DNA of 64,000 nucleotides from Brachybacterium sp. UMB0905 (GTDB taxonomy: Bacteria > Actinomycetota > Actinomycetes > Actinomycetales > Dermabacteraceae). The notes beneath the pieces are model-generated. The model worked only from the letters and a program-made list of their open reading frames with translations, was not told where the DNA came from and searched no databases. Made by a program: the position numbers and the translations under genes. Location: NCBI RefSeq assembly GCF_002871795.1, contig NZ_PNHL01000004.1, positions 1-64,000 on the forward strand, in the 5' to 3' direction. Of this stretch, positions 1 through 64,000 are shown piece by piece. Position 1 is the first letter of the stretch. Each line of letters opens with the position of its first letter.

Positions 1-96
1 GCCTTGAACTGGGGACTGAACTTACGCCTGGATCTTCCTGCCATGTCCTTGATCCTTCCTCATAGAAGACTGTCCAAGAACCTTGGTACACCCCAC

Positions 97-189
97 CGCC
101 GACCCGGTGCCCAGGTGGTGCGCCGCCGCGGCCGCCTGTACGTCATCAACAAGAAGGAGCCCCGCTTCAAGGGTCGCCAGAAGGGCTGA
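97..189 (+). pseudogene. rpmJ (ribosomal protein L36) 3' fragment
   Basis: The frame reads [20 protein letters not shown] and then a [13 protein letters not shown] end. This is the C-terminal three quarters of the alternative (zinc-free) L36 protein. The usual start (MKVRxSLRSLK) is missing and is replaced by unrelated sequence, so this is a truncated remnant rather than a working gene. No ribosome binding site or start codon sits at the right place. It lies beside two other gene fragments, which suggests a recombination scar. The similarity is seen directly; the loss of function is inferred. Confidence 0.75.
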
Positions 190-289
190 CGGTGAGGGTA
201 GGGCGCCAGCGGCTATCTCGGTCAGGCGCACCAGGCATCCAGCGGGCCTCTCACAGCTCCCGCTCCCGCGGGGATTCGACCTTCCGCTC

Positions 290-456
290 AGGCAGCTCGA
301 GATCGCGGGGTCGATCGCCTGGACCATCTCCGCCTGGCGCAGCAGGACGGCGCGGCCCACGTCCTCCTTGGACGCAAAGTGGAAGTACATCGCCCCTTTG
401 GTCACGCTGCTCTCGCGCAGGATATCGGCGACCGATGCCTTCTCGTAGCCGCGCTC
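290..456 (-). pseudogene. TetR-family regulator fragment (HTH region)
   Basis: One reverse frame contains GYEKASVADILRESSVTKG followed by AMYFHFASKEDVGRAV. This is the helix-turn-helix signature of TetR regulators, closest in style to gamma-butyrolactone-receptor-like members. Similarity stops abruptly on both sides and the flanking residues of the frame look random. No start codon gives a normal TetR N-terminus and the ligand-binding domain is absent. I read it as a decayed internal fragment of a regulator gene. Confidence 0.65.
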
Positions 457-483
457 GTCCGGTGCTTCGACGCGTCTCAAGGC

Positions 484-627
484 ATGACAGTTTCCGACGT
501 TGCGCGGACGGCGATCCTCGAACGTCTCGAGGATGTGCATGATGAGGGTGAGCTGCGGAAGGCGATTGCTGAGGACACCGGGGAACGGTTCAGCATCGAT
601 GACGTTCTCGCGGACCTCGAGCAATGA
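484..627 (+). pseudogene. Truncated ribbon-helix-helix-type antitoxin fragment
   Basis: The 47-residue frame starts MTVSDVARTAILERLED, continues with a helical acidic stretch (ELRKAIAEDTGERFS) and ends DDVLADLEQ. This matches the C-terminal half of short actinobacterial RHH/RelB-like antitoxins. The N-terminal DNA-binding strand that should precede it is missing, and the sequence directly upstream belongs to the TetR remnant on the other strand. No toxin frame follows. It could still be translated from this ATG, but I see no convincing ribosome binding site. A remnant of a lost toxin-antitoxin pair is the best reading. Confidence 0.5.
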
Positions 628-683
628 CCTCCACCTCGTGACCGCTCGAGTTGAGAGACCTCGGGAGCAGTACTCCGCACGCG

Positions 684-1319
684 TCAGCCCAGGTCGGGGC
701 CGCCCTCCAGCCATTCGAAGGCACGTTGCTTGTCCGGGGTCAGGTCGTAGTTCACGACACCATCCATGGCGGGATCGAAGGCATCGTCGGTGAGCATGAG
801 CTCTGAGGATGGGGCGGGCTCGCGCTCTTCGTCGTCGGGAGCGCACTCGCCAGCGACCATAAGAGCGGTGAAGAGGCGGCTGACGCCGAGAATCTCGCGA
901 AGCCGACGCGCGATCTCCCCGGTCCGCACGCGAACAGCCTGCTGCACGAGACCCCAGTCGGTCTCCGGATATTCCATAGCGTAAATACCCTCACGCTCGC
1001 AGTACCGAGCGAGCTCGATCACGGTGATCTTGGGGCGAAACTCTCCCACGGGCTCAACACTCACCTCCAGGTCGCCATCGACCCCTGCAGCCACCTCACC
1101 GAAGACATCGCTGAGATGGGAGAGCGCGATGATCGTGATGAGGTGCCGGGGGTAATCGGCGTCATCCTCGCCCACTGTGGGCGGAACGTCTCCGGCGCGC
1201 GCCAGCACGGCCCACGCCCACTGGACCCAGTGGCGGTTGTCGTAACCGAAGCGGTTCGGGCAGGTCAGCTCAAGGACCTCTGATGAGATGGAGTATTCAG
1301 CGGTCTCGGCCAGCGGCAT
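684..1319 (-). CDS. Hypothetical protein, 211 aa
   Basis: An open frame of 211 codons with codon use like the rest of the window and an acidic, soluble-looking product (TVGEDDADYP, PAPSSELMLTDDAFDP). I see no signal peptide, membrane helix or recognised motif. A segment near the middle (KITVIELARYCEREG) is strongly helical. The gene lies between the antitoxin fragment and the toxin-antitoxin pair, in a patch of accessory DNA. I do not recognise the family and assign no function. Confidence 0.55.
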   Translation of the reverse strand: MPLAETAEYSISSEVLELTCPNRFGYDNRHWVQWAWAVLARAGDVPPTVGEDDADYPRHLITIIALSHLSDVFGEVAAGVDGDLEVSVEPVGEFRPKITVIELARYCEREGIYAMEYPETDWGLVQQAVRVRTGEIARRLREILGVSRLFTALMVAGECAPDDEEREPAPSSELMLTDDAFDPAMDGVVNYDLTPDKQRAFEWLEGGPDLG

Positions 1320-1495
1320 CGGGGCTCCCCTCGTCGTGCGATCTGGTCACGATGAGCGTTGCACAGGCCCCCGACATTCGTCCGCGGTGCGAGCTCAGGA
1401 ACCGGCATGCCGCCTTGAGACTCTCGCTGCAGTAGGAGCGTGGTCAGTCAGACAATGAGGGAACTGTGGATCTCACCGAAGATCCACAGCGCTGG

Positions 1496-1888
1496 CTAGT
1501 GGCTGCCGAGGTCCAGGCGGAGGATACGAACCACGGGGCTCGGCTCCTTGCCCTCGGTCACCTGGATGCGCGGGTGGAACTGGTAGTCGATGCGGGCCAT
1601 GGAACTGGCCTCGTAGTGGTAGATGTGCGACCAGCCGTTCTTCGCGTACTTGTCCATTCCCCGCAGCTTGCTGCACTGGCCGATAGGAGGCGGGCTCCCG
1701 GGCTGCATCGCCAGGTGGTCCCACGCACGCTGTGCGTTCGCGAGACCTACCCGATCGACGAACACTTCCCAGCGCGCCAGGTACTTGTGGTGGATCAGAA
1801 CCCGGTACTTCGGCTTCTCGCTCGGTTTCCCACCCGGTCTGCGGGCGGGAGCGTAGGGCGAGTAGGCACTGTTGGTTCCCGGACTCAC
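1496..1888 (-). CDS. Putative toxin of a type II toxin-antitoxin pair
   Basis: A 130-residue basic protein starting at a GTG, eight bases after AGAGGA and four bases past the stop of the upstream antitoxin-like gene, so the two are translationally linked. Visible features are PKYRVLIHHKYLARWEVFVD near residue 30, a central WDHLAMQPGSPPP segment, and a C-terminal ARIDYQFHPRIQV plus VVRILRLDLGSH beta pattern. Size, charge, the second position in a two-gene unit and the terminal beta-strands resemble RelE/ParE-like toxins. The family assignment is an inference from shape and context, not from a catalytic motif. Confidence 0.6.
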   Translation of the reverse strand: MSPGTNSAYSPYAPARRPGGKPSEKPKYRVLIHHKYLARWEVFVDRVGLANAQRAWDHLAMQPGSPPPIGQCSKLRGMDKYAKNGWSHIYHYEASSMARIDYQFHPRIQVTEGKEPSPVVRILRLDLGSH

Positions 1889-1892
1889 GTGC

Positions 1893-2366
1893 TCAGTCCT
1901 CTGATTCCTCGGGCCGCAGCACTTCGTGGAAGCCCTCGATGCCTCCATCGAGGGCAGCGACGGCGTCCGCGTCTGCCATGAAGGCGGCCGTAGCCCGCCA
2001 CTCATCAAGCAGGCTGTCGACGACGTCAACCCCGGAGAATGCCCGCATGAGCGCATCGCTCACCTCATCGCGGAACTCGGCCAGTTGTTCCTCATCCAGC
2101 GAGGAGGCAAATGCCCAGGCTCCGAAGTCAGTCGCCCGCCTCTCAGCACGTGGACGCCGAAGAGCACTCTCCAGCATGACAAATCCGAGAGCGTGGTCAC
2201 GGATGTGGGAGAGTCGCTCCAGCTCAGCTCGCGGTAGGAAGGCGAGCGCGTCCCCGCTGGGGGTTCTCAGCAGCGTGGTGCCCCGCTGGGCGGCCTCCAC
2301 GATCTCCTTACGCCGAGAGCCAGCCAGGTCAGAGCTCTGGTAGATGTGATGGGTCGCGACGCTCAT
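1893..2366 (-). CDS. Phd/YefM-like antitoxin of a type II pair
   Basis: A 157-residue acidic protein from ATG at 2366. The N-terminal part (IYQSSDLAGSRRKEIVEAAQ, then TTLLRTPSGDALAFLPRAELERL) follows the Phd/YefM fold pattern of an alpha/beta DNA-binding domain with a short hairpin. The C-terminal half is helical and very acidic and ends EVLRPEESED, as expected for a region that wraps a toxin. It is longer than a classic Phd (about 75-90 aa). It is the first gene of the pair, and antitoxins of this kind usually repress their own promoter, which would lie in 2367-2440. Confidence 0.6.
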   Translation of the reverse strand: MSVATHHIYQSSDLAGSRRKEIVEAAQRGTTLLRTPSGDALAFLPRAELERLSHIRDHALGFVMLESALRRPRAERRATDFGAWAFASSLDEEQLAEFRDEVSDALMRAFSGVDVVDSLLDEWRATAAFMADADAVAALDGGIEGFHEVLRPEESED

Positions 2367-2445
2367 GCACCTACCATAGCCCTTACCCCAAAATCGTAGG
2401 CAAGATCTTGGTAACGACGGGCCAGCCGACCGCACCCCGCACAAC

Positions 2446-2481
2446 AACACCCCTGACCTATCACTGCAGGTCAGGGGTGTT
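2446..2481 (-). terminator. Rho-independent terminator after tRNA-Ala
   Basis: A perfect 14-bp inverted repeat (AACACCCCTGACCT and its complement) with an 8-base loop, directly beyond the 3' end of tRNA-Ala. On the minus strand the stem is followed by a T-rich stretch (TTGTTGT). It would end the gyrA-side tRNA transcript before the toxin-antitoxin pair. Confidence 0.7.
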
Positions 2482-2483
2482 TC

Positions 2484-2559
2484 TGGTGGAGCCTAGGGGA
2501 CTCGAACCCCTAACCCTCTGCTTGCAAAGCAGATGCGCTACCAATTGCGCCAAGGCCCC
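2484..2559 (-). tRNA. tRNA-Ala(UGC)
   Basis: A complete cloverleaf on the minus strand. The acceptor GGGGCCU pairs with AGGCUCC and includes the G3:U70 pair that is the alanine identity element. The anticodon stem UCUGC/GCAGA holds loop UUUGCAA, giving anticodon UGC. The T-loop reads GGUUCGAGU. The CCA end is encoded (A73 then CCA). A tRNA-Ile and tRNA-Ala downstream of gyrA is a common actinobacterial arrangement. Confidence 0.95.
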
Positions 2560-2596
2560 GTCGCGCCAGTGGCGCTGGGTGGTGGTGCTGTGCGGA

Positions 2597-2770
2597 TCAG
2601 GAGCGGGAAACCGGCACCTTATGTGCTTCGGCGTCCTGCTTGTCGAAGGCGTTCTCGGCCTCGGTCCACAGGTCGTTGCGGATGCGGTCGGCCTCGACCT
2701 TGCGCCAGGTGAGGATCCCGGCGAGGGACGTACCGATCAGGAGCACCGCGGCCGTGATGAACTTCTTCAT
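2597..2770 (-). CDS. DLW-39 family small protein, 57 aa
   Basis: A short gene from ATG at 2770 with GGAGGAACTC just upstream. The product begins MKKFITAAVLLIGTSLAGIL, a single membrane helix, then WRKVEADRIRNDLWTEAEN. The NDLW motif after one N-terminal helix is the hallmark of the actinobacterial DLW-39 family, which is typically encoded near gyrA and tRNA-Ile/Ala. Its function is not known. It sits between the two tRNAs on the same strand, so it may be co-transcribed with them. Confidence 0.85.
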   Translation of the reverse strand: MKKFITAAVLLIGTSLAGILTWRKVEADRIRNDLWTEAENAFDKQDAEAHKVPVSRS

Positions 2771-2791
2771 GAGTTCCTCCGATCCTCGGGG

Positions 2792-2865
2792 TGGGCCTAG
2801 CTGGACTTGAACCAGCGACCTCTGTCTTATCAGGACAGCGCTCTAACCGACTGAGCTATAGGCCC
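2792..2865 (-). tRNA. tRNA-Ile(GAU)
   Basis: A complete cloverleaf on the minus strand. Acceptor GGGCCUA pairs with UAGGCCC; the D-arm reads AGCUCAGUCGGUUAGAGC; the anticodon stem CUGUC/GACAG holds loop CUGAUAA, giving anticodon GAU; the T-arm reads GCUGGUUCAAGUCCAGC. CCA is not encoded (A73 is followed by CCC). Confidence 0.95.
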
Positions 2866-3163
2866 GTGGGCCATCGACCACCATCATGCCTGGTGTCGAC
2901 CACCGACGCACTACTTTACGGCCCGATCCGCGCTGCGTCCAACCGGAAACGGTGCTTGTACGCGAGGTCACAGGCACGCAGCCGACCCGTCGGCCCCACC
3001 GTGCTAGCCGCCGATCCGTGCCCATCTGACACAAACATAGTGCGATCCGTTCCCATCCGATCCGGGCATCGGCTCCGAACCCATCATGAGCCGCCCTCCC
3101 CGGGGCGCCCGGTGCCAGGCTTCCCGCCAGCACTGCCGAACACGATGAAGGAGACCGACATGA
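2866..3163. other. Intergenic stretch with no gene
   Basis: About 300 bases between tRNA-Ile and the broken oxidoreductase gene. It should contain the tRNA promoter reading left. I see no convincing open frame or strong hairpin. At 3144-3162 there is GAAGGAGACCGAC followed by ATG, a good ribosome binding site and start. The reading frame it opens is not that of the oxidoreductase fragment and looks random, so it is probably the 5' remnant of a deleted gene. Confidence 0.5.
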
Positions 3164-3757
3164 CCGCGCGCACCACGCTTCACCGCCTCCACCCCGCTGG
3201 AGGCCCTCACCGACTCCCGCGACTCCCTGCTGGCCGTCGGCATGAACGGCGCCCCGCTGTCCGCTGACCACGGCTACCCGGTGCGGATGGTGGTGCCCGG
3301 GCTGTACGGCTACGTCTCCGCCACCAAATGGCTGACGGAGCTGAAGGTCACGCGGTTCGGGGACGACGTCGCCTACTGGTCCACCCGCGGCTGGTCCGAG
3401 CGCGGGCCCAGCAAGCTCGCCTCCCGCATCGACGTGCCCCGAGGCCGCGCAACCGTGGATCGTGATGACCAGGGGGCCGTCATGCTGGGCGGCACCGCGT
3501 GGGCGCAGCAGCGCGGCATCGCTGCCGTGGAGGTGCGGATCGACGACGGTGACTGGCGGCCCGCCGAGCTCGGTGCCGAGGTCAACGATGACACCTGGAC
3601 CCAGTGGTCGCTGCGTTGGGAGGACGCGACCCCCGGGAGCCACACCGCCACCGTGCGCGCTCTGGCCGGGGACGGTGAGCTCCAGACCGCGGAGCAGGCC
3701 AGCCCCGCCCCGGACGGCGCAAGCGGCTGGCACCAGGTGCAGTTCACTGTGCGCTGA
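3164..3757 (+). pseudogene. C-terminal remnant of a sulfite-oxidase-like molybdopterin oxidoreductase
   Basis: The frame reads SRDSLLAVGMNGAPLSADHG, VVPGLYGYVSATKWLTELKV, YWSTRGWSERGP and SRIDVPRG. These are the end of the molybdopterin domain and the Mo-co dimerisation domain of sulfite-oxidase-type enzymes (immunoglobulin-like end with AAVEVRIDDGDW and PGSHTATVRALAGDG). The whole front half is missing, including the molybdopterin-binding cysteine and any membrane part, and a stop codon (3161-3163) closes the frame upstream. It is a dead 3' piece left by a deletion. Confidence 0.75.
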
Positions 3758-3777
3758 GCGCCCCCGCGCACCACGCG

Positions 3778-3836
3778 GAAACGGCTGCGTTTCGGTGGGA
3801 ATACTCCAGGAGTTTCCACCGAAACGCAGCCGTTTC
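3778..3836. terminator. Large palindromic hairpin, probable bidirectional terminator
   Basis: A perfect 21-bp inverted repeat (3778-3798 with 3816-3836) encloses a 17-base loop that holds a further small palindrome, ACTCCAGGAGT. Each arm is itself a palindrome (GAAACGGCTGCGTTTC), so it can form either one long stem or two smaller ones. It lies between the 3' ends of the oxidoreductase remnant and the minus-strand DUF3566 gene and so would serve both strands. Confidence 0.6.
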
Positions 3837-3875
3837 GCGGAAGAGATGCGGGGCGCCGGGCCGGCCCCCTCCGCC

Positions 3876-4544
3876 TCAGTCGTCGGTGAAGGTCATCTTC
3901 AGCCCGCCCAACAGCGCCGCCACCAGGTTGTACAGGAACGCCAGGAGCGTGCCGAGCGCGGTGATGACCACGACGTTCACGACCGCGACGATGGTGGCGT
4001 AGCTCGTCATCTTGGAGAAGCTGAAGAACTCCATGAACGGCAGCGGCTTGCCGTTGTTGAGGTCGCGACCGATCTGCTCGATCTGGCTCCACAGGCCGAT
4101 GGCCTCCACCAGGTTCCACAGCACGATCGCCGCGACCACGGTGGCGATGCCGATCCCGATCGCCACCAGGAACGACAGCTTCATCACGGAGAACGGGTCC
4201 AGCCGCGCGAGCGTCAGCCGCACCCGCCGCGGCCCGCGCCGCTCCGCAGGCACCGCGGCCGTACCGCTCGAGGACCGCACCGGAGAGCGGCTCGCGCCCT
4301 TGGACGCCGAGCCCTTCCCGCTGCCCATGCGCGAGGATCCCTCACGCCCGGCATCGCCCGACGCAGACCCCTTCGAGCCCGTCGCCGCGGTGCGGGAGGA
4401 CCCCTTCGAGCCCGTCGCCGACCCGTCGGCCCCGGAGGTCCCGCCGCGCGCACCGGAGGACTTCTCCTCGTAGGCGGGCAGCTTGGAGGTCTCGTCAGGG
4501 GATCCCGTGGACCGCTTCGCGGTCGTGGAGTCGCTGGTGCTCAC
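3876..4544 (-). CDS. DUF3566 membrane protein downstream of gyrA
   Basis: 222 residues. Residues 1-105 are a low-complexity Ser/Gly/Thr/Lys-rich cytoplasmic region. The C-terminal half begins RRVRLTLARLDPFSVMKLSF, the typical DUF3566 entry, followed by two membrane helices (around residues 120-142 and 185-210) and ends LLGGLKMTFTDD. DUF3566 genes directly follow gyrA in most actinobacteria; their role is not established, though a link to cell envelope or division is often suggested. It starts three bases after the gyrA stop and so is co-transcribed with it. Confidence 0.85.
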   Translation of the reverse strand: MSTSDSTTAKRSTGSPDETSKLPAYEEKSSGARGGTSGADGSATGSKGSSRTAATGSKGSASGDAGREGSSRMGSGKGSASKGASRSPVRSSSGTAAVPAERRGPRRVRLTLARLDPFSVMKLSFLVAIGIGIATVVAAIVLWNLVEAIGLWSQIEQIGRDLNNGKPLPFMEFFSFSKMTSYATIVAVVNVVVITALGTLLAFLYNLVAALLGGLKMTFTDD

Positions 4545-4547
4545 GGA

Positions 4548-7406
4548 TCACTCCTCGTCGGGGGCGGGCGTCTCGGAGGCTTCGGCTGAAGCCTGCCCTG
4601 AGCCTAGTGCGTCTGAGTCCGCAGACCCGTCTGCATCACCGGGTGCGTCCGGGATCTCCACAGCATCCCCGCTCTGCGCACCGTCAGCATCCTCAGCGCC
4701 GGCAGAATCCTCAGCGCCTTCGGTGTCCTCGATGACCGGTGCTTCGGTCTCCTCCTCATCCACCTCGGTCTCCTGACCGGTGGCGACCAGCAGGATCCGG
4801 TCGCCCTTGTCGGGACGGGCGAAGGTGACGCCCATGGTAGTGCGGCCCTTCGGCGGGATCTGCGCGACCTCGGAGCGGACCACGCGGCCCTTCTCCATCA
4901 CCACCAGCAGCTCATCGGACTCCTCCACCACGGCGGCGCCCACCAGGTGCCCGCGGTCATCGGGCAGCTTCGCCACCCGGATGCCCAGGCCCCCACGGCC
5001 CTGCAGACGGTACTCGTCGATCGTGGTGCGCTTGGCGAACCCGCCGTCGGTCACGGTCACCACGAAGGTGTTCGGCCGCACCACGTCCATGGCCAGCAGC
5101 TCATCGTCGTGGCGGAACTTCATGCCGGTCACGCCGCTGGTGGCACGACCCGTCGGGCGCAGCGTCACATCATCGGCGGGGAACCGCACGGACTGGCCAT
5201 TGCGGGAGACCAGCAGCAGATGGTCGTCCTCGTTCACGGCCCGGGCGGCGATCACCCGGTCCATCTCGGTGCCCTCCGCGGTGTGGATCTCGCGCAAGTT
5301 GATCGCGATGATGCCGCCGGTGCGGTTGGAGTCGAAGGCCGGCATCGGCGTCTTCTTCACCAGACCCGAGCGGGTGGCGAGCACCAGGTACTGGGCGTCC
5401 TCGTAGCTTTCGAGCACCAGCACCGAGGCGATCCGCTCCTCAGGCTGGAAAGCCATCAGGTTCGCCACATGCTGGCCCTTCGCGTCCCGTGGCGCCTCCG
5501 GCAGCTCGTAGCCCTTGGTCCGGTACACGCGGCCCTGGTTGGTGAAGAACAGCAGCCACCGGTGGGTGGAGGTGGTGAAGAAGTGCTCCACCACGTCGTC
5601 CTCGCGCAGCGCCGCGCCGCGCACCCCCTTGCCGCCGCGCTTCTGAGCACGGTACTGGTCCTCGCGGGTGCGCTTGACGTAGCCGCCGCGGGTGATGGTG
5701 ACGACCATGTCCTCTTCGGGGATCAGGTCCTCCATCGACATGTCCCCGGCGTCCGGCACGATCTTGGTCCGACGGTCATCGCCGTAGCGCTCGACGATCT
5801 CATCGAGCTCCTCGGAGACGATCTGCCGCTGCTTGGCGGGATCGGCGAGGATCGCGGTGTACTCCTCGATGAGGGCCTGCAGACGGTCGTGCTCCTCCAC
5901 GATCTTCTGCCGCTCCAGGGCGGCCAGGCGCCGCAGCTGCATCGCGAGGATCGCATTGGCCTGGATCTCGTCGATCTCCAGCAGGTCCATCAGCCCCACG
6001 CGGGCCTCGTCCACGTCTGGGGAGCGGCGGATCAGCGCGATGACCTCATCGAGCGCATCCAGCGCCTTGAGGTAGCCGCGGAAGATGTGGATCTGCTCCT
6101 CGGCCTTCTTCAGGCGGAAGCGGGTGCGGCGCACGATCACGTCGATCTGGTGCTTCGTCCACTCCCGCACGAAGGAGTCGATCGACAGGGTGCGCGGCAC
6201 CCCACCGGCGAGCGCCAGCATGTTCGCGGAGAAGTTCTCCTGCAGCTGGGTGTGCTTGTAGAGGTTGTTCAGCACCACCTTCGCTACGGCGTCCCGCTTG
6301 AGGGTCAGCACGAGGCGCTGGCCGGTGCGGCCGGAGGTCTCATCGGTGATGTCGGCGATGCCCTGGAGCTTTCCGAGCTTGACCATCTCCGCGATCTTGC
6401 GGGCCAGGGTGTCGGGGTTGACCTGGTAGGGCAGCTCGGTGACCACCAGGCACATGCGCCCGTTGATCTCCTCGGTGGAGACCACGGCGCGCTGCGTGAT
6501 CGAGCCGCGACCGGTGCGGTAGGCATCCTCGATCCCCTGAGTGCCAACGATCGTGGCGCCGCCCGGGAAGTCCGGGCCCTTGATGTGCTCCAGGCACGCC
6601 TCGAGCAGCTCGGGCTTGGTGGCCTCGTGGTTCTTCAGCAGCCACTGCACGGCGGAGGCGACCTCGCGCAGGTTGTGCGGCGGAATGTTCGTGGCCATTC
6701 CGACGGCGATGCCGGCCGAGCCGTTGACCAGCAGGTTCGGGAAGCGGGCGGGCAGCACGGCCGGTTCATCGACCGTGTTGTCGTAGTTGCCCTGCATGTC
6801 CACGGTGTCCTGCTCGATGTCGCGCACGAGCTCGAGGGCCAGCGGCGCCATCTTGCACTCGGTGTACCGGGGGGCGGCCGCGCCGTCATCGCCGGCGGAG
6901 CCGAAGTTCCCCTGCCCGAGGATCAGCGGGTAGCGCATGTTCCACGGCTGGACCAGACGCACCATGGCGTCGTAGATCGCGGAGTCGCCGTGGGGGTGGT
7001 AGTTGCCCATCACCTCGCCGACGACCTTCGCGCACTTGGAGAAGGAGCGGTCGGGCCGGTAGCCGCCGTCGTACATCGCGTACACGATGCGGCGGTGCAC
7101 GGGCTTGAGGCCGTCGCGCACATCCGGCAGGGCGCGCGAGACGATCACGCTCATCGCGTAGTCGAGGTAGGAGCGCTGCATCTCCTGGTTGAGGTCCACC
7201 TGCATGATGCGGTCGATCTCGCCCTCATCGAGGGGGTCCACGAGGGTGACGGTGCGGGAGGCGACCTCATCGGCACTGACCTCGGTGGTGCCCTCGGGGG
7301 TGTCCTGGCCGCCGAGGCCCGCGGTCTCGGCGCGGCTGCTCTCCTCGGGGGCGGGGGTGCCGTCCTGCGCGGTCGGGTCGGTGGGCTCGTTCGGGGTGTC
7401 GCTCAT
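4548..7406 (-). CDS. gyrA: DNA gyrase subunit A
   Basis: 952 residues, longer than the usual 830-880 because of acidic low-complexity extensions at both ends (about 55 N-terminal residues before [17 protein letters not shown] and about 70 at the C-terminus). The catalytic tyrosine is in [14 protein letters not shown] (Y181). The GyrA box is QKRGGKG, in the C-terminal DNA-wrapping beta-pinwheel domain that begins near residue 560. It cleaves and re-joins DNA in the A2B2 gyrase that introduces negative supercoils. gyrB lies upstream on the same strand with an 86-base gap. Confidence 0.98.
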
Positions 7407-7492
7407 GGGAGCTGGGGCCTTTCGGGTGAAGCCGGTGGGTCAGGGGGTCCCGGGGGCGCGCCAGGGTGGGCGCCGCGACCGGGGCCGACGGG

Positions 7493-9556
7493 TCAGATGT
7501 CCAGGAACCGCACGTCCTTCGCGTTCTCCTGGATGAAGCGCCGACGGGATTCGACGTCATCGCCCATGAGGACGGAGAAGATCGTGTCGGCGTTCGCGGC
7601 CTCGTCCACGGTCACCTGCTTGAGGGTGCGGGAGGCGGGGTCCATCGTGGTGGTCTGGAGTTCCTTCCAGTCCATCTCGCCCAGACCCTTGTAGCGCTGG
7701 ATGCCGTTGTCCTTGGGGATGCGGCGCCCGGCGGCGCGGCCCGCCTCGAGCCGCTCATCGCGCTCCGCATCGGAGAACACGTACTCGTGCGGGGCGTTGG
7801 ACCACTTCAGACGGAACAGCGGCGGCATCGCGATGAACACGTGCCCCAGCTCGATCAGCGGCCGCATGTAGCGGAACAGCAACGTGAGCAGCAGGGTGCA
7901 GATGTGCTGGCCGTCCACGTCGGCATCGGCCATGAGGATGATCTTGTGGTACCGCAGTTTCGTCGCATCGAAGTCCTCGCCGATCCCGGTGCCGAAGGCG
8001 GTGATCAGGGAGCGGATCTCCTGGTTGTCCAAGGCGCGATCCAGCCGGGCCTTCTCGACGTTCAGGATCTTGCCGCGGATGGGCAGGATCGCCTGGGTGC
8101 GGGGGTCGCGGCCGGAGACGGCGGAGCCGCCGGCGGAGTCACCCTCGACGATGAAGATCTCGCATTCGGCGGGGTTGCGGCTGGAGCAGTCGCGCAGCTT
8201 GCCGGGCATGCCACCGGCCTCCAGCGGGGACTTGCGGCGCGTGGCGTCGCGGGCCTTGCGGGCGGCTTCGCGGGCGGCCGCGGCGGCCTGCGCCTTGATG
8301 AGGATGGACTTCGCCTCCGCGGGGTGGGCGTCGAACCAGTCCTGCAGCCTGTCGGTCATGACCTTGACCATGAAGGTGCGGGCAATCGTGTTGCCCAGCT
8401 TCGTCTTGGTCTGACCCTCGAACTGCGGCTCCTCGAGCTTGACGGACACCACGGCGGTGAGGCCCTCGCGGATGTCCTCACCGGTGAGGTTCGCGTCCTT
8501 CTCCTTGATGAGGCCCTGGGCACGGCCGTAGCGGTTCACGATCGAGGTCAGGGAGGAGCGGAAGCCCTCCTCGTGGGTGCCGCCCTCATGGGTGTTGATC
8601 GTGTTGGCGTAGGTATGGACGGACTCGGAGTAGGCGCCGGTCCACTGCATCGCGACCTCGACGGAGATTCCAGAGGAGGTGTCCTCGGACTCGAAGGAGA
8701 TGATCTCGGGGTGGATCACCTCGGCGCGCTTGGCGGCGTTGATGAACTCGACGAAGTCCTGTAGCCCGCGCTCATAGCGGTAGGTGACGGTGCGGGGGCC
8801 GGAGGTGTCAGCCTCACCCTCGGCCTCGAGCTCAACGTCCACGACGTCTTCCTCGTCCTCATCGGCGGGCTGGGCGCGCTCGTCGGTCAGTGACAGCTGC
8901 AGGCCCTTGTTGAGGAAGGCCATCTGCTGGAACCGCTTGCGGAGCGTCTCGAACTCGTACTCGACGGTGTCGAAGATCTCCGGGTCCGCCCAGAAGGTGA
9001 TGATGGTGCCGGTCTCGTCTGTCTTCTCGCCCTGCTCGAGCGGGGCCACGGGGACGCCGCGCTCGTAGGCCTGGCGCCACACGTGACCCTGGCGGCGGAT
9101 CTCCACCTCCATGCGGGTGGACAGGGCGTTGACCACGGAGGAGCCCACGCCGTGCAGGCCGCCGGAGACGGAGTAGCCGCCGCCGCCGAACTTGCCGCCG
9201 GCGTGCAGAACGGTCAGCACCAGTTCCACGGCGGGCTTGTTCTCGGTGGGGTGCATGTCCACGGGGATGCCGCGCGCGTGGTCCACCACGCGCACGCCGC
9301 CGTCAGGCAGGATCGTCACCTCGATGGAGTCGCCGTGGCCGGCCATCGCCTCATCCACGGAGTTGTCCACGATCTCGTAGACCAGGTGGTGCAGGCCCCG
9401 CTCCCCGGTGGAGCCGATGTACATGCCGGGGCGCTTGCGGACCGCCTCGAGGCCCTCGAGGACGGTGATGTCCGAGGCGTCGTAGTGGTCCTGGACCGGG
9501 GCGGCGCCGCTGGCCTCCGGGGCATCCTCGGGCATGGGGTGGTCGGTCTCGCTCAC
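7493..9556 (-). CDS. gyrB: DNA gyrase subunit B
   Basis: 687 residues from the GTG at 9556, chosen because GAGGAG lies nine bases upstream and the product starts with the expected leader before [20 protein letters not shown]. It has the GHKL ATPase domain ([27 protein letters not shown]), an acidic insertion ([20 protein letters not shown]) before the transducer domain that is typical of actinobacterial variation, and the TOPRIM domain ([32 protein letters not shown]). It hydrolyses ATP to drive supercoiling with GyrA. It is separated from recF/dciA by an inserted sugar cluster, which is unusual. Confidence 0.98.
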
Positions 9557-9927
9557 GAGATGGTGCTCCTCGCAGTCCGCTTCCCCCGGGACGGGAACGC
9601 GCCGGGGGTGGTCCGGCCCCGTTCCGAGGTCGCGCCCCAACTGACTCCCGCGCGCGCACGCGCGCGCGTGCGCTCGCGGCGCAGCAGTGCGAAGCAGATG
9701 GGGGCTTCCCGAAGGACGACGCTCGACGTCGACCGAACCTCCCCGAGTCTACCGGAGATCCGCTCTCAGACCTATTTCACCGCAGTGCGGTGTGGCCGAC
9801 GGTGCGCAGAGACGCGCACAGGCGGTGCGCCGCGGCACCACCACCGATCTGTCGGAGCGGTCGCCAAGGGGCCCTACTCCCCTACGCAGTTCCGTCCCGC
9901 TACGGCGCCTCTGGCGCATCCGGGAGG
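9557..9927. other. gyrB upstream region with alternating purine-pyrimidine tract
   Basis: About 370 gene-free bases between gyrB and the lacI-type gene. At 9649-9673 there are 25 bases of strictly alternating C/T and G/A (mostly CG), a sequence type that readily forms Z-DNA under negative supercoiling. The gyrB promoter must lie here, reading left. I cannot pick -35/-10 boxes with confidence. No open frame looks coding. Confidence 0.55.
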
Positions 9928-10962
9928 TCAGGGATCGGTGCGGCCGCTGCGTCGAGGACCCGTGCTCTCACGCACCGACAGCTCCATCGGCAGCCGCTGC
10001 ACGGCCTCATGGGGCTGCTGCGGATCCTCGATGAGCCCTCGCAGACGCCGCACCGCCAGCCGACCCTTGGCCGCCGCGTCCTGACCGACGCTGGTCAGCC
10101 TCGGTCGCACCCAGGTGCAGTGCTCCTGGTCATCGAAGCTCGCGACAGAGACCTCGTCGGGGACGACCACGCCCGCATCGGCGAGCGCGCCCACCAGGGG
10201 CACGCCCAGCAGATCGCCGAAGGCCACCACCGCGGTGAACCGCCCCGGATGCCGCACCACCTCGTCGACGACGGCGGTGACGGCGGTGCTGTCCGCACCC
10301 ACGTCGAGGGTGGTGATCTCCGGCTCGGCTCCGGTCCCCTCGGCGACGCCCTGGCGCAGTCCCGCCAGGCGGGTGCCCACCACTCCGCGGCGCTCGTGGA
10401 CCGGTCCAGCGAACAGGATCGAGCGATGCCCCAGCTCTCCCAGGTGCCGTCCCAGCAGCACCCCGCCGTGATGATCGTCCACCCCGACGATCTCGACCGC
10501 GGCGGAGGCCGAATGGTTGTCGAGGAAGACGATCGGCTTGGAGGTCAGTCGGCCCAGGGCGTCGACCTCCTCTGCGACCGATCCGTACACGAGCAGGCCG
10601 TCGATCTGCCAGGACGCCATCTCCCGGGCGGCCTGGACCACATCGTCCCGCGCCGCGTAGACGAAGCTCAGACCGCCCTCGCTGAGCTCTCTCTCGACCG
10701 CGTCGACCAGGAGCGCGTCATGGGGGTTGCGCAGCGCGGCCCCGTCCTCCGGGGGCCTGCGCACGATCATGCCCACCATGCAGGTGCGCCCTGCGGACAG
10801 CGAGCGGGCCTGAGCGTTCGGGACGTAGTCCAGCTCGTGGATGGCAGCCTGGACCCGCTCGAAGGTCTGGGCCGAGACCTTGTCGCGGCGGTTGTTGACC
10901 ACGTTGGAGACGGTCATGACGCTGACCCCCGTGCGTGCCGCGACGTCCCTCAGACCGACCAC
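9928..10962 (-). CDS. LacI-family transcriptional regulator of the mannoside cluster
   Basis: 344 residues from the GTG at 10962 (AGGAGGGG lies a few bases upstream). The N-terminal HTH reads GLRDVAARTGVSVMTVSNVV with the hinge ELDYVPNAQARSL. The rest is a periplasmic-binding-protein-like sensor domain (DGLLVYGSVAEEV, IVGVDDHHGGVLLG, VASFDDQEHCTWVRPRLTSV). It is divergent from the adjacent importer and beta-mannosidase operon, so it most likely represses that operon and releases it when a mannoside-derived sugar binds. The inducer is not visible from sequence. Confidence 0.9.
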   Translation of the reverse strand: MVGLRDVAARTGVSVMTVSNVVNNRRDKVSAQTFERVQAAIHELDYVPNAQARSLSAGRTCMVGMIVRRPPEDGAALRNPHDALLVDAVERELSEGGLSFVYAARDDVVQAAREMASWQIDGLLVYGSVAEEVDALGRLTSKPIVFLDNHSASAAVEIVGVDDHHGGVLLGRHLGELGHRSILFAGPVHERRGVVGTRLAGLRQGVAEGTGAEPEITTLDVGADSTAVTAVVDEVVRHPGRFTAVVAFGDLLGVPLVGALADAGVVVPDEVSVASFDDQEHCTWVRPRLTSVGQDAAAKGRLAVRRLRGLIEDPQQPHEAVQRLPMELSVRESTGPRRSGRTDP

Positions 10963-11127
10963 GTCATCCCCTCCTGTCCACGTCGAAGCCGCTCCGCGCC
11001 GGTGATCGCGCCTGACGTGCACGCATTCCCCCGGTCTCACCTTAACGATCTGAGCTCGATGGACCGTCCGGTCTCCCAGACGCTCGTCGGCGGCGGCACT
11101 TCCGTGTACGATCCGACACACCTAGGA

Positions 11128-11137
11128 TTAGCGTTAA
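11128..11137. promoter_or_regulatory. Candidate LacI-type operator
   Basis: TTAGCGTTAA is a near-palindrome with the central CG typical of LacI-family operators, in the intergenic region between the divergent regulator and importer genes. A related half-site TTAACGAT lies at 11042-11049. Assignment rests on position and form only. Confidence 0.45.
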
Positions 11138-11222
11138 ACCTACCGGAAAACGTCTGCCGCCGCCTCCTCAGCGCGAGGGTTCCGGGCACGAGCCGACGGC
11201 CTCGACACACGAAGGAGTGACC

Positions 11223-12866
11223 ATGTCGAACACCCACCTCTCCCCCCTCCCGCGTCCGAGCCGACGAACAGTCCTCGGGACGACCGGTGCGCTCGCTCTG
11301 TCCTCCCTGGCGATCGGATGCCGCACCGACGGCGCGACCTCGAAGGACGCCTCCGTCACCGATGGGAGCAACCTGCCGTCGCATGTGCCCAGCGATGCCG
11401 TCACCCCTGACATCCCCAGCGTCAACGGCTCGACCCCCGGCTACCTGAGCTACCCCGCGGAGCGCCCCCAGACCGTTCCCGAGCCGCCCGGCACCGGTCA
11501 GACCTTCACCGCGATGGTCCCCACCTGGAGCGCGGTGACCTCGAACCTCAAGAACGCCTACACCGACACCCTCGATGCGGCCCTGGGCTCCCGGCTCGAG
11601 TTCCAGATGACCACCGGCAACGACTACATCGACCGGCAGTCCGCGGTCTTCGCCGCTCCGGACGACGTCGCCGACTGGGTCTCGGTCTTCGGCTGGAACC
11701 CTCCGCCGCGATTCGCCCAGGCCGTCGAAGCCCTCTTCCAGGACCTCACCGACTTCCTCAAGGGCGACGCCATCGAGAAGTGGCCCAACCTCGCCGCGCT
11801 GCCCACGGAGGCCTGGCGGTTCGGGATGTTCGACGGCAAGCTCTACGGCATCCCGGTGCCCGGCGAGATCGTGACCGACGCGATCTACTACCGCGCGGAC
11901 ATCTTCGAGAAGCTCGGCCTCGAGCAGCCGCACACGGCCGACGAGTTCCTCACCGTCTGCAAGGAGCTCACCGCTCCCGACAAGAACCAGTGGGCCACGA
12001 ACGACCTCGCGACCGCGGCGCCGAACCTGCTGTTCGGGGCGCCGCCGGCCTGGCGCGAGCGCGACGGGAAGCTCGAGTACCGCTGGGAGACCCAGGAGTA
12101 CCGCGACGCCCTCGAGTTCCAGATCGAGCTGTTCGAGAAGGGATACGTCCACCCCGACGTCGCTGCGGACGCCGGCGACGCCAAGCAGCGTTTCGAGTCC
12201 GGCAAGGTGGCGATCCACTACGACGGGGTGGGGGCCTGGGGCGAGGCCAACAAGCGCCTCAAGCAGGCCAATCCCGAGTTCCGCCAGCTGGCCATGTCCG
12301 CGCTGTCCGCCTCGGGCGGGGATCCCGTCCGCTACACCGGCAATGCGGCGAACTTCTTCAGCTTCCTCAAGAAGTCCGACGATCCGGCCCGCATCGAGGA
12401 GCTGCTCGGGATCGCGAACTACCTGGCCGCCCCGTACGGCACCCAGGAGTGGGAGACCATCAACTTCGGGGAGGAGGGCGTCCACTTCACCCGCGGTGAG
12501 AACGGTGAGCCCATCGCCACCGAACAGCTCGGCGAGGAGCATCCCGGCGTGCTGTCCACCCTCGTGGCCCCCGCCGTCGAGAAGCACGACTTCGAGGACC
12601 CCGACTTCGTCACCACGTACTGCGAGTGGATGCAGGGCGAGACCGAGTTCATGGTCGAGGGGCCCTTCTACGGCTACCAGGTCCAGCGTCCGGTGCAGTG
12701 GGCCACGCTCGACCAGCCCATGTGGGATCTGGAGAAGGACGTCGTGCGCGGCCGCAAGACCATGGACGACTTCGACGCCGCGGTCACGAACTGGCGTGAC
12801 AGCGGCGGCGAGGAGATGCGCGAGCACTACCAGGGGATCCTCGAAGAGATCCGCAGCGAGTCCTGA
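11223..12866 (+). CDS. ABC sugar transporter substrate-binding lipoprotein
   Basis: 547 residues. The start is the ATG five bases after GAAGGAG; the GTG six bases earlier overlaps that site. The N-terminus carries twin arginines (PSRRTVLGTTG) followed by a lipobox (LAIGC), so it is probably a Tat-exported lipoprotein. The mature part has the large extracellular-binding-protein type 1 fold of long LipO-like binding proteins (KLYGIPVPGEIVTDAIYYR, KVAIHYDGVGAWGEANKRL). It delivers a glycan to the two downstream permeases. With a beta-mannosidase in the operon, a manno-oligosaccharide is the likely substrate (inference). Confidence 0.88.
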   Translation: MSNTHLSPLPRPSRRTVLGTTGALALSSLAIGCRTDGATSKDASVTDGSNLPSHVPSDAVTPDIPSVNGSTPGYLSYPAERPQTVPEPPGTGQTFTAMVPTWSAVTSNLKNAYTDTLDAALGSRLEFQMTTGNDYIDRQSAVFAAPDDVADWVSVFGWNPPPRFAQAVEALFQDLTDFLKGDAIEKWPNLAALPTEAWRFGMFDGKLYGIPVPGEIVTDAIYYRADIFEKLGLEQPHTADEFLTVCKELTAPDKNQWATNDLATAAPNLLFGAPPAWRERDGKLEYRWETQEYRDALEFQIELFEKGYVHPDVAADAGDAKQRFESGKVAIHYDGVGAWGEANKRLKQANPEFRQLAMSALSASGGDPVRYTGNAANFFSFLKKSDDPARIEELLGIANYLAAPYGTQEWETINFGEEGVHFTRGENGEPIATEQLGEEHPGVLSTLVAPAVEKHDFEDPDFVTTYCEWMQGETEFMVEGPFYGYQVQRPVQWATLDQPMWDLEKDVVRGRKTMDDFDAAVTNWRDSGGEEMREHYQGILEEIRSES

Positions 12867-12877
12867 TCGGAGAAGTC

Positions 12878-13828
12878 GTGGCATCCACGAAGACCCGCCG
12901 TCCCGTGCGGACCGTCTCCTTCCGGAAACGGCTCGCACGGGACTGGCCCCTGCTGCTGATGGTCTCCCCGGCCATCGCGCTGGTGGTGCTGTTCATCTAC
13001 ATCCCGATGGCAGGGAACATCATCGCCTGGCAGGAGTACTCCCCCTACACCGGCATCACCGGCAGCCCGTTCGTCGCCTGGGACAACTTCATGAGGGTCT
13101 TCCAGAGCACCAGCTTCTGGAACGCCGTCGTCAACACCCTCACGATCTCGGCGTTCCAGCTGGTGTTCTTCTTCCCGGTGCCGATCATCCTCGCGCTGCT
13201 GATGAACTCGATCTTGTCCCCGGCGATCCGGACCACGATCCAGTCCATCGTCTACCTGCCGCACTTCTTCTCCTGGGTGCTGGTGGTGACGATCTTCCAG
13301 CAGGTTCTCGGGGGTGCCGGGCTGCTGAACCGGCTGCTGCGGCAGAGCGGCTTCGAGCCGCTCGAGATCATGACGAACCCGGACACCTTCCTGCTCCTCG
13401 TCACCTCGCAGGTGGTCTGGAAGGACGCGGGCTGGGGCATGATCATCTTCCTCGCCGCCCTCAGCACCGTCGATCCGGCCCTCTACGAGGCCGCGGCCGT
13501 GGACGGCGCCGGGAAGTGGCGACGGCTGTGGAACATCACGCTGCCCGCGATCCGCCCGACCATCATCCTGCTGCTCATCCTGCGGCTGGGCGACTCGCTG
13601 ACCGTCGGCTTCGAGCAGCTGATCCTGCAGCGCGGGGCCGTGGGCGCCGGGGCCGCCGAGGTCCTGGACACGTACGTCTACTACCAGGGCGTCCTCGGCG
13701 GGGACTGGTCGTATGCAGCGGCGGCCGGACTCATCAAGGGAGTCGTGGCGCTCATCCTGGTCCTCGGGGCGAACAAGCTCGCCCATGCCTTCGGCGAGTC
13801 CGGCATCTACCGACGGGAGGCTCGATGA
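12878..13828 (+). CDS. ABC sugar transporter permease, LplB-like
   Basis: 316 residues from a GTG eleven bases after the binding-protein stop. Six membrane helices are visible. The EAA loop reads LYEAAAVDGAGKWRRLWNIT, the site where the ATPase docks. The N-terminal segment (PLLLMVSPAIALVVLFIYIP) is typical of the LplB/YteP type of carbohydrate permease. No dedicated ATPase is encoded here, so a shared MsiK-type ATPase elsewhere is expected for this family. It forms a heterodimer with the next gene product. Confidence 0.9.
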   Translation: MASTKTRRPVRTVSFRKRLARDWPLLLMVSPAIALVVLFIYIPMAGNIIAWQEYSPYTGITGSPFVAWDNFMRVFQSTSFWNAVVNTLTISAFQLVFFFPVPIILALLMNSILSPAIRTTIQSIVYLPHFFSWVLVVTIFQQVLGGAGLLNRLLRQSGFEPLEIMTNPDTFLLLVTSQVVWKDAGWGMIIFLAALSTVDPALYEAAAVDGAGKWRRLWNITLPAIRPTIILLLILRLGDSLTVGFEQLILQRGAVGAGAAEVLDTYVYYQGVLGGDWSYAAAAGLIKGVVALILVLGANKLAHAFGESGIYRREAR

Positions 13829-14811
13829 GCACATCGCTCGGCCCACAGACCACCGAGGCGCCCGACGAGATGCGCCCCGACCCGGCAGCGGCTCCGCGAC
13901 GAGGGCGCCGCCGCTCCACGCGACCCGTCTGGGACGAGGAGCCCTCGCTCCTCACGCAGACCGCCAAGACTCTGACCCTCGTCGTGATCTGCGCGCTCAT
14001 CCTCATCCCGCTGTACACCGTGGTGCTCACCTCGCTGTCCACCGAGGCGACCATCAACGCGGCCGGCGGGATGGTGCTGATCCCCGGCGAGCTGACGCTC
14101 GAGGCCTATACGACGATCCTCAGCGGCGGTGTGGTGACGCGCTCGATCCTCATCAGCATCGGCATCACCACCGTCGGAACGCTGATCTCGACCACCGTGT
14201 CCGTGCTCGCCGCCTACGGCCTGTCCCGGACGGACTCGCTGTTCCATCGGCCGCTGCTGTTCGTCTTCATCATCACGATGTTCTTCAGCGCCGGCCTCAT
14301 CCCGACCTATCTGGTGGTCTCGTCCCTGGGGCTCATCAACTCGTACTGGGCGCTGATCCTCCCCGGGGCGGTCTCGGCCTTCAACATCATCATCATCCGA
14401 TCGTTCTTCATGAACATCGACAGCAGCATCCTCGAGGCCGCGCGGATCGACGGAGCCAGCGAGTTCCGGATCCTCGGGCAGATCGTGCTGCCGATGTCCA
14501 TGGCGGTGGTCGCCGTCGTGGCGCTGTTCTACGGCGTCGGGTACTGGAACTCGTTCTTCAACGCGATGCTCTACCTGCCCGACAGCAGCAAGTGGCCGCT
14601 GCAGATGGTGCTGCGCTCCTACGTGCTGGAAGGGGTCACCCTCCCGGGATCGGAGACACGTCCGGTCGGGGTGGAGGGCTACCGGCCCCCGGCCAGCCTC
14701 GCGCTCCAGATGGCGATCGTCGTGATGGCCCTGGTCCCGATCCTCCTGGTGTACCCCTTCATCCAGAAGCACTTCACCAAGGGCGTCATCTTCGGGGCGA
14801 TCAAGGGCTGA
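13825..14811 (+). CDS. ABC sugar transporter permease, LplC/YtcP-like
   Basis: 328 residues; the ATG overlaps the preceding stop (ATGA), so the two permeases are translationally coupled. There is a 45-residue charged N-terminal tail, then six membrane helices and the EAA loop ILEAARIDGASEFRILGQI. The periplasmic insertion before the end (TRPVGVEGYRPPASLALQMA) is a feature of YtcP-type permeases. Second half of the membrane channel of the mannoside importer. Confidence 0.9.
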   Translation: MSTSLGPQTTEAPDEMRPDPAAAPRRGRRRSTRPVWDEEPSLLTQTAKTLTLVVICALILIPLYTVVLTSLSTEATINAAGGMVLIPGELTLEAYTTILSGGVVTRSILISIGITTVGTLISTTVSVLAAYGLSRTDSLFHRPLLFVFIITMFFSAGLIPTYLVVSSLGLINSYWALILPGAVSAFNIIIIRSFFMNIDSSILEAARIDGASEFRILGQIVLPMSMAVVAVVALFYGVGYWNSFFNAMLYLPDSSKWPLQMVLRSYVLEGVTLPGSETRPVGVEGYRPPASLALQMAIVVMALVPILLVYPFIQKHFTKGVIFGAIKG

Positions 14812-14883
14812 CCCTCGCGCGCTGCCGCTGCGTCCCCGTCATCCGTGCCGACCCCTTTCCCACCGCTCAGAGGAGCACTCCCC

Positions 14884-17442
14884 ATGCCCAGCGCACTGCG
14901 CCGCACCCCCCTGGACTCCGGCTGGTCGATCTCGATCACCGACGGCCCCGCCCCGTTCGAGGTGCAGGACCTCCCGGCCGAGGTGCCGGGGACCCTCATC
15001 ACCGATCTGCTCGCTGCCGGGCTCATCGACGATCCCTACGTCGACGACAACGAACACGCGCTGAGCTGGACCGGTGAGGTCGGCATCCGGTACCGCACGG
15101 AGTTCTCCTGGGACCCGGCCCCGGACGACGAGGTCGATCTGGTCGCGCACGAGGTCGACACGATCGCCGAGCTCCGGCTCAACGGCTCCGTGATCGGCAC
15201 GGCCTCGAACCAGCATCGCCTCTGGCGCTTCCGCGTGACCGATGCGCTGCAGCCCGGCCGGAACGTCCTCGAGGTGCAGTTCACCGCACCGCTCGCAGCG
15301 GCGCGCGCCTTCGAGGCGCAGCACGGTCGGCTGCCGTTCAGCGGCAACAAGCTTCCGTACAACGCGATCCGGAAGATGGCCTGCAACTTCGGCTGGGACT
15401 GGGGCCCGGTGCTGACCACCAGCGGTCTGTCCGGTCCGGTGCAGCTGGAGTCCTGGTCAGCAGCCCGCCTCGGCACGATCCGCCCGCAGGTGACGGTCCG
15501 CGACGGCGCGCAGGGCGAGGTCCGGCTGGACGTCCCCGTCGTCCGGGCACAGGAGGGACCGCAGGCCGACGTCCGAGCCTCGGCACGGCTGACCGGTCCG
15601 GACGGCGCGGTCGTGGCGCAGACCCAGCTGCCGGCGACCACGGATGAGCAGCTCATCCTCGAGCTCGTGGTCGAGGACCCGCAGCTGTGGTGGCCGCGCG
15701 GATACGGGGAACAGCCGCTGTACGACCTCGAGGTGATGCTGCACAGCGCTGCGGGCGACGTCCTGGACTCCCGCGCCTCGCGCATCGGCTTCCGCAGCGC
15801 CGGTTTCGTGCAGCGGGACGACGAGCACGGACGGTCCTTCCAGGCCGAGGTCAACGGACGTCCGGTCCTGATCAAGGGCGCCAACTGGATCCCGGAGGAC
15901 TGCTTCCCCAGCCGCCTCACGCGGGAGCGCCTCGCCGCTCGGATCCAGGACGCCGCCGAGTCCGGCATGAACCTCCTGCGGGTCTGGGGCGGCGGCCTCT
16001 ACGAGTCCGAGGACTTCTACGAGCTCTGCGACGAACAGGGGATCCTCGTCTGGCAGGACTTCGCCCTGGCCTGCGCCGCCTACTCCGAGGTCGAGCCCAT
16101 GCGCCGCGAGATCGAGGCCGAGGCCCGGCACCAGATCGTCCGCCTCGCCTGGCATCCCTCGCTGATCCACTGGAACGGCTCCAATGAGAACCTCGTGGGC
16201 CACCGGGCCTGGGGGTGGTCGGAGAAGATCGAGGAGGGCGTCGGCTGGGGGCTCCATTACTACGACGAGCTGCTGCCCGGTCTGGTCAAGGAGCTCGACC
16301 CCACCCGCTCGTACTCGCCCTCCAGCCCGTTCTCCCGCCCCGGGGTGGAGAACCCGCAGGATCCCGGCTCCGGGACCATCCACCAGTGGGGGGTCTGGAA
16401 CGACCCGGTCGTGGGCGATCCCGTGCACTACCGCGACTCCACCCCACGGTTCGCCGCCGAGTTCGGGTTCCAGGCCCCCGCCACCTGGGCGACCATCTCC
16501 CAGGCCGTCACGGAGAGGCCGCTGGACGAGGATTCGCCGGTGATGCTCTCGCACCAGAAGGCCTTCGAAGGACAGCAGAAGCTGCGCCGGGCCTATCGGA
16601 ACCACCTGCCGGAGCCGACCAGCTTCGACGACTTCCTCGCGTCCACCCAGCTCATGCAGGCCCGTGCGCTCGAGATCGGGATCGGCCACTACCGCTCCCA
16701 CTGGCCGTTCTGCGGCGGGACCATCATGTGGCAGCTGAACGACTGCTGGCCCGTGACGAGCTGGTCGGCCGTGGACGGCGGCGGCCGCCGCAAACCGCTC
16801 TGGTACGCCCTGCGGTCCGTGCATGCTCCCGTGCTCTGGACCATCCAGCCCCGCGACGGCGGCTGGAGCCTGTGCATCGGCAACGACACCGACGAGGACC
16901 TCGTGACCACGGCGATCCTCGAGCGCCGGCGGCACGACGGGACCGTCCTGCATGCCCTGACCGAACCCCTCCAGGTGCCGGCCCGCCAGAGCGCCGAGCT
17001 CCCGCTCCCCGCCGAGCTGACCATCCCTGAGGACCCCGCCGCGGAGCTCCTGGTCTGCTCCTCCGCGGACTCACCGCACCGGGCTGTCCATCACTTCTGC
17101 GCGGACAAGGACTCCGCCCTCGCCCCGGACGCGCTCGAGGCCTCGAGCACACGGGTCGAAGGCGGGGTCGAGCTGCGGCTCACGGCTCGGTCCACCGTCC
17201 GGGACGTCATGGTGTTCGCGGACAAGGTGGATCCCTCCGCCCGATGCGACCGTCAGCTGGTGACCCTCCTGGCCGGGGAGACGGCGACGGTGCGCATCCG
17301 CACCTCCTCGGCCGATGCCGAGGCCTTCCTCGCACCCGAGGTCCTCATCAGCGTCAACGATCTGCTCGCGCGCGGCGGGCCCTGCGTCCAGGAGGACCCC
17401 TCGCCCACGACCCCCACCTCGACCGCCCCTGCGGCACCCTGA
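14884..17442 (+). CDS. Beta-mannosidase, glycoside hydrolase family 2
   Basis: 852 residues from an ATG preceded by AGAGGAG. Layout is that of GH2 mannosidases: N-terminal jelly-roll (WTGEVGIRYRTEFSWDP), immunoglobulin-like domains, a central TIM barrel from about residue 300 and a C-terminal beta domain. The acid/base glutamate is in HWNGSNENLVG (E435) and the probable nucleophile is in RFAAEFGFQAP (E526). No signal peptide, so it acts in the cytosol on imported beta-mannosides, releasing mannose from non-reducing ends. It is the last gene of the LacI-linked operon. Confidence 0.92.
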   Translation: MPSALRRTPLDSGWSISITDGPAPFEVQDLPAEVPGTLITDLLAAGLIDDPYVDDNEHALSWTGEVGIRYRTEFSWDPAPDDEVDLVAHEVDTIAELRLNGSVIGTASNQHRLWRFRVTDALQPGRNVLEVQFTAPLAAARAFEAQHGRLPFSGNKLPYNAIRKMACNFGWDWGPVLTTSGLSGPVQLESWSAARLGTIRPQVTVRDGAQGEVRLDVPVVRAQEGPQADVRASARLTGPDGAVVAQTQLPATTDEQLILELVVEDPQLWWPRGYGEQPLYDLEVMLHSAAGDVLDSRASRIGFRSAGFVQRDDEHGRSFQAEVNGRPVLIKGANWIPEDCFPSRLTRERLAARIQDAAESGMNLLRVWGGGLYESEDFYELCDEQGILVWQDFALACAAYSEVEPMRREIEAEARHQIVRLAWHPSLIHWNGSNENLVGHRAWGWSEKIEEGVGWGLHYYDELLPGLVKELDPTRSYSPSSPFSRPGVENPQDPGSGTIHQWGVWNDPVVGDPVHYRDSTPRFAAEFGFQAPATWATISQAVTERPLDEDSPVMLSHQKAFEGQQKLRRAYRNHLPEPTSFDDFLASTQLMQARALEIGIGHYRSHWPFCGGTIMWQLNDCWPVTSWSAVDGGGRRKPLWYALRSVHAPVLWTIQPRDGGWSLCIGNDTDEDLVTTAILERRRHDGTVLHALTEPLQVPARQSAELPLPAELTIPEDPAAELLVCSSADSPHRAVHHFCADKDSALAPDALEASSTRVEGGVELRLTARSTVRDVMVFADKVDPSARCDRQLVTLLAGETATVRIRTSSADAEAFLAPEVLISVNDLLARGGPCVQEDPSPTTPTSTAPAAP

Positions 17443-17485
17443 CCGGCCGCCGGAGACGACGCACGAGGCCCCGGGCGGCCGCGGT

Positions 17486-17536
17486 GCCTGAAGCGCCCCG
17501 GTGCGCTTCAGGCGCCGACGGTGCGGCGCCGTCGGC
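17486..17536. terminator. Two adjacent hairpins between convergent genes
   Basis: An 11-bp perfect repeat (GCCTGAAGCGC, 17486-17496 with 17503-17513) is followed at once by an 8-bp repeat (GCCGACGG, 17514-17521 with 17529-17536). They separate the convergent beta-mannosidase and dciA genes and likely stop transcription from both sides. Confidence 0.65.
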
Positions 17537-17549
17537 CGCGCACCCCACC

Positions 17550-18314
17550 TCACCCGTAGGTGTCGCGCGGTCCTCTCCAGGTCACGGTCCGGCGTCCCTT
17601 CTTCCAGGAGCGCTGTGCGGCGGCCGGGCCGGTGACCTTGAGCTCGGAGATCACGTGGGACCCGATGTGCTCCTCGATCGTGGTGATCAGCTGGGGCGTC
17701 AGCATCCGCAGCTGGGACGCCCAGGCCGAGGAGGAGGCGCTCACCACCAGGACCCCGGCCTCGAGGGAGACCGGTCTGCAGTGCGCGGCGAGGCGCTCGC
17801 CCACGATCTCGTCCCACTCCTCGAGCACTCTGCCGCTGTTCATCCCCTCGGTCCATCCCAGGCCGCCCAGCACCTTCCTCAGCACCGACTCGATGTCCTG
17901 GGGGTCGCGCGGATCGGGGCGGGACCCCGAATAGCCGGGTGCCCGCCCTGAGCGGTCCCGCAGATCTCGGGCCTGGGTCTTCGCAGAGATGGGGAAGAGG
18001 CCGCGGTCGCGCGCGGCGGCACGGGAGCGGTTGACGGTCCGCCGGGCGAGCTCGAAGGGATCGGCGGCGCTCGGCAGCTCCGGCGGGTCGTACAGCGGTT
18101 CGGCGTCGTCATCGCCGCGCTCGGCGCGAGCTGCGGACGCCGCTCCGGCCCTCGGCCGCCACGGTGCGCGGTCCCGGCCGCGCGTGGCCGCGGCAGCGGC
18201 ATGCCCGGGATCTTCCGCGCGCTGGTCGCCGTCGGCCGCGGCGGCGGACCAGGTCCCGAGGTCGTAGGGGTTGGCGAGTCGCGGGCGCTGGGCCGCCGGA
18301 CGAGGGGTGCTCAT
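17550..18314 (-). CDS. dciA: DUF721 protein, DciA-like helicase loader
   Basis: 254 residues. The first 130 residues are disordered and rich in Ala, Arg and Asp. The C-terminal DUF721 domain runs from DIESVLRKVLGGLGWTEGM through WDEIVGERLAAHCRPVSLE and VVSASSSAWASQLRMLTPQL. In bacteria without DnaC/DnaI, DciA interacts with DnaB and helps load the replicative helicase. Its ATG overlaps the recF stop by four bases, the standard actinobacterial order. Confidence 0.85.
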   Translation of the reverse strand: MSTPRPAAQRPRLANPYDLGTWSAAAADGDQRAEDPGHAAAAATRGRDRAPWRPRAGAASAARAERGDDDAEPLYDPPELPSAADPFELARRTVNRSRAAARDRGLFPISAKTQARDLRDRSGRAPGYSGSRPDPRDPQDIESVLRKVLGGLGWTEGMNSGRVLEEWDEIVGERLAAHCRPVSLEAGVLVVSASSSAWASQLRMLTPQLITTIEEHIGSHVISELKVTGPAAAQRSWKKGRRTVTWRGPRDTYG

Positions 18315-19567
18315 GAGAGCCCGCCGTCCCTCGGGACGGCTCGGCCCAGCTCCACGTCGACCACGTGGATCTCCCCGTGCAGGGAATCGGGGATGTCCGT
18401 GTCGTTCGCGGTGGTGATGAGGACCTGGGAGGCCCCGGTGATGATCCGTCCGAGCCGGTCCCGCCGATGGACGTCCAGCTCGCTGAACACGTCATCGAGG
18501 ATGAGGATGGGTTCGCCGTCGCCCAGGTCCCCTTCCTCCAGGCGCAACAGGTCGTAGCTGGCCAGGCGCAGGGCGAGGGCGAGTGACCAGGATTCGCCGT
18601 GGCTCGCATAGCCCTTGGCGGGGAAGTCGTGCAGGCGCACCTCGAGGTCATCGCGGTGCGGGCCCACGAGGTTCACGCCGCGGTCGATCTCCTCATCGTG
18701 CCGCTCACCCAGCATGCGCAGCAGCGCATCGTGGATCTCGCGCGTGGGGGGAAGGTCGCCGGGTCCGGCGCCGAGCTCGTCGAGGATCGCGGAGCGGTAG
18801 GCGGCGTCGGCCGGGGAGGTGACCTCTCCGCGCTGTCCGGGCGGAAGGTCCAGGGCTTCCTCTGCGCCCTCATCGGTCGCGACCCGCAGGTAGGAGTAGC
18901 CCAGGTGCGGGCGCAGGCGGTTCACCAGGTGCAGCCGGGCGCGAAGCAGCTCCGCGCCATGGCGGGCCAGCTGCTGATCCCACACCTCGAGGGTGCTCGC
19001 CGCCGCCTCGGCCGGATCGAGCCCGCCCGCGCTGCGGCCAGCGGCGCCGCGGCGCATGGAGCGCATCTGCTTCAGCAGGTTGCCGCGCTGCTTGAGCACG
19101 CGGTCGTAGTCGGCCTTCACGGCGGCGAAGCGGGGGGCGATGACGAACAGCAGCTCATCGAGGAATCGTCGGCGGCCCTCCGGATCAGCCTTGATGAGCC
19201 CCAGGTCCTCGGGGGCGAACAGCACGGCGCGCACTTCGCCCAGGAGGTCCCGCAGGCGTGGCACGTTCTGGCCCTGCAATCGGGCGCGGTTCGATCGTCC
19301 CGGGGTGATCTCGAGGTCCACCTGCAGGGGTCGGCCGGCCCGCTGGAAGCTCGCGCGGATGATCGCGCTCGCGCTACCGCGATGCACCAGGGCAGCGTCA
19401 TGCGGGACGCGGTGGCTGGAGAGGGTCGCGAGGTACCACAGGGCCTCGACGATGTTGGTCTTGCCCTGCCCATTGGGGCCCACCATCACGGTGATGCCGG
19501 GGCCGATGGGCAGGGTGAGGCTCGGGTATGAGCGGTAGTCGGTGAGCTCGAGGGCGGTCAGCTGCAC
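18311..19567 (-). CDS. recF: DNA replication and repair protein RecF
   Basis: 418 residues. SMC-like ATPase: Walker A GPNGQGKTN near residue 32, signature SHGESWSLALALRL, Walker B ILILDDVFSELD, and an insertion of arm helices between. RecF binds gapped DNA and helps load RecA with RecO and RecR. It lies 20 bases downstream of dnaN on the same strand, in the dnaA-dnaN-recF-dciA unit. Confidence 0.97.
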   Translation of the reverse strand: MQLTALELTDYRSYPSLTLPIGPGITVMVGPNGQGKTNIVEALWYLATLSSHRVPHDAALVHRGSASAIIRASFQRAGRPLQVDLEITPGRSNRARLQGQNVPRLRDLLGEVRAVLFAPEDLGLIKADPEGRRRFLDELLFVIAPRFAAVKADYDRVLKQRGNLLKQMRSMRRGAAGRSAGGLDPAEAAASTLEVWDQQLARHGAELLRARLHLVNRLRPHLGYSYLRVATDEGAEEALDLPPGQRGEVTSPADAAYRSAILDELGAGPGDLPPTREIHDALLRMLGERHDEEIDRGVNLVGPHRDDLEVRLHDFPAKGYASHGESWSLALALRLASYDLLRLEEGDLGDGEPILILDDVFSELDVHRRDRLGRIITGASQVLITTANDTDIPDSLHGEIHVVDVELGRAVPRDGGLS

Positions 19568-19587
19568 GGAGAGGTGACCTCCCGCGC

Positions 19588-20712
19588 TCAGATCCGCATC
19601 GGCATGATGAGGTACTTGTAGCTGGTCTGCGGCTCACCCTCGAGCGACTCCTGGCCGCTCATGACGGCGGGCTTGATGGAGTCGGTGAAGGTCAGGCGCG
19701 CGAACTCGGTGCCCAGCGCCCCGAGGCCGTCGAGCAGGAATCCGGAGTTGAAGCCGACGACGAGGTCCTCGCCCTCGAGGCTCGCCTCGAGCACCTCGGA
19801 GGCCTGCGCGTCATCACCGGCGCCGGCCTCGAGAGCCACCTGGCCCTCGGTGAAGGACAGGCGCACGGGGGTGTTGCGTTCGGCGACGAGGGAGACGCGC
19901 TTGACGGCGTCGATCAGCGGGCCGGTCGCCACCACGGCGGTGATCGCGGAGGTCTCGGGGAACAGGCGGCGCACGGGCGGGTAGTCGCCGTCGACCAGGG
20001 TAGAGGTGGTGCGGCGGCCGCCAGCCTCGAAGCCGATGAGGTTCGCCGCGGCGTCCTCCTCGAGGGCGATCTCGACGCTGCCGCCGGTGGCCAGCGACCG
20101 TGCGACCTCGTGCAGAGTGCGGCCGCGCACGAGGGCGGTCAGCTCGGTGCCGGGGGTGGCGGGGTTCCAGGTGATCTCGCGCAGCGCCAGGCGGTAGCGG
20201 TCGGTAGCCATGAGCGTCATGGTCTCGCCGCTGATCTCGACCTTCACGCCGGTCAGCAGCGGCAGGGTGTCGTCCTTCGATGCCGCGACGGTGACCTGGG
20301 AGATCGCCTCGGAGAACACGTCGGCGCCGACGATGCCTGCCACGGGCGGCATGGCCGGCAGCTGCGGGTACTCCTCGACCGGCAGGGTGGCCAGGGCGAA
20401 GCGGGCGCTGCCGCAACGGACCTGCAGCTTCGTGCCCTCCAGAGCCACGGAGACGTCCTTGTTCGGCAGCGCGCGGACGATGTCGGAGAGCATCCGGCCC
20501 TGGACCAGGACCTCGCCGGATTCCTCGACCTCGGCCTCGAGGTGGATCTGCGCGCTGACCTCGTAGTCGAAGGTGGACAGCTGCAGTTCGCCACTCGTAT
20601 CAGCGACGATCCGCACGCCCTGCAGGATCGGCATCGCGGGCCGAACGGGGAGGGTGCGGGTGGCCCAGGAGACGGCGTCACCCAGGACGCCGCGGTCGAG
20701 GTGGAACTTCAC
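19588..20712 (-). CDS. dnaN: DNA polymerase III sliding clamp
   Basis: 374 residues from the GTG at 20712, which is preceded by GAAGGAG at an eight-base distance and gives the normal VKFHLDRGVLGDAVSWATR N-terminus. A longer frame upstream has no supporting site. Three repeated clamp domains are visible, and the end YKYLIMPMRI is the conserved C-terminus of beta clamps. It tethers the replicative polymerase to DNA. Confidence 0.97.
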   Translation of the reverse strand: MKFHLDRGVLGDAVSWATRTLPVRPAMPILQGVRIVADTSGELQLSTFDYEVSAQIHLEAEVEESGEVLVQGRMLSDIVRALPNKDVSVALEGTKLQVRCGSARFALATLPVEEYPQLPAMPPVAGIVGADVFSEAISQVTVAASKDDTLPLLTGVKVEISGETMTLMATDRYRLALREITWNPATPGTELTALVRGRTLHEVARSLATGGSVEIALEEDAAANLIGFEAGGRRTTSTLVDGDYPPVRRLFPETSAITAVVATGPLIDAVKRVSLVAERNTPVRLSFTEGQVALEAGAGDDAQASEVLEASLEGEDLVVGFNSGFLLDGLGALGTEFARLTFTDSIKPAVMSGQESLEGEPQTSYKYLIMPMRI

Positions 20713-21145
20713 CGTTGCCACTCCTTCGCAGTGGTCGAATGCCAGAACGCGCCCCAGCGTATCCGGTTCTCGCACCTGCTCGCGACACACCGACTCACAT
20801 CCTTGACTTCCCTTGCCCCTCGCTGCGCCGCTGCACCTGCCGATCCGTCCACACCCTTTGCGTTGAACTACCTGAAGTCCTCTTCATCACGGCTGTGGAT
20901 TCCGTGGACAACCCGCATTCATGCTGGTCAGAGCACATGATCGGATCGTGGATGGAACGTTGAGAACGTCGCTTAGACCGTGGGCGAGCTGTGCATGAGC
21001 GGCGCTGTGCGCTCGATTCGTGTCACGCGGCCGTACACATCGGCTCCTGCGCGGATGCTCGCCGGTCCACACTGTCCACAGAGTTATCCACATCTGGGGA
21101 GAACTGTAGTCTGACCAGCCCTGTCATCCGTGACAGGGATGCGCG
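20713..21145. other. Probable oriC between dnaN and dnaA
   Basis: 433 gene-free bases. Two good DnaA boxes stand together, CTGTCCACA (21072-21080) and TTATCCACA (21084-21092), with weaker ones at 20894-20902 (TGTGGATTC) and 20903-20911 (CGTGGACAA). No clear AT-rich unwinding element is visible apart from a short mixed stretch near 20860-20890. Gene directions diverge around here (dnaA and dnaN leftward, rpmH onward rightward), which supports an origin. The number of boxes is low for an actinobacterial oriC. Confidence 0.65.
21119..21138 (-). terminator. Hairpin after dnaA
   Basis: A perfect 8-bp inverted repeat CCCTGTCA/TGACAGGG with a four-base TCCG loop starts eight bases past the dnaA stop codon. 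A long T run is absent, as is common in high-GC actinobacteria. Confidence 0.5.
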
Positions 21146-22693
21146 TCACTTCCGACCGGAGTTCGAGGACTTGATGCGTGCCGTCAGCTCGGTGACCTGG
21201 TTGAAGATCGCGCGCCGCTCCTTCATGAGCTCGCTGATCTTCTTGTTCGCGTGCATGACGGTGGTGTGGTCGCGGCCGCCGAACTCTTCGCCGATCTTGA
21301 TCAGCGGCATGTCCGTCAGTTCCCGGCACAGGTACATGCCGATCTGCCGAGCAGAGACCAGGCGGCGTGAACGCCCCGTGCCGATGATCTCCTCGACCGA
21401 GATCCCGAAGTATGTGGCGGTCTGCGCGATGATCGTCGAGGCCGTGATCTGGGTGCCGTCGTCGTGGGAGAGCAGGTCCTTCAGCACGCTCTCGGCGAGG
21501 GTGACGTCCATCGGCTGACGGGACAGGGAGTGCAGGGCCTGCACGCGGATCAGCGCGCCTTCGAGTTCGCGGATGTTCGTGGCGATATGGCTGGCGATGT
21601 ACTCCAGCACGTCATGGGGGACCTCCCCGGCGTCCTCCTGCGCGACCTTCTTGCGCAGGATCGCGATGCGGGTCTCGAGGTCCGGGGGCTGCACGTCGGT
21701 CATGAGCCCCATCTCGAAGCGGGAGCGCATACGGTCCTCGAAGCCGCCGAGCTCCTTGGGCGGCAGATCCGAGGTGATGACGATCTGCTTGTCCGAGTTG
21801 TACAGCGTGTTGAAGGTGTGGAAGAACGCCTCCATCGTCTCTGGGGCGCGCTGCAGGAACTGGATGTCGTCGATGAGGAGGATGTCGATATCGCGGTAGC
21901 GGCGCTGGAACTCCTGGGCCTTGCCGAACTGGCCGGACTGCACGGAGTTGATGAACTCGTTGGTGAACTCCTCGGAGTTGACGTACCGCACCACGATGTC
22001 CGGGTACAGCGACTTGGCGTAGTGGCCTACGGCGTGCAGCAGGTGGGTCTTGCCCAGTCCCGAGCCGCCGTAGATGAACAGCGGGTTGTACGCCTTCGCG
22101 GGGGTCTCGGCGACGGCGGAAGCCGCGGCCTGTGCGAAGCGGTTCGAGGAGCCGATGACGAAGGTGTCGAAGGTGTACTTGAAGTTCAGGCGCGAATCCT
22201 CACCCACCGGCGCGGGGGCGGGGGATGGCACCGGGGCAGAGGCCGCGGAGAAGGAGCGTGGCGGCAGCACCGGGGCGGTGGAGGGGACTGACGGGGCCGG
22301 TGCACCGGATTCGGCCGCTCTGTGGATATCCCGTTCCACTTTGTCCACAGGGTTGTCCACATCCTGTGCACGTGGCGCAGGTGGGGCCGCGGATACAGTC
22401 GGCGGGGCAGCATCTTCCTCATCATCGAACAGCAGCGATTCATCGACCGTCACCGCGAAGCGCATATCCTGGCCGGTCGCCTCGGACAGCGCCCCCTTCA
22501 GGGCGCCCGCATAGCGGTTCTCCAGCAGCTCCTTCAACGAGGTGGAAGGCACTGCGACCAGCGCGGTATCCGCCACCACGGCCATCAGCTCGGAGAGGGT
22601 CAGCAGGGCGTTCACGCGCTGGGAGACAGACTCGTCCTGGCGCAGGATCTGCAGGGCGCTGTCCCAGATCTCGGCGGCGCTCGGCTCGGCCAT
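21146..22693 (-). CDS. dnaA: Chromosomal replication initiator DnaA
   Basis: 515 residues from the ATG at 22693 (AGGGAG lies eight bases upstream). Domain I spans about residues 1-85 ([16 protein letters not shown]). Domain II, about 86-165, is a low-complexity Ala/Pro linker. The AAA+ domain III has Walker [14 protein letters not shown] near residue 210 and Walker [14 protein letters not shown]. Domain IV ends with the DnaA signature [16 protein letters not shown]. It opens oriC and recruits the helicase. The DNA for domain II also contains three DnaA boxes, annotated separately. Confidence 0.98.
22321..22361. promoter_or_regulatory. Cluster of three DnaA boxes inside the dnaA gene
   Basis: TGTGGATAT (22321-22329), TTGTCCACA (22341-22349) and TTGTCCACA (22353-22361). 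The last two match the actinobacterial DnaA box exactly. They fall in the codons for residues about 111-125, in the variable domain II linker, where sequence is free to drift. The match is seen directly; any binding or regulatory role is inferred. Confidence 0.6.
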
Positions 22694-23058
22694 GAGGTCA
22701 CTCCCTACGGGTCTGAGGTGGTCGGGATAGTTTTCCACAATCTTCCACAGAACAGCCAGTGATGTGGACCGCGGCTGTGGATGACCGGTCACACCAGCGC
22801 ACCGCACCCCGGGGGCACGATGAGAAACTGGCCACAACCGGCCGTTGAGCGCGCGGATCCGTTGACCCCTTGCGACCACCCCACCTAGACTCGGGCGGTC
22901 AGCGCTGCGGGTCATGTCCCTGATTCCCGTTCCCTCATTCCCGTTCCGGGGAACCTCGGCAGCCGCCCCGCCTCGGCGGGTGCGCCCGGACGTCCCGTTC
23001 GTGCAGCAGACCACAGACCACCGCGAGGGCACACCCGTGCCCACGACCGAGGAGAACC
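22694..23058. promoter_or_regulatory. Divergent dnaA-rpmH promoter region
   Basis: 365 gene-free bases between divergent dnaA and rpmH. For rpmH a clear sigma70-type promoter is visible: TTGACC (22862-22867), an 18-base spacer and TAGACT (22886-22891). For dnaA I see no certain promoter, but weak DnaA-box-like sequences (TTTCCACAA at 22731-22739, CTTCCACAG at 22742-22750, CTGTGGATG near 22775-22783) lie just upstream of the start and could allow self-regulation. Confidence 0.65.
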
Positions 23059-23196
23059 ATGAGCAAGCGCACGTTCCAGCCGAACAACCGCCGCCGCGCC
23101 AAGAAGCACGGCTTCCGCGCCCGCATGCGCACCCGCGCCGGCCGCGCCATCCTGAACGCCCGCCGCGCCAAGGGCCGCTCCGAGCTCTCCGCCTGA
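23059..23196 (+). CDS. rpmH: 50S ribosomal protein L34
   Basis: 45 residues, [19 protein letters not shown] through [13 protein letters not shown]. This is the full, highly basic L34 protein. The start ATG has GAGGAGAACC immediately upstream. It heads the rightward run rpmH-rnpA-yidD-yidC-jag-rsmG-parA-parB. Confidence 0.98.
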
Positions 23197-23228
23197 GTCG
23201 GCCTGAGCCGCCGGGTCGTGGTGCGTCC

Positions 23229-23735
23229 ATGAGCTGGTCCGCCCACCGGCTGCGCAGCAGCGAGCAGTTCCGCGCCGTCACCCGCGGTGGCGTGCGCAGC
23301 GCCCGATCCCACGTGGTTGTGCACCTCGGCCCCCTTCCAGAGGGGGACGGGCAGGCACCCCGCGTGGGATTCGTCGTGTCCAAGAAGATCGGCAACGCCG
23401 TGATCTGCAACCGCGTCACCCGTCGGCTGCGTGAGATCATCCGGCCACTGCTGGACGAGCTGCCCGCCGGCACCGGCGTGGTGGCCCGGGCCCTGCCCGG
23501 CATCGACCAGCAGCCTTTCGATCAGCTGCGTGAGGACGTCCAGGGAGCCCTCGCCTCCGCGGAGCGCAAGCTGCAGCGCCGCACCGTCGGCCGTCGCTCC
23601 CCCCGAGCGGGCACTGCGTCCAGAACGGGCACTGCCGCGGAGGCACCCCGCCCCGCCGCGGGGTCCGAGGCCACCGCTGGGACGGGGTCGGGGGCCACCC
23701 CCGGGACCACCCCGGCGCGGAAGGGGAGCCGATGA
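23229..23735 (+). CDS. rnpA: Ribonuclease P protein component
   Basis: 168 residues from ATG at 23229, giving [20 protein letters not shown]. The conserved RNR-like region reads [19 protein letters not shown]. RnpA binds RNase P RNA and helps cleave the 5' leader of tRNA precursors. The product is longer than usual (about 120 aa) because of a C-terminal tail of about 45 residues rich in Arg, Ala, Gly and Thr that looks disordered. The gene ends overlapping the yidD start. Confidence 0.95.
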
Positions 23736-24019
23736 GCCTGCTGCGCACCCTGCTGCGCCTGCCGCGGCGGATCCTCATGCTGCCCGTGCGGGCCTACCAG
23801 GTGGGGATCAGCCCCTACACGCCGCCCGCCTGCCGCTATGACCCGGTGTGCTCCCAGTACGGGATGGATGCCCTGCGGATCCACGGCGCGCTCAAGGGCA
23901 CGCTCCTGACCAGCTGGAGGATCCTGCGCTGCAACCCCTTCACCCGCGGCGGACTGGATCCCGTGCCCGCCCCGGGAATGTGGAGCAATCCACGCCGACT
24001 GCGTCATCCGGCGCACTAG
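23732..24019 (+). CDS. yidD: Membrane protein insertion efficiency factor YidD
   Basis: 95 residues. The family signature is complete: YQVGISPYTPPACRYDPVCS, then QYGMDALRIHGALKG and RILRCNPFTRGGLDPVP, with the conserved cysteines. A short amphipathic N-terminus attaches it to the inner face of the membrane. YidD assists YidC-dependent insertion. Its ATG overlaps the rnpA stop by four bases. Confidence 0.95.
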   Translation: MSLLRTLLRLPRRILMLPVRAYQVGISPYTPPACRYDPVCSQYGMDALRIHGALKGTLLTSWRILRCNPFTRGGLDPVPAPGMWSNPRRLRHPAH

Positions 24020-24103
24020 CCCTACCCTTGTCCGAGACCCCGATGCTGAGCCGACACCTCGCATGAACGTCATGCGCATCCGTGCGGCAGGAAGACCAGG
24101 CCG

Positions 24104-25213
24104 ATGAACCCCCTGTATCCGATCGAGTGGGCCGTGGCATGGCTCATGGTGAAGTTCCATGCGCTGCTGTCCGTGTTCATGGACCCCAATGCCGGCATCA
24201 CCTGGGTGCTGTCCATCGTGGGCCTTACCGCCGTGGTGCGCACCCTGATCATCCCGCTGTTCGTGCGGCAGATCCGCGCCTCCCGGGCCATGCAGATGGT
24301 CTCCCCGGAGCTGCAGGCCGTGCAGAAGAAGTACAAGGGCAAGACGGACCAGGATTCCCGGCAGAAGATGGCCGAGGAGACCATGGCCATCTACAAGGAG
24401 GCCGGTGCTTCGCCGTTCTCCTCCTGCCTACCCGTGCTGCTGCAGATGCCGATCTTCTTCGGCCTGTTCCGGGTGCTGTACACCAAGCTCCCGCAGGCCG
24501 CGGGCGGTGACCCCTTCGGACCGCTCACCGTGGAGCTGGCCCGCAGCGCCAACGCCTCCACGTTCTTCGGGAACGTCACCATCGCCGACAGTTTCCTGAG
24601 CCCCGGGGACGGCGGGATCTCCACCCGCATCGTCGCCGGCATCATCATCGCCCTGATGTGCGCGGTCACCTTCATCACCCAGAAGGAGCTGACCATGCGG
24701 AACATGCCGCAGGCAGCCCTCGAGGGACCGATGGCTGGCACCCAGAAGATGATGCTGTACATGCTCCCGTTCATCTACGTGATCACGGGACCGGGCATGC
24801 CGATCGGTGTGCTCGTCTACTGGCTCACCACCAACGTGTGGACCTTCGTGCAGCAGTGGATCGTCATCCGGGCCACCCCCACCCCGGGCTCGGACGCCGA
24901 GAAGGCCCGCCACGAGCGGATCAACGCCAAGCGCGCCAAGAAGGGTCTGGAGCCGCTGGACTTCACCCCGCCCAAGAAGGTCGTGACCGAGCCGGTGGAG
25001 GACAAGCCCATCCGCATCCAGCCCCCGGCCAAGAACAAGGGCGGCAAGAAGCTCACCGACCAGGAGAAGCTCGAGCGCGCCCGCGCCGCCCGCGCCAAGG
25101 CGGTCGAAGAGCGCCGGGCAGCCCGCGAGGCCGCTGGCGAAGCCGATCCGCGTCCGCAGCGCGGCAGCAACGCCCTGAACAAGAGTGCACGGAAGAAGAA
25201 GCGCAAGAAGTGA
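24104..25213 (+). CDS. yidC: Membrane protein insertase YidC
   Basis: 369 residues. Gram-positive type without the large periplasmic domain. Helices occur at roughly residues 28-50 (ITWVLSIVGLTAVVRTLIIP), 100-120, 180-205, 225-245 and 250-270. The hydrophilic groove arginine is in TAVVRTLIIPLFVRQIRAS. The last 90 residues are a lysine-rich cytoplasmic tail (KKLTDQEKLERARAAR, ending ARKKKRKK) of the kind that binds ribosomes. Confidence 0.96.
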   Translation: MNPLYPIEWAVAWLMVKFHALLSVFMDPNAGITWVLSIVGLTAVVRTLIIPLFVRQIRASRAMQMVSPELQAVQKKYKGKTDQDSRQKMAEETMAIYKEAGASPFSSCLPVLLQMPIFFGLFRVLYTKLPQAAGGDPFGPLTVELARSANASTFFGNVTIADSFLSPGDGGISTRIVAGIIIALMCAVTFITQKELTMRNMPQAALEGPMAGTQKMMLYMLPFIYVITGPGMPIGVLVYWLTTNVWTFVQQWIVIRATPTPGSDAEKARHERINAKRAKKGLEPLDFTPPKKVVTEPVEDKPIRIQPPAKNKGGKKLTDQEKLERARAARAKAVEERRAAREAAGEADPRPQRGSNALNKSARKKKRKK

Positions 25214-25277
25214 CCCCCGTGCCCGCCGGGAGCACAGTCGCCCCGGGGGCACACCCCGCACCCCGTAAGGACCTGCC

Positions 25278-25871
25278 ATGAACGACACCACCATCGACAA
25301 TCCCGAGGTCGACGAGCGCGACCAGGAGCAGCCCGCCGAGCTCACTGACTCCGCAGCCTCTGCAGCGTCTGCTGAGCCAGCGGCGCCCGTTGAGTCCGCG
25401 CAGGAGCGCATGCGGCGTCTCGAGGAGGAGGGCGACATCGCCGCCGACTACCTCGAGGAGCTGCTGGACATCGCGGACCTCGACGGCGACATCGATATCG
25501 ACGTGGACGGCGACCGCGCCTCCGTGGAGATCGCCAGCGCGGACCAGCTGGCCCGCCTGAACCGCCCCAAGGGCGAGCTGCTGGACGCCCTGCAGGAGCT
25601 GACGCGCCTGGCGGTCCAGACCCGCACCGGCAACCGCTCCCGCCTCATGCTGGACATCGGCGGATTCCGCGCCGAGCACAAGAAGTCGCTCGAGTCCCTC
25701 GCGGATGACGCGATCGCGGAGGCGAAGGAGACCGGGCAGCCGGTGCCGCTGAAGCCCATGAACCCCTTCGAGCGCAAGGTGGTCCACGACGTCGCCAAGC
25801 GCGAGGGGCTGCGCTCGGAGTCCGACGGCGACGGCAAGGGCCGTCACGTGGTCATCTACCCCTCCGCCTGA
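25278..25871 (+). CDS. jag: Jag/KhpB RNA-binding protein
   Basis: 197 residues. An acidic, disordered N-terminus is followed by a KH domain (DIDIDVDGDRASVEIAS, LLDALQELTRLAVQTRTG) and a C-terminal R3H domain (PLKPMNPFERKVVHDVAKRE). The Jag-N domain of Firmicutes is absent, as is normal in actinobacteria. It binds RNA and, in other bacteria, works with KhpA in cell-division and envelope control. It lies between yidC and rsmG. Confidence 0.93.
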   Translation: MNDTTIDNPEVDERDQEQPAELTDSAASAASAEPAAPVESAQERMRRLEEEGDIAADYLEELLDIADLDGDIDIDVDGDRASVEIASADQLARLNRPKGELLDALQELTRLAVQTRTGNRSRLMLDIGGFRAEHKKSLESLADDAIAEAKETGQPVPLKPMNPFERKVVHDVAKREGLRSESDGDGKGRHVVIYPSA

Positions 25872-25873
25872 TC

Positions 25874-26542
25874 GTGCAGATCGAGCTCCCCGAGAACCTG
25901 CAGCAGGTTGCCGCGCGTCTGCTCGGCGACCGCCTGCCGCTGGCCGAGCGTTTCGTCCGCCTGCTCGCGCAGCAGGGGGTCGAGCGCGGACTGATCGGCC
26001 CGCGGGAGGTGGACCGGCTGTGGGAGCGCCACCTGGTCAACTGCGCGCTGCTGGCTGATGCGATCGGCCCTGAGGTGCGCACGCTGGCGGACGTCGGCTC
26101 CGGGGCGGGCCTACCCGGCGTGGTCATCGCGATCGCGAGGCCGGAGCTTGAGATCACTCTGATCGAGACGATGCAGCGGCGCACCACCTGGCTCGATGAG
26201 GTCAATGGCGAGCTGGGCCTGGGCCTGGAGGTGGTGCGCGCCCGCGCCGAGGAGCTGCACGGGATAAGGCAGTTCGATGCGGTGACCGCACGGGCCGTGG
26301 CGGCGCTGGACAAGCTGGCGCGCTGGACCCTGCCACTGGTGGCCCCCGGCGGCGAGCTGCTGGCCATGAAGGGCTCCTCAGCGGCGCAGGAGATCGAGAA
26401 GGCGCACAAGGTTCTCACGAAGCTCGGCGGTGAGGATCCGCGCATCACGACCCACGGGGACGGCGAGGTGGAGGTTCCCACTACAGTGGTCCACGTGCGT
26501 CGCCGTGCCGAGGCGACCCGGAAGGGAGATGGACGTGGCTGA
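25874..26542 (+). CDS. rsmG: 16S rRNA (guanine527-N7)-methyltransferase
   Basis: 222 residues from a GTG two bases after the jag stop. Class I methyltransferase: the SAM-binding motif is LADVGSGAGLPGVVIAIARP near residue 75, followed by ITLIETMQRRTTWLDEV. RsmG methylates G527 of 16S rRNA; loss gives low-level streptomycin resistance. The 3' end overlaps the parA start region. Confidence 0.95.
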   Translation: MQIELPENLQQVAARLLGDRLPLAERFVRLLAQQGVERGLIGPREVDRLWERHLVNCALLADAIGPEVRTLADVGSGAGLPGVVIAIARPELEITLIETMQRRTTWLDEVNGELGLGLEVVRARAEELHGIRQFDAVTARAVAALDKLARWTLPLVAPGGELLAMKGSSAAQEIEKAHKVLTKLGGEDPRITTHGDGEVEVPTTVVHVRRRAEATRKGDGRG

Positions 26543-27458
26543 GAAGCGCGACGACTCCTCCACCAGCCCCGGCGCGATGGAGGACACCCCGCTGATGCGG
26601 GAGCTGACGCGCGATCATGCCCGTCGGCGACAGCTCGAGGGACTGGACTTCGAGGCGCCGCAGCGGACCCGCATCATCACGGTCGCGAACCAGAAGGGCG
26701 GGGTGGGCAAGACTTCATCGGCCGTGAACATCGCGGCGGCGCTCGCGATGGGCGGGCTGCAGGTGCTGGTCATCGACGCAGACCCGCAGGGCAACGCCTC
26801 GACGGCGCTGAGCATCGAGCATCACGCCGAGGTGCCGGGGATGTACGAGGTCCTCGTGGACTCCACCCCGATCGCCGAGATCATGCAGGAGGTCCCGGAC
26901 ATGCCGGGCCTGCTGTGCGCTCCGGCCACGATCAACCTCTCCGGGGCGGAGATCGAGCTGGTCTCCCTCGTGGCGCGGGAGAACCGCCTGAAGAACGCGA
27001 TCACCGAACTGCTTGAGCAGCGCGAGCATGAGGGACTGCCCCGCCTGGACTACGTGATCGTGGACTGCCCGCCGTCCCTTGGCCTGCTGACGGTCAACGC
27101 GCTCGTCGCAGCCCGCGAAGTGCTGATTCCGATCCAGGCGGAGTACTACGCGCTGGAGGGCCTGTCCCTGCTGCTGAACAACATCGAGCTGATCCGTCGG
27201 CACCTGAACCCGGATCTGGTGGTCTCCACCATCATGCTCACCATGTACGACGCCCGCACGCGGCTGGCGGCGCAGGTGGCGCAGGATGTGCGCGACCATT
27301 TCCCCGAGCAGACCCTGGAGACGACGATCCCGCGGTCGGTGCGGATCTCCGAGGCCCCCAGCTACGGGCAGACCGTGCTCACGTACGATCCGAGCTCAAG
27401 CGGTGCCCTCGCCTATCGCGCCGCTGCTCATGAGCTGAACTCCCGTACCGCCCCCTGA
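26535..27458 (+). CDS. parA: Chromosome partitioning ATPase ParA
   Basis: 307 residues if started at GTG 26535, which has GGAAGGGAG at a good distance. The in-frame ATG at 26529 is an alternative but would sit inside that ribosome binding site. Deviant Walker A KGGVGKTSSAVNIA, Walker A' VIDADPQGNAST and Walker B YVIVDCPPSLGLLT are all present. ParA binds DNA non-specifically and moves ParB-parS complexes apart. The start overlaps rsmG by eight bases. Confidence 0.97.
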   Translation: MAEKRDDSSTSPGAMEDTPLMRELTRDHARRRQLEGLDFEAPQRTRIITVANQKGGVGKTSSAVNIAAALAMGGLQVLVIDADPQGNASTALSIEHHAEVPGMYEVLVDSTPIAEIMQEVPDMPGLLCAPATINLSGAEIELVSLVARENRLKNAITELLEQREHEGLPRLDYVIVDCPPSLGLLTVNALVAAREVLIPIQAEYYALEGLSLLLNNIELIRRHLNPDLVVSTIMLTMYDARTRLAAQVAQDVRDHFPEQTLETTIPRSVRISEAPSYGQTVLTYDPSSSGALAYRAAAHELNSRTAP

Positions 27459-27522
27459 ACCCCCTCGGCGATGCCGCGCACCGTCGCGCGGCTGCCGCTC
27501 ACCCCGTCGGAAGGACATCGGC

Positions 27523-29316
27523 ATGACGCAGAAGCGCGGACTCGGACGCGGCTTGGGCGCCCTCATCCCGGGTGCGGGCTCTCCCGCCCCGGCTCCGGAG
27601 CCGGAGCTGCGCACGCGCACGCGCCCGGCCGGGGAGAACTCCAGCTCCTCGCGCCCGGTGGACATGTTCTTCTCCGGTGAACAGGTCGAACGCTCCGAGG
27701 AGCGAGCTCAGCGGCGCTCCAGCAGCCGAGACCTCGCCAATGACATGGCGAGGGCCGCCGCCGAGCGACGAGGGCGGGGCACCGCGAAGACCACCGCGAA
27801 GGGGCGCCGCAGCAGCGGGGACACGGAGACGGCCGACGGGGCCGAGGACACGGCGAAGGCCAGCACCCGGGCGCCGCGCACGAGTGGCGGGACAAAGCGC
27901 ACGACGACCACGAGCGCGGGGACGGGCACGGCTGCGAAGAGCGCGGCAGCGAAGAGCACATCGGCAAAGAGCACGGGCAAGAGTGCGGCATCGAAGAGCG
28001 CCGGGACGAAGCGCTCCGGCACAACGACCTCAGCGGCGAAGACCTCGGCCGGGGGGACGACCGACGACGCTCCCTCGACCAGCACGAAGACTGCTGCGAA
28101 GAAGACGGCCCCGCAGAAGCCTGCCGCGAGGAAGACCACCGCGAGGAAGACCACCGCGAAGAAGCCCGCGGCGAAGAGCTCCCCGGGCAACTCCTCGACC
28201 CGGAAGCCCTCGAGCGCCAAGACGAGTGACGCGACCGCTGACCAGCAGGTAAATGAGCCGATGCCCGAGAGCATCGAGACTGTCGATCAGGCGCCGGAGA
28301 CGGATCTCGCGGAGACCATCGGCGCAGCCCAGAGCCCCACTGACCCGGCGGTGACGGATGAGGGCACCGCGACCGCGGGCGCGTCAAGCGCTGTCACCGC
28401 AGAGCAGACCGATGAGGTACCCAGCGAGGCCCCGGCAGTCGACGAGCCGCGGGAACTGGTCAGCGTGCCGGGTGCGGAGTTCGCCGAGATCCCGATCCAC
28501 GAGATCCGCGAGAACCCCCGTAACCCTCGCACCCTCTTCGATGAGGACGAGCTGGATGAGCTCGCCTACTCGCTGCGCGAAGTCGGTGTGCTGCAGCCTG
28601 TCGTGGTGCGGCCCATCCCCGTCACCGCGGATGGTGAATCCTTCGAGCTGGTGATGGGTGAGCGCCGCTGGCGGGCCGCCCGCCGGGCCGGTCTGCCCGC
28701 GATCCCCGCGATCATCCGCGAGACCAGCGATGATGACCTGCTGCGCGATGCGCTGCTGGAGAACCTGCACCGCAGCCAGCTGAACCCGCTGGAGGAAGCG
28801 AACGCCTACCAGCAGCTCCTGGATGACTTCGGCTGCACCCAGGACGAGCTCGGTGAACGCATCGGCCGTTCCCGTCCCCAGATCACCAACACGCTTCGCC
28901 TGCTGCGCCTGCCTGCACTGGTGCAGCGCCGGCTAGCCAGCGGAGCGATCAGCGCCGGGCACGCCCGTGCCCTGCTCTCGCTCGACAGCCCCGCGCTCAT
29001 GGAAGAGCTCGCCCAGCGGATCGTCAGCGAGGGCCTGTCCGTGCGGGCCGTGGAACGCCTCGTGGCCCGCGGCGGCCGCGACACCACCTCCCGTCCCGTG
29101 CGACGCAGCACCTATGACCCGCACGTTGTGGACCTGACGAGCCGGCTGTCCAACCGCCTCGAGACCCCGGTGCGGATCGATGTGGGCAAGCGCAAGGGCC
29201 GGATCACCCTCGAGTTCACGAACCTCGACGACCTCGATCGCCTGGTGGAGAGCATGGGACTGGATATCCCGCTCCCCCAGGGGAGTGCTGACGACGACGA
29301 CGCCGCACAGGAGTGA
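27523..29316 (+). CDS. parB: Chromosome partitioning protein ParB with long H1-like linker
   Basis: 597 residues, against about 330-400 in most actinobacteria. Residues 1-16 (MTQKRGLGRGLGALIP) are the ParA-activating peptide. Residues about 80-240 are low complexity, rich in Lys, Ala, Thr and Ser, with histone H1-like blocks at 187-223 (KKTAPQKPAARKTTARKTTA). Residues 245-320 are acidic. The CTP-binding ParB domain starts near 322 (EIPIHEIRENPRNPR), with GERRWRA at 379-385. The helix-turn-helix is at about 438-470 (GERIGRSRPQITNTLRLLRL) and the dimerisation domain closes the protein. The core is intact, so it should bind CTP and parS. The extra linker accounts for the added length. Confidence 0.96.
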   Translation: MTQKRGLGRGLGALIPGAGSPAPAPEPELRTRTRPAGENSSSSRPVDMFFSGEQVERSEERAQRRSSSRDLANDMARAAAERRGRGTAKTTAKGRRSSGDTETADGAEDTAKASTRAPRTSGGTKRTTTTSAGTGTAAKSAAAKSTSAKSTGKSAASKSAGTKRSGTTTSAAKTSAGGTTDDAPSTSTKTAAKKTAPQKPAARKTTARKTTAKKPAAKSSPGNSSTRKPSSAKTSDATADQQVNEPMPESIETVDQAPETDLAETIGAAQSPTDPAVTDEGTATAGASSAVTAEQTDEVPSEAPAVDEPRELVSVPGAEFAEIPIHEIRENPRNPRTLFDEDELDELAYSLREVGVLQPVVVRPIPVTADGESFELVMGERRWRAARRAGLPAIPAIIRETSDDDLLRDALLENLHRSQLNPLEEANAYQQLLDDFGCTQDELGERIGRSRPQITNTLRLLRLPALVQRRLASGAISAGHARALLSLDSPALMEELAQRIVSEGLSVRAVERLVARGGRDTTSRPVRRSTYDPHVVDLTSRLSNRLETPVRIDVGKRKGRITLEFTNLDDLDRLVESMGLDIPLPQGSADDDDAAQE

Positions 29317-29324
29317 GACGCGTC

Positions 29325-29342
29325 CACGGGTGAGGACCCGTG
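29325..29342 (+). terminator. Hairpin after parB
   Basis: A 7-bp perfect stem CACGGGT/ACCCGTG with GAGG loop begins nine bases after the parB stop. A further self-complementary stretch (TGACGTCA and ACACG/CGTGT arms) follows up to about 29380. There is no T run. Confidence 0.45.
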
Positions 29343-29460
29343 ACGTCATGACGTGACACGCGGTGTCGGTACGCCGTGTGGCACTGCAGGGGCTGCGGAG
29401 TGTTGGTGAACTGAGCCCGGTGATCCGAGGATCATCGGCGGTGGAAACCCATCAGGTGAT

Positions 29461-29486
29461 CTGACATTATCGTCAAAATATGTCAG
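29461..29486. repeat. Inverted repeat around an AT-rich core
   Basis: CTGACAT (29461-29467) and ATGTCAG (29480-29486) flank twelve mostly A/T bases, TATCGTCAAAAT. In a genome near 70% GC this is a striking AT island. It lies between parB and the first DnaA boxes of the gene-free region. It could be a protein-binding palindrome or a local unwinding point. I cannot decide between these from sequence. Confidence 0.5.
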
Positions 29487-29570
29487 GTAAATGTGTAGGC
29501 CCGGACCCCGTCGCGGCGGTGGTTCTCGTCTGACGCTGCTGTCTGCCTGCAGCTATACCCCGTGATGTGC

Positions 29571-29602
29571 TTATCCACTGATGTGCACAACACTGTGGAT
29601 AA
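29571..29602. promoter_or_regulatory. Pair of DnaA boxes at the parB side of the parS region
   Basis: TTATCCACT (29571-29579) and TGTGGATAA (29594-29602) face each other with fourteen bases between. The second is an exact consensus DnaA box and the first differs at one end position. They mark the left border of the parS-variant array. Confidence 0.6.
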
Positions 29603-29854
29603 ATCGATGCAGGCTACGGCGCCGACTCAGCTCTCGGATCCCGAAGTGGACCTGGATGAGGGTGGAGTCCTCCTCCGCTGGCCGCCGGTGAGCCTCTCGG
29701 ACCTCGTGTGGGTCTGCTGTCAGATAGTTCTCTGCCGCGTGACAAAATGCCCGTGCGGGTGCGTGGGTGAGACCGCTGAATGCACGCGGCTCTGTCTACC
29801 TCGTGGGGTCGTGATCTGTACGAGGCGGTGTGTAGGGGGAAGGTTCGAGCAACA

Positions 29855-32364
29855 GTTTCCCGTGAAACTCCGGCCGCTAGATGCGACGTAGAGCGGTGCA
29901 TAAGGGGCTGAGCTGCAGGGAGCCCGTGCCCACTGTTTCCCGTGAAACCTAGAAGATCGCCAGCGGCCGCGCCTCAAGGCGCACCCCGATCACAGTTGTC
30001 GGGCGTTTTCGTATGCGGAGCCATCACCATGTTTCGCGTGAAACGATGCGTTGAAAACGAACGACCATGGAGGATGGGGCCTCCCTCATAGCGACAATCC
30101 GCGCTCTCGCCTGGAGCTCCAGGCTGACTGAGTACGCGAAATGTTTCCCGTGAAACGCGGGAGTCGGAGGGCGTGCGCTCGTGGGCGAATGCTCTGCCGG
30201 GAAGGGGTTCATGGGCTGCCGGTGCGCGGCTTTGGCTATTCATGTTGGCGTTGACGATGGGTGATGACGCCACGTGGACATGTTCCACGGGAAACGTGCA
30301 CCGTTCGGCATGCTGTACGCACTCCCCGGGGACCGCGGCGAACTGTTCAGCATGACGATCCTCGGTCGCAAGTTGGAGCCGCTGAGCCCCGGTGCGTCAT
30401 CTGCTCCTCCTGCGAAGCGAACCCAGGAGCAGCTCATGTTCCTGGTCCGTCTATCTGGCGTCACACGATCTCCATTTCACGCACCCTGTGAATTATCGAC
30501 TCGCATGTACGCCCCATCCCCCGTGATGGCGGTGATGTATCGGTGCGTCAGCCGAAGAGCCCCTGCCCTATGTCGAGCGCATCTCGCGGATCCAACAGTT
30601 CACGCGTGTCACCCGTCCGATAGGTTTCACGGGAAACTCAGCGATTGGGCGGCTCGACGATCACTCCACGGACTGCATGCATGAGAGTGGTGCATCAGCA
30701 GCCCAGGCGTCGTCTGCACGTCGCCATTGTGTGAGGAAGCAGTCCCGGCCCGAGCCTCAAGTCTCCGCAGTCAATACGGTCTCGGTCGGGATGGGTTTCC
30801 ACAGTGTTTCCCGTGAAACCCAGCAGCGGGAACAGTCGGCGACGCGGTACTGATGCGAGGGGCCATGAGGGTTCACACTGCGTGTCGGGTTCCCGCGCAA
30901 GAGGTCTGCGAGCGGGTTTGTCAGCGCTGTTTCATGTGAAACTGCGCCCCGAGGCCCTCGAGAGGATGATCCCCGCTCATCCCGTAGTGGCACGGACAGG
31001 AGTGCGCCGCAGCACAGACTCAACGGCGATCTGATATGGAGTGGATGGTGCTCTTGATTGGTACGAAGCCTCCACAGCACGGAGTTTCACGGGAAACATG
31101 CCGTGCAACGTGGCGTAACGGGTGGTCACGCCTCACTCGCGCGCTCAGTGGGGTCTGAGGAAGCGTGGGCATGGGTAGACACCCTTCAGGGACACGCGAC
31201 GGGCACCCCGTGATCTGCGTGCCTGAGAGGTTGATCTACGAGAATGCCTACTGGGGTTCATCGATGTCAGCTGCTATGAGACTGTTGACATTTCCCGTGA
31301 AACGCTGTGCTGTCTAGCGAAGGACGGCTGCGCAAGCCCAGGGCGTGGGGCGGACTGGTATGTGCCCCTGACCCTCCTTGCGCTCTGAGGAGCTGAGTGG
31401 AAGCAGTCGGTCCAATGGTTCACATGAAACCCACTGTGGAGTATGTCGGCTCGGCCCTCTCTCAGGTCCCTAGAGTCGCGGAAGACGATGGCACTGCCGC
31501 TGATAAGGCGCGCGACGCCGCATACTGTGCTGCATGGCATGGTTTCGCGTGAAACCAGAAGAACCGCAAGGAGCCAGAGGGAATGTCGGCCCCTGGGCGT
31601 CACCCTTGGAACCGGCCTGCAGGTAGGCTCGCGCGGTGTTCATGCCTGACTGTCACCGGTCTCCGTGATGACTAAGAGCACCTGAAAGAGGGCAGGGGCG
31701 ATGGGAGCCCCCGAGGAGAAAAGCCCGCAGCATTCATTGATACAGAAATTGTTGGACCGTCAGGAAGATGTCTAGCCTCGGGTTTCACGGGGAACCGACT
31801 TCCTTTTCACTCCCCAGACATGGGTCCTCTATGGACCACCGGCGGGTTGAGAGAGTCGGATCTCGAGCGCCGAGCCCTCTGCGGACAGCCCCGCTCGATA
31901 GTCCATAGCATCAGAGCAGGCGCCGGGCGAGTACGGTGTCGCCCTCGGTGCACCTACCGATCCGGTGTCTCAGGCTCAAGGGTGCCGACAATTCGCCTCT
32001 ATGCCACGATGACCTGCACTGATGATCGGTGTGAACGGGAGATGGACTGCGGGTGTACAACGAAACCCTGCGCCAGGCAGGTTTCCTGTGGAACGTGGTG
32101 AGACCGCAACAGGGTCGCGTTTCGTGTGAAACTTGTCCTCCCCCGGAGAGGGGAGATCGCGGTGCAGCTCTGGCTCCCGGCACCCGGCGTGTGTGCGGTG
32201 ACAGATGCTCACTCGGCGCATGCAACGATCGATACACCTGAGCGGCTGGCCGGCCGGACGTCTGGTGGTTCAGAGTTCTCGGACTCTCGGGAGCTGTCAT
32301 GCACACTGTGTGCGCAGCAGTGTGGATAAGTGGCTCTCGTGTGCCCGTACTGTCCACGTGAAAC
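29855..32364. repeat. parS-variant array (about sixteen ParB-site-like 14-mers)
   Basis: Compared with the consensus GTTTCACGTGAAAC. One mismatch: 29855, 29935, 30143 and 30806 (all GTTTCCCGTGAAAC), 30624 and 31084 (its reverse complement, GTTTCACGGGAAAC), 30031 and 31542 (GTTTCGCGTGAAAC), and 30929 (GTTTCATGTGAAAC). Two mismatches: 30282, 31290, 31417, 31782 and 32119. Three mismatches: 32081 and 32351. Each position is the first base of the 14-mer. None is the perfect palindrome. The host region (29317-32826, 3.5 kb) has no believable gene, lies directly after parB and is lower in GC than its surroundings. ParB loading and spreading here is inferred from the sites. Confidence 0.85.
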
Positions 32365-32563
32365 TGTGTATGAGCGAAGGACTTCCGCGTCACCAGATCG
32401 GCAGCACAATATCCACACCTGTTCATCAGCACTGGTCAGGGCATTTGTGCGAGAGGTTCTCAGGACAAAACATCTCGAGAGCTGTCCACACCCGATTGTG
32501 GATAGCTGTGTGGACAGGCCCTCCCATCACTGTGGATAACAGTGTGGAAGACGCTGTGGATGG
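32321..32563. promoter_or_regulatory. DnaA-box cluster at the trx side of the parS region
   Basis: TGTGGATAA at 32321-32329 and 32531-32539 (exact), CTGTCCACA at 32482-32490, TGTGGACAG at 32509-32517, TGTGGATAG at 32497-32505, ATATCCACA at 32409-32417, and the weaker TGTGGATGG at 32555-32563. Seven boxes or near-boxes in 243 bases is denser than in the dnaN-dnaA region. Possible roles are DnaA titration or part of the origin; both are inference. Confidence 0.65.
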
Positions 32564-32714
32564 AGCATCGCAGCACGTCGCAGGGATACGCGGTGTGGAT
32601 TTGACAGCAGCCTCGTGCCCGGTCTGGCCGGGGCCCACAAAATCGCACCGCAGTGCTCAGGGCTGCGGTGCTAGGAGGGTGGCCTTACCCGGGCACGTAC
32701 CGTGACGCGCCGTC

Positions 32715-32783
32715 GGCGCGGCACCGCGTCCGCCCCCCGCGCGATACCGCGTCCGCCCTCCGCGCGATACCGCGTGCGCCCAT
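32715..32783. repeat. Three 23-bp tandem repeats
   Basis: Units at 32715-32737, 32738-32760 and 32761-32783 share the core ACCGCGTCCGCCC with few differences (GATACCGCGT in the last two). They end just before the thioredoxin-like gene and mark the end of the gene-free region. Not part of a coding frame. Confidence 0.7.
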
Positions 32784-32826
32784 GACGGCCCCGGTGCGGA
32801 CATCGGCCCCGGGGCTGTGCTACCTG

Positions 32827-33198
32827 TCATGCTGCGCCCGGACCGAACTCTGCATCCACCGCATGCTTCGGCAGCGCCCCATCCCGTCGGTGGAGGACCT
32901 GCCAGGGTCCCTCCCACACGGCGTCCTCCCCGCTCCCCGTCGTGCCGGAGAGTTCGGGAATCGTCTGCGGACCTTCTCCTGGGGCGCACAGCAGCCACGT
33001 CGGCAGCACATTGACCTGCAGCTGGTCGAGCACGGCGTCATCGGGATCCTCGATGAGTAGAGTGCGTCGGCCCTCTCCCCATCGCCGCGCAAGCTCCCGC
33101 AGCACCGTCGGGGCCGGACGTGACGGGCCCGCCCAGTCGGCGGAGACCAGAACGACGACCCGGTCGTCGGCCTCGGTTTCCGCCACAGACGCACTCAC
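32827..33198 (-). CDS. Thioredoxin-like protein lacking both active-site cysteines
   Basis: 123 residues. [20 protein letters not shown] is the thioredoxin strand and active-site helix, but the usual WCGPC reads WAGPS (A23, S26). The cis-proline region NVLPTWLL is kept, and a thioredoxin-like beta pair follows. Actinobacteria usually carry a normal trxA directly after trxB here, so position suggests descent from trxA. The gene overlaps the trxB stop by four bases. It cannot do dithiol reduction. A chaperone, binding or regulatory role is possible but unproven. Confidence 0.75.
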
Positions 33199-34262
33199 GC
33201 CTGCGGGGCCGCGGTCCCCTGAGCTTCCGCGGAATCCTCAGCATCCTGGTCCGCGAGCCACCGTTCCGCGTCGAGAGCGGCCTGGCAGCCGGTGCCCGCC
33301 GCGGTGATCGCCTGGCGGTACGTGTGGTCCACGACGTCACCGGCCGCGAACACGCCCGGCACCGAGGTGTAGGTGCCCCGCCCCTGGCACACGATGTATC
33401 CCTCATCGTCGAGCTCGAGCTTTCCATGCACCAGATCCGTGCGCGGCAGATGCCCGATCGCCTCGAAGACCGCGGAGGTGGGATGCTCGCGCTCCTCACC
33501 GGTCACGGTGTCCCGCAGCGTCACCGACTGCACCGACTCCGTGCCGTTGATCCGCGCGATCTCCGTGTTCCACAGGATCTGCAGCTTCGGATCGGCCTCC
33601 GCGCGGCGCGCCATGATCTTCGAAGCCCGCAGCTCATCGCGTCGGTGCACGAGCGTCACGGACTTCCCGAAGCGGGTCAGGAACGTCGCCTCCTCCACGG
33701 CGCTGTCACCGCCGCCCACCACGATGATGTCCTGATCCTTGAAGAAGAACCCGTCGCAGGTCGCGCACCAGCTCACCCCCTTGCCGGAGAGCTCCTCCTC
33801 GCCGTCCACTCCGAGCTTGCGGTACGCCGAGCCGGTGGTGAGGATCAGCGCCCGAGCCCGATGCACCGTGCCATCGGCCAGCGTCACCTGCTTGACTTCT
33901 CCCTCGAGCTCGAGCTCGACGGCATCGTCGTAGATCACCTCCGCACCGAAGCGCTCGGCCTGCTCCTGCATCTGGGTCATGAGCTCCGGGCCCTGAATGC
34001 CGCTCGGGAAACCCGGGAAGTTCTCCACATCGGTGGTGGTCATGAGCGCCCCACCCGCATCCAGAGCCCCGGCGATCACCAGCGGCTTCATCTCCGCCCG
34101 GGCTGTGTAGATGGCGGCGGTGTACCCGGCCGGACCGGAGCCGACGATGATCACCTCATGGATGGGGCCTGCCTGCTCCCCGGCGGCGACCGGCGCGGTC
34201 TGCGGCTCGGCGGGAGTCGCCGAGGTGCCGAGGATGTTCAGGGCCTGGATGGGCTGGGTCAT
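33195..34262 (-). CDS. trxB: Thioredoxin reductase
   Basis: 355 residues. An extra 35-residue N-terminal tail precedes the FAD motif [20 protein letters not shown]. The redox-active pair is WCATCDG (C166, C169). The NADPH motif is [20 protein letters not shown], and the C-terminal FAD motif is [17 protein letters not shown]. All catalytic parts are intact, in contrast to the cysteine-less partner encoded next. It moves electrons from NADPH to thioredoxin. Its true thioredoxin substrate must be encoded elsewhere. Confidence 0.97.
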
Positions 34263-34362
34263 GGAGGGATTGTCCTTCCGGGTCTAAGAACGATGGGTGG
34301 GTTCGGTGGGGGCGTGTGGTCAGACGCAGTAGGTGCTCACGGGATGGAAGGGCCAGAGGCTC

Positions 34363-34422
34363 GGGTGCCGAAGGTTCGGGTGCCAGAGGTACGAATGCCG
34401 AAGGTACGAATGCCACAGGATA
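34363..34422. repeat. Four 15-bp tandem repeats upstream of trxB
   Basis: Units start at 34363, 34378, 34393 and 34408 and follow the pattern CGRRTGCCRNAGGTW. They sit in the 180-base gap between the upstream membrane-protein gene and trxB, about 100-160 bases before the trxB start, so they could affect its promoter. Slippage between units is expected. Confidence 0.7.
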
Positions 34423-34442
34423 CGGGCGGTCAGGGGCTGGGG

Positions 34443-34985
34443 TCAGAGTGAGCCGATCATGACGTCACCGGACCAGATCAGGTCCTCGGTCGCTGGAGCA
34501 TCGGCCCCGAAGGTGGTCTCGCCGCAGCCCGGCAGCACCACGGTGGCGGAGATGATGCCGCCCGCGGCCTGCAGGGTCTCGCGGTCGGTGGGGCCATGCA
34601 CCAGCAGCCAGCTGGGTGTCTCGTCCCCACCCCAGGCGACCTCCTCCATGATCAGGATCGAATCATGCACGCCCAGCCGTTGCAGGCATCCGGGCGCATC
34701 GAACGTGGTCAGCGGCTGGATGGAGCCGGAATCCACCAGCCGCTGCACCTCCGTGCCCAGCGTTGTCTCAGTGACAACGGGCAGGCCAGCCGAATTCTTC
34801 CCCGCGCCGTCCACGGAATCCACCGACGCTGCTTCCGAGCGTCCAGAGCCGGCCGTGGACTCCTGAAGCGCCCCGGCCAGCTGCACTCCCAGCAGCCCGG
34901 AGATCACCAGGGCCGCGAGCACCACGGGCAGTGGCACGCCCAGCAGCGTGCCCGGCCGGTGGCGCGGCGGACGCACCCCGCTCAT
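34443..34985 (-). CDS. Single-pass membrane protein after the MviN-type pseudokinase gene
   Basis: 180 residues. A short basic N-terminus (RPPRHRPGTLLG) is followed by one membrane helix at about residues 17-40, then an outside domain with two cysteines (APGCLQRLG and LPGCGETTF). I do not recognise a family. In mycobacteria the sigM gene and its anti-sigma gene lie between mviN and trxB. This gene has the place of the anti-sigma factor, but no sigma factor gene is present and no anti-sigma zinc motif is visible. It overlaps the preceding gene by four bases. Confidence 0.6.
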   Translation of the reverse strand: MSGVRPPRHRPGTLLGVPLPVVLAALVISGLLGVQLAGALQESTAGSGRSEAASVDSVDGAGKNSAGLPVVTETTLGTEVQRLVDSGSIQPLTTFDAPGCLQRLGVHDSILIMEEVAWGGDETPSWLLVHGPTDRETLQAAGGIISATVVLPGCGETTFGADAPATEDLIWSGDVMIGSL

Positions 34986-37444
34986 TCGACGCGAATCTCC
35001 GCGATACGGGCGCGGAAGTTCCCCGCCTGGTCGCTGTCCGGCGGCAGCTCAGGAATCCACAGCGCGACCTGCTCGGTCTCGAGCGGCTCGGGCAGATCTA
35101 GTCGCACCTCGCCGTCACCGGCGAAGCTTCCGCTGGTCAGCACGTCACCGAGGCTGCCATCGTCGTTCACCGCCCGCAGCTCGAGGGTGCCGCCGGTGTT
35201 CTTGGCCGTCGTGACCGTGACCGCCTTCAGTTCGGAGGGCTCGGCCAGGTGGACGCGCACCCCCACTCCATCCTTGAGACCGCCGTAGTCCGGAGTCGCG
35301 TAGTACTTCGTGGACCAGAATGAGGCGGGATCCCCGTCGTGGATCCGATCCTGCTGGTCCGCATTGTCGACCTCGTCACCGCCCGGGGTGAACAGCTCGA
35401 CGCTCGCCAGCTGCGCCGCGGGCAGCTCCTCCTCGGTCTCCTCGGCCGTGGGCTCGACCGGAGCCTCCCCGGTCTCCTCGTCCGCCGTCGGCTCCTCACT
35501 GGGGGCTTCCGATGTGGCTAGCGGGTCCTCGATGATCGAGGGCAGGTCGCGGGTGACCGTCGTGATGGCGAGTACCAGCGCGAGCATCACGAGGATGACG
35601 CCACCGGCGATGATCCACTGGGACTGCAGCGACCGGCGCTCCTGATCCTGCGGGCCCAGCGCAAAGGTGTCCGGGTCATCGGCATCGGTGGCGACCCCCA
35701 CGACGTCGCGCAGCAGGGACGAGCGACCGCCCGCCCACGCGGCTGACGGTGCCGTCTCCTCCAGCACCGACCGATCGCGTCCGTGCACCACGATCGGGCC
35801 CGACGGCTCCGGTGCGGCGGCCGGGGTGGGGTCATCCTCGTCCTCAGTGGGCGGCGTCGCCGGAGATGCCGCCGGCGTGGCGGGCGGGGAGGGCACGGCG
35901 GCGGCCGCCGCTGCCCCGCCTGCGGCGAGAGGGGTGGCCGATGGTGGCTGCTCGGGGGAAGGCTCCGGTGAGGTGGCCGACGGGGGCTCGTCGGTGGGAG
36001 CCGTGGCGGCGGACGTCCCGGTGGTCTGCGCCGGGGCAGCTCCCGCGTCCGCTGTCGCATCTGGTTTGGCGTCCGTCGCCGGAGCGGGATCCTTGGCGGG
36101 AGCGGGCTGCTGCGGAGAGATCGACATCTGCCCCGGGAACGGGCTGCTGCTGCGCTTCTGTGTCAGATGCAGTTCCTGGACCAGGGCATTCGCGGCGCGA
36201 GAGGACTCTGCGGCGGCTGCCGCATCGGCCCCCTCCGCGGCCGGGCTCGGCGGAGCTGTGGCAGCCGTATCCTCTGCCGGATCCTGATCTGGCGGCGCCG
36301 CGTCGGTGGAGTGCTCGGCCACGGTCCCAGGCGCCGCGGTGCTGTCCGTCGATTTCTCCTGGGGGGAGCCGGTCGCATCTGGTGCGCCAGGCAATGCCGC
36401 AGCAGCGGCCGCGGCCCCGGCGAGCGTGGCTACGCCAGCTGCCGCAGCGGGCACAGCGGGCGGCGGACCCGTCGGTGCCGAAGCGGGTCCCTGCGGCGCC
36501 GCGGCCTGCGGCGCTTCAGCTTCCTGCGGGGCCGTGGGCTCCTGCGGGGCCTCGGGCCCCTGCTCTGCCTCAGGCCCCTGCTCAGCCGCGGGCGCCGTCG
36601 GCGCCTCGGCAGCCGGCTGCGCTCCTGCCGCCGGCGCCGTGGGTCCCGCCACCGGCTGTGCCGCCGTCTCTTGCCGCGACCCGTAGGCCTCGAGCGTCAC
36701 CGGGATCGACTGCCACGGCCGCAGCTCCTCGATGAGAGACCGCGTGGTCACCGGCATGTCATCAGAGGACTCATTGAGCACGGCATCGCACAGCAGATCC
36801 AGATCCGGCGGGATCTCCTGCGCGGTCACCGCAGAGGGCCGCGGCACCGTCCCGCCCTCCCCGCGGCGCGGGCTGCGGCCCGTCAGCGCCCGGTACAGGA
36901 GCGCCACAAGCGCCGCCGTGTCCTGGAACGACGCCACCTCCCGGGACCGATCTAGACCCGGATGCGAGGCCGCCTCGGCCCCCACCCCCAGAACGACGAC
37001 CTCCCCGGAGGCGGTGTCCACGAATACGCGATTGGAATCCAGGAACTGGTGACGCACCCCGCGTCGGCGAGCGACCTCGAGCCCTGCGGCCGCCTCGCCG
37101 ATGATCGCGCGAGCCGTCTCCGGATGCAGCGCCCCCTTGCTCAGCAACGCAGCCAGCGGCGGTGCCGGAGGCAACGGGTACTCCACCACCGTCAGCTCAT
37201 CATCCGGTGCCGCGATCTCCCGCACCGGCAGCAGCCGCGCATCCTCCACCAGGTAGGCGCGCCGCACCGCATCGGCCGTCTCCGCGGCGGCCTGGCCGCG
37301 CACGATGAACAGCACCACCGATTCGTCGGTATCCACCACCCGGGCCCGGCGCCACTCGGCACCCTCGGCCACCCGGGACAGGGGGATGCGGCCCTCCAGC
37401 GTCCATCGCGTAGACAGGGCATCCTGCTGCGAGTTCGTGTTCAC
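34982..37444 (-). CDS. MviN-type pseudokinase with transmembrane helix and discoidin-like domain
   Basis: 820 residues. Residues 1-245 form a protein-kinase-like domain that has lost catalysis: HRDxKxxN reads HQFLDSNR and DFG is replaced (VLGVGAE). Residues 250-590 are an Ala/Pro/Glu-rich linker. A membrane helix lies near 605-630 (WIIAGGVILVMLALVLAI). The C-terminal 150 residues are discoidin-like (RIHDGDPASFWSTKYYATPD, VGVRVHLAEPSELKAVTVTT). This is the architecture of the C-terminal half of mycobacterial MviN, where the pseudokinase is phosphorylated by PknB and recruits FhaA. Here it is a separate gene, 72 bases after murJ. Confidence 0.85.
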   Translation of the reverse strand: MNTNSQQDALSTRWTLEGRIPLSRVAEGAEWRRARVVDTDESVVLFIVRGQAAAETADAVRRAYLVEDARLLPVREIAAPDDELTVVEYPLPPAPPLAALLSKGALHPETARAIIGEAAAGLEVARRRGVRHQFLDSNRVFVDTASGEVVVLGVGAEAASHPGLDRSREVASFQDTAALVALLYRALTGRSPRRGEGGTVPRPSAVTAQEIPPDLDLLCDAVLNESSDDMPVTTRSLIEELRPWQSIPVTLEAYGSRQETAAQPVAGPTAPAAGAQPAAEAPTAPAAEQGPEAEQGPEAPQEPTAPQEAEAPQAAAPQGPASAPTGPPPAVPAAAAGVATLAGAAAAAAALPGAPDATGSPQEKSTDSTAAPGTVAEHSTDAAPPDQDPAEDTAATAPPSPAAEGADAAAAAESSRAANALVQELHLTQKRSSSPFPGQMSISPQQPAPAKDPAPATDAKPDATADAGAAPAQTTGTSAATAPTDEPPSATSPEPSPEQPPSATPLAAGGAAAAAAVPSPPATPAASPATPPTEDEDDPTPAAAPEPSGPIVVHGRDRSVLEETAPSAAWAGGRSSLLRDVVGVATDADDPDTFALGPQDQERRSLQSQWIIAGGVILVMLALVLAITTVTRDLPSIIEDPLATSEAPSEEPTADEETGEAPVEPTAEETEEELPAAQLASVELFTPGGDEVDNADQQDRIHDGDPASFWSTKYYATPDYGGLKDGVGVRVHLAEPSELKAVTVTTAKNTGGTLELRAVNDDGSLGDVLTSGSFAGDGEVRLDLPEPLETEQVALWIPELPPDSDQAGNFRARIAEIRVE

Positions 37445-37516
37445 CGACCATCCTTCTGTGCTGTGGCCGTCGAGGGTGGGAGTCGACGTCCGCCCATGCT
37501 ACGAGGTCGCCGTGGA

Positions 37517-39238
37517 TCAGCGGCGCAGAAGCGCCCTGCCCCGTCGGCCCACCATGTTCACCAGGCGCCGCGCATCCGGCACTCGCAGCATCCACGCCAC
37601 GAGGGTGAACACCGCCGTCATCACCACGGCCACCATTGCTCCCAGCACGACGGCGAGGATGCGGTGCTGCCACATCGGCCCCTCCAGCAGTCGCACCAGA
37701 ACGGCCCCGACGGCCCAGGCCAGGACTGCGGCGCCACCCAGCTTCACGAACACCAGCGCACTCTGCGCCGTCCCGGAGGTGCCGGCGCCATGCCGGGCGG
37801 CCAGACGCCGCAGCAGCCACAGGCCCATGACCCAGGCGGCGATGTTCCCGAGCGTGGTGGCGCCCGCCGCGGCCATCGCGGCATGCCGGGGATCCACCAG
37901 GGTCAGGATCAGTGGAACCGAGAGCAGCGTGATCGCGGTGATCGGCACCTGGCACAGGAACGGCGTGCGCGCATCCTCGTAGGCGTAGAACACCCGCTTG
38001 ACCAGGTACAGCCCCGCGAACGGTACGAGCCCCAGCATGTACGCCACCAACACGGTCCCGTTGGCGCGGGCCGCGATCTCCCCGGTGCCACCGCCGATCA
38101 CCCACATGATCGGCGCGGCCAGCGCGACGAACACGGCTGTGGACAGCATCATCGGCACCGCCAGCAGACGATTCGTCTCGCGGTAGCGAGCCAGAGCGGC
38201 GCTGTGGTCGGCCTCCGCCGCGCTGCGGGAGATCGCCGGGAACGCGGCGGTCACCACGGCCACGGCGATGATCCCCTGCGGAATCATGAACGCCATGAAC
38301 GCCCATTCCATCGTCAGCAGCGCCGGATAGTTCGCTGCCTGCTCCGGGGAATCCTGCAGACGCTCGGCAGCGGCCACCGCCCCTCCCGTCGCCCAGCGGG
38401 ACGCCCAGACCCCCAGCTGCCCCAGGCCCAGCATGGCCAGGGCCCACAGGCCGATCCGGCCCAGCTTCCCCAGGCCCAGCCCGCGGAAGCCCCAGCGCGG
38501 CCGCAGCCGCAGATCCAGCTTCTTGACGTACCAGAACAGGAACAGCACCTGCGCGGCCGATCCCCCCACATTGATCGCCGCCATCGCCAGGACCATCGGT
38601 AGCGTCCACTGCGTCGGATCGCCCACCGTCCCCCAGGCGGCCAGGAACATGCCCGCCCCCAGGATGCCCACCAGATTGTTGAGCACCGGAGCCCACTGGT
38701 AAGGGCCGAAGGAATCATGCGCGTTCAGCAGCTGACCGCACATGACATACAGCGCCGAGAAGAAGATCTGCGGCATCATCCAGTAGCCCAGCTGCACGGC
38801 CAGCGCATACGTCACCGGGGGCAGCAGGCCGCTGGTGAGCGTCAGCAGCAGCGGCACCGCCAGCAGGCACACCAGCGTCAGCCCCAGCGACACCGCCGCC
38901 ACGAGCGTCATCAGGCGCGAGATGTAGTCGCTGCCGCGGTCCGGCCGCTTCACCGCCCGCACGATCGCCGGCACCAGGATGGCGTTCAGGGTGCCGCCGC
39001 CCACCAGCAGCCAGATCGTGTTCGGCAGGGTGTTGGCGGCGCTGAAGGCATTGGCCGCCGCCGACATCGAACCGCCCAGGATCGCACCGAACAGGAAGGT
39101 CCGCACGAAGCCCAGCAGGCGTGAGACGAGCGAACCGGCCGCCATCAGGGCGCTGGCCCGCAGCAGCGTGAAGCGGCTGGAGGGTGTGCCCTGTCGCCGG
39201 TGGCGCGGCACATGCTGCACGCGGATCGTCCGGCTCAT
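37517..39238 (-). CDS. murJ: Lipid II flippase MurJ
   Basis: 573 residues, fourteen membrane helices. The MurJ/MviN start reads RASALMAAGSLVSRLLGFVR and the family motif region NTLPNTIWLLVGGGTLNAIL is present. It ends with a short basic tail (RRLVNMVGRRGRALLRR). MurJ moves lipid II across the membrane for peptidoglycan synthesis. Unlike mycobacterial MviN it lacks the fused pseudokinase part. Its start overlaps the upstream DUF6049 stop by four bases. Confidence 0.96.
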   Translation of the reverse strand: MSRTIRVQHVPRHRRQGTPSSRFTLLRASALMAAGSLVSRLLGFVRTFLFGAILGGSMSAAANAFSAANTLPNTIWLLVGGGTLNAILVPAIVRAVKRPDRGSDYISRLMTLVAAVSLGLTLVCLLAVPLLLTLTSGLLPPVTYALAVQLGYWMMPQIFFSALYVMCGQLLNAHDSFGPYQWAPVLNNLVGILGAGMFLAAWGTVGDPTQWTLPMVLAMAAINVGGSAAQVLFLFWYVKKLDLRLRPRWGFRGLGLGKLGRIGLWALAMLGLGQLGVWASRWATGGAVAAAERLQDSPEQAANYPALLTMEWAFMAFMIPQGIIAVAVVTAAFPAISRSAAEADHSAALARYRETNRLLAVPMMLSTAVFVALAAPIMWVIGGGTGEIAARANGTVLVAYMLGLVPFAGLYLVKRVFYAYEDARTPFLCQVPITAITLLSVPLILTLVDPRHAAMAAAGATTLGNIAAWVMGLWLLRRLAARHGAGTSGTAQSALVFVKLGGAAVLAWAVGAVLVRLLEGPMWQHRILAVVLGAMVAVVMTAVFTLVAWMLRVPDARRLVNMVGRRGRALLRR

Positions 39239-41433
39239 CGAGTCTCCTTCGAGTGGGTGTCAGGGGTGGAGCGGCCGGAGCGGGCCAGTTCCTCGGGATC
39301 CTCGGGTCCGGCCACCCCCGGCGCCCGGGTGGTCGACCCGACGCGGCGGGCTCGCAGCACCCCCACCACCACGAGCACCCCCATCGCGATGACCAGCAGC
39401 AACGTGGTCCAGTTCTCCCAGGAGGGATTCACGGTCAGCGGCGTGCTCACGGGCTCGCTGAGCGGCCGCCCATCGGCCGTGGCCACCACCGTGGTGAGGG
39501 TGACCGATCCGTTGGCGATCGCGTCGACCTCCACCATCACATCCACCTGACCGCCGGCGGGCACCACCACGGGATCCGACGGGGCGATGCGCACGAGCGG
39601 TTTGTCCGAGGTCACCAGCGGGCGCACGGTGATGGGCGTGTCCAGCCGGTTTGTGATCGTGATCGGTACCCCGGCGGTATCGGAGATGACGTTGTAGCCG
39701 GACGCCGGAACGACCGCGATCTCCCCGCGCAGCGCGGCAACCTGCTCCGTCACGTCCTCGATGTGCTGGGCATGCCCCTGCGGATCGGTGCGCCATCGGC
39801 GGGCCAGGCCCTCCAGGATCTTCCGCCGCGGCTCCTCCAGGGCGGTCTCGTCCTCCATCACCTCGCCCAGCGACACCAGCTCTTCCTCGGTCCGGGACAG
39901 GGTCTGCAGGCGCTGCGGATCCAGCGGGCTCGGATGAGATCGCTGATCGATGTGCTGCCAGCGCCCCTCAGGGGCGGGAGACGCGGCCGAAACATCGATG
40001 GGGCCCACATTGCCCAGAGCCAGCAGATTTTCCTCATCACCCAGCGGGCTCGTGGTCCAGGTCTCCTGCTGGGCTGCTTCCAGCAGGGCGTCGGTGCGCC
40101 CGGCGCGGATCCAGGGGGCCTCCTGCATCGCCTCGAGCACCTGCTCGGCTGCCTGCGTATCCAGGCCCGCCTCAGCGCTGGGGGCGATGACCAGGTGACG
40201 CGGGGAATCGGTGTACTCCGAGGCGATCGTCGCCGTCTCCGCCAGCAGCCGCTGGCGGATCTGCTCGGTGTCCGCCTCAGCGGTCAGTAGGGTGAACTCG
40301 GTGGACAGCTCGGGATCCGGGGCGATCACTGGGACGGACCCGGCCTCGGAGGTGTACTGGCCGATCGAGCTCGGGGTCGTGTTGCTCGCCGGATCCGCCC
40401 GCAGCACCGCCGAAGGCAGCACGAGGGCCTTCGCGCCCGCACGAATCTGGGCATCGATCAGATCCGCCGTGGCGCTCGCGGCCGGCAGGCCGGTCGTCGG
40501 CCCCGTCAGATCTGCCTCCAGTTGGTCCCGGACTCGGGCATCAGCCTGCTGCACCGCCGCGGTGAGCGGGCCGGTTCCCGCCTGCTGCAACGACACGAGA
40601 TCCGCCTGGGCGTAGGGCCGGGCGAGAATGGTGCGCCCCGGGGCTGCAGCGGTGAGCTCTTCGGCGGCCGTGACGGCAGCGGGATCCGGGGCGTAGGTCA
40701 CGGTGCCGAGGGGGTCCGCGGTCTCCTGCTCGCCGCCGCCATCGCTGGGGGTCGTCGGATCCATCGCCCGGGCGGGAGCCTCCAGCAGCGCGGGATCCAG
40801 CCACCAGTCCACCTCGGGACGGATCGCCAGGGGAACATCATCGGCGCTGGTCACGGGCAGCAGCACCGACTGGGTGATCTCCTCTTCGGCGTCCGCGGGC
40901 CGCCACACCACGAAGCTGCGCAGCGCCGCGAGCGGACGGTCCTCGCTGACCACCGTGAGCGACACCCGGCGCGTCCCCCAGAAGTACGGTTCAGGGGAAT
41001 AGCCCAGTTCCTTCGCCGACGTGCGCACCGTCAGCACCGCTGATTCGCCCGGCTGGATGGTGTGCGCCGCGGAGGTGGCCACCGGCGCCCCTACCGCATC
41101 GGGCTGGGTGTCCTCCTGCCACTGCGCCAGCAGCGCCCGATCCGTCACCCGCGGGGCGCGGGTGCGCAGCTCAAGATCCACGTCGGTGAGCGGCTTCGAG
41201 GAGGTGTTCGTCACCTCCACCTGCGCCTCGAGCACCCCATCGGGGGCGAGTGACGTGGGAGAGAGCTCCACCAGGTCCAGGTGCACCGGGGCGCCCGGCT
41301 CCTGCCGGGGAGGTGCCGCCTGAGCTGTGCCGACCAGGCTCACCGGCAGGCCCGTCGGCACCGCCAGAACGAGCAGCAGGGCCGTCAGCAGCGCCGCGAG
41401 CATCGGGCGCACGGACGGCGTAGGGGACGGCAT
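39235..41433 (-). CDS. DUF6049 secreted, membrane-anchored protein
   Basis: 732 residues. N-terminal signal sequence (LAALLTALLLVLAVPTGLPV), a large extracellular part with a beta domain near the N-terminus (VHLDLVELSPTSLAPDGVLE), and a C-terminal membrane helix at about 678-698 followed by a short cytoplasmic tail. DUF6049 genes commonly sit directly upstream of murJ in actinobacteria, as here. A role with MurJ in wall growth is inferred from that linkage. It is divergent from cca across a 118-base gap. Confidence 0.85.
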   Translation of the reverse strand: MPSPTPSVRPMLAALLTALLLVLAVPTGLPVSLVGTAQAAPPRQEPGAPVHLDLVELSPTSLAPDGVLEAQVEVTNTSSKPLTDVDLELRTRAPRVTDRALLAQWQEDTQPDAVGAPVATSAAHTIQPGESAVLTVRTSAKELGYSPEPYFWGTRRVSLTVVSEDRPLAALRSFVVWRPADAEEEITQSVLLPVTSADDVPLAIRPEVDWWLDPALLEAPARAMDPTTPSDGGGEQETADPLGTVTYAPDPAAVTAAEELTAAAPGRTILARPYAQADLVSLQQAGTGPLTAAVQQADARVRDQLEADLTGPTTGLPAASATADLIDAQIRAGAKALVLPSAVLRADPASNTTPSSIGQYTSEAGSVPVIAPDPELSTEFTLLTAEADTEQIRQRLLAETATIASEYTDSPRHLVIAPSAEAGLDTQAAEQVLEAMQEAPWIRAGRTDALLEAAQQETWTTSPLGDEENLLALGNVGPIDVSAASPAPEGRWQHIDQRSHPSPLDPQRLQTLSRTEEELVSLGEVMEDETALEEPRRKILEGLARRWRTDPQGHAQHIEDVTEQVAALRGEIAVVPASGYNVISDTAGVPITITNRLDTPITVRPLVTSDKPLVRIAPSDPVVVPAGGQVDVMVEVDAIANGSVTLTTVVATADGRPLSEPVSTPLTVNPSWENWTTLLLVIAMGVLVVVGVLRARRVGSTTRAPGVAGPEDPEELARSGRSTPDTHSKETR

Positions 41434-41551
41434 GGGGCCACTCTAAGCGGCGGCTACCGTAGGAGGCCGGAGGCCACACGAGACCTCCGCCTCCCCACCG
41501 CAGTCTCTCCCCGCAGCACCCCATCGGCCCCGACCTGAACGAGGACCCCGC

Positions 41552-43006
41552 ATGACCGACCTGGCCACCGCCCGCACCCGTGCGGCCTCCATGTTCCAGG
41601 CCCTGCCGGAGGAGATCCATGCGCTGGGCCGGGAGTTCGAGGCCGCTGGGCATGAGCTGGCGCTTGTGGGCGGGCCCGTGCGCGATGCAGTGCTGGGGCG
41701 CAGCAGCGCCGACCTGGACTTCACCACCTCCGCGCGTCCCGATGACACCGAGGCGATCCTGCGGCGGTGGAACCGCGGCGGCGCGATCTGGGACATGGGC
41801 CGGGAGTTCGGCACCCTGGGCGCGTCCCGCGACGGCGTGAAAGTGGAGGTCACCACCTACCGCACCGAGAGCTACGATCCCTCCTCCCGCAAACCCGCCG
41901 TCCAGTACGGCGACACGCTCGAGGGGGACCTGTCCCGCCGCGACTTCACCGTCAACGCGATGGCGGTGCGCCTGCCCTCCCTGCAGCTCGTGGATCCCTT
42001 CCATGGCCTCGAGGACCTCTCGCGCACCCTTCTGCGCACGCCCGTGGACCCCCGGCAGTCCTTCGATGACGACCCGCTGCGCATGATGCGCGCGGTGCGC
42101 TTCGTCTCCCAGCTGGGCTTTCGCATCGAGGACGCCACGGCCGATGCGATCGAGGAGCTCGCCGAACGGATCACCATCGTCTCCGCCGAACGGGTGCGCG
42201 AGGAGCTGGTGCGCCTCATGCTGGGCGCCCACCCCCGCGGCGGACTCGAGCTCATGACCGAGCTGGGGCTGGCCGCGCACGTGCTGCCCGAGCTGCCGGC
42301 CCTGCAGCTCGAGATCGACGAGCACCACCACCACAAAGACGTCTACGAGCACTCCCTGACGGTGCTGGACCAGGCGATCGACCTCGAATCCCCGGCCGGT
42401 TCCGGCGGGCCCTGCGAGCGCCCCGACCTGGTGCTGCGCCTGGCCGCGCTCATGCATGACATCGGCAAGCCCGCTACGCGGCGCTTCGAGCCCGGTGGGG
42501 TGGTGACCTTCCGCTTCCATGAGACCGTCGGCGCGAAGATGACCGCCAAGCGTATGAAGGCCCTGACCTTCGACAAGGACACCACCAAGAGGGTGGCGCG
42601 CCTGGTGGAGCTGCACCTGCGCTTCCATGGCTACGCCGATAACCCCTGGACCGACTCCGCGGTGCGCCGCTACGTCACCGACGCCGGGGACCTCCTGCAG
42701 CACCTGCACCGGCTCACCCGCGCCGACGTCACCACGCGCAACCGCCGCAAGGCCCGCATGCTCTCTCGCGCCTACGACGAGCTCGAAGCCCGGATCGGCC
42801 ACCTGGCCGAGCAGGAGGAGATCGGGAAGATCCGCCCCGACCTGGATGGCAACGCCATCATGGAGCTGCTGGGGATCCCCCCGGGCCGCGAAGTGGGCGA
42901 GGCCTACAAGCATCTGCTCGAGCTGCGGATGGAGCATGGGCCGCTGGGCGCAGAGCGCGCCGAGCAGGAGCTGCGTGCCTGGTGGGAGGCCCGCTCCGCG
43001 CAGTGA
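41552..43006 (+). CDS. cca: CCA tRNA nucleotidyltransferase / poly(A) polymerase family
   Basis: 484 residues. The class II nucleotidyltransferase head has LVGGPVRDAVLGRSSADLDF (GG and DxD motifs), then RRDFTVNAMAVRLP and RPxxSFxxDPLRMMRAVRF-like residues. The HD phosphohydrolase domain begins near residue 295 (LAALMHDIGKPATRRFEPGG). It adds or repairs the tRNA CCA end. This matters here because tRNA-Ile and tRNA-Leu in this window lack an encoded CCA. Confidence 0.95.
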   Translation: MTDLATARTRAASMFQALPEEIHALGREFEAAGHELALVGGPVRDAVLGRSSADLDFTTSARPDDTEAILRRWNRGGAIWDMGREFGTLGASRDGVKVEVTTYRTESYDPSSRKPAVQYGDTLEGDLSRRDFTVNAMAVRLPSLQLVDPFHGLEDLSRTLLRTPVDPRQSFDDDPLRMMRAVRFVSQLGFRIEDATADAIEELAERITIVSAERVREELVRLMLGAHPRGGLELMTELGLAAHVLPELPALQLEIDEHHHHKDVYEHSLTVLDQAIDLESPAGSGGPCERPDLVLRLAALMHDIGKPATRRFEPGGVVTFRFHETVGAKMTAKRMKALTFDKDTTKRVARLVELHLRFHGYADNPWTDSAVRRYVTDAGDLLQHLHRLTRADVTTRNRRKARMLSRAYDELEARIGHLAEQEEIGKIRPDLDGNAIMELLGIPPGREVGEAYKHLLELRMEHGPLGAERAEQELRAWWEARSAQ

Positions 43007-43093
43007 GGACACTGCGCGAAATCTGGGCGGGACCAGGCAGGCGGCGGTGCCCTCGGCCCGGCGTGGCCCGATGTGAGCGGGGCCGCATGGAAC

Positions 43094-43141
43094 GTGCACA
43101 CCCTGTGTGTTTCGCCGCCCTAGCATTCCGCCCGTGTGCAC
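43094..43141. repeat. Inverted repeat upstream of the PBP gene
   Basis: GTGCACAC (43094-43101) and GTGTGCAC (43134-43141) flank 32 bases that contain a TAGCAT -10-like box (43121-43126). They lie about 70-115 bases upstream of the PBP start. A regulator-binding palindrome or hairpin is possible. Evidence is limited to symmetry and place. Confidence 0.35.
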
Positions 43142-43211
43142 AGCGTGCGCATACTGAGGGACTGGGCACCGCCGTGCCCGCCTCTCACCGACCCGTAGGA
43201 GCACAGCTGAC

Positions 43212-45677
43212 ATGAGCGATTCCCGCCGCTCGTCCGGAAGCGCGCGACGCGCCGCCGGCGTGCGCCGTGCCTCCGCACAGCGCTCCGGACAGTCCTCCCG
43301 CCCACGGGCCGCGCAGAGCCCCAAGGGCAGCAGCCGTACAGGTAAGCGCGCCGCCTCGGCCGGCGGCGCCTCCCGCGGAACCCGCGCCCAGAGCACCGGC
43401 AAACGCGCCGCGGGCACACGCTCCGCTGCGGCTCGCCGACAGAAGAAGAACTTCCTGAACTACCCGCGCGCCGGGGCGAAGAACCCCTGGCGCTGGATCC
43501 CCTCCCTGCGGATGATCGCCGGGGCGCTCGCGCTCATGGTCCTGGCGGGCCTGGGCTTCGCCGTGTGGCTGTACAACGACACCGATGTGCCCGCTCCGAG
43601 CGACTTCGCCCTCGCCCAGTCCAGCCGCGTCTACTACGCCGACGGCGAGACGGAGATGGGGCGCTTCAGCGAGATCAACCGCACCGAGATCCCCGCCGAC
43701 GAGATCCCCGAGAACATCAAGCAGGCGGTCGTGGCCAGCGAGGACTCGACCTTCTACGAGAACCGCGGGATCTCCCCGCGCGGCATCGTGCGAGCCCTGA
43801 TCAACAACCTCTCCGGCGGCGCCCGGCAGGGCGGCTCCACGATCACCCAGCAGTACGTGGAGCGGTACCACACCGGCACCAACACCTCCTACCTGGGCAA
43901 GATGCGCGAGATGGTGATGGCGCTGAAGATCGACCAGGAGCTGAGCAAGGAAGAAATCCTCGCCCGCTACCTGAACACGATCTACTTCGGCCGCGGCGCC
44001 TACGGTGTGCAGGAAGCCGCCCAGGCCTACTTCAACAAGGACGCGAAGGACCTCACCGACGCCGAAGCCGCACTGCTGGTGGCCGTGATCCCGGCCCCGT
44101 CGGCCTATGACCCCGCCAACGATCAGGACAAGGCGGTCTCCCTGTGGGATCGCGTGATCACCCGCCAGGTGAACCTCGAGCAGATGACCCCCGCCGAGGG
44201 CGATGCCCTCGAATTCCCCGAGACGGCCAAGCCCAGCAGCGAGAACGAGCTGGGCGGCACCAAGGGCTACCTGCTCGTGGAGGTCCGCAAGGAGCTGCTG
44301 GAGCAGGGCTTCACCGAGGAGGAGATCGACACCGGCGGCTTCACCATCATCTCCACGATCGACAAGGAGATGCAGAAGCACAGCGTCGAGGCCATCAAGG
44401 ACCTGCCCGATGACCGCCCCAAGAACAATCGCGTCGGCACCATGACCCTAGATCCCGCGACGGGGGCGATCCGGGCGATGTACGGCGGTCCGGACTACGT
44501 GAAGCAGGCCCAGAACGACGCCACCCAGTCGCGGATGCAGGCCGGATCGATCTTCAAGACCTTCACCCTGATCGCCGCGCTGCAGGACGGCTACCCGCTG
44601 GACTCGCTCTGGCAGGGCAACTCCCCGCAGACCTTCGATGGCGGCTGGGAGGTCAACAACTTCGCCAACGCCTCCTACGGCACCGTCACCCTGGAGCGTG
44701 CGACCGCCAGCTCGATCAACACCGCTTACGCGCAGCTGAACCTCGAGATCGGCCCGCAGCGCACGCGGGATGTCGCCGTCGAGCTGGGTCTGCCCGAGGA
44801 CACCCCGGGCCTGACCGAGGACGCGGCCAATGTGCTGGGCTCCGCCTCACCGACGGTCGGGGAGATGGCGGAGGTCTACGCCACCCTCGCCGCCGGAGGC
44901 GTGCACCGCGAGCGCTACATCGTCGAGTCGGTGACCCGGCCCGACGGCTCCTCCCGCTACGAGCACGAGAAGGAGGAGAAGCGCGCGATGGACCAGGACG
45001 TGGCGACGAATGCGACTGTGGCCCTGCAGGGGCCGCCGACCGTCGGCTCGGCCCGCAAGCTCGAGGGGATCATGGGCGGGCGTCCGGTGGCCGGCAAGAC
45101 CGGCACCTCCGAGAAGATGCGCTCGGCCTGGTTCGTCGGCTTCACCCCGCAGCTGGTGACCGCCGTGGCCATGTTCCAGCCCGGCGAGGACGGCTCGGAG
45201 CAGTCGCTGGCCCCCTTCGGCGGCGAGCAGTACATCACCGGCTCCACCTGGCCCACCAGCGTCTGGGGCCAGATCATGTCGCGCTCGCTCGAGGGCCAGG
45301 AGTTCATCGACTTTGCGCCCGCGGTCCCGCTGGACAACGAAATCCGCAGCCGCAGCCAGCCCTCCCCGCAGCCCCAGCCGACCCAGGCTCCGCCTCCCGA
45401 GGAGGAGGAACCGAGCGAGGAGCCGACGGAGGAGCCCACCGAGGAGGAGCCGACCGAGGAGGAGCCCACCGAGGAGGAGCCCACCGAGGAGGAGCCCACG
45501 GAGGAGCCAGAGCCCACCGACGAGCCGGAGCCCACGGAGGAGCCCGAACCGGAGCCCACGGAGGAGCAGCCCTCCGATCCGCCGGGCAATGGCGATAACC
45601 CCGGCCGCGGCGGTGGCGGGCGGGGTAAGCCCACGGAGAAGCCGACGGCCGAGGAACAGGCTGCCGGCATTGGCTGA
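43212..45677 (+). CDS. Bifunctional penicillin-binding protein (PonA-type)
   Basis: 821 residues. A very basic cytoplasmic N-terminus of about 95 residues is followed by one membrane helix (MIAGALALMVLAGLGFAVWL). The GT51 glycosyltransferase has VVASEDSTFYENRGI, with the catalytic glutamate, and GGSTITQQYVE. The transpeptidase has SIFK (S446), SSIN and KTGTS (629-633). The C-terminus is an extracellular tail of about 90 residues built from EEPTE repeats. It polymerises and cross-links peptidoglycan. A ponA-type gene ahead of rpsF is the usual actinobacterial order. Confidence 0.95.
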   Translation: MSDSRRSSGSARRAAGVRRASAQRSGQSSRPRAAQSPKGSSRTGKRAASAGGASRGTRAQSTGKRAAGTRSAAARRQKKNFLNYPRAGAKNPWRWIPSLRMIAGALALMVLAGLGFAVWLYNDTDVPAPSDFALAQSSRVYYADGETEMGRFSEINRTEIPADEIPENIKQAVVASEDSTFYENRGISPRGIVRALINNLSGGARQGGSTITQQYVERYHTGTNTSYLGKMREMVMALKIDQELSKEEILARYLNTIYFGRGAYGVQEAAQAYFNKDAKDLTDAEAALLVAVIPAPSAYDPANDQDKAVSLWDRVITRQVNLEQMTPAEGDALEFPETAKPSSENELGGTKGYLLVEVRKELLEQGFTEEEIDTGGFTIISTIDKEMQKHSVEAIKDLPDDRPKNNRVGTMTLDPATGAIRAMYGGPDYVKQAQNDATQSRMQAGSIFKTFTLIAALQDGYPLDSLWQGNSPQTFDGGWEVNNFANASYGTVTLERATASSINTAYAQLNLEIGPQRTRDVAVELGLPEDTPGLTEDAANVLGSASPTVGEMAEVYATLAAGGVHRERYIVESVTRPDGSSRYEHEKEEKRAMDQDVATNATVALQGPPTVGSARKLEGIMGGRPVAGKTGTSEKMRSAWFVGFTPQLVTAVAMFQPGEDGSEQSLAPFGGEQYITGSTWPTSVWGQIMSRSLEGQEFIDFAPAVPLDNEIRSRSQPSPQPQPTQAPPPEEEEPSEEPTEEPTEEEPTEEEPTEEEPTEEEPTEEPEPTDEPEPTEEPEPEPTEEQPSDPPGNGDNPGRGGGGRGKPTEKPTAEEQAAGIG

Positions 45678-45691
45678 GAGGACACAGCACG

Positions 45692-45904
45692 ATGGCCACC
45701 ATGTGTGAGCAGTGCAAGGGTCGCATCCGCGGCCGCATCCACACCTCGATCACGGGGCGCTACCTGTGCGAGCGCTGCCATACGCAGCTGCAGGGCCGCA
45801 CCGCCGGTGTGGTGGCCGGCGGCGGGGTGCGCGGCGGTATCGCCACCGGCGGCTGGTACGCCCGGGTCAAGCAGGCGATGAGCGGACGCGGCCGACGCCG
45901 CTGA
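45692..45904 (+). CDS. Small zinc-ribbon protein
   Basis: 70 residues. MCEQCKGRIRG and YLCERCHTQLQG provide two CxxC pairs 17 residues apart, as in a zinc ribbon. The remainder is Gly-rich and basic and ends RGRRR. It starts fourteen bases after the PBP stop and is likely co-transcribed. Nucleic-acid or ribosome binding would suit its charge, but the function is unknown. Confidence 0.75.
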   Translation: MATMCEQCKGRIRGRIHTSITGRYLCERCHTQLQGRTAGVVAGGGVRGGIATGGWYARVKQAMSGRGRRR

Positions 45905-46103
45905 GCTCCCGGTCAGAGCTCCCCGTCGAAGCCGACGTGACCCTGCGCTGTCGCGTCGGCGCCCGTTTCGTCCCCGCGCCCGGCGGCCCACGCGCGCTGC
46001 CGTGTGATCCCGCCCGCCCGCCGTGGCCGATGTCCCACCGGCCCGGTAGGCTGAGCCGGTCCGTTCCGCACGTCGCCGACGCCGCGAAGCGGATGGCATG
46101 AAC

Positions 46104-46147
46104 CCTCCTGCCACGGAGAGACCGTGGCCGCGAAAGACCACAGGAGG
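46104..46147 (+). promoter_or_regulatory. rpsF leader structure, probable S6:S18 binding motif
   Basis: CCTCCTG (46104-46110) can pair fully with CAGGAGG (46141-46147), which is the rpsF ribosome binding site. Inside lies a second stem CCACGG/CCGTGG with loop AGAGA. Thirteen unpaired bases starting CCG (46128-46140) sit on the 3' side. A hairpin with a CCG bulge in front of rpsF is the known autoregulatory site for the S6:S18 complex. The fold is seen by eye; identity with that motif is inferred. Confidence 0.55.
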
Positions 46148-46160
46148 TGGGTACCAGAAC

Positions 46161-46451
46161 ATGCGCAAGTACGAAATGGTCGTCATCCTCGACCCGTCCG
46201 TCGATGAGCGGACCGTCGCAGGGACCTTCGAGAAGCTCGTCCAGGTGATCCCGAACGAGGGCGGCACCATCGACGAGGTCGACGTGTGGGGCAAGCGGAA
46301 GTTCGCCTACGAGATCGACAAGAAGTCCGAGGGCCTCTACATCGTCCTGCAGTTCACCGCGAAGTCGAGCACCGCCCAGGAGCTCGACCGTCAGCTGGGT
46401 CTGAACGAGTCCGTGATGCGCACCAAGCTGATGCGCCTGGACGACAAGTGA
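46161..46451 (+). CDS. rpsF: 30S ribosomal protein S6
   Basis: 96 residues from ATG at 46161, giving [19 protein letters not shown], with the conserved [21 protein letters not shown] longer in-frame start at 46098 is rejected because it would include the leader structure. First gene of rpsF-ssb-rpsR-rplI. Confidence 0.98.
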
Positions 46452-46493
46452 CGTCAGGCCGCTGCTGACACCCCCACCTTCTGAGGAGCATTC

Positions 46494-47051
46494 ATGGCGA
46501 ACGACACCGTGATCACCGTGATCGGCAACCTGACCGCTGACCCCGAGCTGCGCTTCACGCAGTCCGGCATTGCGGTCGCGTCCTTCACCATCGCGTCCAC
46601 CCCGCGCACCTTCGACCGCCAGTCCGGTGAGTGGAAGGACGGCGAGGCGCTGTTCCTGCGCTGCTCCATCTGGCGCGATGCCGCGGAGAACGTGGCCGAG
46701 TCGCTTGAGAAGGGGTCCCGCGTCGTCGCGCAGGGCCGCCTCAAGCAGCGCTCGTTCACCGACCGTGACGGCAACAACCGCACCACCATCGAACTGGACG
46801 TCGATGAGATCGGCCCGTCCCTGCGCTACGCCACCGCGAAGCCCAATAAGGTGCAGCGTGGCGGTGGCGGCGGTCGCGGCGGCTTCGGCGGCGGCCAGGG
46901 CGGTTACGGCGGCGGGAACGCCGGCGGTGGCCAGGGAGGCTACGGCGGTGGCGCCGGCGGCTACCAGAACAGCGGCCCGCAGGGCCAGCCCGACGCCGAC
47001 CCGTGGGCCGGCGGCGGCAACCAGGGCGGATACGACGACCCGCCCTTCTGA
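46494..47051 (+). CDS. ssb: Single-stranded DNA-binding protein
   Basis: 185 residues. The OB fold (residues about 1-115) has [20 protein letters not shown] and [20 protein letters not shown] Gly-rich linker follows. The acidic tip DDPPF recruits replication and repair partners. It lies between rpsF and rpsR, the common arrangement. Confidence 0.97.
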
Positions 47052-47114
47052 TCCCCCATTCCATTCCATCCCGGGTGCATGCCCGGGCTCCCCGTAGAAA
47101 GAAGGAGCACCACG

Positions 47115-47351
47115 ATGGCCAAGCCTGTTCTTCGCAAGCCGAAGAAGAAGCAGAACCCGCTGAAGGCCGCCGGTCTGGAGACCGTCGACTACAAGGACGC
47201 CGCGCTGCTGCGCAAGTTCATCTCCGACCGCGGCAAGATCCGCGCCCGTCGGGTCACCGGCGTCACCGTCCAGGAGCAGCGCAAGATCGCGAAGGCCGTG
47301 AAGAACGCCCGCGAGATCGCCCTGCTGCCGTACTCGACCTCCGGTCGCTGA
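47115..47351 (+). CDS. rpsR: 30S ribosomal protein S18
   Basis: 78 residues, basic, with [19 protein letters not shown] and the conserved end [12 protein letters not shown]. No CxxC zinc motif is present near the N-terminus (it starts [16 protein letters not shown]), so it is the zinc-free type. The start has GAAGGAGCACCACG directly upstream. Confidence 0.97.
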
Positions 47352-47368
47352 GCGAGGAAGGGAAGCAC

Positions 47369-47839
47369 ATGACCACCAAGCTCATCCTCACCCACGAGGT
47401 CACCGGCCTTGGCACCGCCGGTGATGTCGTCGACGTCAAGGACGGCTACGCGCGCAACTTCCTGCTGCCCCGCGGTCTCGCCACCCCGTGGACCAAGGGC
47501 GGCCAGCGCCAGCTGGACCAGATGCGCGCCGCCCGCGGCAAGCGTGCGATCGCGAGCCTCGAGGAGGCTCAGGCGCTCAAGGTGACCCTGGAGTCCAAGC
47601 CCCTCGTCATCGCTGAGCGCGCCGGTCAGAACGGCCGTCTGTTTGGTGCGGTCTCCTCCAAGGAGGTCGCCGAGGGTGTGAAGGAGATGTTCGACAAGGA
47701 CATCGACCGTCGCACCGTGGAGTTCGCCAGCCCGATCCGCTCGCTGGGCGAGCACAAGGCGACCGTGCGCCTGCACGAGGACATCTTCGCGAACCTCGTG
47801 GTCCAGGTCGTGGCCGCCAAGGGCGCCGCGAAGGCCTGA
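47369..47839 (+). CDS. rplI: 50S ribosomal protein L9
   Basis: 156 residues from ATG at 47369 with GAAGGGAAGC upstream. The N-terminal domain signature is GDVVDVKDGYARNFLLPRGL. A long connecting helix and the C-terminal domain (LFGAVSSKEVAEGVKEMFD) follow. Last gene of the operon. Confidence 0.97.
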   Translation: MTTKLILTHEVTGLGTAGDVVDVKDGYARNFLLPRGLATPWTKGGQRQLDQMRAARGKRAIASLEEAQALKVTLESKPLVIAERAGQNGRLFGAVSSKEVAEGVKEMFDKDIDRRTVEFASPIRSLGEHKATVRLHEDIFANLVVQVVAAKGAAKA

Positions 47840-47859
47840 TCCGCCTTCCACGTGACGAT

Positions 47860-47893
47860 GCGGGAGCATCCACCTCCGGGTGGGTGCTCCCGC
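47860..47893 (+). terminator. Terminator after rplI
   Basis: GCGGGAGCA (47860-47868) pairs with TGCTCCCGC (47885-47893), and the inner bases TCCACC can extend the stem toward GGTGGG. It starts twenty bases past the rplI stop. Confidence 0.7.
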
Positions 47894-47973
47894 GTCGTCC
47901 GTCGTGCCGTCAGCGGTGCTCGAGCGCCGGGAGGGCGGGTATGGTGCGCGGGGCCTTCCGATAGGCTCAGACC

Positions 47974-48258
47974 ATGTTCGGACGACGCAGTGAGCAGGAC
48001 CAGAAGCAGATCAGGGCGCTCCAGGCCCAGGTGCGGGACCTCGAGTCCCTCGTCCTCGAGCTCGGTGGGCGCGCCGGCCTCGATCGGATCGAGCTCGCAC
48101 GGCTCCGCGAGGACCGTGCCGGCCGCATAGCGTCCGAGTGCAAGCGTCTCGTCGCGGACGGCAAGTACATCGAGGCCATCAAGGTCTACCGCGAGCACAC
48201 CGGCGCGGGCCTCAAGGACGCCAAGAACGCGATCGACGCGTACCGCGATCAGATCTGA
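47974..48258 (+). CDS. Small protein with ribosomal L7/L12 C-terminal-like domain
   Basis: 94 residues. The N-terminal half (SEQDQKQIRALQAQVRDLES) looks like a coiled coil. The C-terminal half (DGKYIEAIKVYREHTGAGLK then DAKNAIDAY) matches the helix that L7/L12 uses to contact translation factors. It lacks the L7/L12 N-terminal dimerisation domain and hinge, so it is not the ribosomal stalk protein itself. Function is unknown; it stands alone after the rplI terminator. Confidence 0.75.
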   Translation: MFGRRSEQDQKQIRALQAQVRDLESLVLELGGRAGLDRIELARLREDRAGRIASECKRLVADGKYIEAIKVYREHTGAGLKDAKNAIDAYRDQI

Positions 48259-48330
48259 CGCGAGGGGCTGCGGCCTGCACGCGAACGCGCCGGCACCCCC
48301 GCCGCGCCGCGACCTCGTATCCTCGAGCGG

Positions 48331-49770
48331 GTGAACACCCCCGCTCCCACCTCCTCGACCCCCGCCACCGCCGGCCGATTCGGCCTGGCCCGGTCCCTGG
48401 GCCACGGCCAGATGGCGATGATCGCCATGGGCTCGGCGCTGGGCACCGGGCTGTTCCTCGGCTCCGGGGAAGCGATCGGCATCGCCGGCCCGGCCGTCAT
48501 CGTGTCCTTCGCGATCGGCTCCCTCATCGCCGCGACGATCGCCCTGGCCATGGGGGAGATGGCGTCCCGGCACCCCGTCCGCGGCGGCTTCGGCACCCTC
48601 GCCGCGCACTACCTCTCCCCGTTCTGGGGCTACCTCTCGCGCTGGCTGTACTGGATCGTCACCGTGTGCGTGACCGGCGCGGAGGTCGTCGCCTGCGCGG
48701 CGTACCTGGGCTACTGGGTGCCCGGAGTCCCGCTGTGGGCCGGGATCCTGCTGTTCGCCGCGGTGATCATCGGGATCAACCTGTCCTCCGTCGGCTCCTT
48801 CGGGATCGTCGAGTTCGTGCTGTCCTCGGTGAAGGTCATCGCCGTGGTCGTGTTCATCCTGGTGGGCGCGCTGCTGGTGCTCACCGGACTGCCCGGCACC
48901 CCCGCCGCCGGGTTCACCCACCTCACGGCCGACGGGGGCTTCGCCCCGATGGGATGGTCCGCCGTGTGGGTCGCGCTGTCGGTGGTGATGTTCTCCTTCG
49001 GCGGCATCGAACTGCTGTCCATCACCGCCGCGGAGGCGAAGGACCCGGCCCGCTCCATCCGCACCGCCGCCCGCACCACCGTGGTGCGCCTGGCCATCTT
49101 CTACGTCGCCTGCATCACGATCGTGCTGTGCCTGGTGCCCTGGCGGACCGCCGCGACCACCGGCGAGGACCTCGCCACGAGCCCCTTCGTCATGGTGTTC
49201 GACCAGCTGGGGGTGCCCGGCGCGGCGCACTTGACCAATGCCGTGGTGCTCATCGCCGCCCTGAGCGCCGCGAACGCGAACCTCTATGCCGGCAGCCGCA
49301 TCATGCACTCCCTGGCCTCCGATGGCCTCGCGCCGCAGCCGATGGCCCTGACCACCCTGCGCGGGGTGCCGCTGGTGGGCATCGCCATCAGCTCGCTGGG
49401 TCTGCTGCTGGCCGCGACCCTCGCCTTCAGCGGCGTCGGTGGCGTGTTCGGCTACATGATGAGCCTCGTGGTGTTCTCGGTGCTGACGGTGTGGGCGCTG
49501 ATCCTCATCACCTTCATCGCCTACCGCCGCCGCGGCACCGAGGGGGCCACGTTCCGCATGCCCGGCGGGGTTATCACCGCCGGGGTGGGGCTGCTGGGTC
49601 TCGCGGCGATCTTCGGCACCATCTTCGTGCGCCCCAGCATGATGATCGCCGCCGCCGTGGGGATCCCCGCGATCGCCGTGGCGACGCTGCTGTACGTGCT
49701 GGTGGTGCGCCACCGCATCGACCCGGCGGACATCGAGGCGGCCTTCGCCGAGGCCGACGGGATGCGCTGA
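48331..49770 (+). CDS. APC-family amino acid permease
   Basis: 479 residues, about twelve membrane helices. The first helix region reads MIAMGSALGTGLFLGSGEAI, the substrate-binding motif of the amino acid transporter (AAT) branch, and the EAKDPARSIRTA loop follows helix 6. It imports an amino acid by proton symport; GabP/AnsP-like members are the closest in pattern, but the substrate cannot be read from sequence. It is convergent with murR, fifteen bases away, and next to a peptidoglycan-salvage operon that would release amino acids. Confidence 0.88.
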   Translation: MNTPAPTSSTPATAGRFGLARSLGHGQMAMIAMGSALGTGLFLGSGEAIGIAGPAVIVSFAIGSLIAATIALAMGEMASRHPVRGGFGTLAAHYLSPFWGYLSRWLYWIVTVCVTGAEVVACAAYLGYWVPGVPLWAGILLFAAVIIGINLSSVGSFGIVEFVLSSVKVIAVVVFILVGALLVLTGLPGTPAAGFTHLTADGGFAPMGWSAVWVALSVVMFSFGGIELLSITAAEAKDPARSIRTAARTTVVRLAIFYVACITIVLCLVPWRTAATTGEDLATSPFVMVFDQLGVPGAAHLTNAVVLIAALSAANANLYAGSRIMHSLASDGLAPQPMALTTLRGVPLVGIAISSLGLLLAATLAFSGVGGVFGYMMSLVVFSVLTVWALILITFIAYRRRGTEGATFRMPGGVITAGVGLLGLAAIFGTIFVRPSMMIAAAVGIPAIAVATLLYVLVVRHRIDPADIEAAFAEADGMR

Positions 49771-49785
49771 GGCCGCGTCCGCCGG

Positions 49786-50625
49786 TCAGAGGCGGGCGAT
49801 CGCGCGGAAGCTCGCGTCCAGCGCCTCGTCGGTAGCCTGCGGATCGATCGCGGTGATCGCGGCGAACAGGCAGTCCACCGCCATCAGCTGCGCGGTGCGG
49901 GAGGCCATGGCGCTGGGCCGCAGCGCGGACTCCCGCGAGGCCGTCACCAGCACCACCTCGGCCAGGTCGGCGAGCATCGAGGCGGGATGGTTGGTGATCG
50001 CGATGACCGTCGCACCGCGCTCGGCGGCGAGCTTCGCCGGCTCGATGACATCCACCGTCCCCCCGGAATCCGAGATTGCGATGACCACATCCGAGGGCCG
50101 CTCGAGGGCCAGCACGGTCAGGGCCTCATGCCGCTCACTCACCCGCGCAGCCGGCAGCCCCAGGCGCGTGAGCTTCTGGTACAGGTCCAGGCTCGCCACC
50201 CCACTGCCACCGATGCCCAGTAGCGTGATCCGCCGCGCCTCCACCACCGCCGCAGCCGCCCGCTGCAGCGCCGCCAGGTCGAGCGTCCCCGCGGTCTCCT
50301 GCACCGCCTGCACGTTCGCGCTGCGGATGCGGGCCACCACGCCCAGCAGCGGCTGCTCGGGATCCTCCGGGATCTCCTCCTCCTGCTGCGCCTCCATCAT
50401 CCCGACGTCCTTGGCCAGCTGCAGCCGCAGCTGCGGGTAGCCGGAGAAGCCCAGGCGGCGGGAGAAGCGCACCACCGTCGGCGCCGATGTGGAGCAGCGA
50501 TCGGCCAGCGCCGTGATCGTGTCGCGGGCCACCGCCCCGGGGTCGGCCAAGATCGCATCGGCGACCCGTCGCTCAGCCGGCCGCAGCTCCGGCAGCAGCC
50601 CGTTGATGCGGGTCAGGATGTTCAT
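49786..50625 (-). CDS. MurR/RpiR-family regulator
   Basis: 279 residues. The N-terminal HTH_6 domain has LRPAERRVADAILADPGAVA and CSTSAPTVVRFSRRLGFSGY. The C-terminal SIS sugar-phosphate-binding domain has ITLLGIGGSGVASLDLYQKL and VVIAISDSGGTVDVIEPAKL. It is the last gene of the importer-murQ operon, so it most likely senses MurNAc-6-phosphate or a related amino-sugar phosphate and controls that operon, possibly at the GTAA-N5-TTAC sites near 57240. Confidence 0.9.
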   Translation of the reverse strand: MNILTRINGLLPELRPAERRVADAILADPGAVARDTITALADRCSTSAPTVVRFSRRLGFSGYPQLRLQLAKDVGMMEAQQEEEIPEDPEQPLLGVVARIRSANVQAVQETAGTLDLAALQRAAAAVVEARRITLLGIGGSGVASLDLYQKLTRLGLPAARVSERHEALTVLALERPSDVVIAISDSGGTVDVIEPAKLAAERGATVIAITNHPASMLADLAEVVLVTASRESALRPSAMASRTAQLMAVDCLFAAITAIDPQATDEALDASFRAIARL

Positions 50626-50637
50626 CCCGGCCTCCTC

Positions 50638-51615
50638 TCAGCCGTCGATGACCTCGCCCAGGCGACCACCGGCCGCCTCCAGCAGCTTCTCCGCCCCGGC
50701 CCGATCAGTGTCGCGCTCGAGCATCACCACGGCCGTCTTGACCCGGTCATCCGCGGCGCGCAGGGCCGCAGCGGCAGCGGACGCATCGGCTCCCGTGATC
50801 GTCGCGACCAGACGTTCCGCGCGCGCCCGCAGCTTCTCATTGGTCACCGACACGTCCACCATGAGATTGCCATGCACTCGGCCCAGGCGCACCATCACCG
50901 CGGTGGACAGCATGTTCAGCACCTGCTTGGTCGCCGAACCGGCTTTCAGACGGGTCGACCCGGTGAGCACCTCCGGACCGACCACGGCCTCGATCGCAAT
51001 ATCCACTTCGGTGGCTAGCACGCTGTCGGCATTGCACACCACGGCGGCGGTCAGCGCCCCGGCCTCCCGGGCCGCCCGCACCGCGCCGCGCACATACGGG
51101 GTGCGCCCGCTCGCGGTGATCCCGACGACGACATCCCGCGGGCCCACCGCCACCGCGGCGAGATCGGCCGCGCCGAGCTCAGGGTCATCCTCCGCCCCCT
51201 CGACGGCTACGAACATCGCCCCCTGGCCGCCGGCCATGAGGCCCTGCACCAGCTCGGGGTCGGTATGGAAGGTGGGCGGACATTCGGCGGCGTCGATCAC
51301 GCCCAGCCGGCCCGAGGTGCCGGCGCCCACGTACAGCAGGCGCCCACCGGCCTGCAGCCGCTCCGCCGTCGCATCCACCAGGGCAGTGAGCTGCGGCAGC
51401 GCGCGGCGCACCGCGGCGGGAACCTCCGCCTCGGCGTCGTTCAGGGCCTCCAGCACGCCGATGGTGGAGCGGCGGTCCAGGTCTGCGAGCCGCTCATCCT
51501 GGCTCTCGGTGGACAGCTCCGCGAGCCGTTCATCCTCACGCGCCGTCTGACGCGCCCCGTCGGGTGCCCCCGTACGACCCGGGCCGCCGTCGACGTCGAT
51601 CCGTGCCACCATCAC
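50638..51615 (-). CDS. murQ: N-acetylmuramic acid 6-phosphate etherase
   Basis: 325 residues. SIS fold with RLLYVGAGTSGRLGVIDAAE, in which the final glutamate is catalytic and is followed by CPPTF; then VGITASGRTPYVRGAVRAAR and GSTRLKAGSATKQVLNMLST. It cuts the lactyl ether of MurNAc-6-phosphate to give GlcNAc-6-phosphate and lactate in the cytosol. The N-terminal 20 residues are extra. Its ATG overlaps the stop of the ATPase gene, so it is tied to the importer. No MurNAc kinase or PTS gene is present nearby to supply the 6-phosphate. Confidence 0.95.
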   Translation of the reverse strand: MMVARIDVDGGPGRTGAPDGARQTAREDERLAELSTESQDERLADLDRRSTIGVLEALNDAEAEVPAAVRRALPQLTALVDATAERLQAGGRLLYVGAGTSGRLGVIDAAECPPTFHTDPELVQGLMAGGQGAMFVAVEGAEDDPELGAADLAAVAVGPRDVVVGITASGRTPYVRGAVRAAREAGALTAAVVCNADSVLATEVDIAIEAVVGPEVLTGSTRLKAGSATKQVLNMLSTAVMVRLGRVHGNLMVDVSVTNEKLRARAERLVATITGADASAAAAALRAADDRVKTAVVMLERDTDRAGAEKLLEAAGGRLGEVIDG

Positions 51616-52478
51616 GCGTGCCTCCCGCCGGCCGCACCCTCCCGGCGGCGCCGCGGGTTCGGGGCGGCGGCCAGCAGGCGCTGCGTGTACTCATGCTGCG
51701 GATCATCGATCACCGCGGCGCTCGTGCCACGCTCGACCACCACACCGCGGTGCATCACCAGGGTGTCGTCGGAGTAAGTGCGGGCCGAGCCCAGATCGTG
51801 CGTGATGTACAGGATCGCGAGGTCCTCGGTGCGGCGCAGGCCGTCCATGAGGTCCAGGATCTCCTTGCGGATCGTCACATCGAGCATCGACACCGGCTCA
51901 TCGGCCACCAGCACCTCCGGCTCCGCCGCCAGAGCACGGGCGAAGGAGATGCGCTGGCGCTCGCCGCCGGAAAGCTCATGCGGGTAGCGGTGCAGATACC
52001 GTTCCGGCGGATCGAGGTTCACCTTGCGCAGCAGGTCGAGGGACTTCTCCTCCACCTCATCGGCGCCCTTGGCCTTGCCGTGGATGGTCAGGGCCCGGCC
52101 CAGCGTGTAGGAGATCCGATGCACCGGGTTCAGGGAGGAGAAGGGGTCCTGCAGGGTCATCTGCACGGTCTTCGTGTACTGCCGGAACCGGGCGCCCTTC
52201 ATGCCGGTGACGTCCTTGCCGTGCAGCAGGATCTGCCCGGAGGTGACCGGGATGAGCTGCGCGATCATGCGGCCCATGGTGGACTTGCCGGAGCCGGATT
52301 GGCCCACCAGGGCGGTGACCCGGCCCTGATGCAGATCCACCGAGACGTCGTCCACGGCACGGAAGGTGGTGCGGGCGAGGCCCTTCCGGGGACCGCGGAA
52401 GTCCTTGACGATGTTCTGCGCCCGCAGGATCGGAGTGGCCGACGGGGTGGTGTCCGGCGCGGAGGTCGGGACGTTCAC
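51612..52478 (-). CDS. Oligopeptide/dipeptide-type ABC transporter ATPase (DppF/OppF-like)
   Basis: 288 residues. Walker A VGQSGSGKSTMGR, signature LSGGERQRISFARAL, Walker B VLVADEPVSMLDV, and the C-terminal peptide-importer extension (YSDDTLVMHRGVVVERGTSA). It hydrolyses ATP to drive import together with the fused permease-ATPase upstream, which it overlaps by four bases. Context suggests muropeptides or GlcNAc-MurNAc saccharides rather than plain peptides. Confidence 0.92.
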   Translation of the reverse strand: MNVPTSAPDTTPSATPILRAQNIVKDFRGPRKGLARTTFRAVDDVSVDLHQGRVTALVGQSGSGKSTMGRMIAQLIPVTSGQILLHGKDVTGMKGARFRQYTKTVQMTLQDPFSSLNPVHRISYTLGRALTIHGKAKGADEVEEKSLDLLRKVNLDPPERYLHRYPHELSGGERQRISFARALAAEPEVLVADEPVSMLDVTIRKEILDLMDGLRRTEDLAILYITHDLGSARTYSDDTLVMHRGVVVERGTSAAVIDDPQHEYTQRLLAAAPNPRRRREGAAGGRHA

Positions 52479-54316
52479 AGCTGTGCTCCTAGGTTGGACA
52501 GCGACTGCAGCAGCATCCGCGTGTAGGGGTGGCCCGGGGCGGTGTACACGTCCATCGCCGGCCCGTACTCCACGAGCTTCCCGCGCTGCATGATGGCGAT
52601 CGAATCGGAGATCTCCAGCAGCAGCGACAGGTCGTGCGTGGTGAAGATGATTGCGAAGCCGAAGGTCTCCCGCAGGGCCATGATCTGGTCCAGCACCTCG
52701 CGCTGCACCAGCAGGTCCAGGGCCGTCGTCGGCTCATCCATGATGATCACGTCCGGGTCCAGCACCAGGGCGATCGCGATCGCCACCCGCTGCTTCATAC
52801 CGCCGGAGAGCTCATGCGGGTAGGAGGTGATGCGGTCGGGGTCGATCCCCACCTTCACCAGCCGGTCCCGGGCGATCGCCCGGCGCTCGGAGGCGCTGAG
52901 ATCGGGACGATGCTTGGCGATCACGTCATCGAACTGGGCGCCGACGGTGATCACCGGGTTCAGGGCGTTCATGGCGCTCTGGAACACGATGGCAATCTCG
53001 GTCCAGCGCATGGCCCGCAGCGACTCGGGGTCCAGGGCCAGCATGTCCACGTCCCCGCCGCCGGACTCCTCATCGCGGTGGTAGGTCACCGAGCCGCTGA
53101 CCACCTTCGCGGGATTGCGCAGCAGGCGGGTGATGGCGTTGGTGAGGGTGGATTTGCCGGAGCCGGACTCACCGGCCAGGCCCAGCAGCTCCCCGCGATG
53201 CAGGGTGATGGACACATCGTCCACCGCGCGAGTGGTGCCCTCCGCGGAGGGGTAGTCCACCACGAGGTTCTCCACCGTGATGATCGGCTCGCCGGGCACC
53301 TGCACCGGGCGGATCGACGGAGCGATGTGCTGGTCGACCTCCTCGGCGTCCACGGGAGCCTCCCCGGCCGGGGCGGTCTCCACCGAGACCTCGGCGCCGC
53401 CGGCGGTGCTGGAGACCTCGGTGCTGCCGCCACCCGCCGCGGCCAGCAGACCGGGCCGGGCGGACTTCGCCCGGGAGCGCTCGGTGCGCAGGCGCGGGTT
53501 GGCGTACTCGTCGATGCCGAAGTTGATCAGCGCCAGCCCGGCGCCGATCGCGGAGATCGCGAAGCCCGGCGGGATGAACCACCACCAGGCGCCGATGCGC
53601 AGTGCCTGCGCATTCTGCGCGAAGTACAGCATGGAGCCCCAGCTGGTGGTGGTCAGCGAGCCGATGCCCAGGAAGGACAGCCCGGCCTCGGCGAGGATCG
53701 CGCCGATCACCGAGAAGATGAAGCCGCTGACCGCGATGGGCAGGGCATTGGGCAGGATCTCCGCGAAGATGATCCGCAGCCGCGATTCGCCGGTGGCACG
53801 CGCCGCCTCGACGAAGTCGCGGTTGCGCAGCGAGAGGGTCTGAGCGCGCAGCACACGGGCCGCACCCGCCCACGACGTGATGGTGATGACGATCGCGACG
53901 GAGACCATGCCCTGGGTGGGCAGCCAGCCGGTGAGCACCACCAGCAGCGGCAGCCCCGGGATCACCAGGAACACCGAGGTGAGGATGTACAGGATGTCAT
54001 CCACGATGCCGCGCAGGTAGCCGCCGATCAGGCCGACCACCACGGAGATGATCTGCGAGAACACCCCGGCGAACAGGCCCACCAGCAGGGAGACCCGGGC
54101 GCCGTGCACGAACTGGGAGAAGACGTCCTGACCCAGCTGGGTGGTGCCGAACCAGTGCTTGGCGGATGGGCCGGAGAGGATCTCGGGACCGGAGGCGCGC
54201 GGACCGTAGGGGGTGATCATCGGCCCGAAGATCGCGATCAGCACGAAGATGATGACGATCACGAGCCCGGCCCGGACCTTGCCCGAGGTGGGGATGAAAC
54301 GGGAGATACGGCTCAT
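52475..54316 (-). CDS. Fused ABC permease (DppC-like) and ATPase (DppD-like)
   Basis: 613 residues in one frame. Residues 1-280 are a DppC-type permease with about six helices and the EAA loop FVEAARATGESRLRIIFAEI. Residues 280-345 are an Ala/Gly/Glu linker. Residues 345-613 are a complete ATPase with Walker A AGESGSGKSTLTN near 380, signature LSGGMKQRVAIAIAL near 500, and Walker B VIIMDEPTTALDL. These are normally two proteins. The fusion would fix one permease to one ATPase subunit. It lies between the DppB-like permease and the DppF-like ATPase. Confidence 0.92.
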   Translation of the reverse strand: MSRISRFIPTSGKVRAGLVIVIIFVLIAIFGPMITPYGPRASGPEILSGPSAKHWFGTTQLGQDVFSQFVHGARVSLLVGLFAGVFSQIISVVVGLIGGYLRGIVDDILYILTSVFLVIPGLPLLVVLTGWLPTQGMVSVAIVITITSWAGAARVLRAQTLSLRNRDFVEAARATGESRLRIIFAEILPNALPIAVSGFIFSVIGAILAEAGLSFLGIGSLTTTSWGSMLYFAQNAQALRIGAWWWFIPPGFAISAIGAGLALINFGIDEYANPRLRTERSRAKSARPGLLAAAGGGSTEVSSTAGGAEVSVETAPAGEAPVDAEEVDQHIAPSIRPVQVPGEPIITVENLVVDYPSAEGTTRAVDDVSITLHRGELLGLAGESGSGKSTLTNAITRLLRNPAKVVSGSVTYHRDEESGGGDVDMLALDPESLRAMRWTEIAIVFQSAMNALNPVITVGAQFDDVIAKHRPDLSASERRAIARDRLVKVGIDPDRITSYPHELSGGMKQRVAIAIALVLDPDVIIMDEPTTALDLLVQREVLDQIMALRETFGFAIIFTTHDLSLLLEISDSIAIMQRGKLVEYGPAMDVYTAPGHPYTRMLLQSLSNLGAQL

Positions 54317-54317
54317 C

Positions 54318-55295
54318 TCAGGCCTCCACTCGAGTGCGCGGATCCAGGAACACGTACACCACGTCCGCGAGGAGGTTCGCGAGGATCACGGTGAAGGAGA
54401 TCATGAGGAACAGGCCCTGCATAAGGGGGAAGTCCTGGCCCTGCACAGCCTGGAACAGGATGTACCCGATCCCGGGGTAGTTGAAGATGACCTCGGTGAG
54501 CATCGAGCCGCTCACCACGGCGCCCAGCGACATGGCGAAACCGGTGATGGACGGCAGGATCGCGTTGCGCGCCCCGTAGGTGAACAGCACCGTGCGCGGG
54601 CGCAGGCCCTTCGCCTCGGCCATCGTCACGTAGTCCTCGCCCAGCACGGTCACGGTCATGTTGCGCATGCCGATGACGCTGCCGGCGAAGGAGCTGAGGA
54701 TGATCGTGATCGCCGGCAGCAGCGAGTGGTAGAGCACCGAGAGGATGTACTCCGGGTACCAGCCGCGCACCAGGAAGCGGTCCGCACCGCCCGCCACCGG
54801 GAACCAGCCCAGGTTCACGGAGAACACGAGCACCAGCAGCAGCGCCATCCAGAAGTACGGCACGGCGTTGAGGAAGGTCAGGGCCGGCAGGGTGTAGTCC
54901 GAGAGCCGGCCGCGCCGCCAGGCGAGGATGACGCCCAGGCCCGTGCCCAGCAGGAAGCTCAGCACAGTGGTGGTGCCCACCAGGCCCAGGGTCCACGGCA
55001 GGGCGCTCAGCGCGATCTCGCTGACCGGCACCGGGAAGTACGTGATGGAGCGCCCGAAGTCACCGGTGAGGATCTGCCCCATGTACTGGATGTACTGCAC
55101 CAGCAGCGGTTCGTCGGAGATGCCGTAGGCGGCGGTGAGAGCCGCGACGGCGTCGGGGGAGATCTGTCCCTCCATCCGCTCCATGAGCAGGGTGACGGGG
55201 TCACCGGGCATGAGGCGCGGGATGAGGAAGTTCAAGGTGATCGCTGCCCACAGGATGAACGTGTAGAGCAGGACCTTCCGCAACAGATACTTCAC
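54318..55295 (-). CDS. ABC transporter permease, DppB-like
   Basis: 325 residues. N-terminal helix (LLYTFILWAAITLNFLIPRL), family motif LMPGDPVTLLM, further helices, and the EAA loop YVTMAEAKGLRPRTVLFTYG. It pairs with the fused permease-ATPase to form the channel. It is separated from the binding-protein gene by a strong hairpin. Confidence 0.93.
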   Translation of the reverse strand: MKYLLRKVLLYTFILWAAITLNFLIPRLMPGDPVTLLMERMEGQISPDAVAALTAAYGISDEPLLVQYIQYMGQILTGDFGRSITYFPVPVSEIALSALPWTLGLVGTTTVLSFLLGTGLGVILAWRRGRLSDYTLPALTFLNAVPYFWMALLLVLVFSVNLGWFPVAGGADRFLVRGWYPEYILSVLYHSLLPAITIILSSFAGSVIGMRNMTVTVLGEDYVTMAEAKGLRPRTVLFTYGARNAILPSITGFAMSLGAVVSGSMLTEVIFNYPGIGYILFQAVQGQDFPLMQGLFLMISFTVILANLLADVVYVFLDPRTRVEA

Positions 55296-55363
55296 TGCGG
55301 GTCCTCCGGGTGCGGGAGTCGGGATGGGGCGTTTCGAAGAAAGCGGTGACAGCGGGGACGGGG

Positions 55364-55408
55364 GCCGACGGGTCGGGAGCCCCGCGGGGAGGCTCCCGAC
55401 CCGTCGGC
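55364..55408 (-). terminator. Strong hairpin between binding-protein and permease genes
   Basis: A perfect 18-bp inverted repeat with a 9-base loop starts six bases after the binding-protein stop and lies before the DppB-like permease gene. Such hairpins in binding-protein operons usually slow read-through and protect the upstream mRNA, giving more binding protein than membrane components. Confidence 0.65.
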
Positions 55409-55413
55409 TGTGA

Positions 55414-57093
55414 TCAGCCCTCGTTCGGGGTGAGCTTCTGGACGATCAGCAGCCGGTCCGGGGTCTGGAACGGTGCGCCCAGGGCGTAGGGGTCATCGTC
55501 GTTCGGGAAGCCGGTCCAGTTCTCGGTGTTGTAGTGGAACCAGTTCGGCGCCGGGTAGAGCGGAATGTTCGGCATCTGCTCGACCATGATCTGCTGCAGG
55601 TCGCCGATGGCCTCGGCGCGGGCGTCCTCATCGGCGGCGACCGAGTACGCCTCGAAGGCGGCGTCGGCGTCCTCGTCGTAGTACCGGCCGAAGTTCTGGG
55701 TGACCGCGCCGGAGTCCACCTTGTACTCCGAGCTCATCATGTAGCGGTACATGTCGAAGGGGGTGTTCCCGGCGCCAAAGGCACCCAGGTTGAGCACGAA
55801 CTGGCCGGTGCCGCGCTTTTCGATGTACGACTCGAGGGACACACCCTGCGGGGTGAGCTTGACGCCCACCTTCTCGAACTGCTCGCCCAGGAGCGTGGCG
55901 ACGTCGATGAGGTCCACCCAGTCCGAGGGCAGCTCGACGGTGAAGTCGAGCTTGTCACCGTTCGGGGCCACGCGGATCCCGTCGGAACCCTTTTCGTAGC
56001 CGGCCTCATCGAGGATGCGGTTGGCCTCTTCGGGGTCGTAGGTGAACTCCGCATCCGTGTACTCCGCGGAGATCGCGTCCTCAAAGGTGGGCTTGGGCAG
56101 CGCGGTGGGATGCGCGGGCTTGACGTAGTCCTGCATCGCGACCTCGCAGATCTGCTGGCGGTTGATCGCGTGGGACAGGCCCTTCTTGAGCTCCACGTCA
56201 TCCCACAGCTCGTTCTCGCTGTTGGGGATCAGAGAGACGACACCGGCACCGGGCAGCCACGTGCCGCGGTTCTCGGGATCGGCCTTGTGGTAGATGTCCT
56301 CGACATTGGCGACGAAGCCGCCAGCCCAGTCGATATCGCCCGCGGCGAGGGTGTTGACGAAGGTCTCACCGGTGATGGCGGGGAACTGCAGCTCGGGGAC
56401 CTGGAAGCCCTCCTCGTTCCAGTAGTCCTCGCGCTTGGTGAGGGTGTACAGCTGCTCGCCGAACTGGCCCAGCACGTAGGGGCCGGTGCCGATGGGCTCC
56501 TCGATGACCGCCTCGATGGGGTCGAGGTCCTTCCAGATGTGCTCGGGCAGCATCTGGATATTGCCGATGGCCTCGCGGTAGGCCAGCTGCGGGGTCTCGA
56601 AGGTGACCTCGGCGGTGAGCTCGTCCACGGCCTTAGCGTCCTTGATGGGGCGGGCGGTGGTATTGGTAGCGGGCTCGTCGCGCATCATCAGGAAGTTGAA
56701 CACGACGTCATCGGCATCGAAGGCCTCGCCGTCGCTCCAGGTGACACCCTCGCGCAGGGTGAAGGTGATGACGGTGCCGTCCTCGTTGTACTCCATGGAC
56801 TCCGCGAGCCACGGCATCTGGTTGCCCAGCTGGATCGGGGTGGAGATCATGAGCGGCTCGTAGACGAAGGAGCGCGAGCCGTTCAGCGAGGTGGGGCTGA
56901 AGGGGTTGAAGTTCTGCTGGAAGGTGTTGGCGCCGACGGGGTAGAGCGTCAGCGGCGGCAGCTGGCGGTTGTCGCCGCCGCCCCCGGTGCCGCCCCCGCC
57001 GCCACCGGATCCGCCGCTGCAGGCGGCGAGACCCGCGGTGGTCACTGCGCCGGCGGCTCCGGCGGCGATCGCACGTCGTCGTGAGATGAGCAT
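55414..57093 (-). CDS. ABC transporter substrate-binding lipoprotein (peptide/muropeptide type)
   Basis: 559 residues from ATG at 57093 (AAAGGA just upstream); a longer frame begins at 57210 but its extra residues look non-coding. The N-terminus [19 protein letters not shown] leads to lipobox LAACSGG and a Gly-rich linker, so it is a lipoprotein, probably Tat-exported. The body is a family 5 (oligopeptide) binding protein: [20 protein letters not shown] is the family signature. It is the first gene of the importer-murQ-murR operon. The family covers peptides and some oligosaccharides; a muropeptide or GlcNAc-MurNAc ligand is inferred from context. Confidence 0.92.
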
Positions 57094-57225
57094 GATGGTC
57101 CTTTCCGAGGGGCTGGTCCCCGGGGCGGGGACGGAAGTGGGGAACTGCGGTGGTCCGCCGACGTCGCCGTGCTGCGGTGCACGGCCGGGTGCTGAGGTGT
57201 CACCCATCACAGCGTGGACTCGATA

Positions 57226-57266
57226 GTAATTTTCTTACGCGACGGATAGTGCCGTAAAACACTTAC
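57226..57266. promoter_or_regulatory. Two tandem GTAA-N5-TTAC palindromes, candidate MurR operator
   Basis: GTAATTTTCTTAC (57226-57238) and GTAAAACACTTAC (57254-57266) share the same inverted half-sites and are 28 bases apart, centre to centre. They lie 130-175 bases upstream of the binding-protein start. A regulator dimer bound to each site could touch its neighbour. A shared element GTAWGWAAATT also occurs in reverse orientation in the namZ-nagZ gap (about 60174-60187). The operator role is inferred. Confidence 0.6.
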
Positions 57267-57329
57267 TGAGACCGCTTCGTGACCTGCAGTACCGACGGTG
57301 CCGGCCGACGGTTCCGGTCAGCGCCGTGG

Positions 57330-58289
57330 TCACAGGGCGCGACGCATGGTGGTGAAGCGCCGATACACCTCGAAACCAACTTTCCTGTAGAGGATCCCGG
57401 CGGGGGAGTGCTCCCCGGTCCAGAGGAACCACGAGGTGTGCGCGCCCTCGGCCTGCTGGGCGCGCAGGGTGGCGTTGAGCAGGGTGCGCCCGAGCCCTCG
57501 GCCGCGCTGCTCCTCATCCACCCCGTAGGGACCGAACCGCTCGATCGAATCCCGATACGAGCCGTAGGTGGACACCCCCACCACGTGACCGTCGGGCGCG
57601 CGGATGATCAGCACGTGGCGGCCGTCGTCCTGCTCGGGGGCGGCTGCGCGCAGGATCGTCGCCCAGTCCGGGGCCAGACGCGTCGCGGCGAAGGCGATCG
57701 TCTCGGGCATATCGTCGGCGCTTGCGAGGCTGAGGCGGTATCCCGCGGCCTCCTGCTGCGCGCGCAGCTCCCGGTCCTGCTCGGGGATCTGCCAGCCATC
57801 CAGGCTGATGCGCATCGCCACGGACTCGCCCTGCGCGGTGAAGCCGTGGGCGAGCAGCAGCTCATGCATCTGGGGCCAGGCGGTGCGGTCTACCCCGGGC
57901 CAGAAGTACCCCTGCGGATACCCGCCGATGGTCACCTGCCGGGCGCCCCGCTCCCGCAGATGCTCGAGCGCTCCATCCACCAGGCGACCGGCGAGGTCCC
58001 CGGCATCGGGCAGAGCGGGATCCACTGCCCCCACCGTGAGGTACCCCTGCTCCGGCTGAGCGGGAATGCCGCCCTCGGCGCAGGTCGCGTAGAGGAACCC
58101 CAGAAGCGTGCCATCCCCGGACTCGGCCAGCTGGAGGCCGCCGGGCCGATGGTTGGGCTCCAGCAGCACGCGGTCGCGCAGCAGACGCGGCGAGACGGGA
58201 TCGGTGGGCAGGCAGCGGCCCAGCAGCTCTGCCATCGCCTCCAGATCACCGGGGCGCAGTGGGCGGGACGAGATCCTCGGGGTGGTCAT
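57330..58289 (-). CDS. Tandem GNAT acetyltransferase
   Basis: 319 residues from ATG at 58289. There are two GNAT-like halves. The first (about 1-150) has GYLTVGAVDPALPDAGDLAG. The second (about 165-319) has YGVDEEQRGRGLGRTLLNAT, the acetyl-CoA pyrophosphate loop, and ends ILYRKVGFEVYRRFTT. It overlaps the deacetylase gene by four bases. The pairing of a PIG-L deacetylase with a tandem GNAT is similar to MshB/MshD of mycothiol synthesis, but the neighbours point to amino sugars or muropeptides. The substrate is unknown. Confidence 0.85.
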   Translation of the reverse strand: MTTPRISSRPLRPGDLEAMAELLGRCLPTDPVSPRLLRDRVLLEPNHRPGGLQLAESGDGTLLGFLYATCAEGGIPAQPEQGYLTVGAVDPALPDAGDLAGRLVDGALEHLRERGARQVTIGGYPQGYFWPGVDRTAWPQMHELLLAHGFTAQGESVAMRISLDGWQIPEQDRELRAQQEAAGYRLSLASADDMPETIAFAATRLAPDWATILRAAAPEQDDGRHVLIIRAPDGHVVGVSTYGSYRDSIERFGPYGVDEEQRGRGLGRTLLNATLRAQQAEGAHTSWFLWTGEHSPAGILYRKVGFEVYRRFTTMRRAL

Positions 58290-58984
58290 GGCAGCGTCTC
58301 CAGCATCGGGGTGGGGTCGGCGGCGAGGGCCACGGCGCGCGGCAGGCCCGCGAGACAGCCCCGCAGGGTCATCTGCGCCGTGTAGTAGTCGATGTAGCGG
58401 AAGCCGTAGGTCTCCCCGCGCGCGAAGGCCTGCCCGGAGATTGCCGCGGACCAGGCCTGGAACGCGTCCTCGGAGATCTCTGCCGCGCAGGTGGGGGTGA
58501 AGCCCTCGGCATCCTCCCAGTTCTCGGTGAACAGCAGCTCGGCGATGCCGTGGCGCTCCCCGAGCTCTGGCGCGAAGCCCGGCAGGCCGCTCAGCAGTCG
58601 AGCCCGCTGGGCGGCGTGGGAGGCGCAGGTGTGATCGGTGTGGATGCTGCGCGGCCAATGCGCGATCAGCAGCTCCGGACGGATCTCGCGCAGCAGCGGC
58701 ACGAGCTCGCGGGCCGCCTGCTCCACGTCGGTCAGCTCCCCATCGGCCACCTCTCCCACCAGGTGGAACTCGGCGCCGATGCCGCGGGCGAATTCCTGCG
58801 CTTCTGCGATCTTCTGCGCCCGGTACTCCTGCTGCCCCAGGCGCGGATGGCCACGCTCCCCGGCCGTGAGGGCCACGAGCACGGACCGCCCGCCGTCCAG
58901 GACGTTCTGGGCCAGCAGCGGTCCCGCCGCGAGGTCCATGTCCCCGATATGACCGCCGACGGCGAGGATCGTGCGCGCCCTCAC
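58286..58984 (-). CDS. PIG-L family deacetylase
   Basis: 232 residues from the GTG at 58984, which overlaps the upstream stop (GTGA). ILAVGGHIGDMDLAAGP is the zinc-site motif, read as GHIGD instead of the usual AHPDD: the histidine and the zinc-binding aspartate are kept but the first aspartate is glycine. The third ligand region reads HWPRSIHTDHT. Family members remove N-acetyl groups from GlcNAc-type sugars. In this operon an amino sugar from peptidoglycan is the likely substrate. Confidence 0.85.
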   Translation of the reverse strand: MRARTILAVGGHIGDMDLAAGPLLAQNVLDGGRSVLVALTAGERGHPRLGQQEYRAQKIAEAQEFARGIGAEFHLVGEVADGELTDVEQAARELVPLLREIRPELLIAHWPRSIHTDHTCASHAAQRARLLSGLPGFAPELGERHGIAELLFTENWEDAEGFTPTCAAEISEDAFQAWSAAISGQAFARGETYGFRYIDYYTAQMTLRGCLAGLPRAVALAADPTPMLETLP

Positions 58985-60135
58985 CGCAGATCCTCCTGCG
59001 GGGACGGAGCGGGCGGCGAGTCGGCGAGGACCTGGGCGAGGTCCTTCCCGGCGTCGATGCCGTGGCGCAGGGCCGGCGAGCCCCACAGCAGGTCGATGAA
59101 GGGCGGATGCCCCTCGGGCCGGGGCGGCACCAGATCGGTCTGCTCGCGCCAGATGGGCTGCTCGGGGTACAGGCGATGCGCCGCATCGATCACCGCGAAG
59201 CCCACGGCGAGAGGATCCAGCGCCGCGGGATCGATGACGTGGATCTGCACGCCGTGCAGCGTGAGCCCGGAGTGTTTGGAGAACATCGGCCGCAGCATCG
59301 CCTCGCGGATCTCCACCCCGGGCAGCTGGCGTTCCCGCAGGGCGGCGGCCAGGCGGGCATCGGTCCAGGGGGCGCCGATCAGCTCGAAAGGACGCGTGGT
59401 GCCGCGGCCCTCCGAGAGCGAGGTCCCCTCGATGAGGCCGAGCCCCGGGTACAGGACCGCGGTGGTGGGGGTGGGGATGTTCGGCGAGGGCATCACCCAG
59501 CGCTCTGGCGCGAGCGGATCATCGTCGGCCCCGGGGCGGGCCTCGAGCACGCTCACGAGGTCTGCGCATGCGCGGCGGCGGGCGAACCAGGTGCCGAGCT
59601 CCCCGATGGTCAGGCCGTGGCGCAGCGGGATGTCCACCCGGCCGACGAAGCTCGAGCAGCTCTCCTCCAGGCCCGGGCCCTGGACCGTGGGGCCCAGGGG
59701 GTTGGGGCGGTCGGCGATGATCAGCGGGATGCCGACGTCCTGCGCGGCGCACAGCACGTCGTACATCGTCCACATGTAGGTGTAGAAGCGGGTGCCGATG
59801 TCCTGCAGGTCCAGCAGGATCTGCTCGGCCTGGGAGCCGCGGATCAGCTCGGCGATCGCGGGGGGATCCAGGCGGTACGTGTCCAGCAGCGGCACGCCGG
59901 TGCGCTCATCGCGGCCATCGCCGTCGCTGTCCCCGGCCTGGGCGGCACCCCAGTAGCCGTGCTCCGGGGTCAGCACGCCCACCAGCGGGATCCCGGCGGC
60001 GACCAGGCCGTCGAGGCCGCGCGTGAGATCGGCGGCCACCGAGGTGTAGTTCGCGCACAGCAGGGTGGGGCGGTCCGGGATCAGGGCGGGATCAGCCAGC
60101 AGGCGATCCAGGCCGGTCCCCTTGGTGGCAACCAC
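58981..60135 (-). CDS. namZ: DUF1343 exo-beta-N-acetylmuramidase NamZ
   Basis: 384 residues if started at GTG 60135, which has GAGGAG at seven bases; ATG 60150 is the alternative. Motifs of the family are PLVGVLTPEHGYWGAAQAGD, LLDLQDIGTRFYTYMWTMYD, IPLIIADRPNPLG and GTSLSEGRGTTRPFELIGAP. NamZ (YbbC) removes non-reducing-end MurNAc from peptidoglycan fragments. The Bacillus enzyme is exported; here no signal peptide is visible, so the reaction should take place in the cytosol. It is divergent from nagZ and first in the namZ-deacetylase-GNAT run. Confidence 0.92.
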   Translation of the reverse strand: MVATKGTGLDRLLADPALIPDRPTLLCANYTSVAADLTRGLDGLVAAGIPLVGVLTPEHGYWGAAQAGDSDGDGRDERTGVPLLDTYRLDPPAIAELIRGSQAEQILLDLQDIGTRFYTYMWTMYDVLCAAQDVGIPLIIADRPNPLGPTVQGPGLEESCSSFVGRVDIPLRHGLTIGELGTWFARRRACADLVSVLEARPGADDDPLAPERWVMPSPNIPTPTTAVLYPGLGLIEGTSLSEGRGTTRPFELIGAPWTDARLAAALRERQLPGVEIREAMLRPMFSKHSGLTLHGVQIHVIDPAALDPLAVGFAVIDAAHRLYPEQPIWREQTDLVPPRPEGHPPFIDLLWGSPALRHGIDAGKDLAQVLADSPPAPSPQEDLR

Positions 60136-60249
60136 GGGCAGACTCCTCATCGAGATGCGGATCACAACGTGTGGATACAATTTACATACCCGCCATCGTG
60201 GATGCAAAGGATTGTCGTCCGGGTGGGTTGAGGTCGAGAGGAGCCCTGC

Positions 60250-61740
60250 ATGAACGACCCCCGACGCCGCGCCGAGCATCGCGCGCTCGCGCTGTCCGTC
60301 CTGGTGCCCGGCATGAACGGCACCACCGTCCCCACCTGGCTGCGCACCGCGATCGCCGACGGGCTGGCCGGTGTGCTGCTGTTCGCCCCCAACACTCCGT
60401 CCCTGGAGACCACCCGCGCGCTCAGCGCCGAGCTGCATGCGGCCGGTCCCGTCCTCGTGATGGCCGATGAGGAGAGCGGTGATGTCTCGCGCCTGCAGGC
60501 CGCCGGCGGCTCCTCCCTGGCCGGTGCCGCGGCGCTCGGCGCGGCCGATGATGTGGAGCTCACGCGTGAGAGCGGCCGGATGCTGGGGCGCCTGCAGCGG
60601 GCCGTCGGCATCGACATGGACCTCGCCCCCGTGCTCGATGTGGCCTCCGAGCCGCACAACCCCGTCATCGGGGTGCGCTCCTTCGGGCCCAGCGCCGAGG
60701 TGGTCTCCCGGCACGGCGCCGCCATGGTGCAGGGGCTCGCCGAGGGCGGGGTGCTCACCTGCGGCAAGCACTTCCCCGGCCACGGGGACACCCTCGTGGA
60801 CAGCCACCTGTCCCTGCCCACCCTGGATATCCCCGTCGACACCCTGCGCGAGCGCGACCTGCCGCCGTTTGCTGCCGCCGCAGCAGCGGGCATGGACTCT
60901 GTGATGACCGGGCATCTGCTGATCCCCGCGCTCGGCTCCCGGCCCGGGACCCTTGAGCCTGCGGTCACTGCGCTCGTGCGGGAGCTGCCGGGCGGGGAAG
61001 ACCTCGCGATCATCACCGATGCTCTGGACATGGGGGCGGTGTCCGCCGCGGGTCTCGGGGAGGTGTGCATCCAGGCGCTCGAGGCGGGCGCGGACCTGCT
61101 GTGCCTGGGGCACACGATGGGCCGGGATGATGAGGCGCAGTTCGAGCTCGCCGTCGCGGGGATCGTCCAGGCCCTCGATGCCGGCCGGCTCAGCCCGGAA
61201 CAGCTGGCGGAGCCGCAGCGCCGCATCGCGCGGTTGCGAGAGCGGGCCGCCGCGCACCGCGAGCAGGCGCCGCGCGAGGATCTCCAGGAGATCGTCACGG
61301 AGCTTGAGCAGCTCGGGGCGCGGGCCGCGCGCGCCGCGGTGATCGCGCGCGGTGCGGTGCAGCGCACCGGGCAGCCCGTGCTGCTGGATGTGCGGCGCCG
61401 CGTCAACCAGGCCGCCGGGCGCTTCACCCGCAGCTTCGAGCTCGCTGTGCAGAGCCGGGACGAGCAGGCCCTCATCGGCCCTGACCTGGATCTTGCCGAG
61501 CTGCCGGAGGGTGCCGCGGTGATGGTGGTGTGCCGCGCGCCGGTAACCGATGCGGAGGAGGGGGAGCGGCTGCGCGCCGTGCTCGCCGCGAGGCCCGATG
61601 CCGTCGTGATCCACACCGGCACCCGCGACAGCGCCCCCGCGCATGATGCGCTCGTGCTCACCAGCGGCGCCGGGCGGGCGAACGCTGAGGCGGCGATCGC
61701 CCTGATCCTCGATGGGCCGCGCGAAGAGGGCGCAGCATGA
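60250..61740 (+). CDS. nagZ: Beta-N-acetylhexosaminidase, GH3 (NagZ type)
   Basis: 496 residues from an ATG preceded by GAGAGGAG. GH3 NagZ motifs: GKHFPGHGDTLVDSHLSLP with the Asp-His dyad (D184, H186) and the nucleophile in IITDALDMGAVS (D257). A second domain of about 150 residues follows. There is no signal peptide. It removes terminal GlcNAc from GlcNAc-MurNAc fragments; some GH3 members of this type act as phosphorylases, which would give GlcNAc-1-phosphate. Together with NamZ it can dismantle glycan chains inside the cell. Confidence 0.93.
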   Translation: MNDPRRRAEHRALALSVLVPGMNGTTVPTWLRTAIADGLAGVLLFAPNTPSLETTRALSAELHAAGPVLVMADEESGDVSRLQAAGGSSLAGAAALGAADDVELTRESGRMLGRLQRAVGIDMDLAPVLDVASEPHNPVIGVRSFGPSAEVVSRHGAAMVQGLAEGGVLTCGKHFPGHGDTLVDSHLSLPTLDIPVDTLRERDLPPFAAAAAAGMDSVMTGHLLIPALGSRPGTLEPAVTALVRELPGGEDLAIITDALDMGAVSAAGLGEVCIQALEAGADLLCLGHTMGRDDEAQFELAVAGIVQALDAGRLSPEQLAEPQRRIARLRERAAAHREQAPREDLQEIVTELEQLGARAARAAVIARGAVQRTGQPVLLDVRRRVNQAAGRFTRSFELAVQSRDEQALIGPDLDLAELPEGAAVMVVCRAPVTDAEEGERLRAVLAARPDAVVIHTGTRDSAPAHDALVLTSGAGRANAEAAIALILDGPREEGAA

Positions 61741-62441
61741 ACCGCCGCCCTATCCGGGACGCCGACGGTGCGACCGTCGGCACCCTCTACCTTCCGCCGG
61801 AGACCTCGGCCGACGGGGTGCTCGTCATCGCCTCGCATGGGCACAGTGCGGACCACGACTTCCTCGAGCATGAGCGGCACCGTCAGGACCTCGAGCTGTG
61901 GCTCGCGCAGGGCTGGCATGTGGCCACGCATCGGCAGGGCGGGGAGGCTTCCTGGGGCAATGCACAGGCCCTCGAGGGTGCGCGCGAGGCCTATACGGCG
62001 GCGGCAGCTCTCACTCCGGTGCGGCGTGTCGTGGCCTTCGGGTTCTCCATGGGCGGGCTCGCATCGTTGAACATCGCCGCGCACCGGGTGCTGCCGGATC
62101 TGCTGGGCGTCGTGACCGTCAACGGCGTGGTGGATACGCACACGTTCACGCCCGAGCACGGGGTGTGGGAGGCATACGGTGCGAGCTCCTGGGACGACCT
62201 CGCGGAGCGGCAGAGCGGATCTGACCCCGCGCGCGATGACCCGCAGCGCCTGGCCGGGATCCCGATCCTGCAGCTCGCGGGCCGGGCGGATCTCTCGGTG
62301 GAGCCTGCCCGGCACACCGAGGTGCTGGCTGCGCGGGCGGCGACACCCGAGCTGCTGACCACGGTGCTCGGAGCCTGGGGCCACGTGGACGGGCCGTTCA
62401 GCCCGGAGCTCATCGTGGCGTGGATCCGGGCGCGGCTGTGA
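61737..62441 (+). CDS. Alpha/beta hydrolase in the salvage island
   Basis: 234 residues; the ATG overlaps the nagZ stop. Nucleophile elbow GFSMGG, oxyanion region VLVIASHGHSADHDFLEHER, and a C-terminal catalytic histidine in LGAWGHVDGPF. It looks like a serine esterase or peptidase of the BAAT/dienelactone type. Coupled translation with nagZ suggests work on the same substrate, for example removal of an ester group or stem peptide, but this is only an inference. Confidence 0.8.
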   Translation: MNRRPIRDADGATVGTLYLPPETSADGVLVIASHGHSADHDFLEHERHRQDLELWLAQGWHVATHRQGGEASWGNAQALEGAREAYTAAAALTPVRRVVAFGFSMGGLASLNIAAHRVLPDLLGVVTVNGVVDTHTFTPEHGVWEAYGASSWDDLAERQSGSDPARDDPQRLAGIPILQLAGRADLSVEPARHTEVLAARAATPELLTTVLGAWGHVDGPFSPELIVAWIRARL

Positions 62442-62561
62442 GGGGGCCCAGATGACGTGGTGTTCGTTACTGTCCTCGGATCTGGTTTGGGCCAGTGCTC
62501 ATCGCGGAGTACTCTGAGGGAACCTTCGGCCTCGGCGCCTATGACCCGGTGCCGGAGATAC

Positions 62562-62645
62562 GCGCAAGTGGCGGAATTGGTAGACGCGCACGGTTCAGGT
62601 CCGTGTGCCTTCGCGGGCGTGGGGGTTCAAGTCCCCCCTTGCGCA
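62562..62645 (+). tRNA. tRNA-Leu(CAG)
   Basis: A class II tRNA with a long variable arm. Acceptor GCGCAAG pairs with CUUGCGC. The anticodon stem CACGG/CCGUG holds loop UUCAGGU, giving anticodon CAG. The T-arm reads GGGGGUUCAAGUCCCCC. CCA is not encoded. Confidence 0.95.
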
Positions 62646-62651
62646 CCCGGT

Positions 62652-62688
62652 GAAATCCCCTGTGACCAGCACGGTCGCAGGGGATTTC
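62652..62688 (+). terminator. Terminator after tRNA-Leu
   Basis: A perfect 11-bp repeat GAAATCCCCTG (62652-62662) with its complement at 62678-62688, seven bases after the tRNA. The stem ends in ATTTC on the transcript. It can also serve the leftward membrane-protein gene at 62704. Confidence 0.7.
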
Positions 62689-62703
62689 GCATGAGCGGAC
62701 TGC

Positions 62704-63045
62704 TTAGAACTCGATGACGAGCTTCACGAGCAGCCACAGCAGCGACGGCCCGAGCCCGAACACGCCCATGAACGCGGACCACACGGGCCGGTGCGTGTCC
62801 CGCGCAATGTTGCGCATCGCCACCAGCGCCACCAGGACCAGCGGGAACACCAGCCAGAACAGCACCAGAGAGACCCCACCGAGCACCGCGAGCAGCGTGC
62901 CGATATCGTCCCCCTGGGTGGCCATCGCGATCCCGACGACCAGCGCCACCAGGCCCGCCGCGCCCAGCACGATGTTGCCGAGCTGGAGAACGGCCGCCCA
63001 TTCCGGCAGCAGCGAGGTCGACGTGGCCTGCCAGCGACGGCTCAT
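62704..63045 (-). CDS. Small membrane protein, 113 aa
   Basis: Three membrane helices (LGNIVLGAAGLVALVVGIAM, then a longer one around residues 50-75 and one at the C-terminus, LGPSLLWLLVKLVIEF) separated by short loops. No known family motif. Its start overlaps the stop of the NYN nuclease gene by four bases, so the two are co-expressed. Confidence 0.7.
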   Translation of the reverse strand: MSRRWQATSTSLLPEWAAVLQLGNIVLGAAGLVALVVGIAMATQGDDIGTLLAVLGGVSLVLFWLVFPLVLVALVAMRNIARDTHRPVWSAFMGVFGLGPSLLWLLVKLVIEF

Positions 63046-63590
63046 AGGAACTCCAGCGGGTCGAACTCGTCGATGTCGATGATCCGCACCCGCGGCAGGC
63101 GGCTGGTGAAGGCCTGCACGTCGTACTCGAGGTCATGCACCTCGATGCCGGGCACGTCCTTGAGCTCGTTCGCCATGAACTCCTTGAAGCCCACGAGCGC
63201 GAGACGCCGCGCGGGCGCCTCGGCCAGGCGCTGCATCTGCGGCACAAAATCCTTGTCGTGGCTGACGAGCATCACGTCGGCGTCCATGTCGACGATCGCC
63301 TCGGCGGTCCGCTGGATCGCGATGTCCACCACCTTGCCGGCGCCGCGCAGCGGCACGGGCTTGTACCCGATCGCCAGCAGCGCCTGCACGAAGTTCGAGG
63401 GCAGTGACTCGTCCACAGCCAGGAAGAACAGGCCCTTTGTGGGCTGGCCCCAGGCCTGCTGCGCGTGATCCAGCAGCTTGTTCCAGCGCGGGCGCTCCTC
63501 CGGCTGCGGGCGGCGGCCCAGCACCGAGATGCCGAGCGTCGCATCGATGTTCTCGCCGTCGACCAGGAGGTACGTGGTGCGTTCCGTCAT
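63042..63590 (-). CDS. NYN domain (PIN-like) nuclease
   Basis: 182 residues. LLVDGENIDATLGIS supplies the first acidic residue of the NYN/DUF88 (LabA-like) fold. GKVVDIAIQRTAEAIVDMDA and VMLVSHDKDFVPQMQRLAEA supply the remaining metal-binding acids. The C-terminus continues with a helical region and ends FDPLEFL. Proteins of this family cut or bind RNA; a specific target is not known. Confidence 0.85.
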   Translation of the reverse strand: MTERTTYLLVDGENIDATLGISVLGRRPQPEERPRWNKLLDHAQQAWGQPTKGLFFLAVDESLPSNFVQALLAIGYKPVPLRGAGKVVDIAIQRTAEAIVDMDADVMLVSHDKDFVPQMQRLAEAPARRLALVGFKEFMANELKDVPGIEVHDLEYDVQAFTSRLPRVRIIDIDEFDPLEFL

Positions 63591-63599
63591 GGGGTGAGC

Positions 63600-63983
63600 T
63601 TAAGGGTCGACGGGGTGCCATCGGCCTGCACCGTCATCGTCGTCGCGCCAGCGCCAATGCTGAGAGGGGCCGATGGGTTTGCCAGGCGCTTCTCGCAGCC
63701 AGAGCGTGGACCCCGGATTCCAGCCGGCGATGACGCTGGCGACCCCGTCGGCCACGTCGATCAGCGTCGTGGCGGCGGTGAGATAGCCGGGCACCGTGAG
63801 GTGCACGGCGCCCCATCGCCGCGAGACAGCCTCCCAGTCGGGAATCACCCAGGTGCCGTCGCGGCCGGTCACCCGGTACCAGTCGTGCCGACGCGAGGCG
63901 GTGACCTCGAGCGGATGCTCGCGGCACAGCTTCGCCCAGTCCTCAGCGCCGGTGATCTCGAGGACCTCCGTCGGCCCCTGCAC
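63600..63983 (-). CDS. Hypothetical protein, possibly cut by the window edge
   Basis: 127 residues from a GTG at 63983; the frame stays open to the window end, so the true start may lie outside. Trp-rich, with DWAKLCREHPLEVTASRRHD and WVIPDWEAVSRRWGAVHLTV, then a hydrophobic middle and an acidic end. I do not recognise a family. Confidence 0.55.
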   Translation of the reverse strand: MQGPTEVLEITGAEDWAKLCREHPLEVTASRRHDWYRVTGRDGTWVIPDWEAVSRRWGAVHLTVPGYLTAATTLIDVADGVASVIAGWNPGSTLWLREAPGKPIGPSQHWRWRDDDDGAGRWHPVDP

Positions 63984-64000
63984 GGGCGTGGTCGTGCACT

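What the first reader, a model, noticed from the sequence alone, without database searches (positions are those of the whole stretch)
29855..32364. Dense array of variant parS sites in a 3.5 kb gene-free region after parB
Sixteen 14-mers resemble parS, nine with one mismatch, at irregular spacing of about 40-340 bases. None is the perfect palindrome. The commonest form is GTTTCCCGTGAAAC, seen six times counting both orientations, so it looks like a lineage-specific consensus rather than random decay. Actinobacterial parS sites are usually perfect and spread over many kilobases. A packed cluster of asymmetric sites would act as a strong, single, centromere-like loading zone.
Basis: partly seen in the sequence, partly recalled or inferred. 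Interest (0 to 1): 0.85.

Follow-up and report, generated by a model that had tools for sequence, protein, structure and literature searches.

The report
Centromere array of weakened ParB sites
Behind its parB gene this bacterium (a Brachybacterium) carries a compact, evenly spaced row of about sixteen ParB landing sites that mark the chromosome for segregation, and across the genus evolution seems to hold these sites at middling strength, excluding the perfect version that most relatives use.

Summary
In detail: 16 parS-like 14-mers at 29855-32364, none perfect, nine with one mismatch. The window is Brachybacterium chromosome near the origin. The same array follows parB in all 34 genus genomes with a ParB hit, and their genome-wide counts of 0-1-mismatch sites equal the array counts. 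Perfect parS is absent from 36 of 38 genus genomes but present in 9 of 9 others of the family.

The sites look neither decayed nor like one new consensus. In 35 arrays (447 sites) perfect sites (5) and the mildest single mismatch (16) are rare; severe single mismatches are common, and the mild one occurs mostly with a second mismatch (145 sites). A window of intermediate strength fits better than monotone preference, while ParB's DNA-reading helix is unchanged. I infer selection for intermediate strength. Spacing is more even than chance in 31 of 35 arrays. The array abuts the densest nearby DnaA-box cluster, a candidate oriC. The family seems to lack SMC-ScpAB (ScpA missing in 46 of 47 genomes). 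ParB binding, the reason for weakening and the origin claim are inferred.

The parts
26430..27458 (+). parA (partition ATPase); true start may lie further in
   Evidence: NCBIfam ParA_partition 1.5e-30, below its cut-off; Pfam AAA_31 2.2e-53
27523..29316 (+). parB, 597 aa: N-terminal GLGRGLGALIP motif, about 300-aa low-complexity linker, ParB_N/CTP domain, HTH, dimerisation domain
   Evidence: TIGR00180 2.5e-54; Pfam ParB_N, HTH_ParB, ParB_C; linker
29571..29602 (.). three DnaA-box-like sites before the array (one exact)
29855..32364 (.). array of 16 imperfect parS sites: 29855, 29935, 30031, 30143, 30282, 30624, 30806, 30929, 31084, 31290, 31417, 31542, 31782, 32081, 32119, 32351 (each 14 bp)
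   Evidence: array conserved in 34 genus genomes
32321..32551 (.). cluster of seven DnaA boxes (two exact) overlapping the last weak site and running past it; candidate oriC
33195..34262 (-). trxB, far border of the gene-free region
   Evidence: TIGR01292 3.8e-118
21146..22666 (-). dnaA (start estimated from the family match); conventional origin neighbourhood, about 7 kb from the array
   Evidence: TIGR00362 9.3e-150 on ORF 21146-23503, residues 280-777

Best explanation
This is the chromosomal centromere (parS cluster) of a Brachybacterium. About 13-16 evenly spaced ParB sites in some 2.5 kb of non-coding DNA behind parB act together as one loading zone. Selection holds the single sites at intermediate strength: perfect and near-perfect sites are removed, and sites with one severe or two milder mismatches are kept. 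The likely mechanism is that parS acts as a catalyst that must bind ParB, let the CTP clamp close and release it; in this genus ParB probably has raised general DNA affinity, so the best site is a weaker one and total loading is set by number and spacing of sites. Shown by sequence: array, conservation, confinement, bias in site classes, spacing, unchanged reading helix. Inferred: ParB binding, the affinity order of the variants, the catalyst reason.
For: Array behind parB in 34 of 34 genus genomes with a ParB hit, plus the window; counts of sites with 0-1 mismatch genome-wide equal array counts in all 34. Spacers are mostly unalignable between species, so the sites are kept while the DNA between them turns over. 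Perfect sites in 2 of 38 genus genomes against 9 of 9 other family genomes. Nine other-genus arrays: 54 perfect, 26 T4C singles, 4 A6C singles, so T4C looks mildest; genus: 5 perfect, 16 T4C singles, 92 A6C singles, T4C in 145 double sites (Fisher 6.5e-18 and 1.5e-46). T4C and A6C have equal neutral odds from spacer composition, so drift on a flat top does not give this. At the same base T4G singles 25 exceed T4C 16, reversed outside the genus (1 vs 26). Window model logL -18.2 against -56.8 to -60.1 for monotone or flat models in 26 crown arrays; outside the genus monotone fits. HTH motif and CTP motif present in 43 of 43 ParBs checked. Even spacing p<0.05 in 31 of 35.
Against: No binding, ChIP or growth data. 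The affinity order comes from other genera and from P. aeruginosa, not from this ParB. Fisher tests treat sites as independent. The window model is not a perfect fit, and over all 35 arrays its lead is smaller (-28.3 vs -39.2; -36.4 with free odds). G018 keeps four perfect sites and five T4C singles, G028 one perfect site, so strong sites are not lethal. The ParB tree does not resolve early Brachybacterium from the other genera. G025 has an uneven array. Evenness also holds in 5 of 9 other-genus arrays, so it is not special to weak sites.
Confidence: 0.7

Rival explanations
1. Relaxed selection on a flat-topped landscape: ParB tolerates one or two mismatches, the many sites are redundant, and GC-rich mutation drifts them away from the single perfect sequence, which is rare by entropy alone.
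For: There are far more tolerated one-mismatch sequences than perfect ones; GC-raising changes dominate (A6C, T4C, A6G, T2C, T4G). A multi-site zone is redundant: in C. glutamicum one parS suffices (PMC7083940, passages). In other GC-rich genomes of the order, 26 zero-perfect genomes hold 133 one-mismatch sites in the stretches read.
Against: Drift predicts at least as many T4C as A6C singles (equal spacer odds 1.84, T4C milder); seen 16 vs 92, and 4 vs 76 in the crown. Even the fit with free neutral odds is worse than the window in the crown (-41.1 vs -18.2). Only 35 three-mismatch sites against 429 with one or two, so decay is held in check.
Confidence: 0.18
2. Changed ParB specificity: the genus reads a new, asymmetric consensus GTTTCCC|GTGAAAC (one Noc-like half, base 6 = C).
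For: Commonest form in the genus; base 6 is one of the two bases separating parS from the Noc site; ParB carries Arg or Lys at the position matching Caulobacter 184, where Lys/Arg is called permissive (PMC7383237, passages; alignment).
Against: Perfect is one step from that form, yet rarer than forms two steps away (T2C 27, T4G 25, A6G 36 singles). R173, T179, G201 equivalents are ParB-type by alignment, and Arg/Lys at 184 also occurs in the other genera with perfect sites. Two C6 halves together occur once in 447 sites.
Confidence: 0.08
3. The sites serve another DNA-binding protein, or a second ParB/Noc.
For: None direct; base 6 = C is Noc-like.
Confidence: 0.04

Closest known systems
Chromosomal ParABS centromeres of actinobacteria (e.g. 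Corynebacterium glutamicum, ten parS in 35 kb; PMC7083940, passages seen)
   Same: parAB-linked, origin-near cluster of about ten or more 14-16 bp ParB sites
   Different: here in about 2.5 kb of one gene-free gap, evenly spaced, with no perfect site; SMC-ScpAB not found in kin
Pseudomonas aeruginosa parS1-10 (PMC4368675, passages seen)
   Same: graded parS strengths; one intact arm tolerates two mismatches in the other better than mismatches in both arms
   Different: there perfect or one-mismatch sites near oriC do the work and weak ones do not; here only imperfect sites exist
Dermabacter and other non-Brachybacterium family arrays (L012, L097-L106)
   Same: place behind parB, number and spacing of sites, DnaA boxes beyond the array
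   Different: 3-9 perfect sites per genome
Noc and its NBS site (PMC7383237, passages seen)
   Same: C at base 6 of a half-site
   Different: never both halves bar one site; ParB-type contact residues; base 1 not changed

Membership tests
Chromosomal ParABS centromere (parS cluster) | clustered 14-bp sites close to GTTTCACGTGAAAC, beyond chance | tested here: met
Chromosomal ParABS centromere (parS cluster) | linked parA and CTP-type parB with ParB HTH | tested here: met
Chromosomal ParABS centromere (parS cluster) | origin-proximal | tested here: met
   [not shown]
Chromosomal ParABS centromere (parS cluster) | at least one perfect or high-affinity site | tested here: not met
   no perfect site in the window, nor in 36 of 38 genus genomes; usual but not strictly defining
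Chromosomal ParABS centromere (parS cluster) | ParB binds and spreads from it in the cell | not testable with these tools
   needs ChIP-seq
SMC-loading centromere | SMC-ScpAB present | tested here: not met
   kin only: ScpA in 1 of 47 family genomes; SMC over cut-off in 1 of 22 tested; own genome not held
Noc/NBS system | Q173/R201-type contact residues and ATTTCCCGGGAAAT sites | tested here: not met
   R and G at those columns; no site is within reach of NBS except one with two C6 halves
oriC | dense DnaA-box cluster | tested here: met
oriC | replication starts there | not testable with these tools
   needs marker-frequency or 2D-gel data; broad skew plateau cannot separate it from dnaA

The most novel reading that the evidence does not exclude
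parS strength is a tuned, lineage-specific trait with an optimum below the maximum, as for a catalyst that must not hold its product: most relatives sit at the perfect site, some GC-rich lineages of the order at exactly one mild mismatch, Brachybacterium lower still. In this SMC-less family the centromere became one evenly spaced array fused to the replication origin, with loading set by the number of weak sites and coupled to a long disordered ParB linker.
Probability: 0.33. Interest if true: 0.86.

Novelty: new variant of a known kind. Interest (0 to 1): 0.68.

Why it matters
parS is usually described as a near-invariant palindrome, with stronger taken as better. A genus in which strong sites are excluded while a dozen middling ones are kept would show that parS strength has an optimum below the maximum and would give natural variants to test the clamp-loading model quantitatively. 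The apparent loss of SMC-ScpAB in the same family would make it a natural system for asking what ParB and its site layout do when no condensin has to be loaded.

Tried and rejected
Restriction avoidance of CACGTG: rejected, many imperfect sites keep CACGTG. Asymmetry or orientation as the selected property: no orientation bias, same-half and different-half doubles near expectation. Helical phasing of spacing: none. A recognition change in ParB: no fixed difference in the HTH; three weak diagnostic columns outside it. A second ParB: none in the genus at E<=1e-20 (G045, another genus, has a weak second hit). Codon (GC3) pressure as the cause of hybrid sites in other lineages: 39 synonymous, 84 non-synonymous, 21 not in a long ORF of 144 sites, but frames were taken as the longest open frame, which is unreliable in GC-rich DNA, so undecided. 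ParB linker as the cause of weakening: linker length correlates with mean mismatches (rho 0.63 in 42 genomes, 0.49 in 34 of the genus; contrasts r 0.50 and 0.46, p 0.001 and 0.008), but Lys+Arg number does not within the genus (rho 0.14), net charge does not (rho -0.17), several features were tried, and G043 has a 404-residue linker with seven perfect sites: a lead only. Weakening to protect the DnaA cluster: only a slight gradient towards it (rho 0.11); both array edges are weaker than the centre inside (rho 0.29) and outside (0.24) the genus. SMC loss as general cause of dense arrays: of 20 further ScpA-less genomes in the order sample (hand count) perfect parS numbers are 0-7 and many genomes are small or possibly incomplete; no general link shown.

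Full report
What was checked. The 16 sites are there, with nine single-mismatch forms and none perfect. The surrounding genes are recF, dnaN, dnaA, yidC, jag, rsmG, parA, parB and, beyond the gap, trxB. The closest named records by ParB are 13 Brachybacterium genomes, with Dermabacter hominis next, so the window is Brachybacterium chromosome near the origin.

What the array keeps. Spacers align by blastn only between some species pairs, yet site number stays at 10-17. Within arrays (34, G025 left out, with 300 bp either side) sites with 0/1/2/3/4 mismatches number 5/228/201/35/27, where chance gives 3.0 and 24.5 for three and four. Spacing is more even than random placement in 31 of 35 arrays at p<0.05, and in 5 of 9 outside the genus; the median gap is 139 bp.

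Strength, not sequence, is what recurs. Outside the genus, singles are T4C 26, C7T 6, G1A 5, A6C 4, the rest two or fewer, beside 54 perfect sites. I take T4C as the mildest change; P. aeruginosa parS carries it in both arms as its perfect form (PMC4368675, passages). In the genus (447 sites) singles are A6C 92, A6G 36, T2C 27, T4G 25, T4C 16, with 5 perfect; T4C appears 163 times in 145 double sites. 28 of 35 arrays have no T4C single. In 26 crown arrays: 1 perfect, 4 T4C singles, 76 A6C singles, 90 other singles, 113 doubles with T4C and 52 without; in nine early-branching genomes: 4, 12, 16, 40, 32, 7. For sites built of T4C and A6C only, an intermediate-strength window fits the crown (150 sites) with logL -18.2 below saturation, against -56.8 multiplicative, -60.1 flat top, -56.8 monotone sigmoid and -41.1 monotone with free neutral odds; all 35 (198 sites): -28.3 against -54.0, -45.7, -39.2, -36.4; outside the genus (85 sites) monotone models fit (-0.4). 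This is the case for selection against strong sites. It assumes that the order of affinities is shared, which the near-identical HTH makes likely but does not prove.

The protein. ParB's reading helix and CTP motif are present in 43 of 43 checked. By alignment to Caulobacter ParB (6t1f) the contact residues are ParB-type; the 184 column is Arg or Lys, called permissive through general affinity by Jalal et al. (PMC7383237, passages), but this is shared with genera that keep perfect sites. The low-complexity linker is long, and its length tracks weaker sites after tree correction (39 contrasts r 0.50; 32 genus contrasts r 0.46), with the exceptions given under rejected ideas.

No condensin found in kin. 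ScpA was found in 1 of 47 family genomes (G045), and SMC over cut-off in 1 of 22 (the same G045). G045 is also the one whose perfect sites are spread over some 7 kb. In the order sample ScpA is present in 254 of 297 and 33 of 40 non-family genomes have SMC over cut-off; four of the other seven have it in pieces. The window's own genome could not be searched.

Context. In the order sample 232 of 297 genomes hold a perfect site. Of the 48 non-genus genomes without one, 32 have one-mismatch sites. I read 26 of these 48 and 14 controls around parB: 133 sites with one mismatch, 4 with two in one half, 10 with one in each half, 0 perfect (they were chosen for that); controls have 3-10 perfect sites in 13 of 14 stretches (G132 none). 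So loss of perfect sites is not unique to this genus; the exclusion of mild singles, seen here, was tested only in this family.

Mechanism. parS has been described as a catalyst of ParB clamp loading (PMC8494293, two passages). A catalyst that holds its product is slow, which would give an optimum below the maximum; this step is my inference. Searches for prior reports: parS with Brachybacterium gave one paper, not read; Dermabacter with smc and chromosome segregation gave none; others are. The library lacks most subscription papers, so priority is not settled.

Noticed in passing
family genomes G001-G047; own genome not held: SMC-ScpAB seems absent from the family: ScpA in 1 of 47, SMC over cut-off in 1 of 22 tested (same genome, G045). 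ScpB and MukB/MksB were not tested.
   Followed up: partly
window 32321-32551; G014 C1 about 17500-18300: DnaA-box cluster behind the array, with a TGCACACTGTGCG-like palindrome, a GCAGGTCA-type stretch and boxes spaced 12 bp in several species: candidate oriC away from dnaA.
   Followed up: partly
window 27523-28480: ParB linker of about 300 low-complexity residues, Lys/Ala/Thr/Ser-rich then acidic; length correlates with weaker sites.
   Followed up: partly
L132, L137, L140-L143 and others: Other GC-rich genomes of the order carry only sites with one perfect half and one GTTCCAC or GTTTCCC half, e.g. 8 of 8 in G145 and 5 of 5 in G252.
   Followed up: partly
L141, L142, L143, L139 and L157, L158, L161: DnaA-box clusters also lie among parS sites in other genomes of the order.
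   Followed up: no
L116 (G025): Array displaced and interrupted by several kb behind parB; spacing test fails there.
   Followed up: no
[not shown]
   Followed up: no
all arrays: Sites at both array edges carry more mismatches than central ones, inside and outside the genus.
   Followed up: partly
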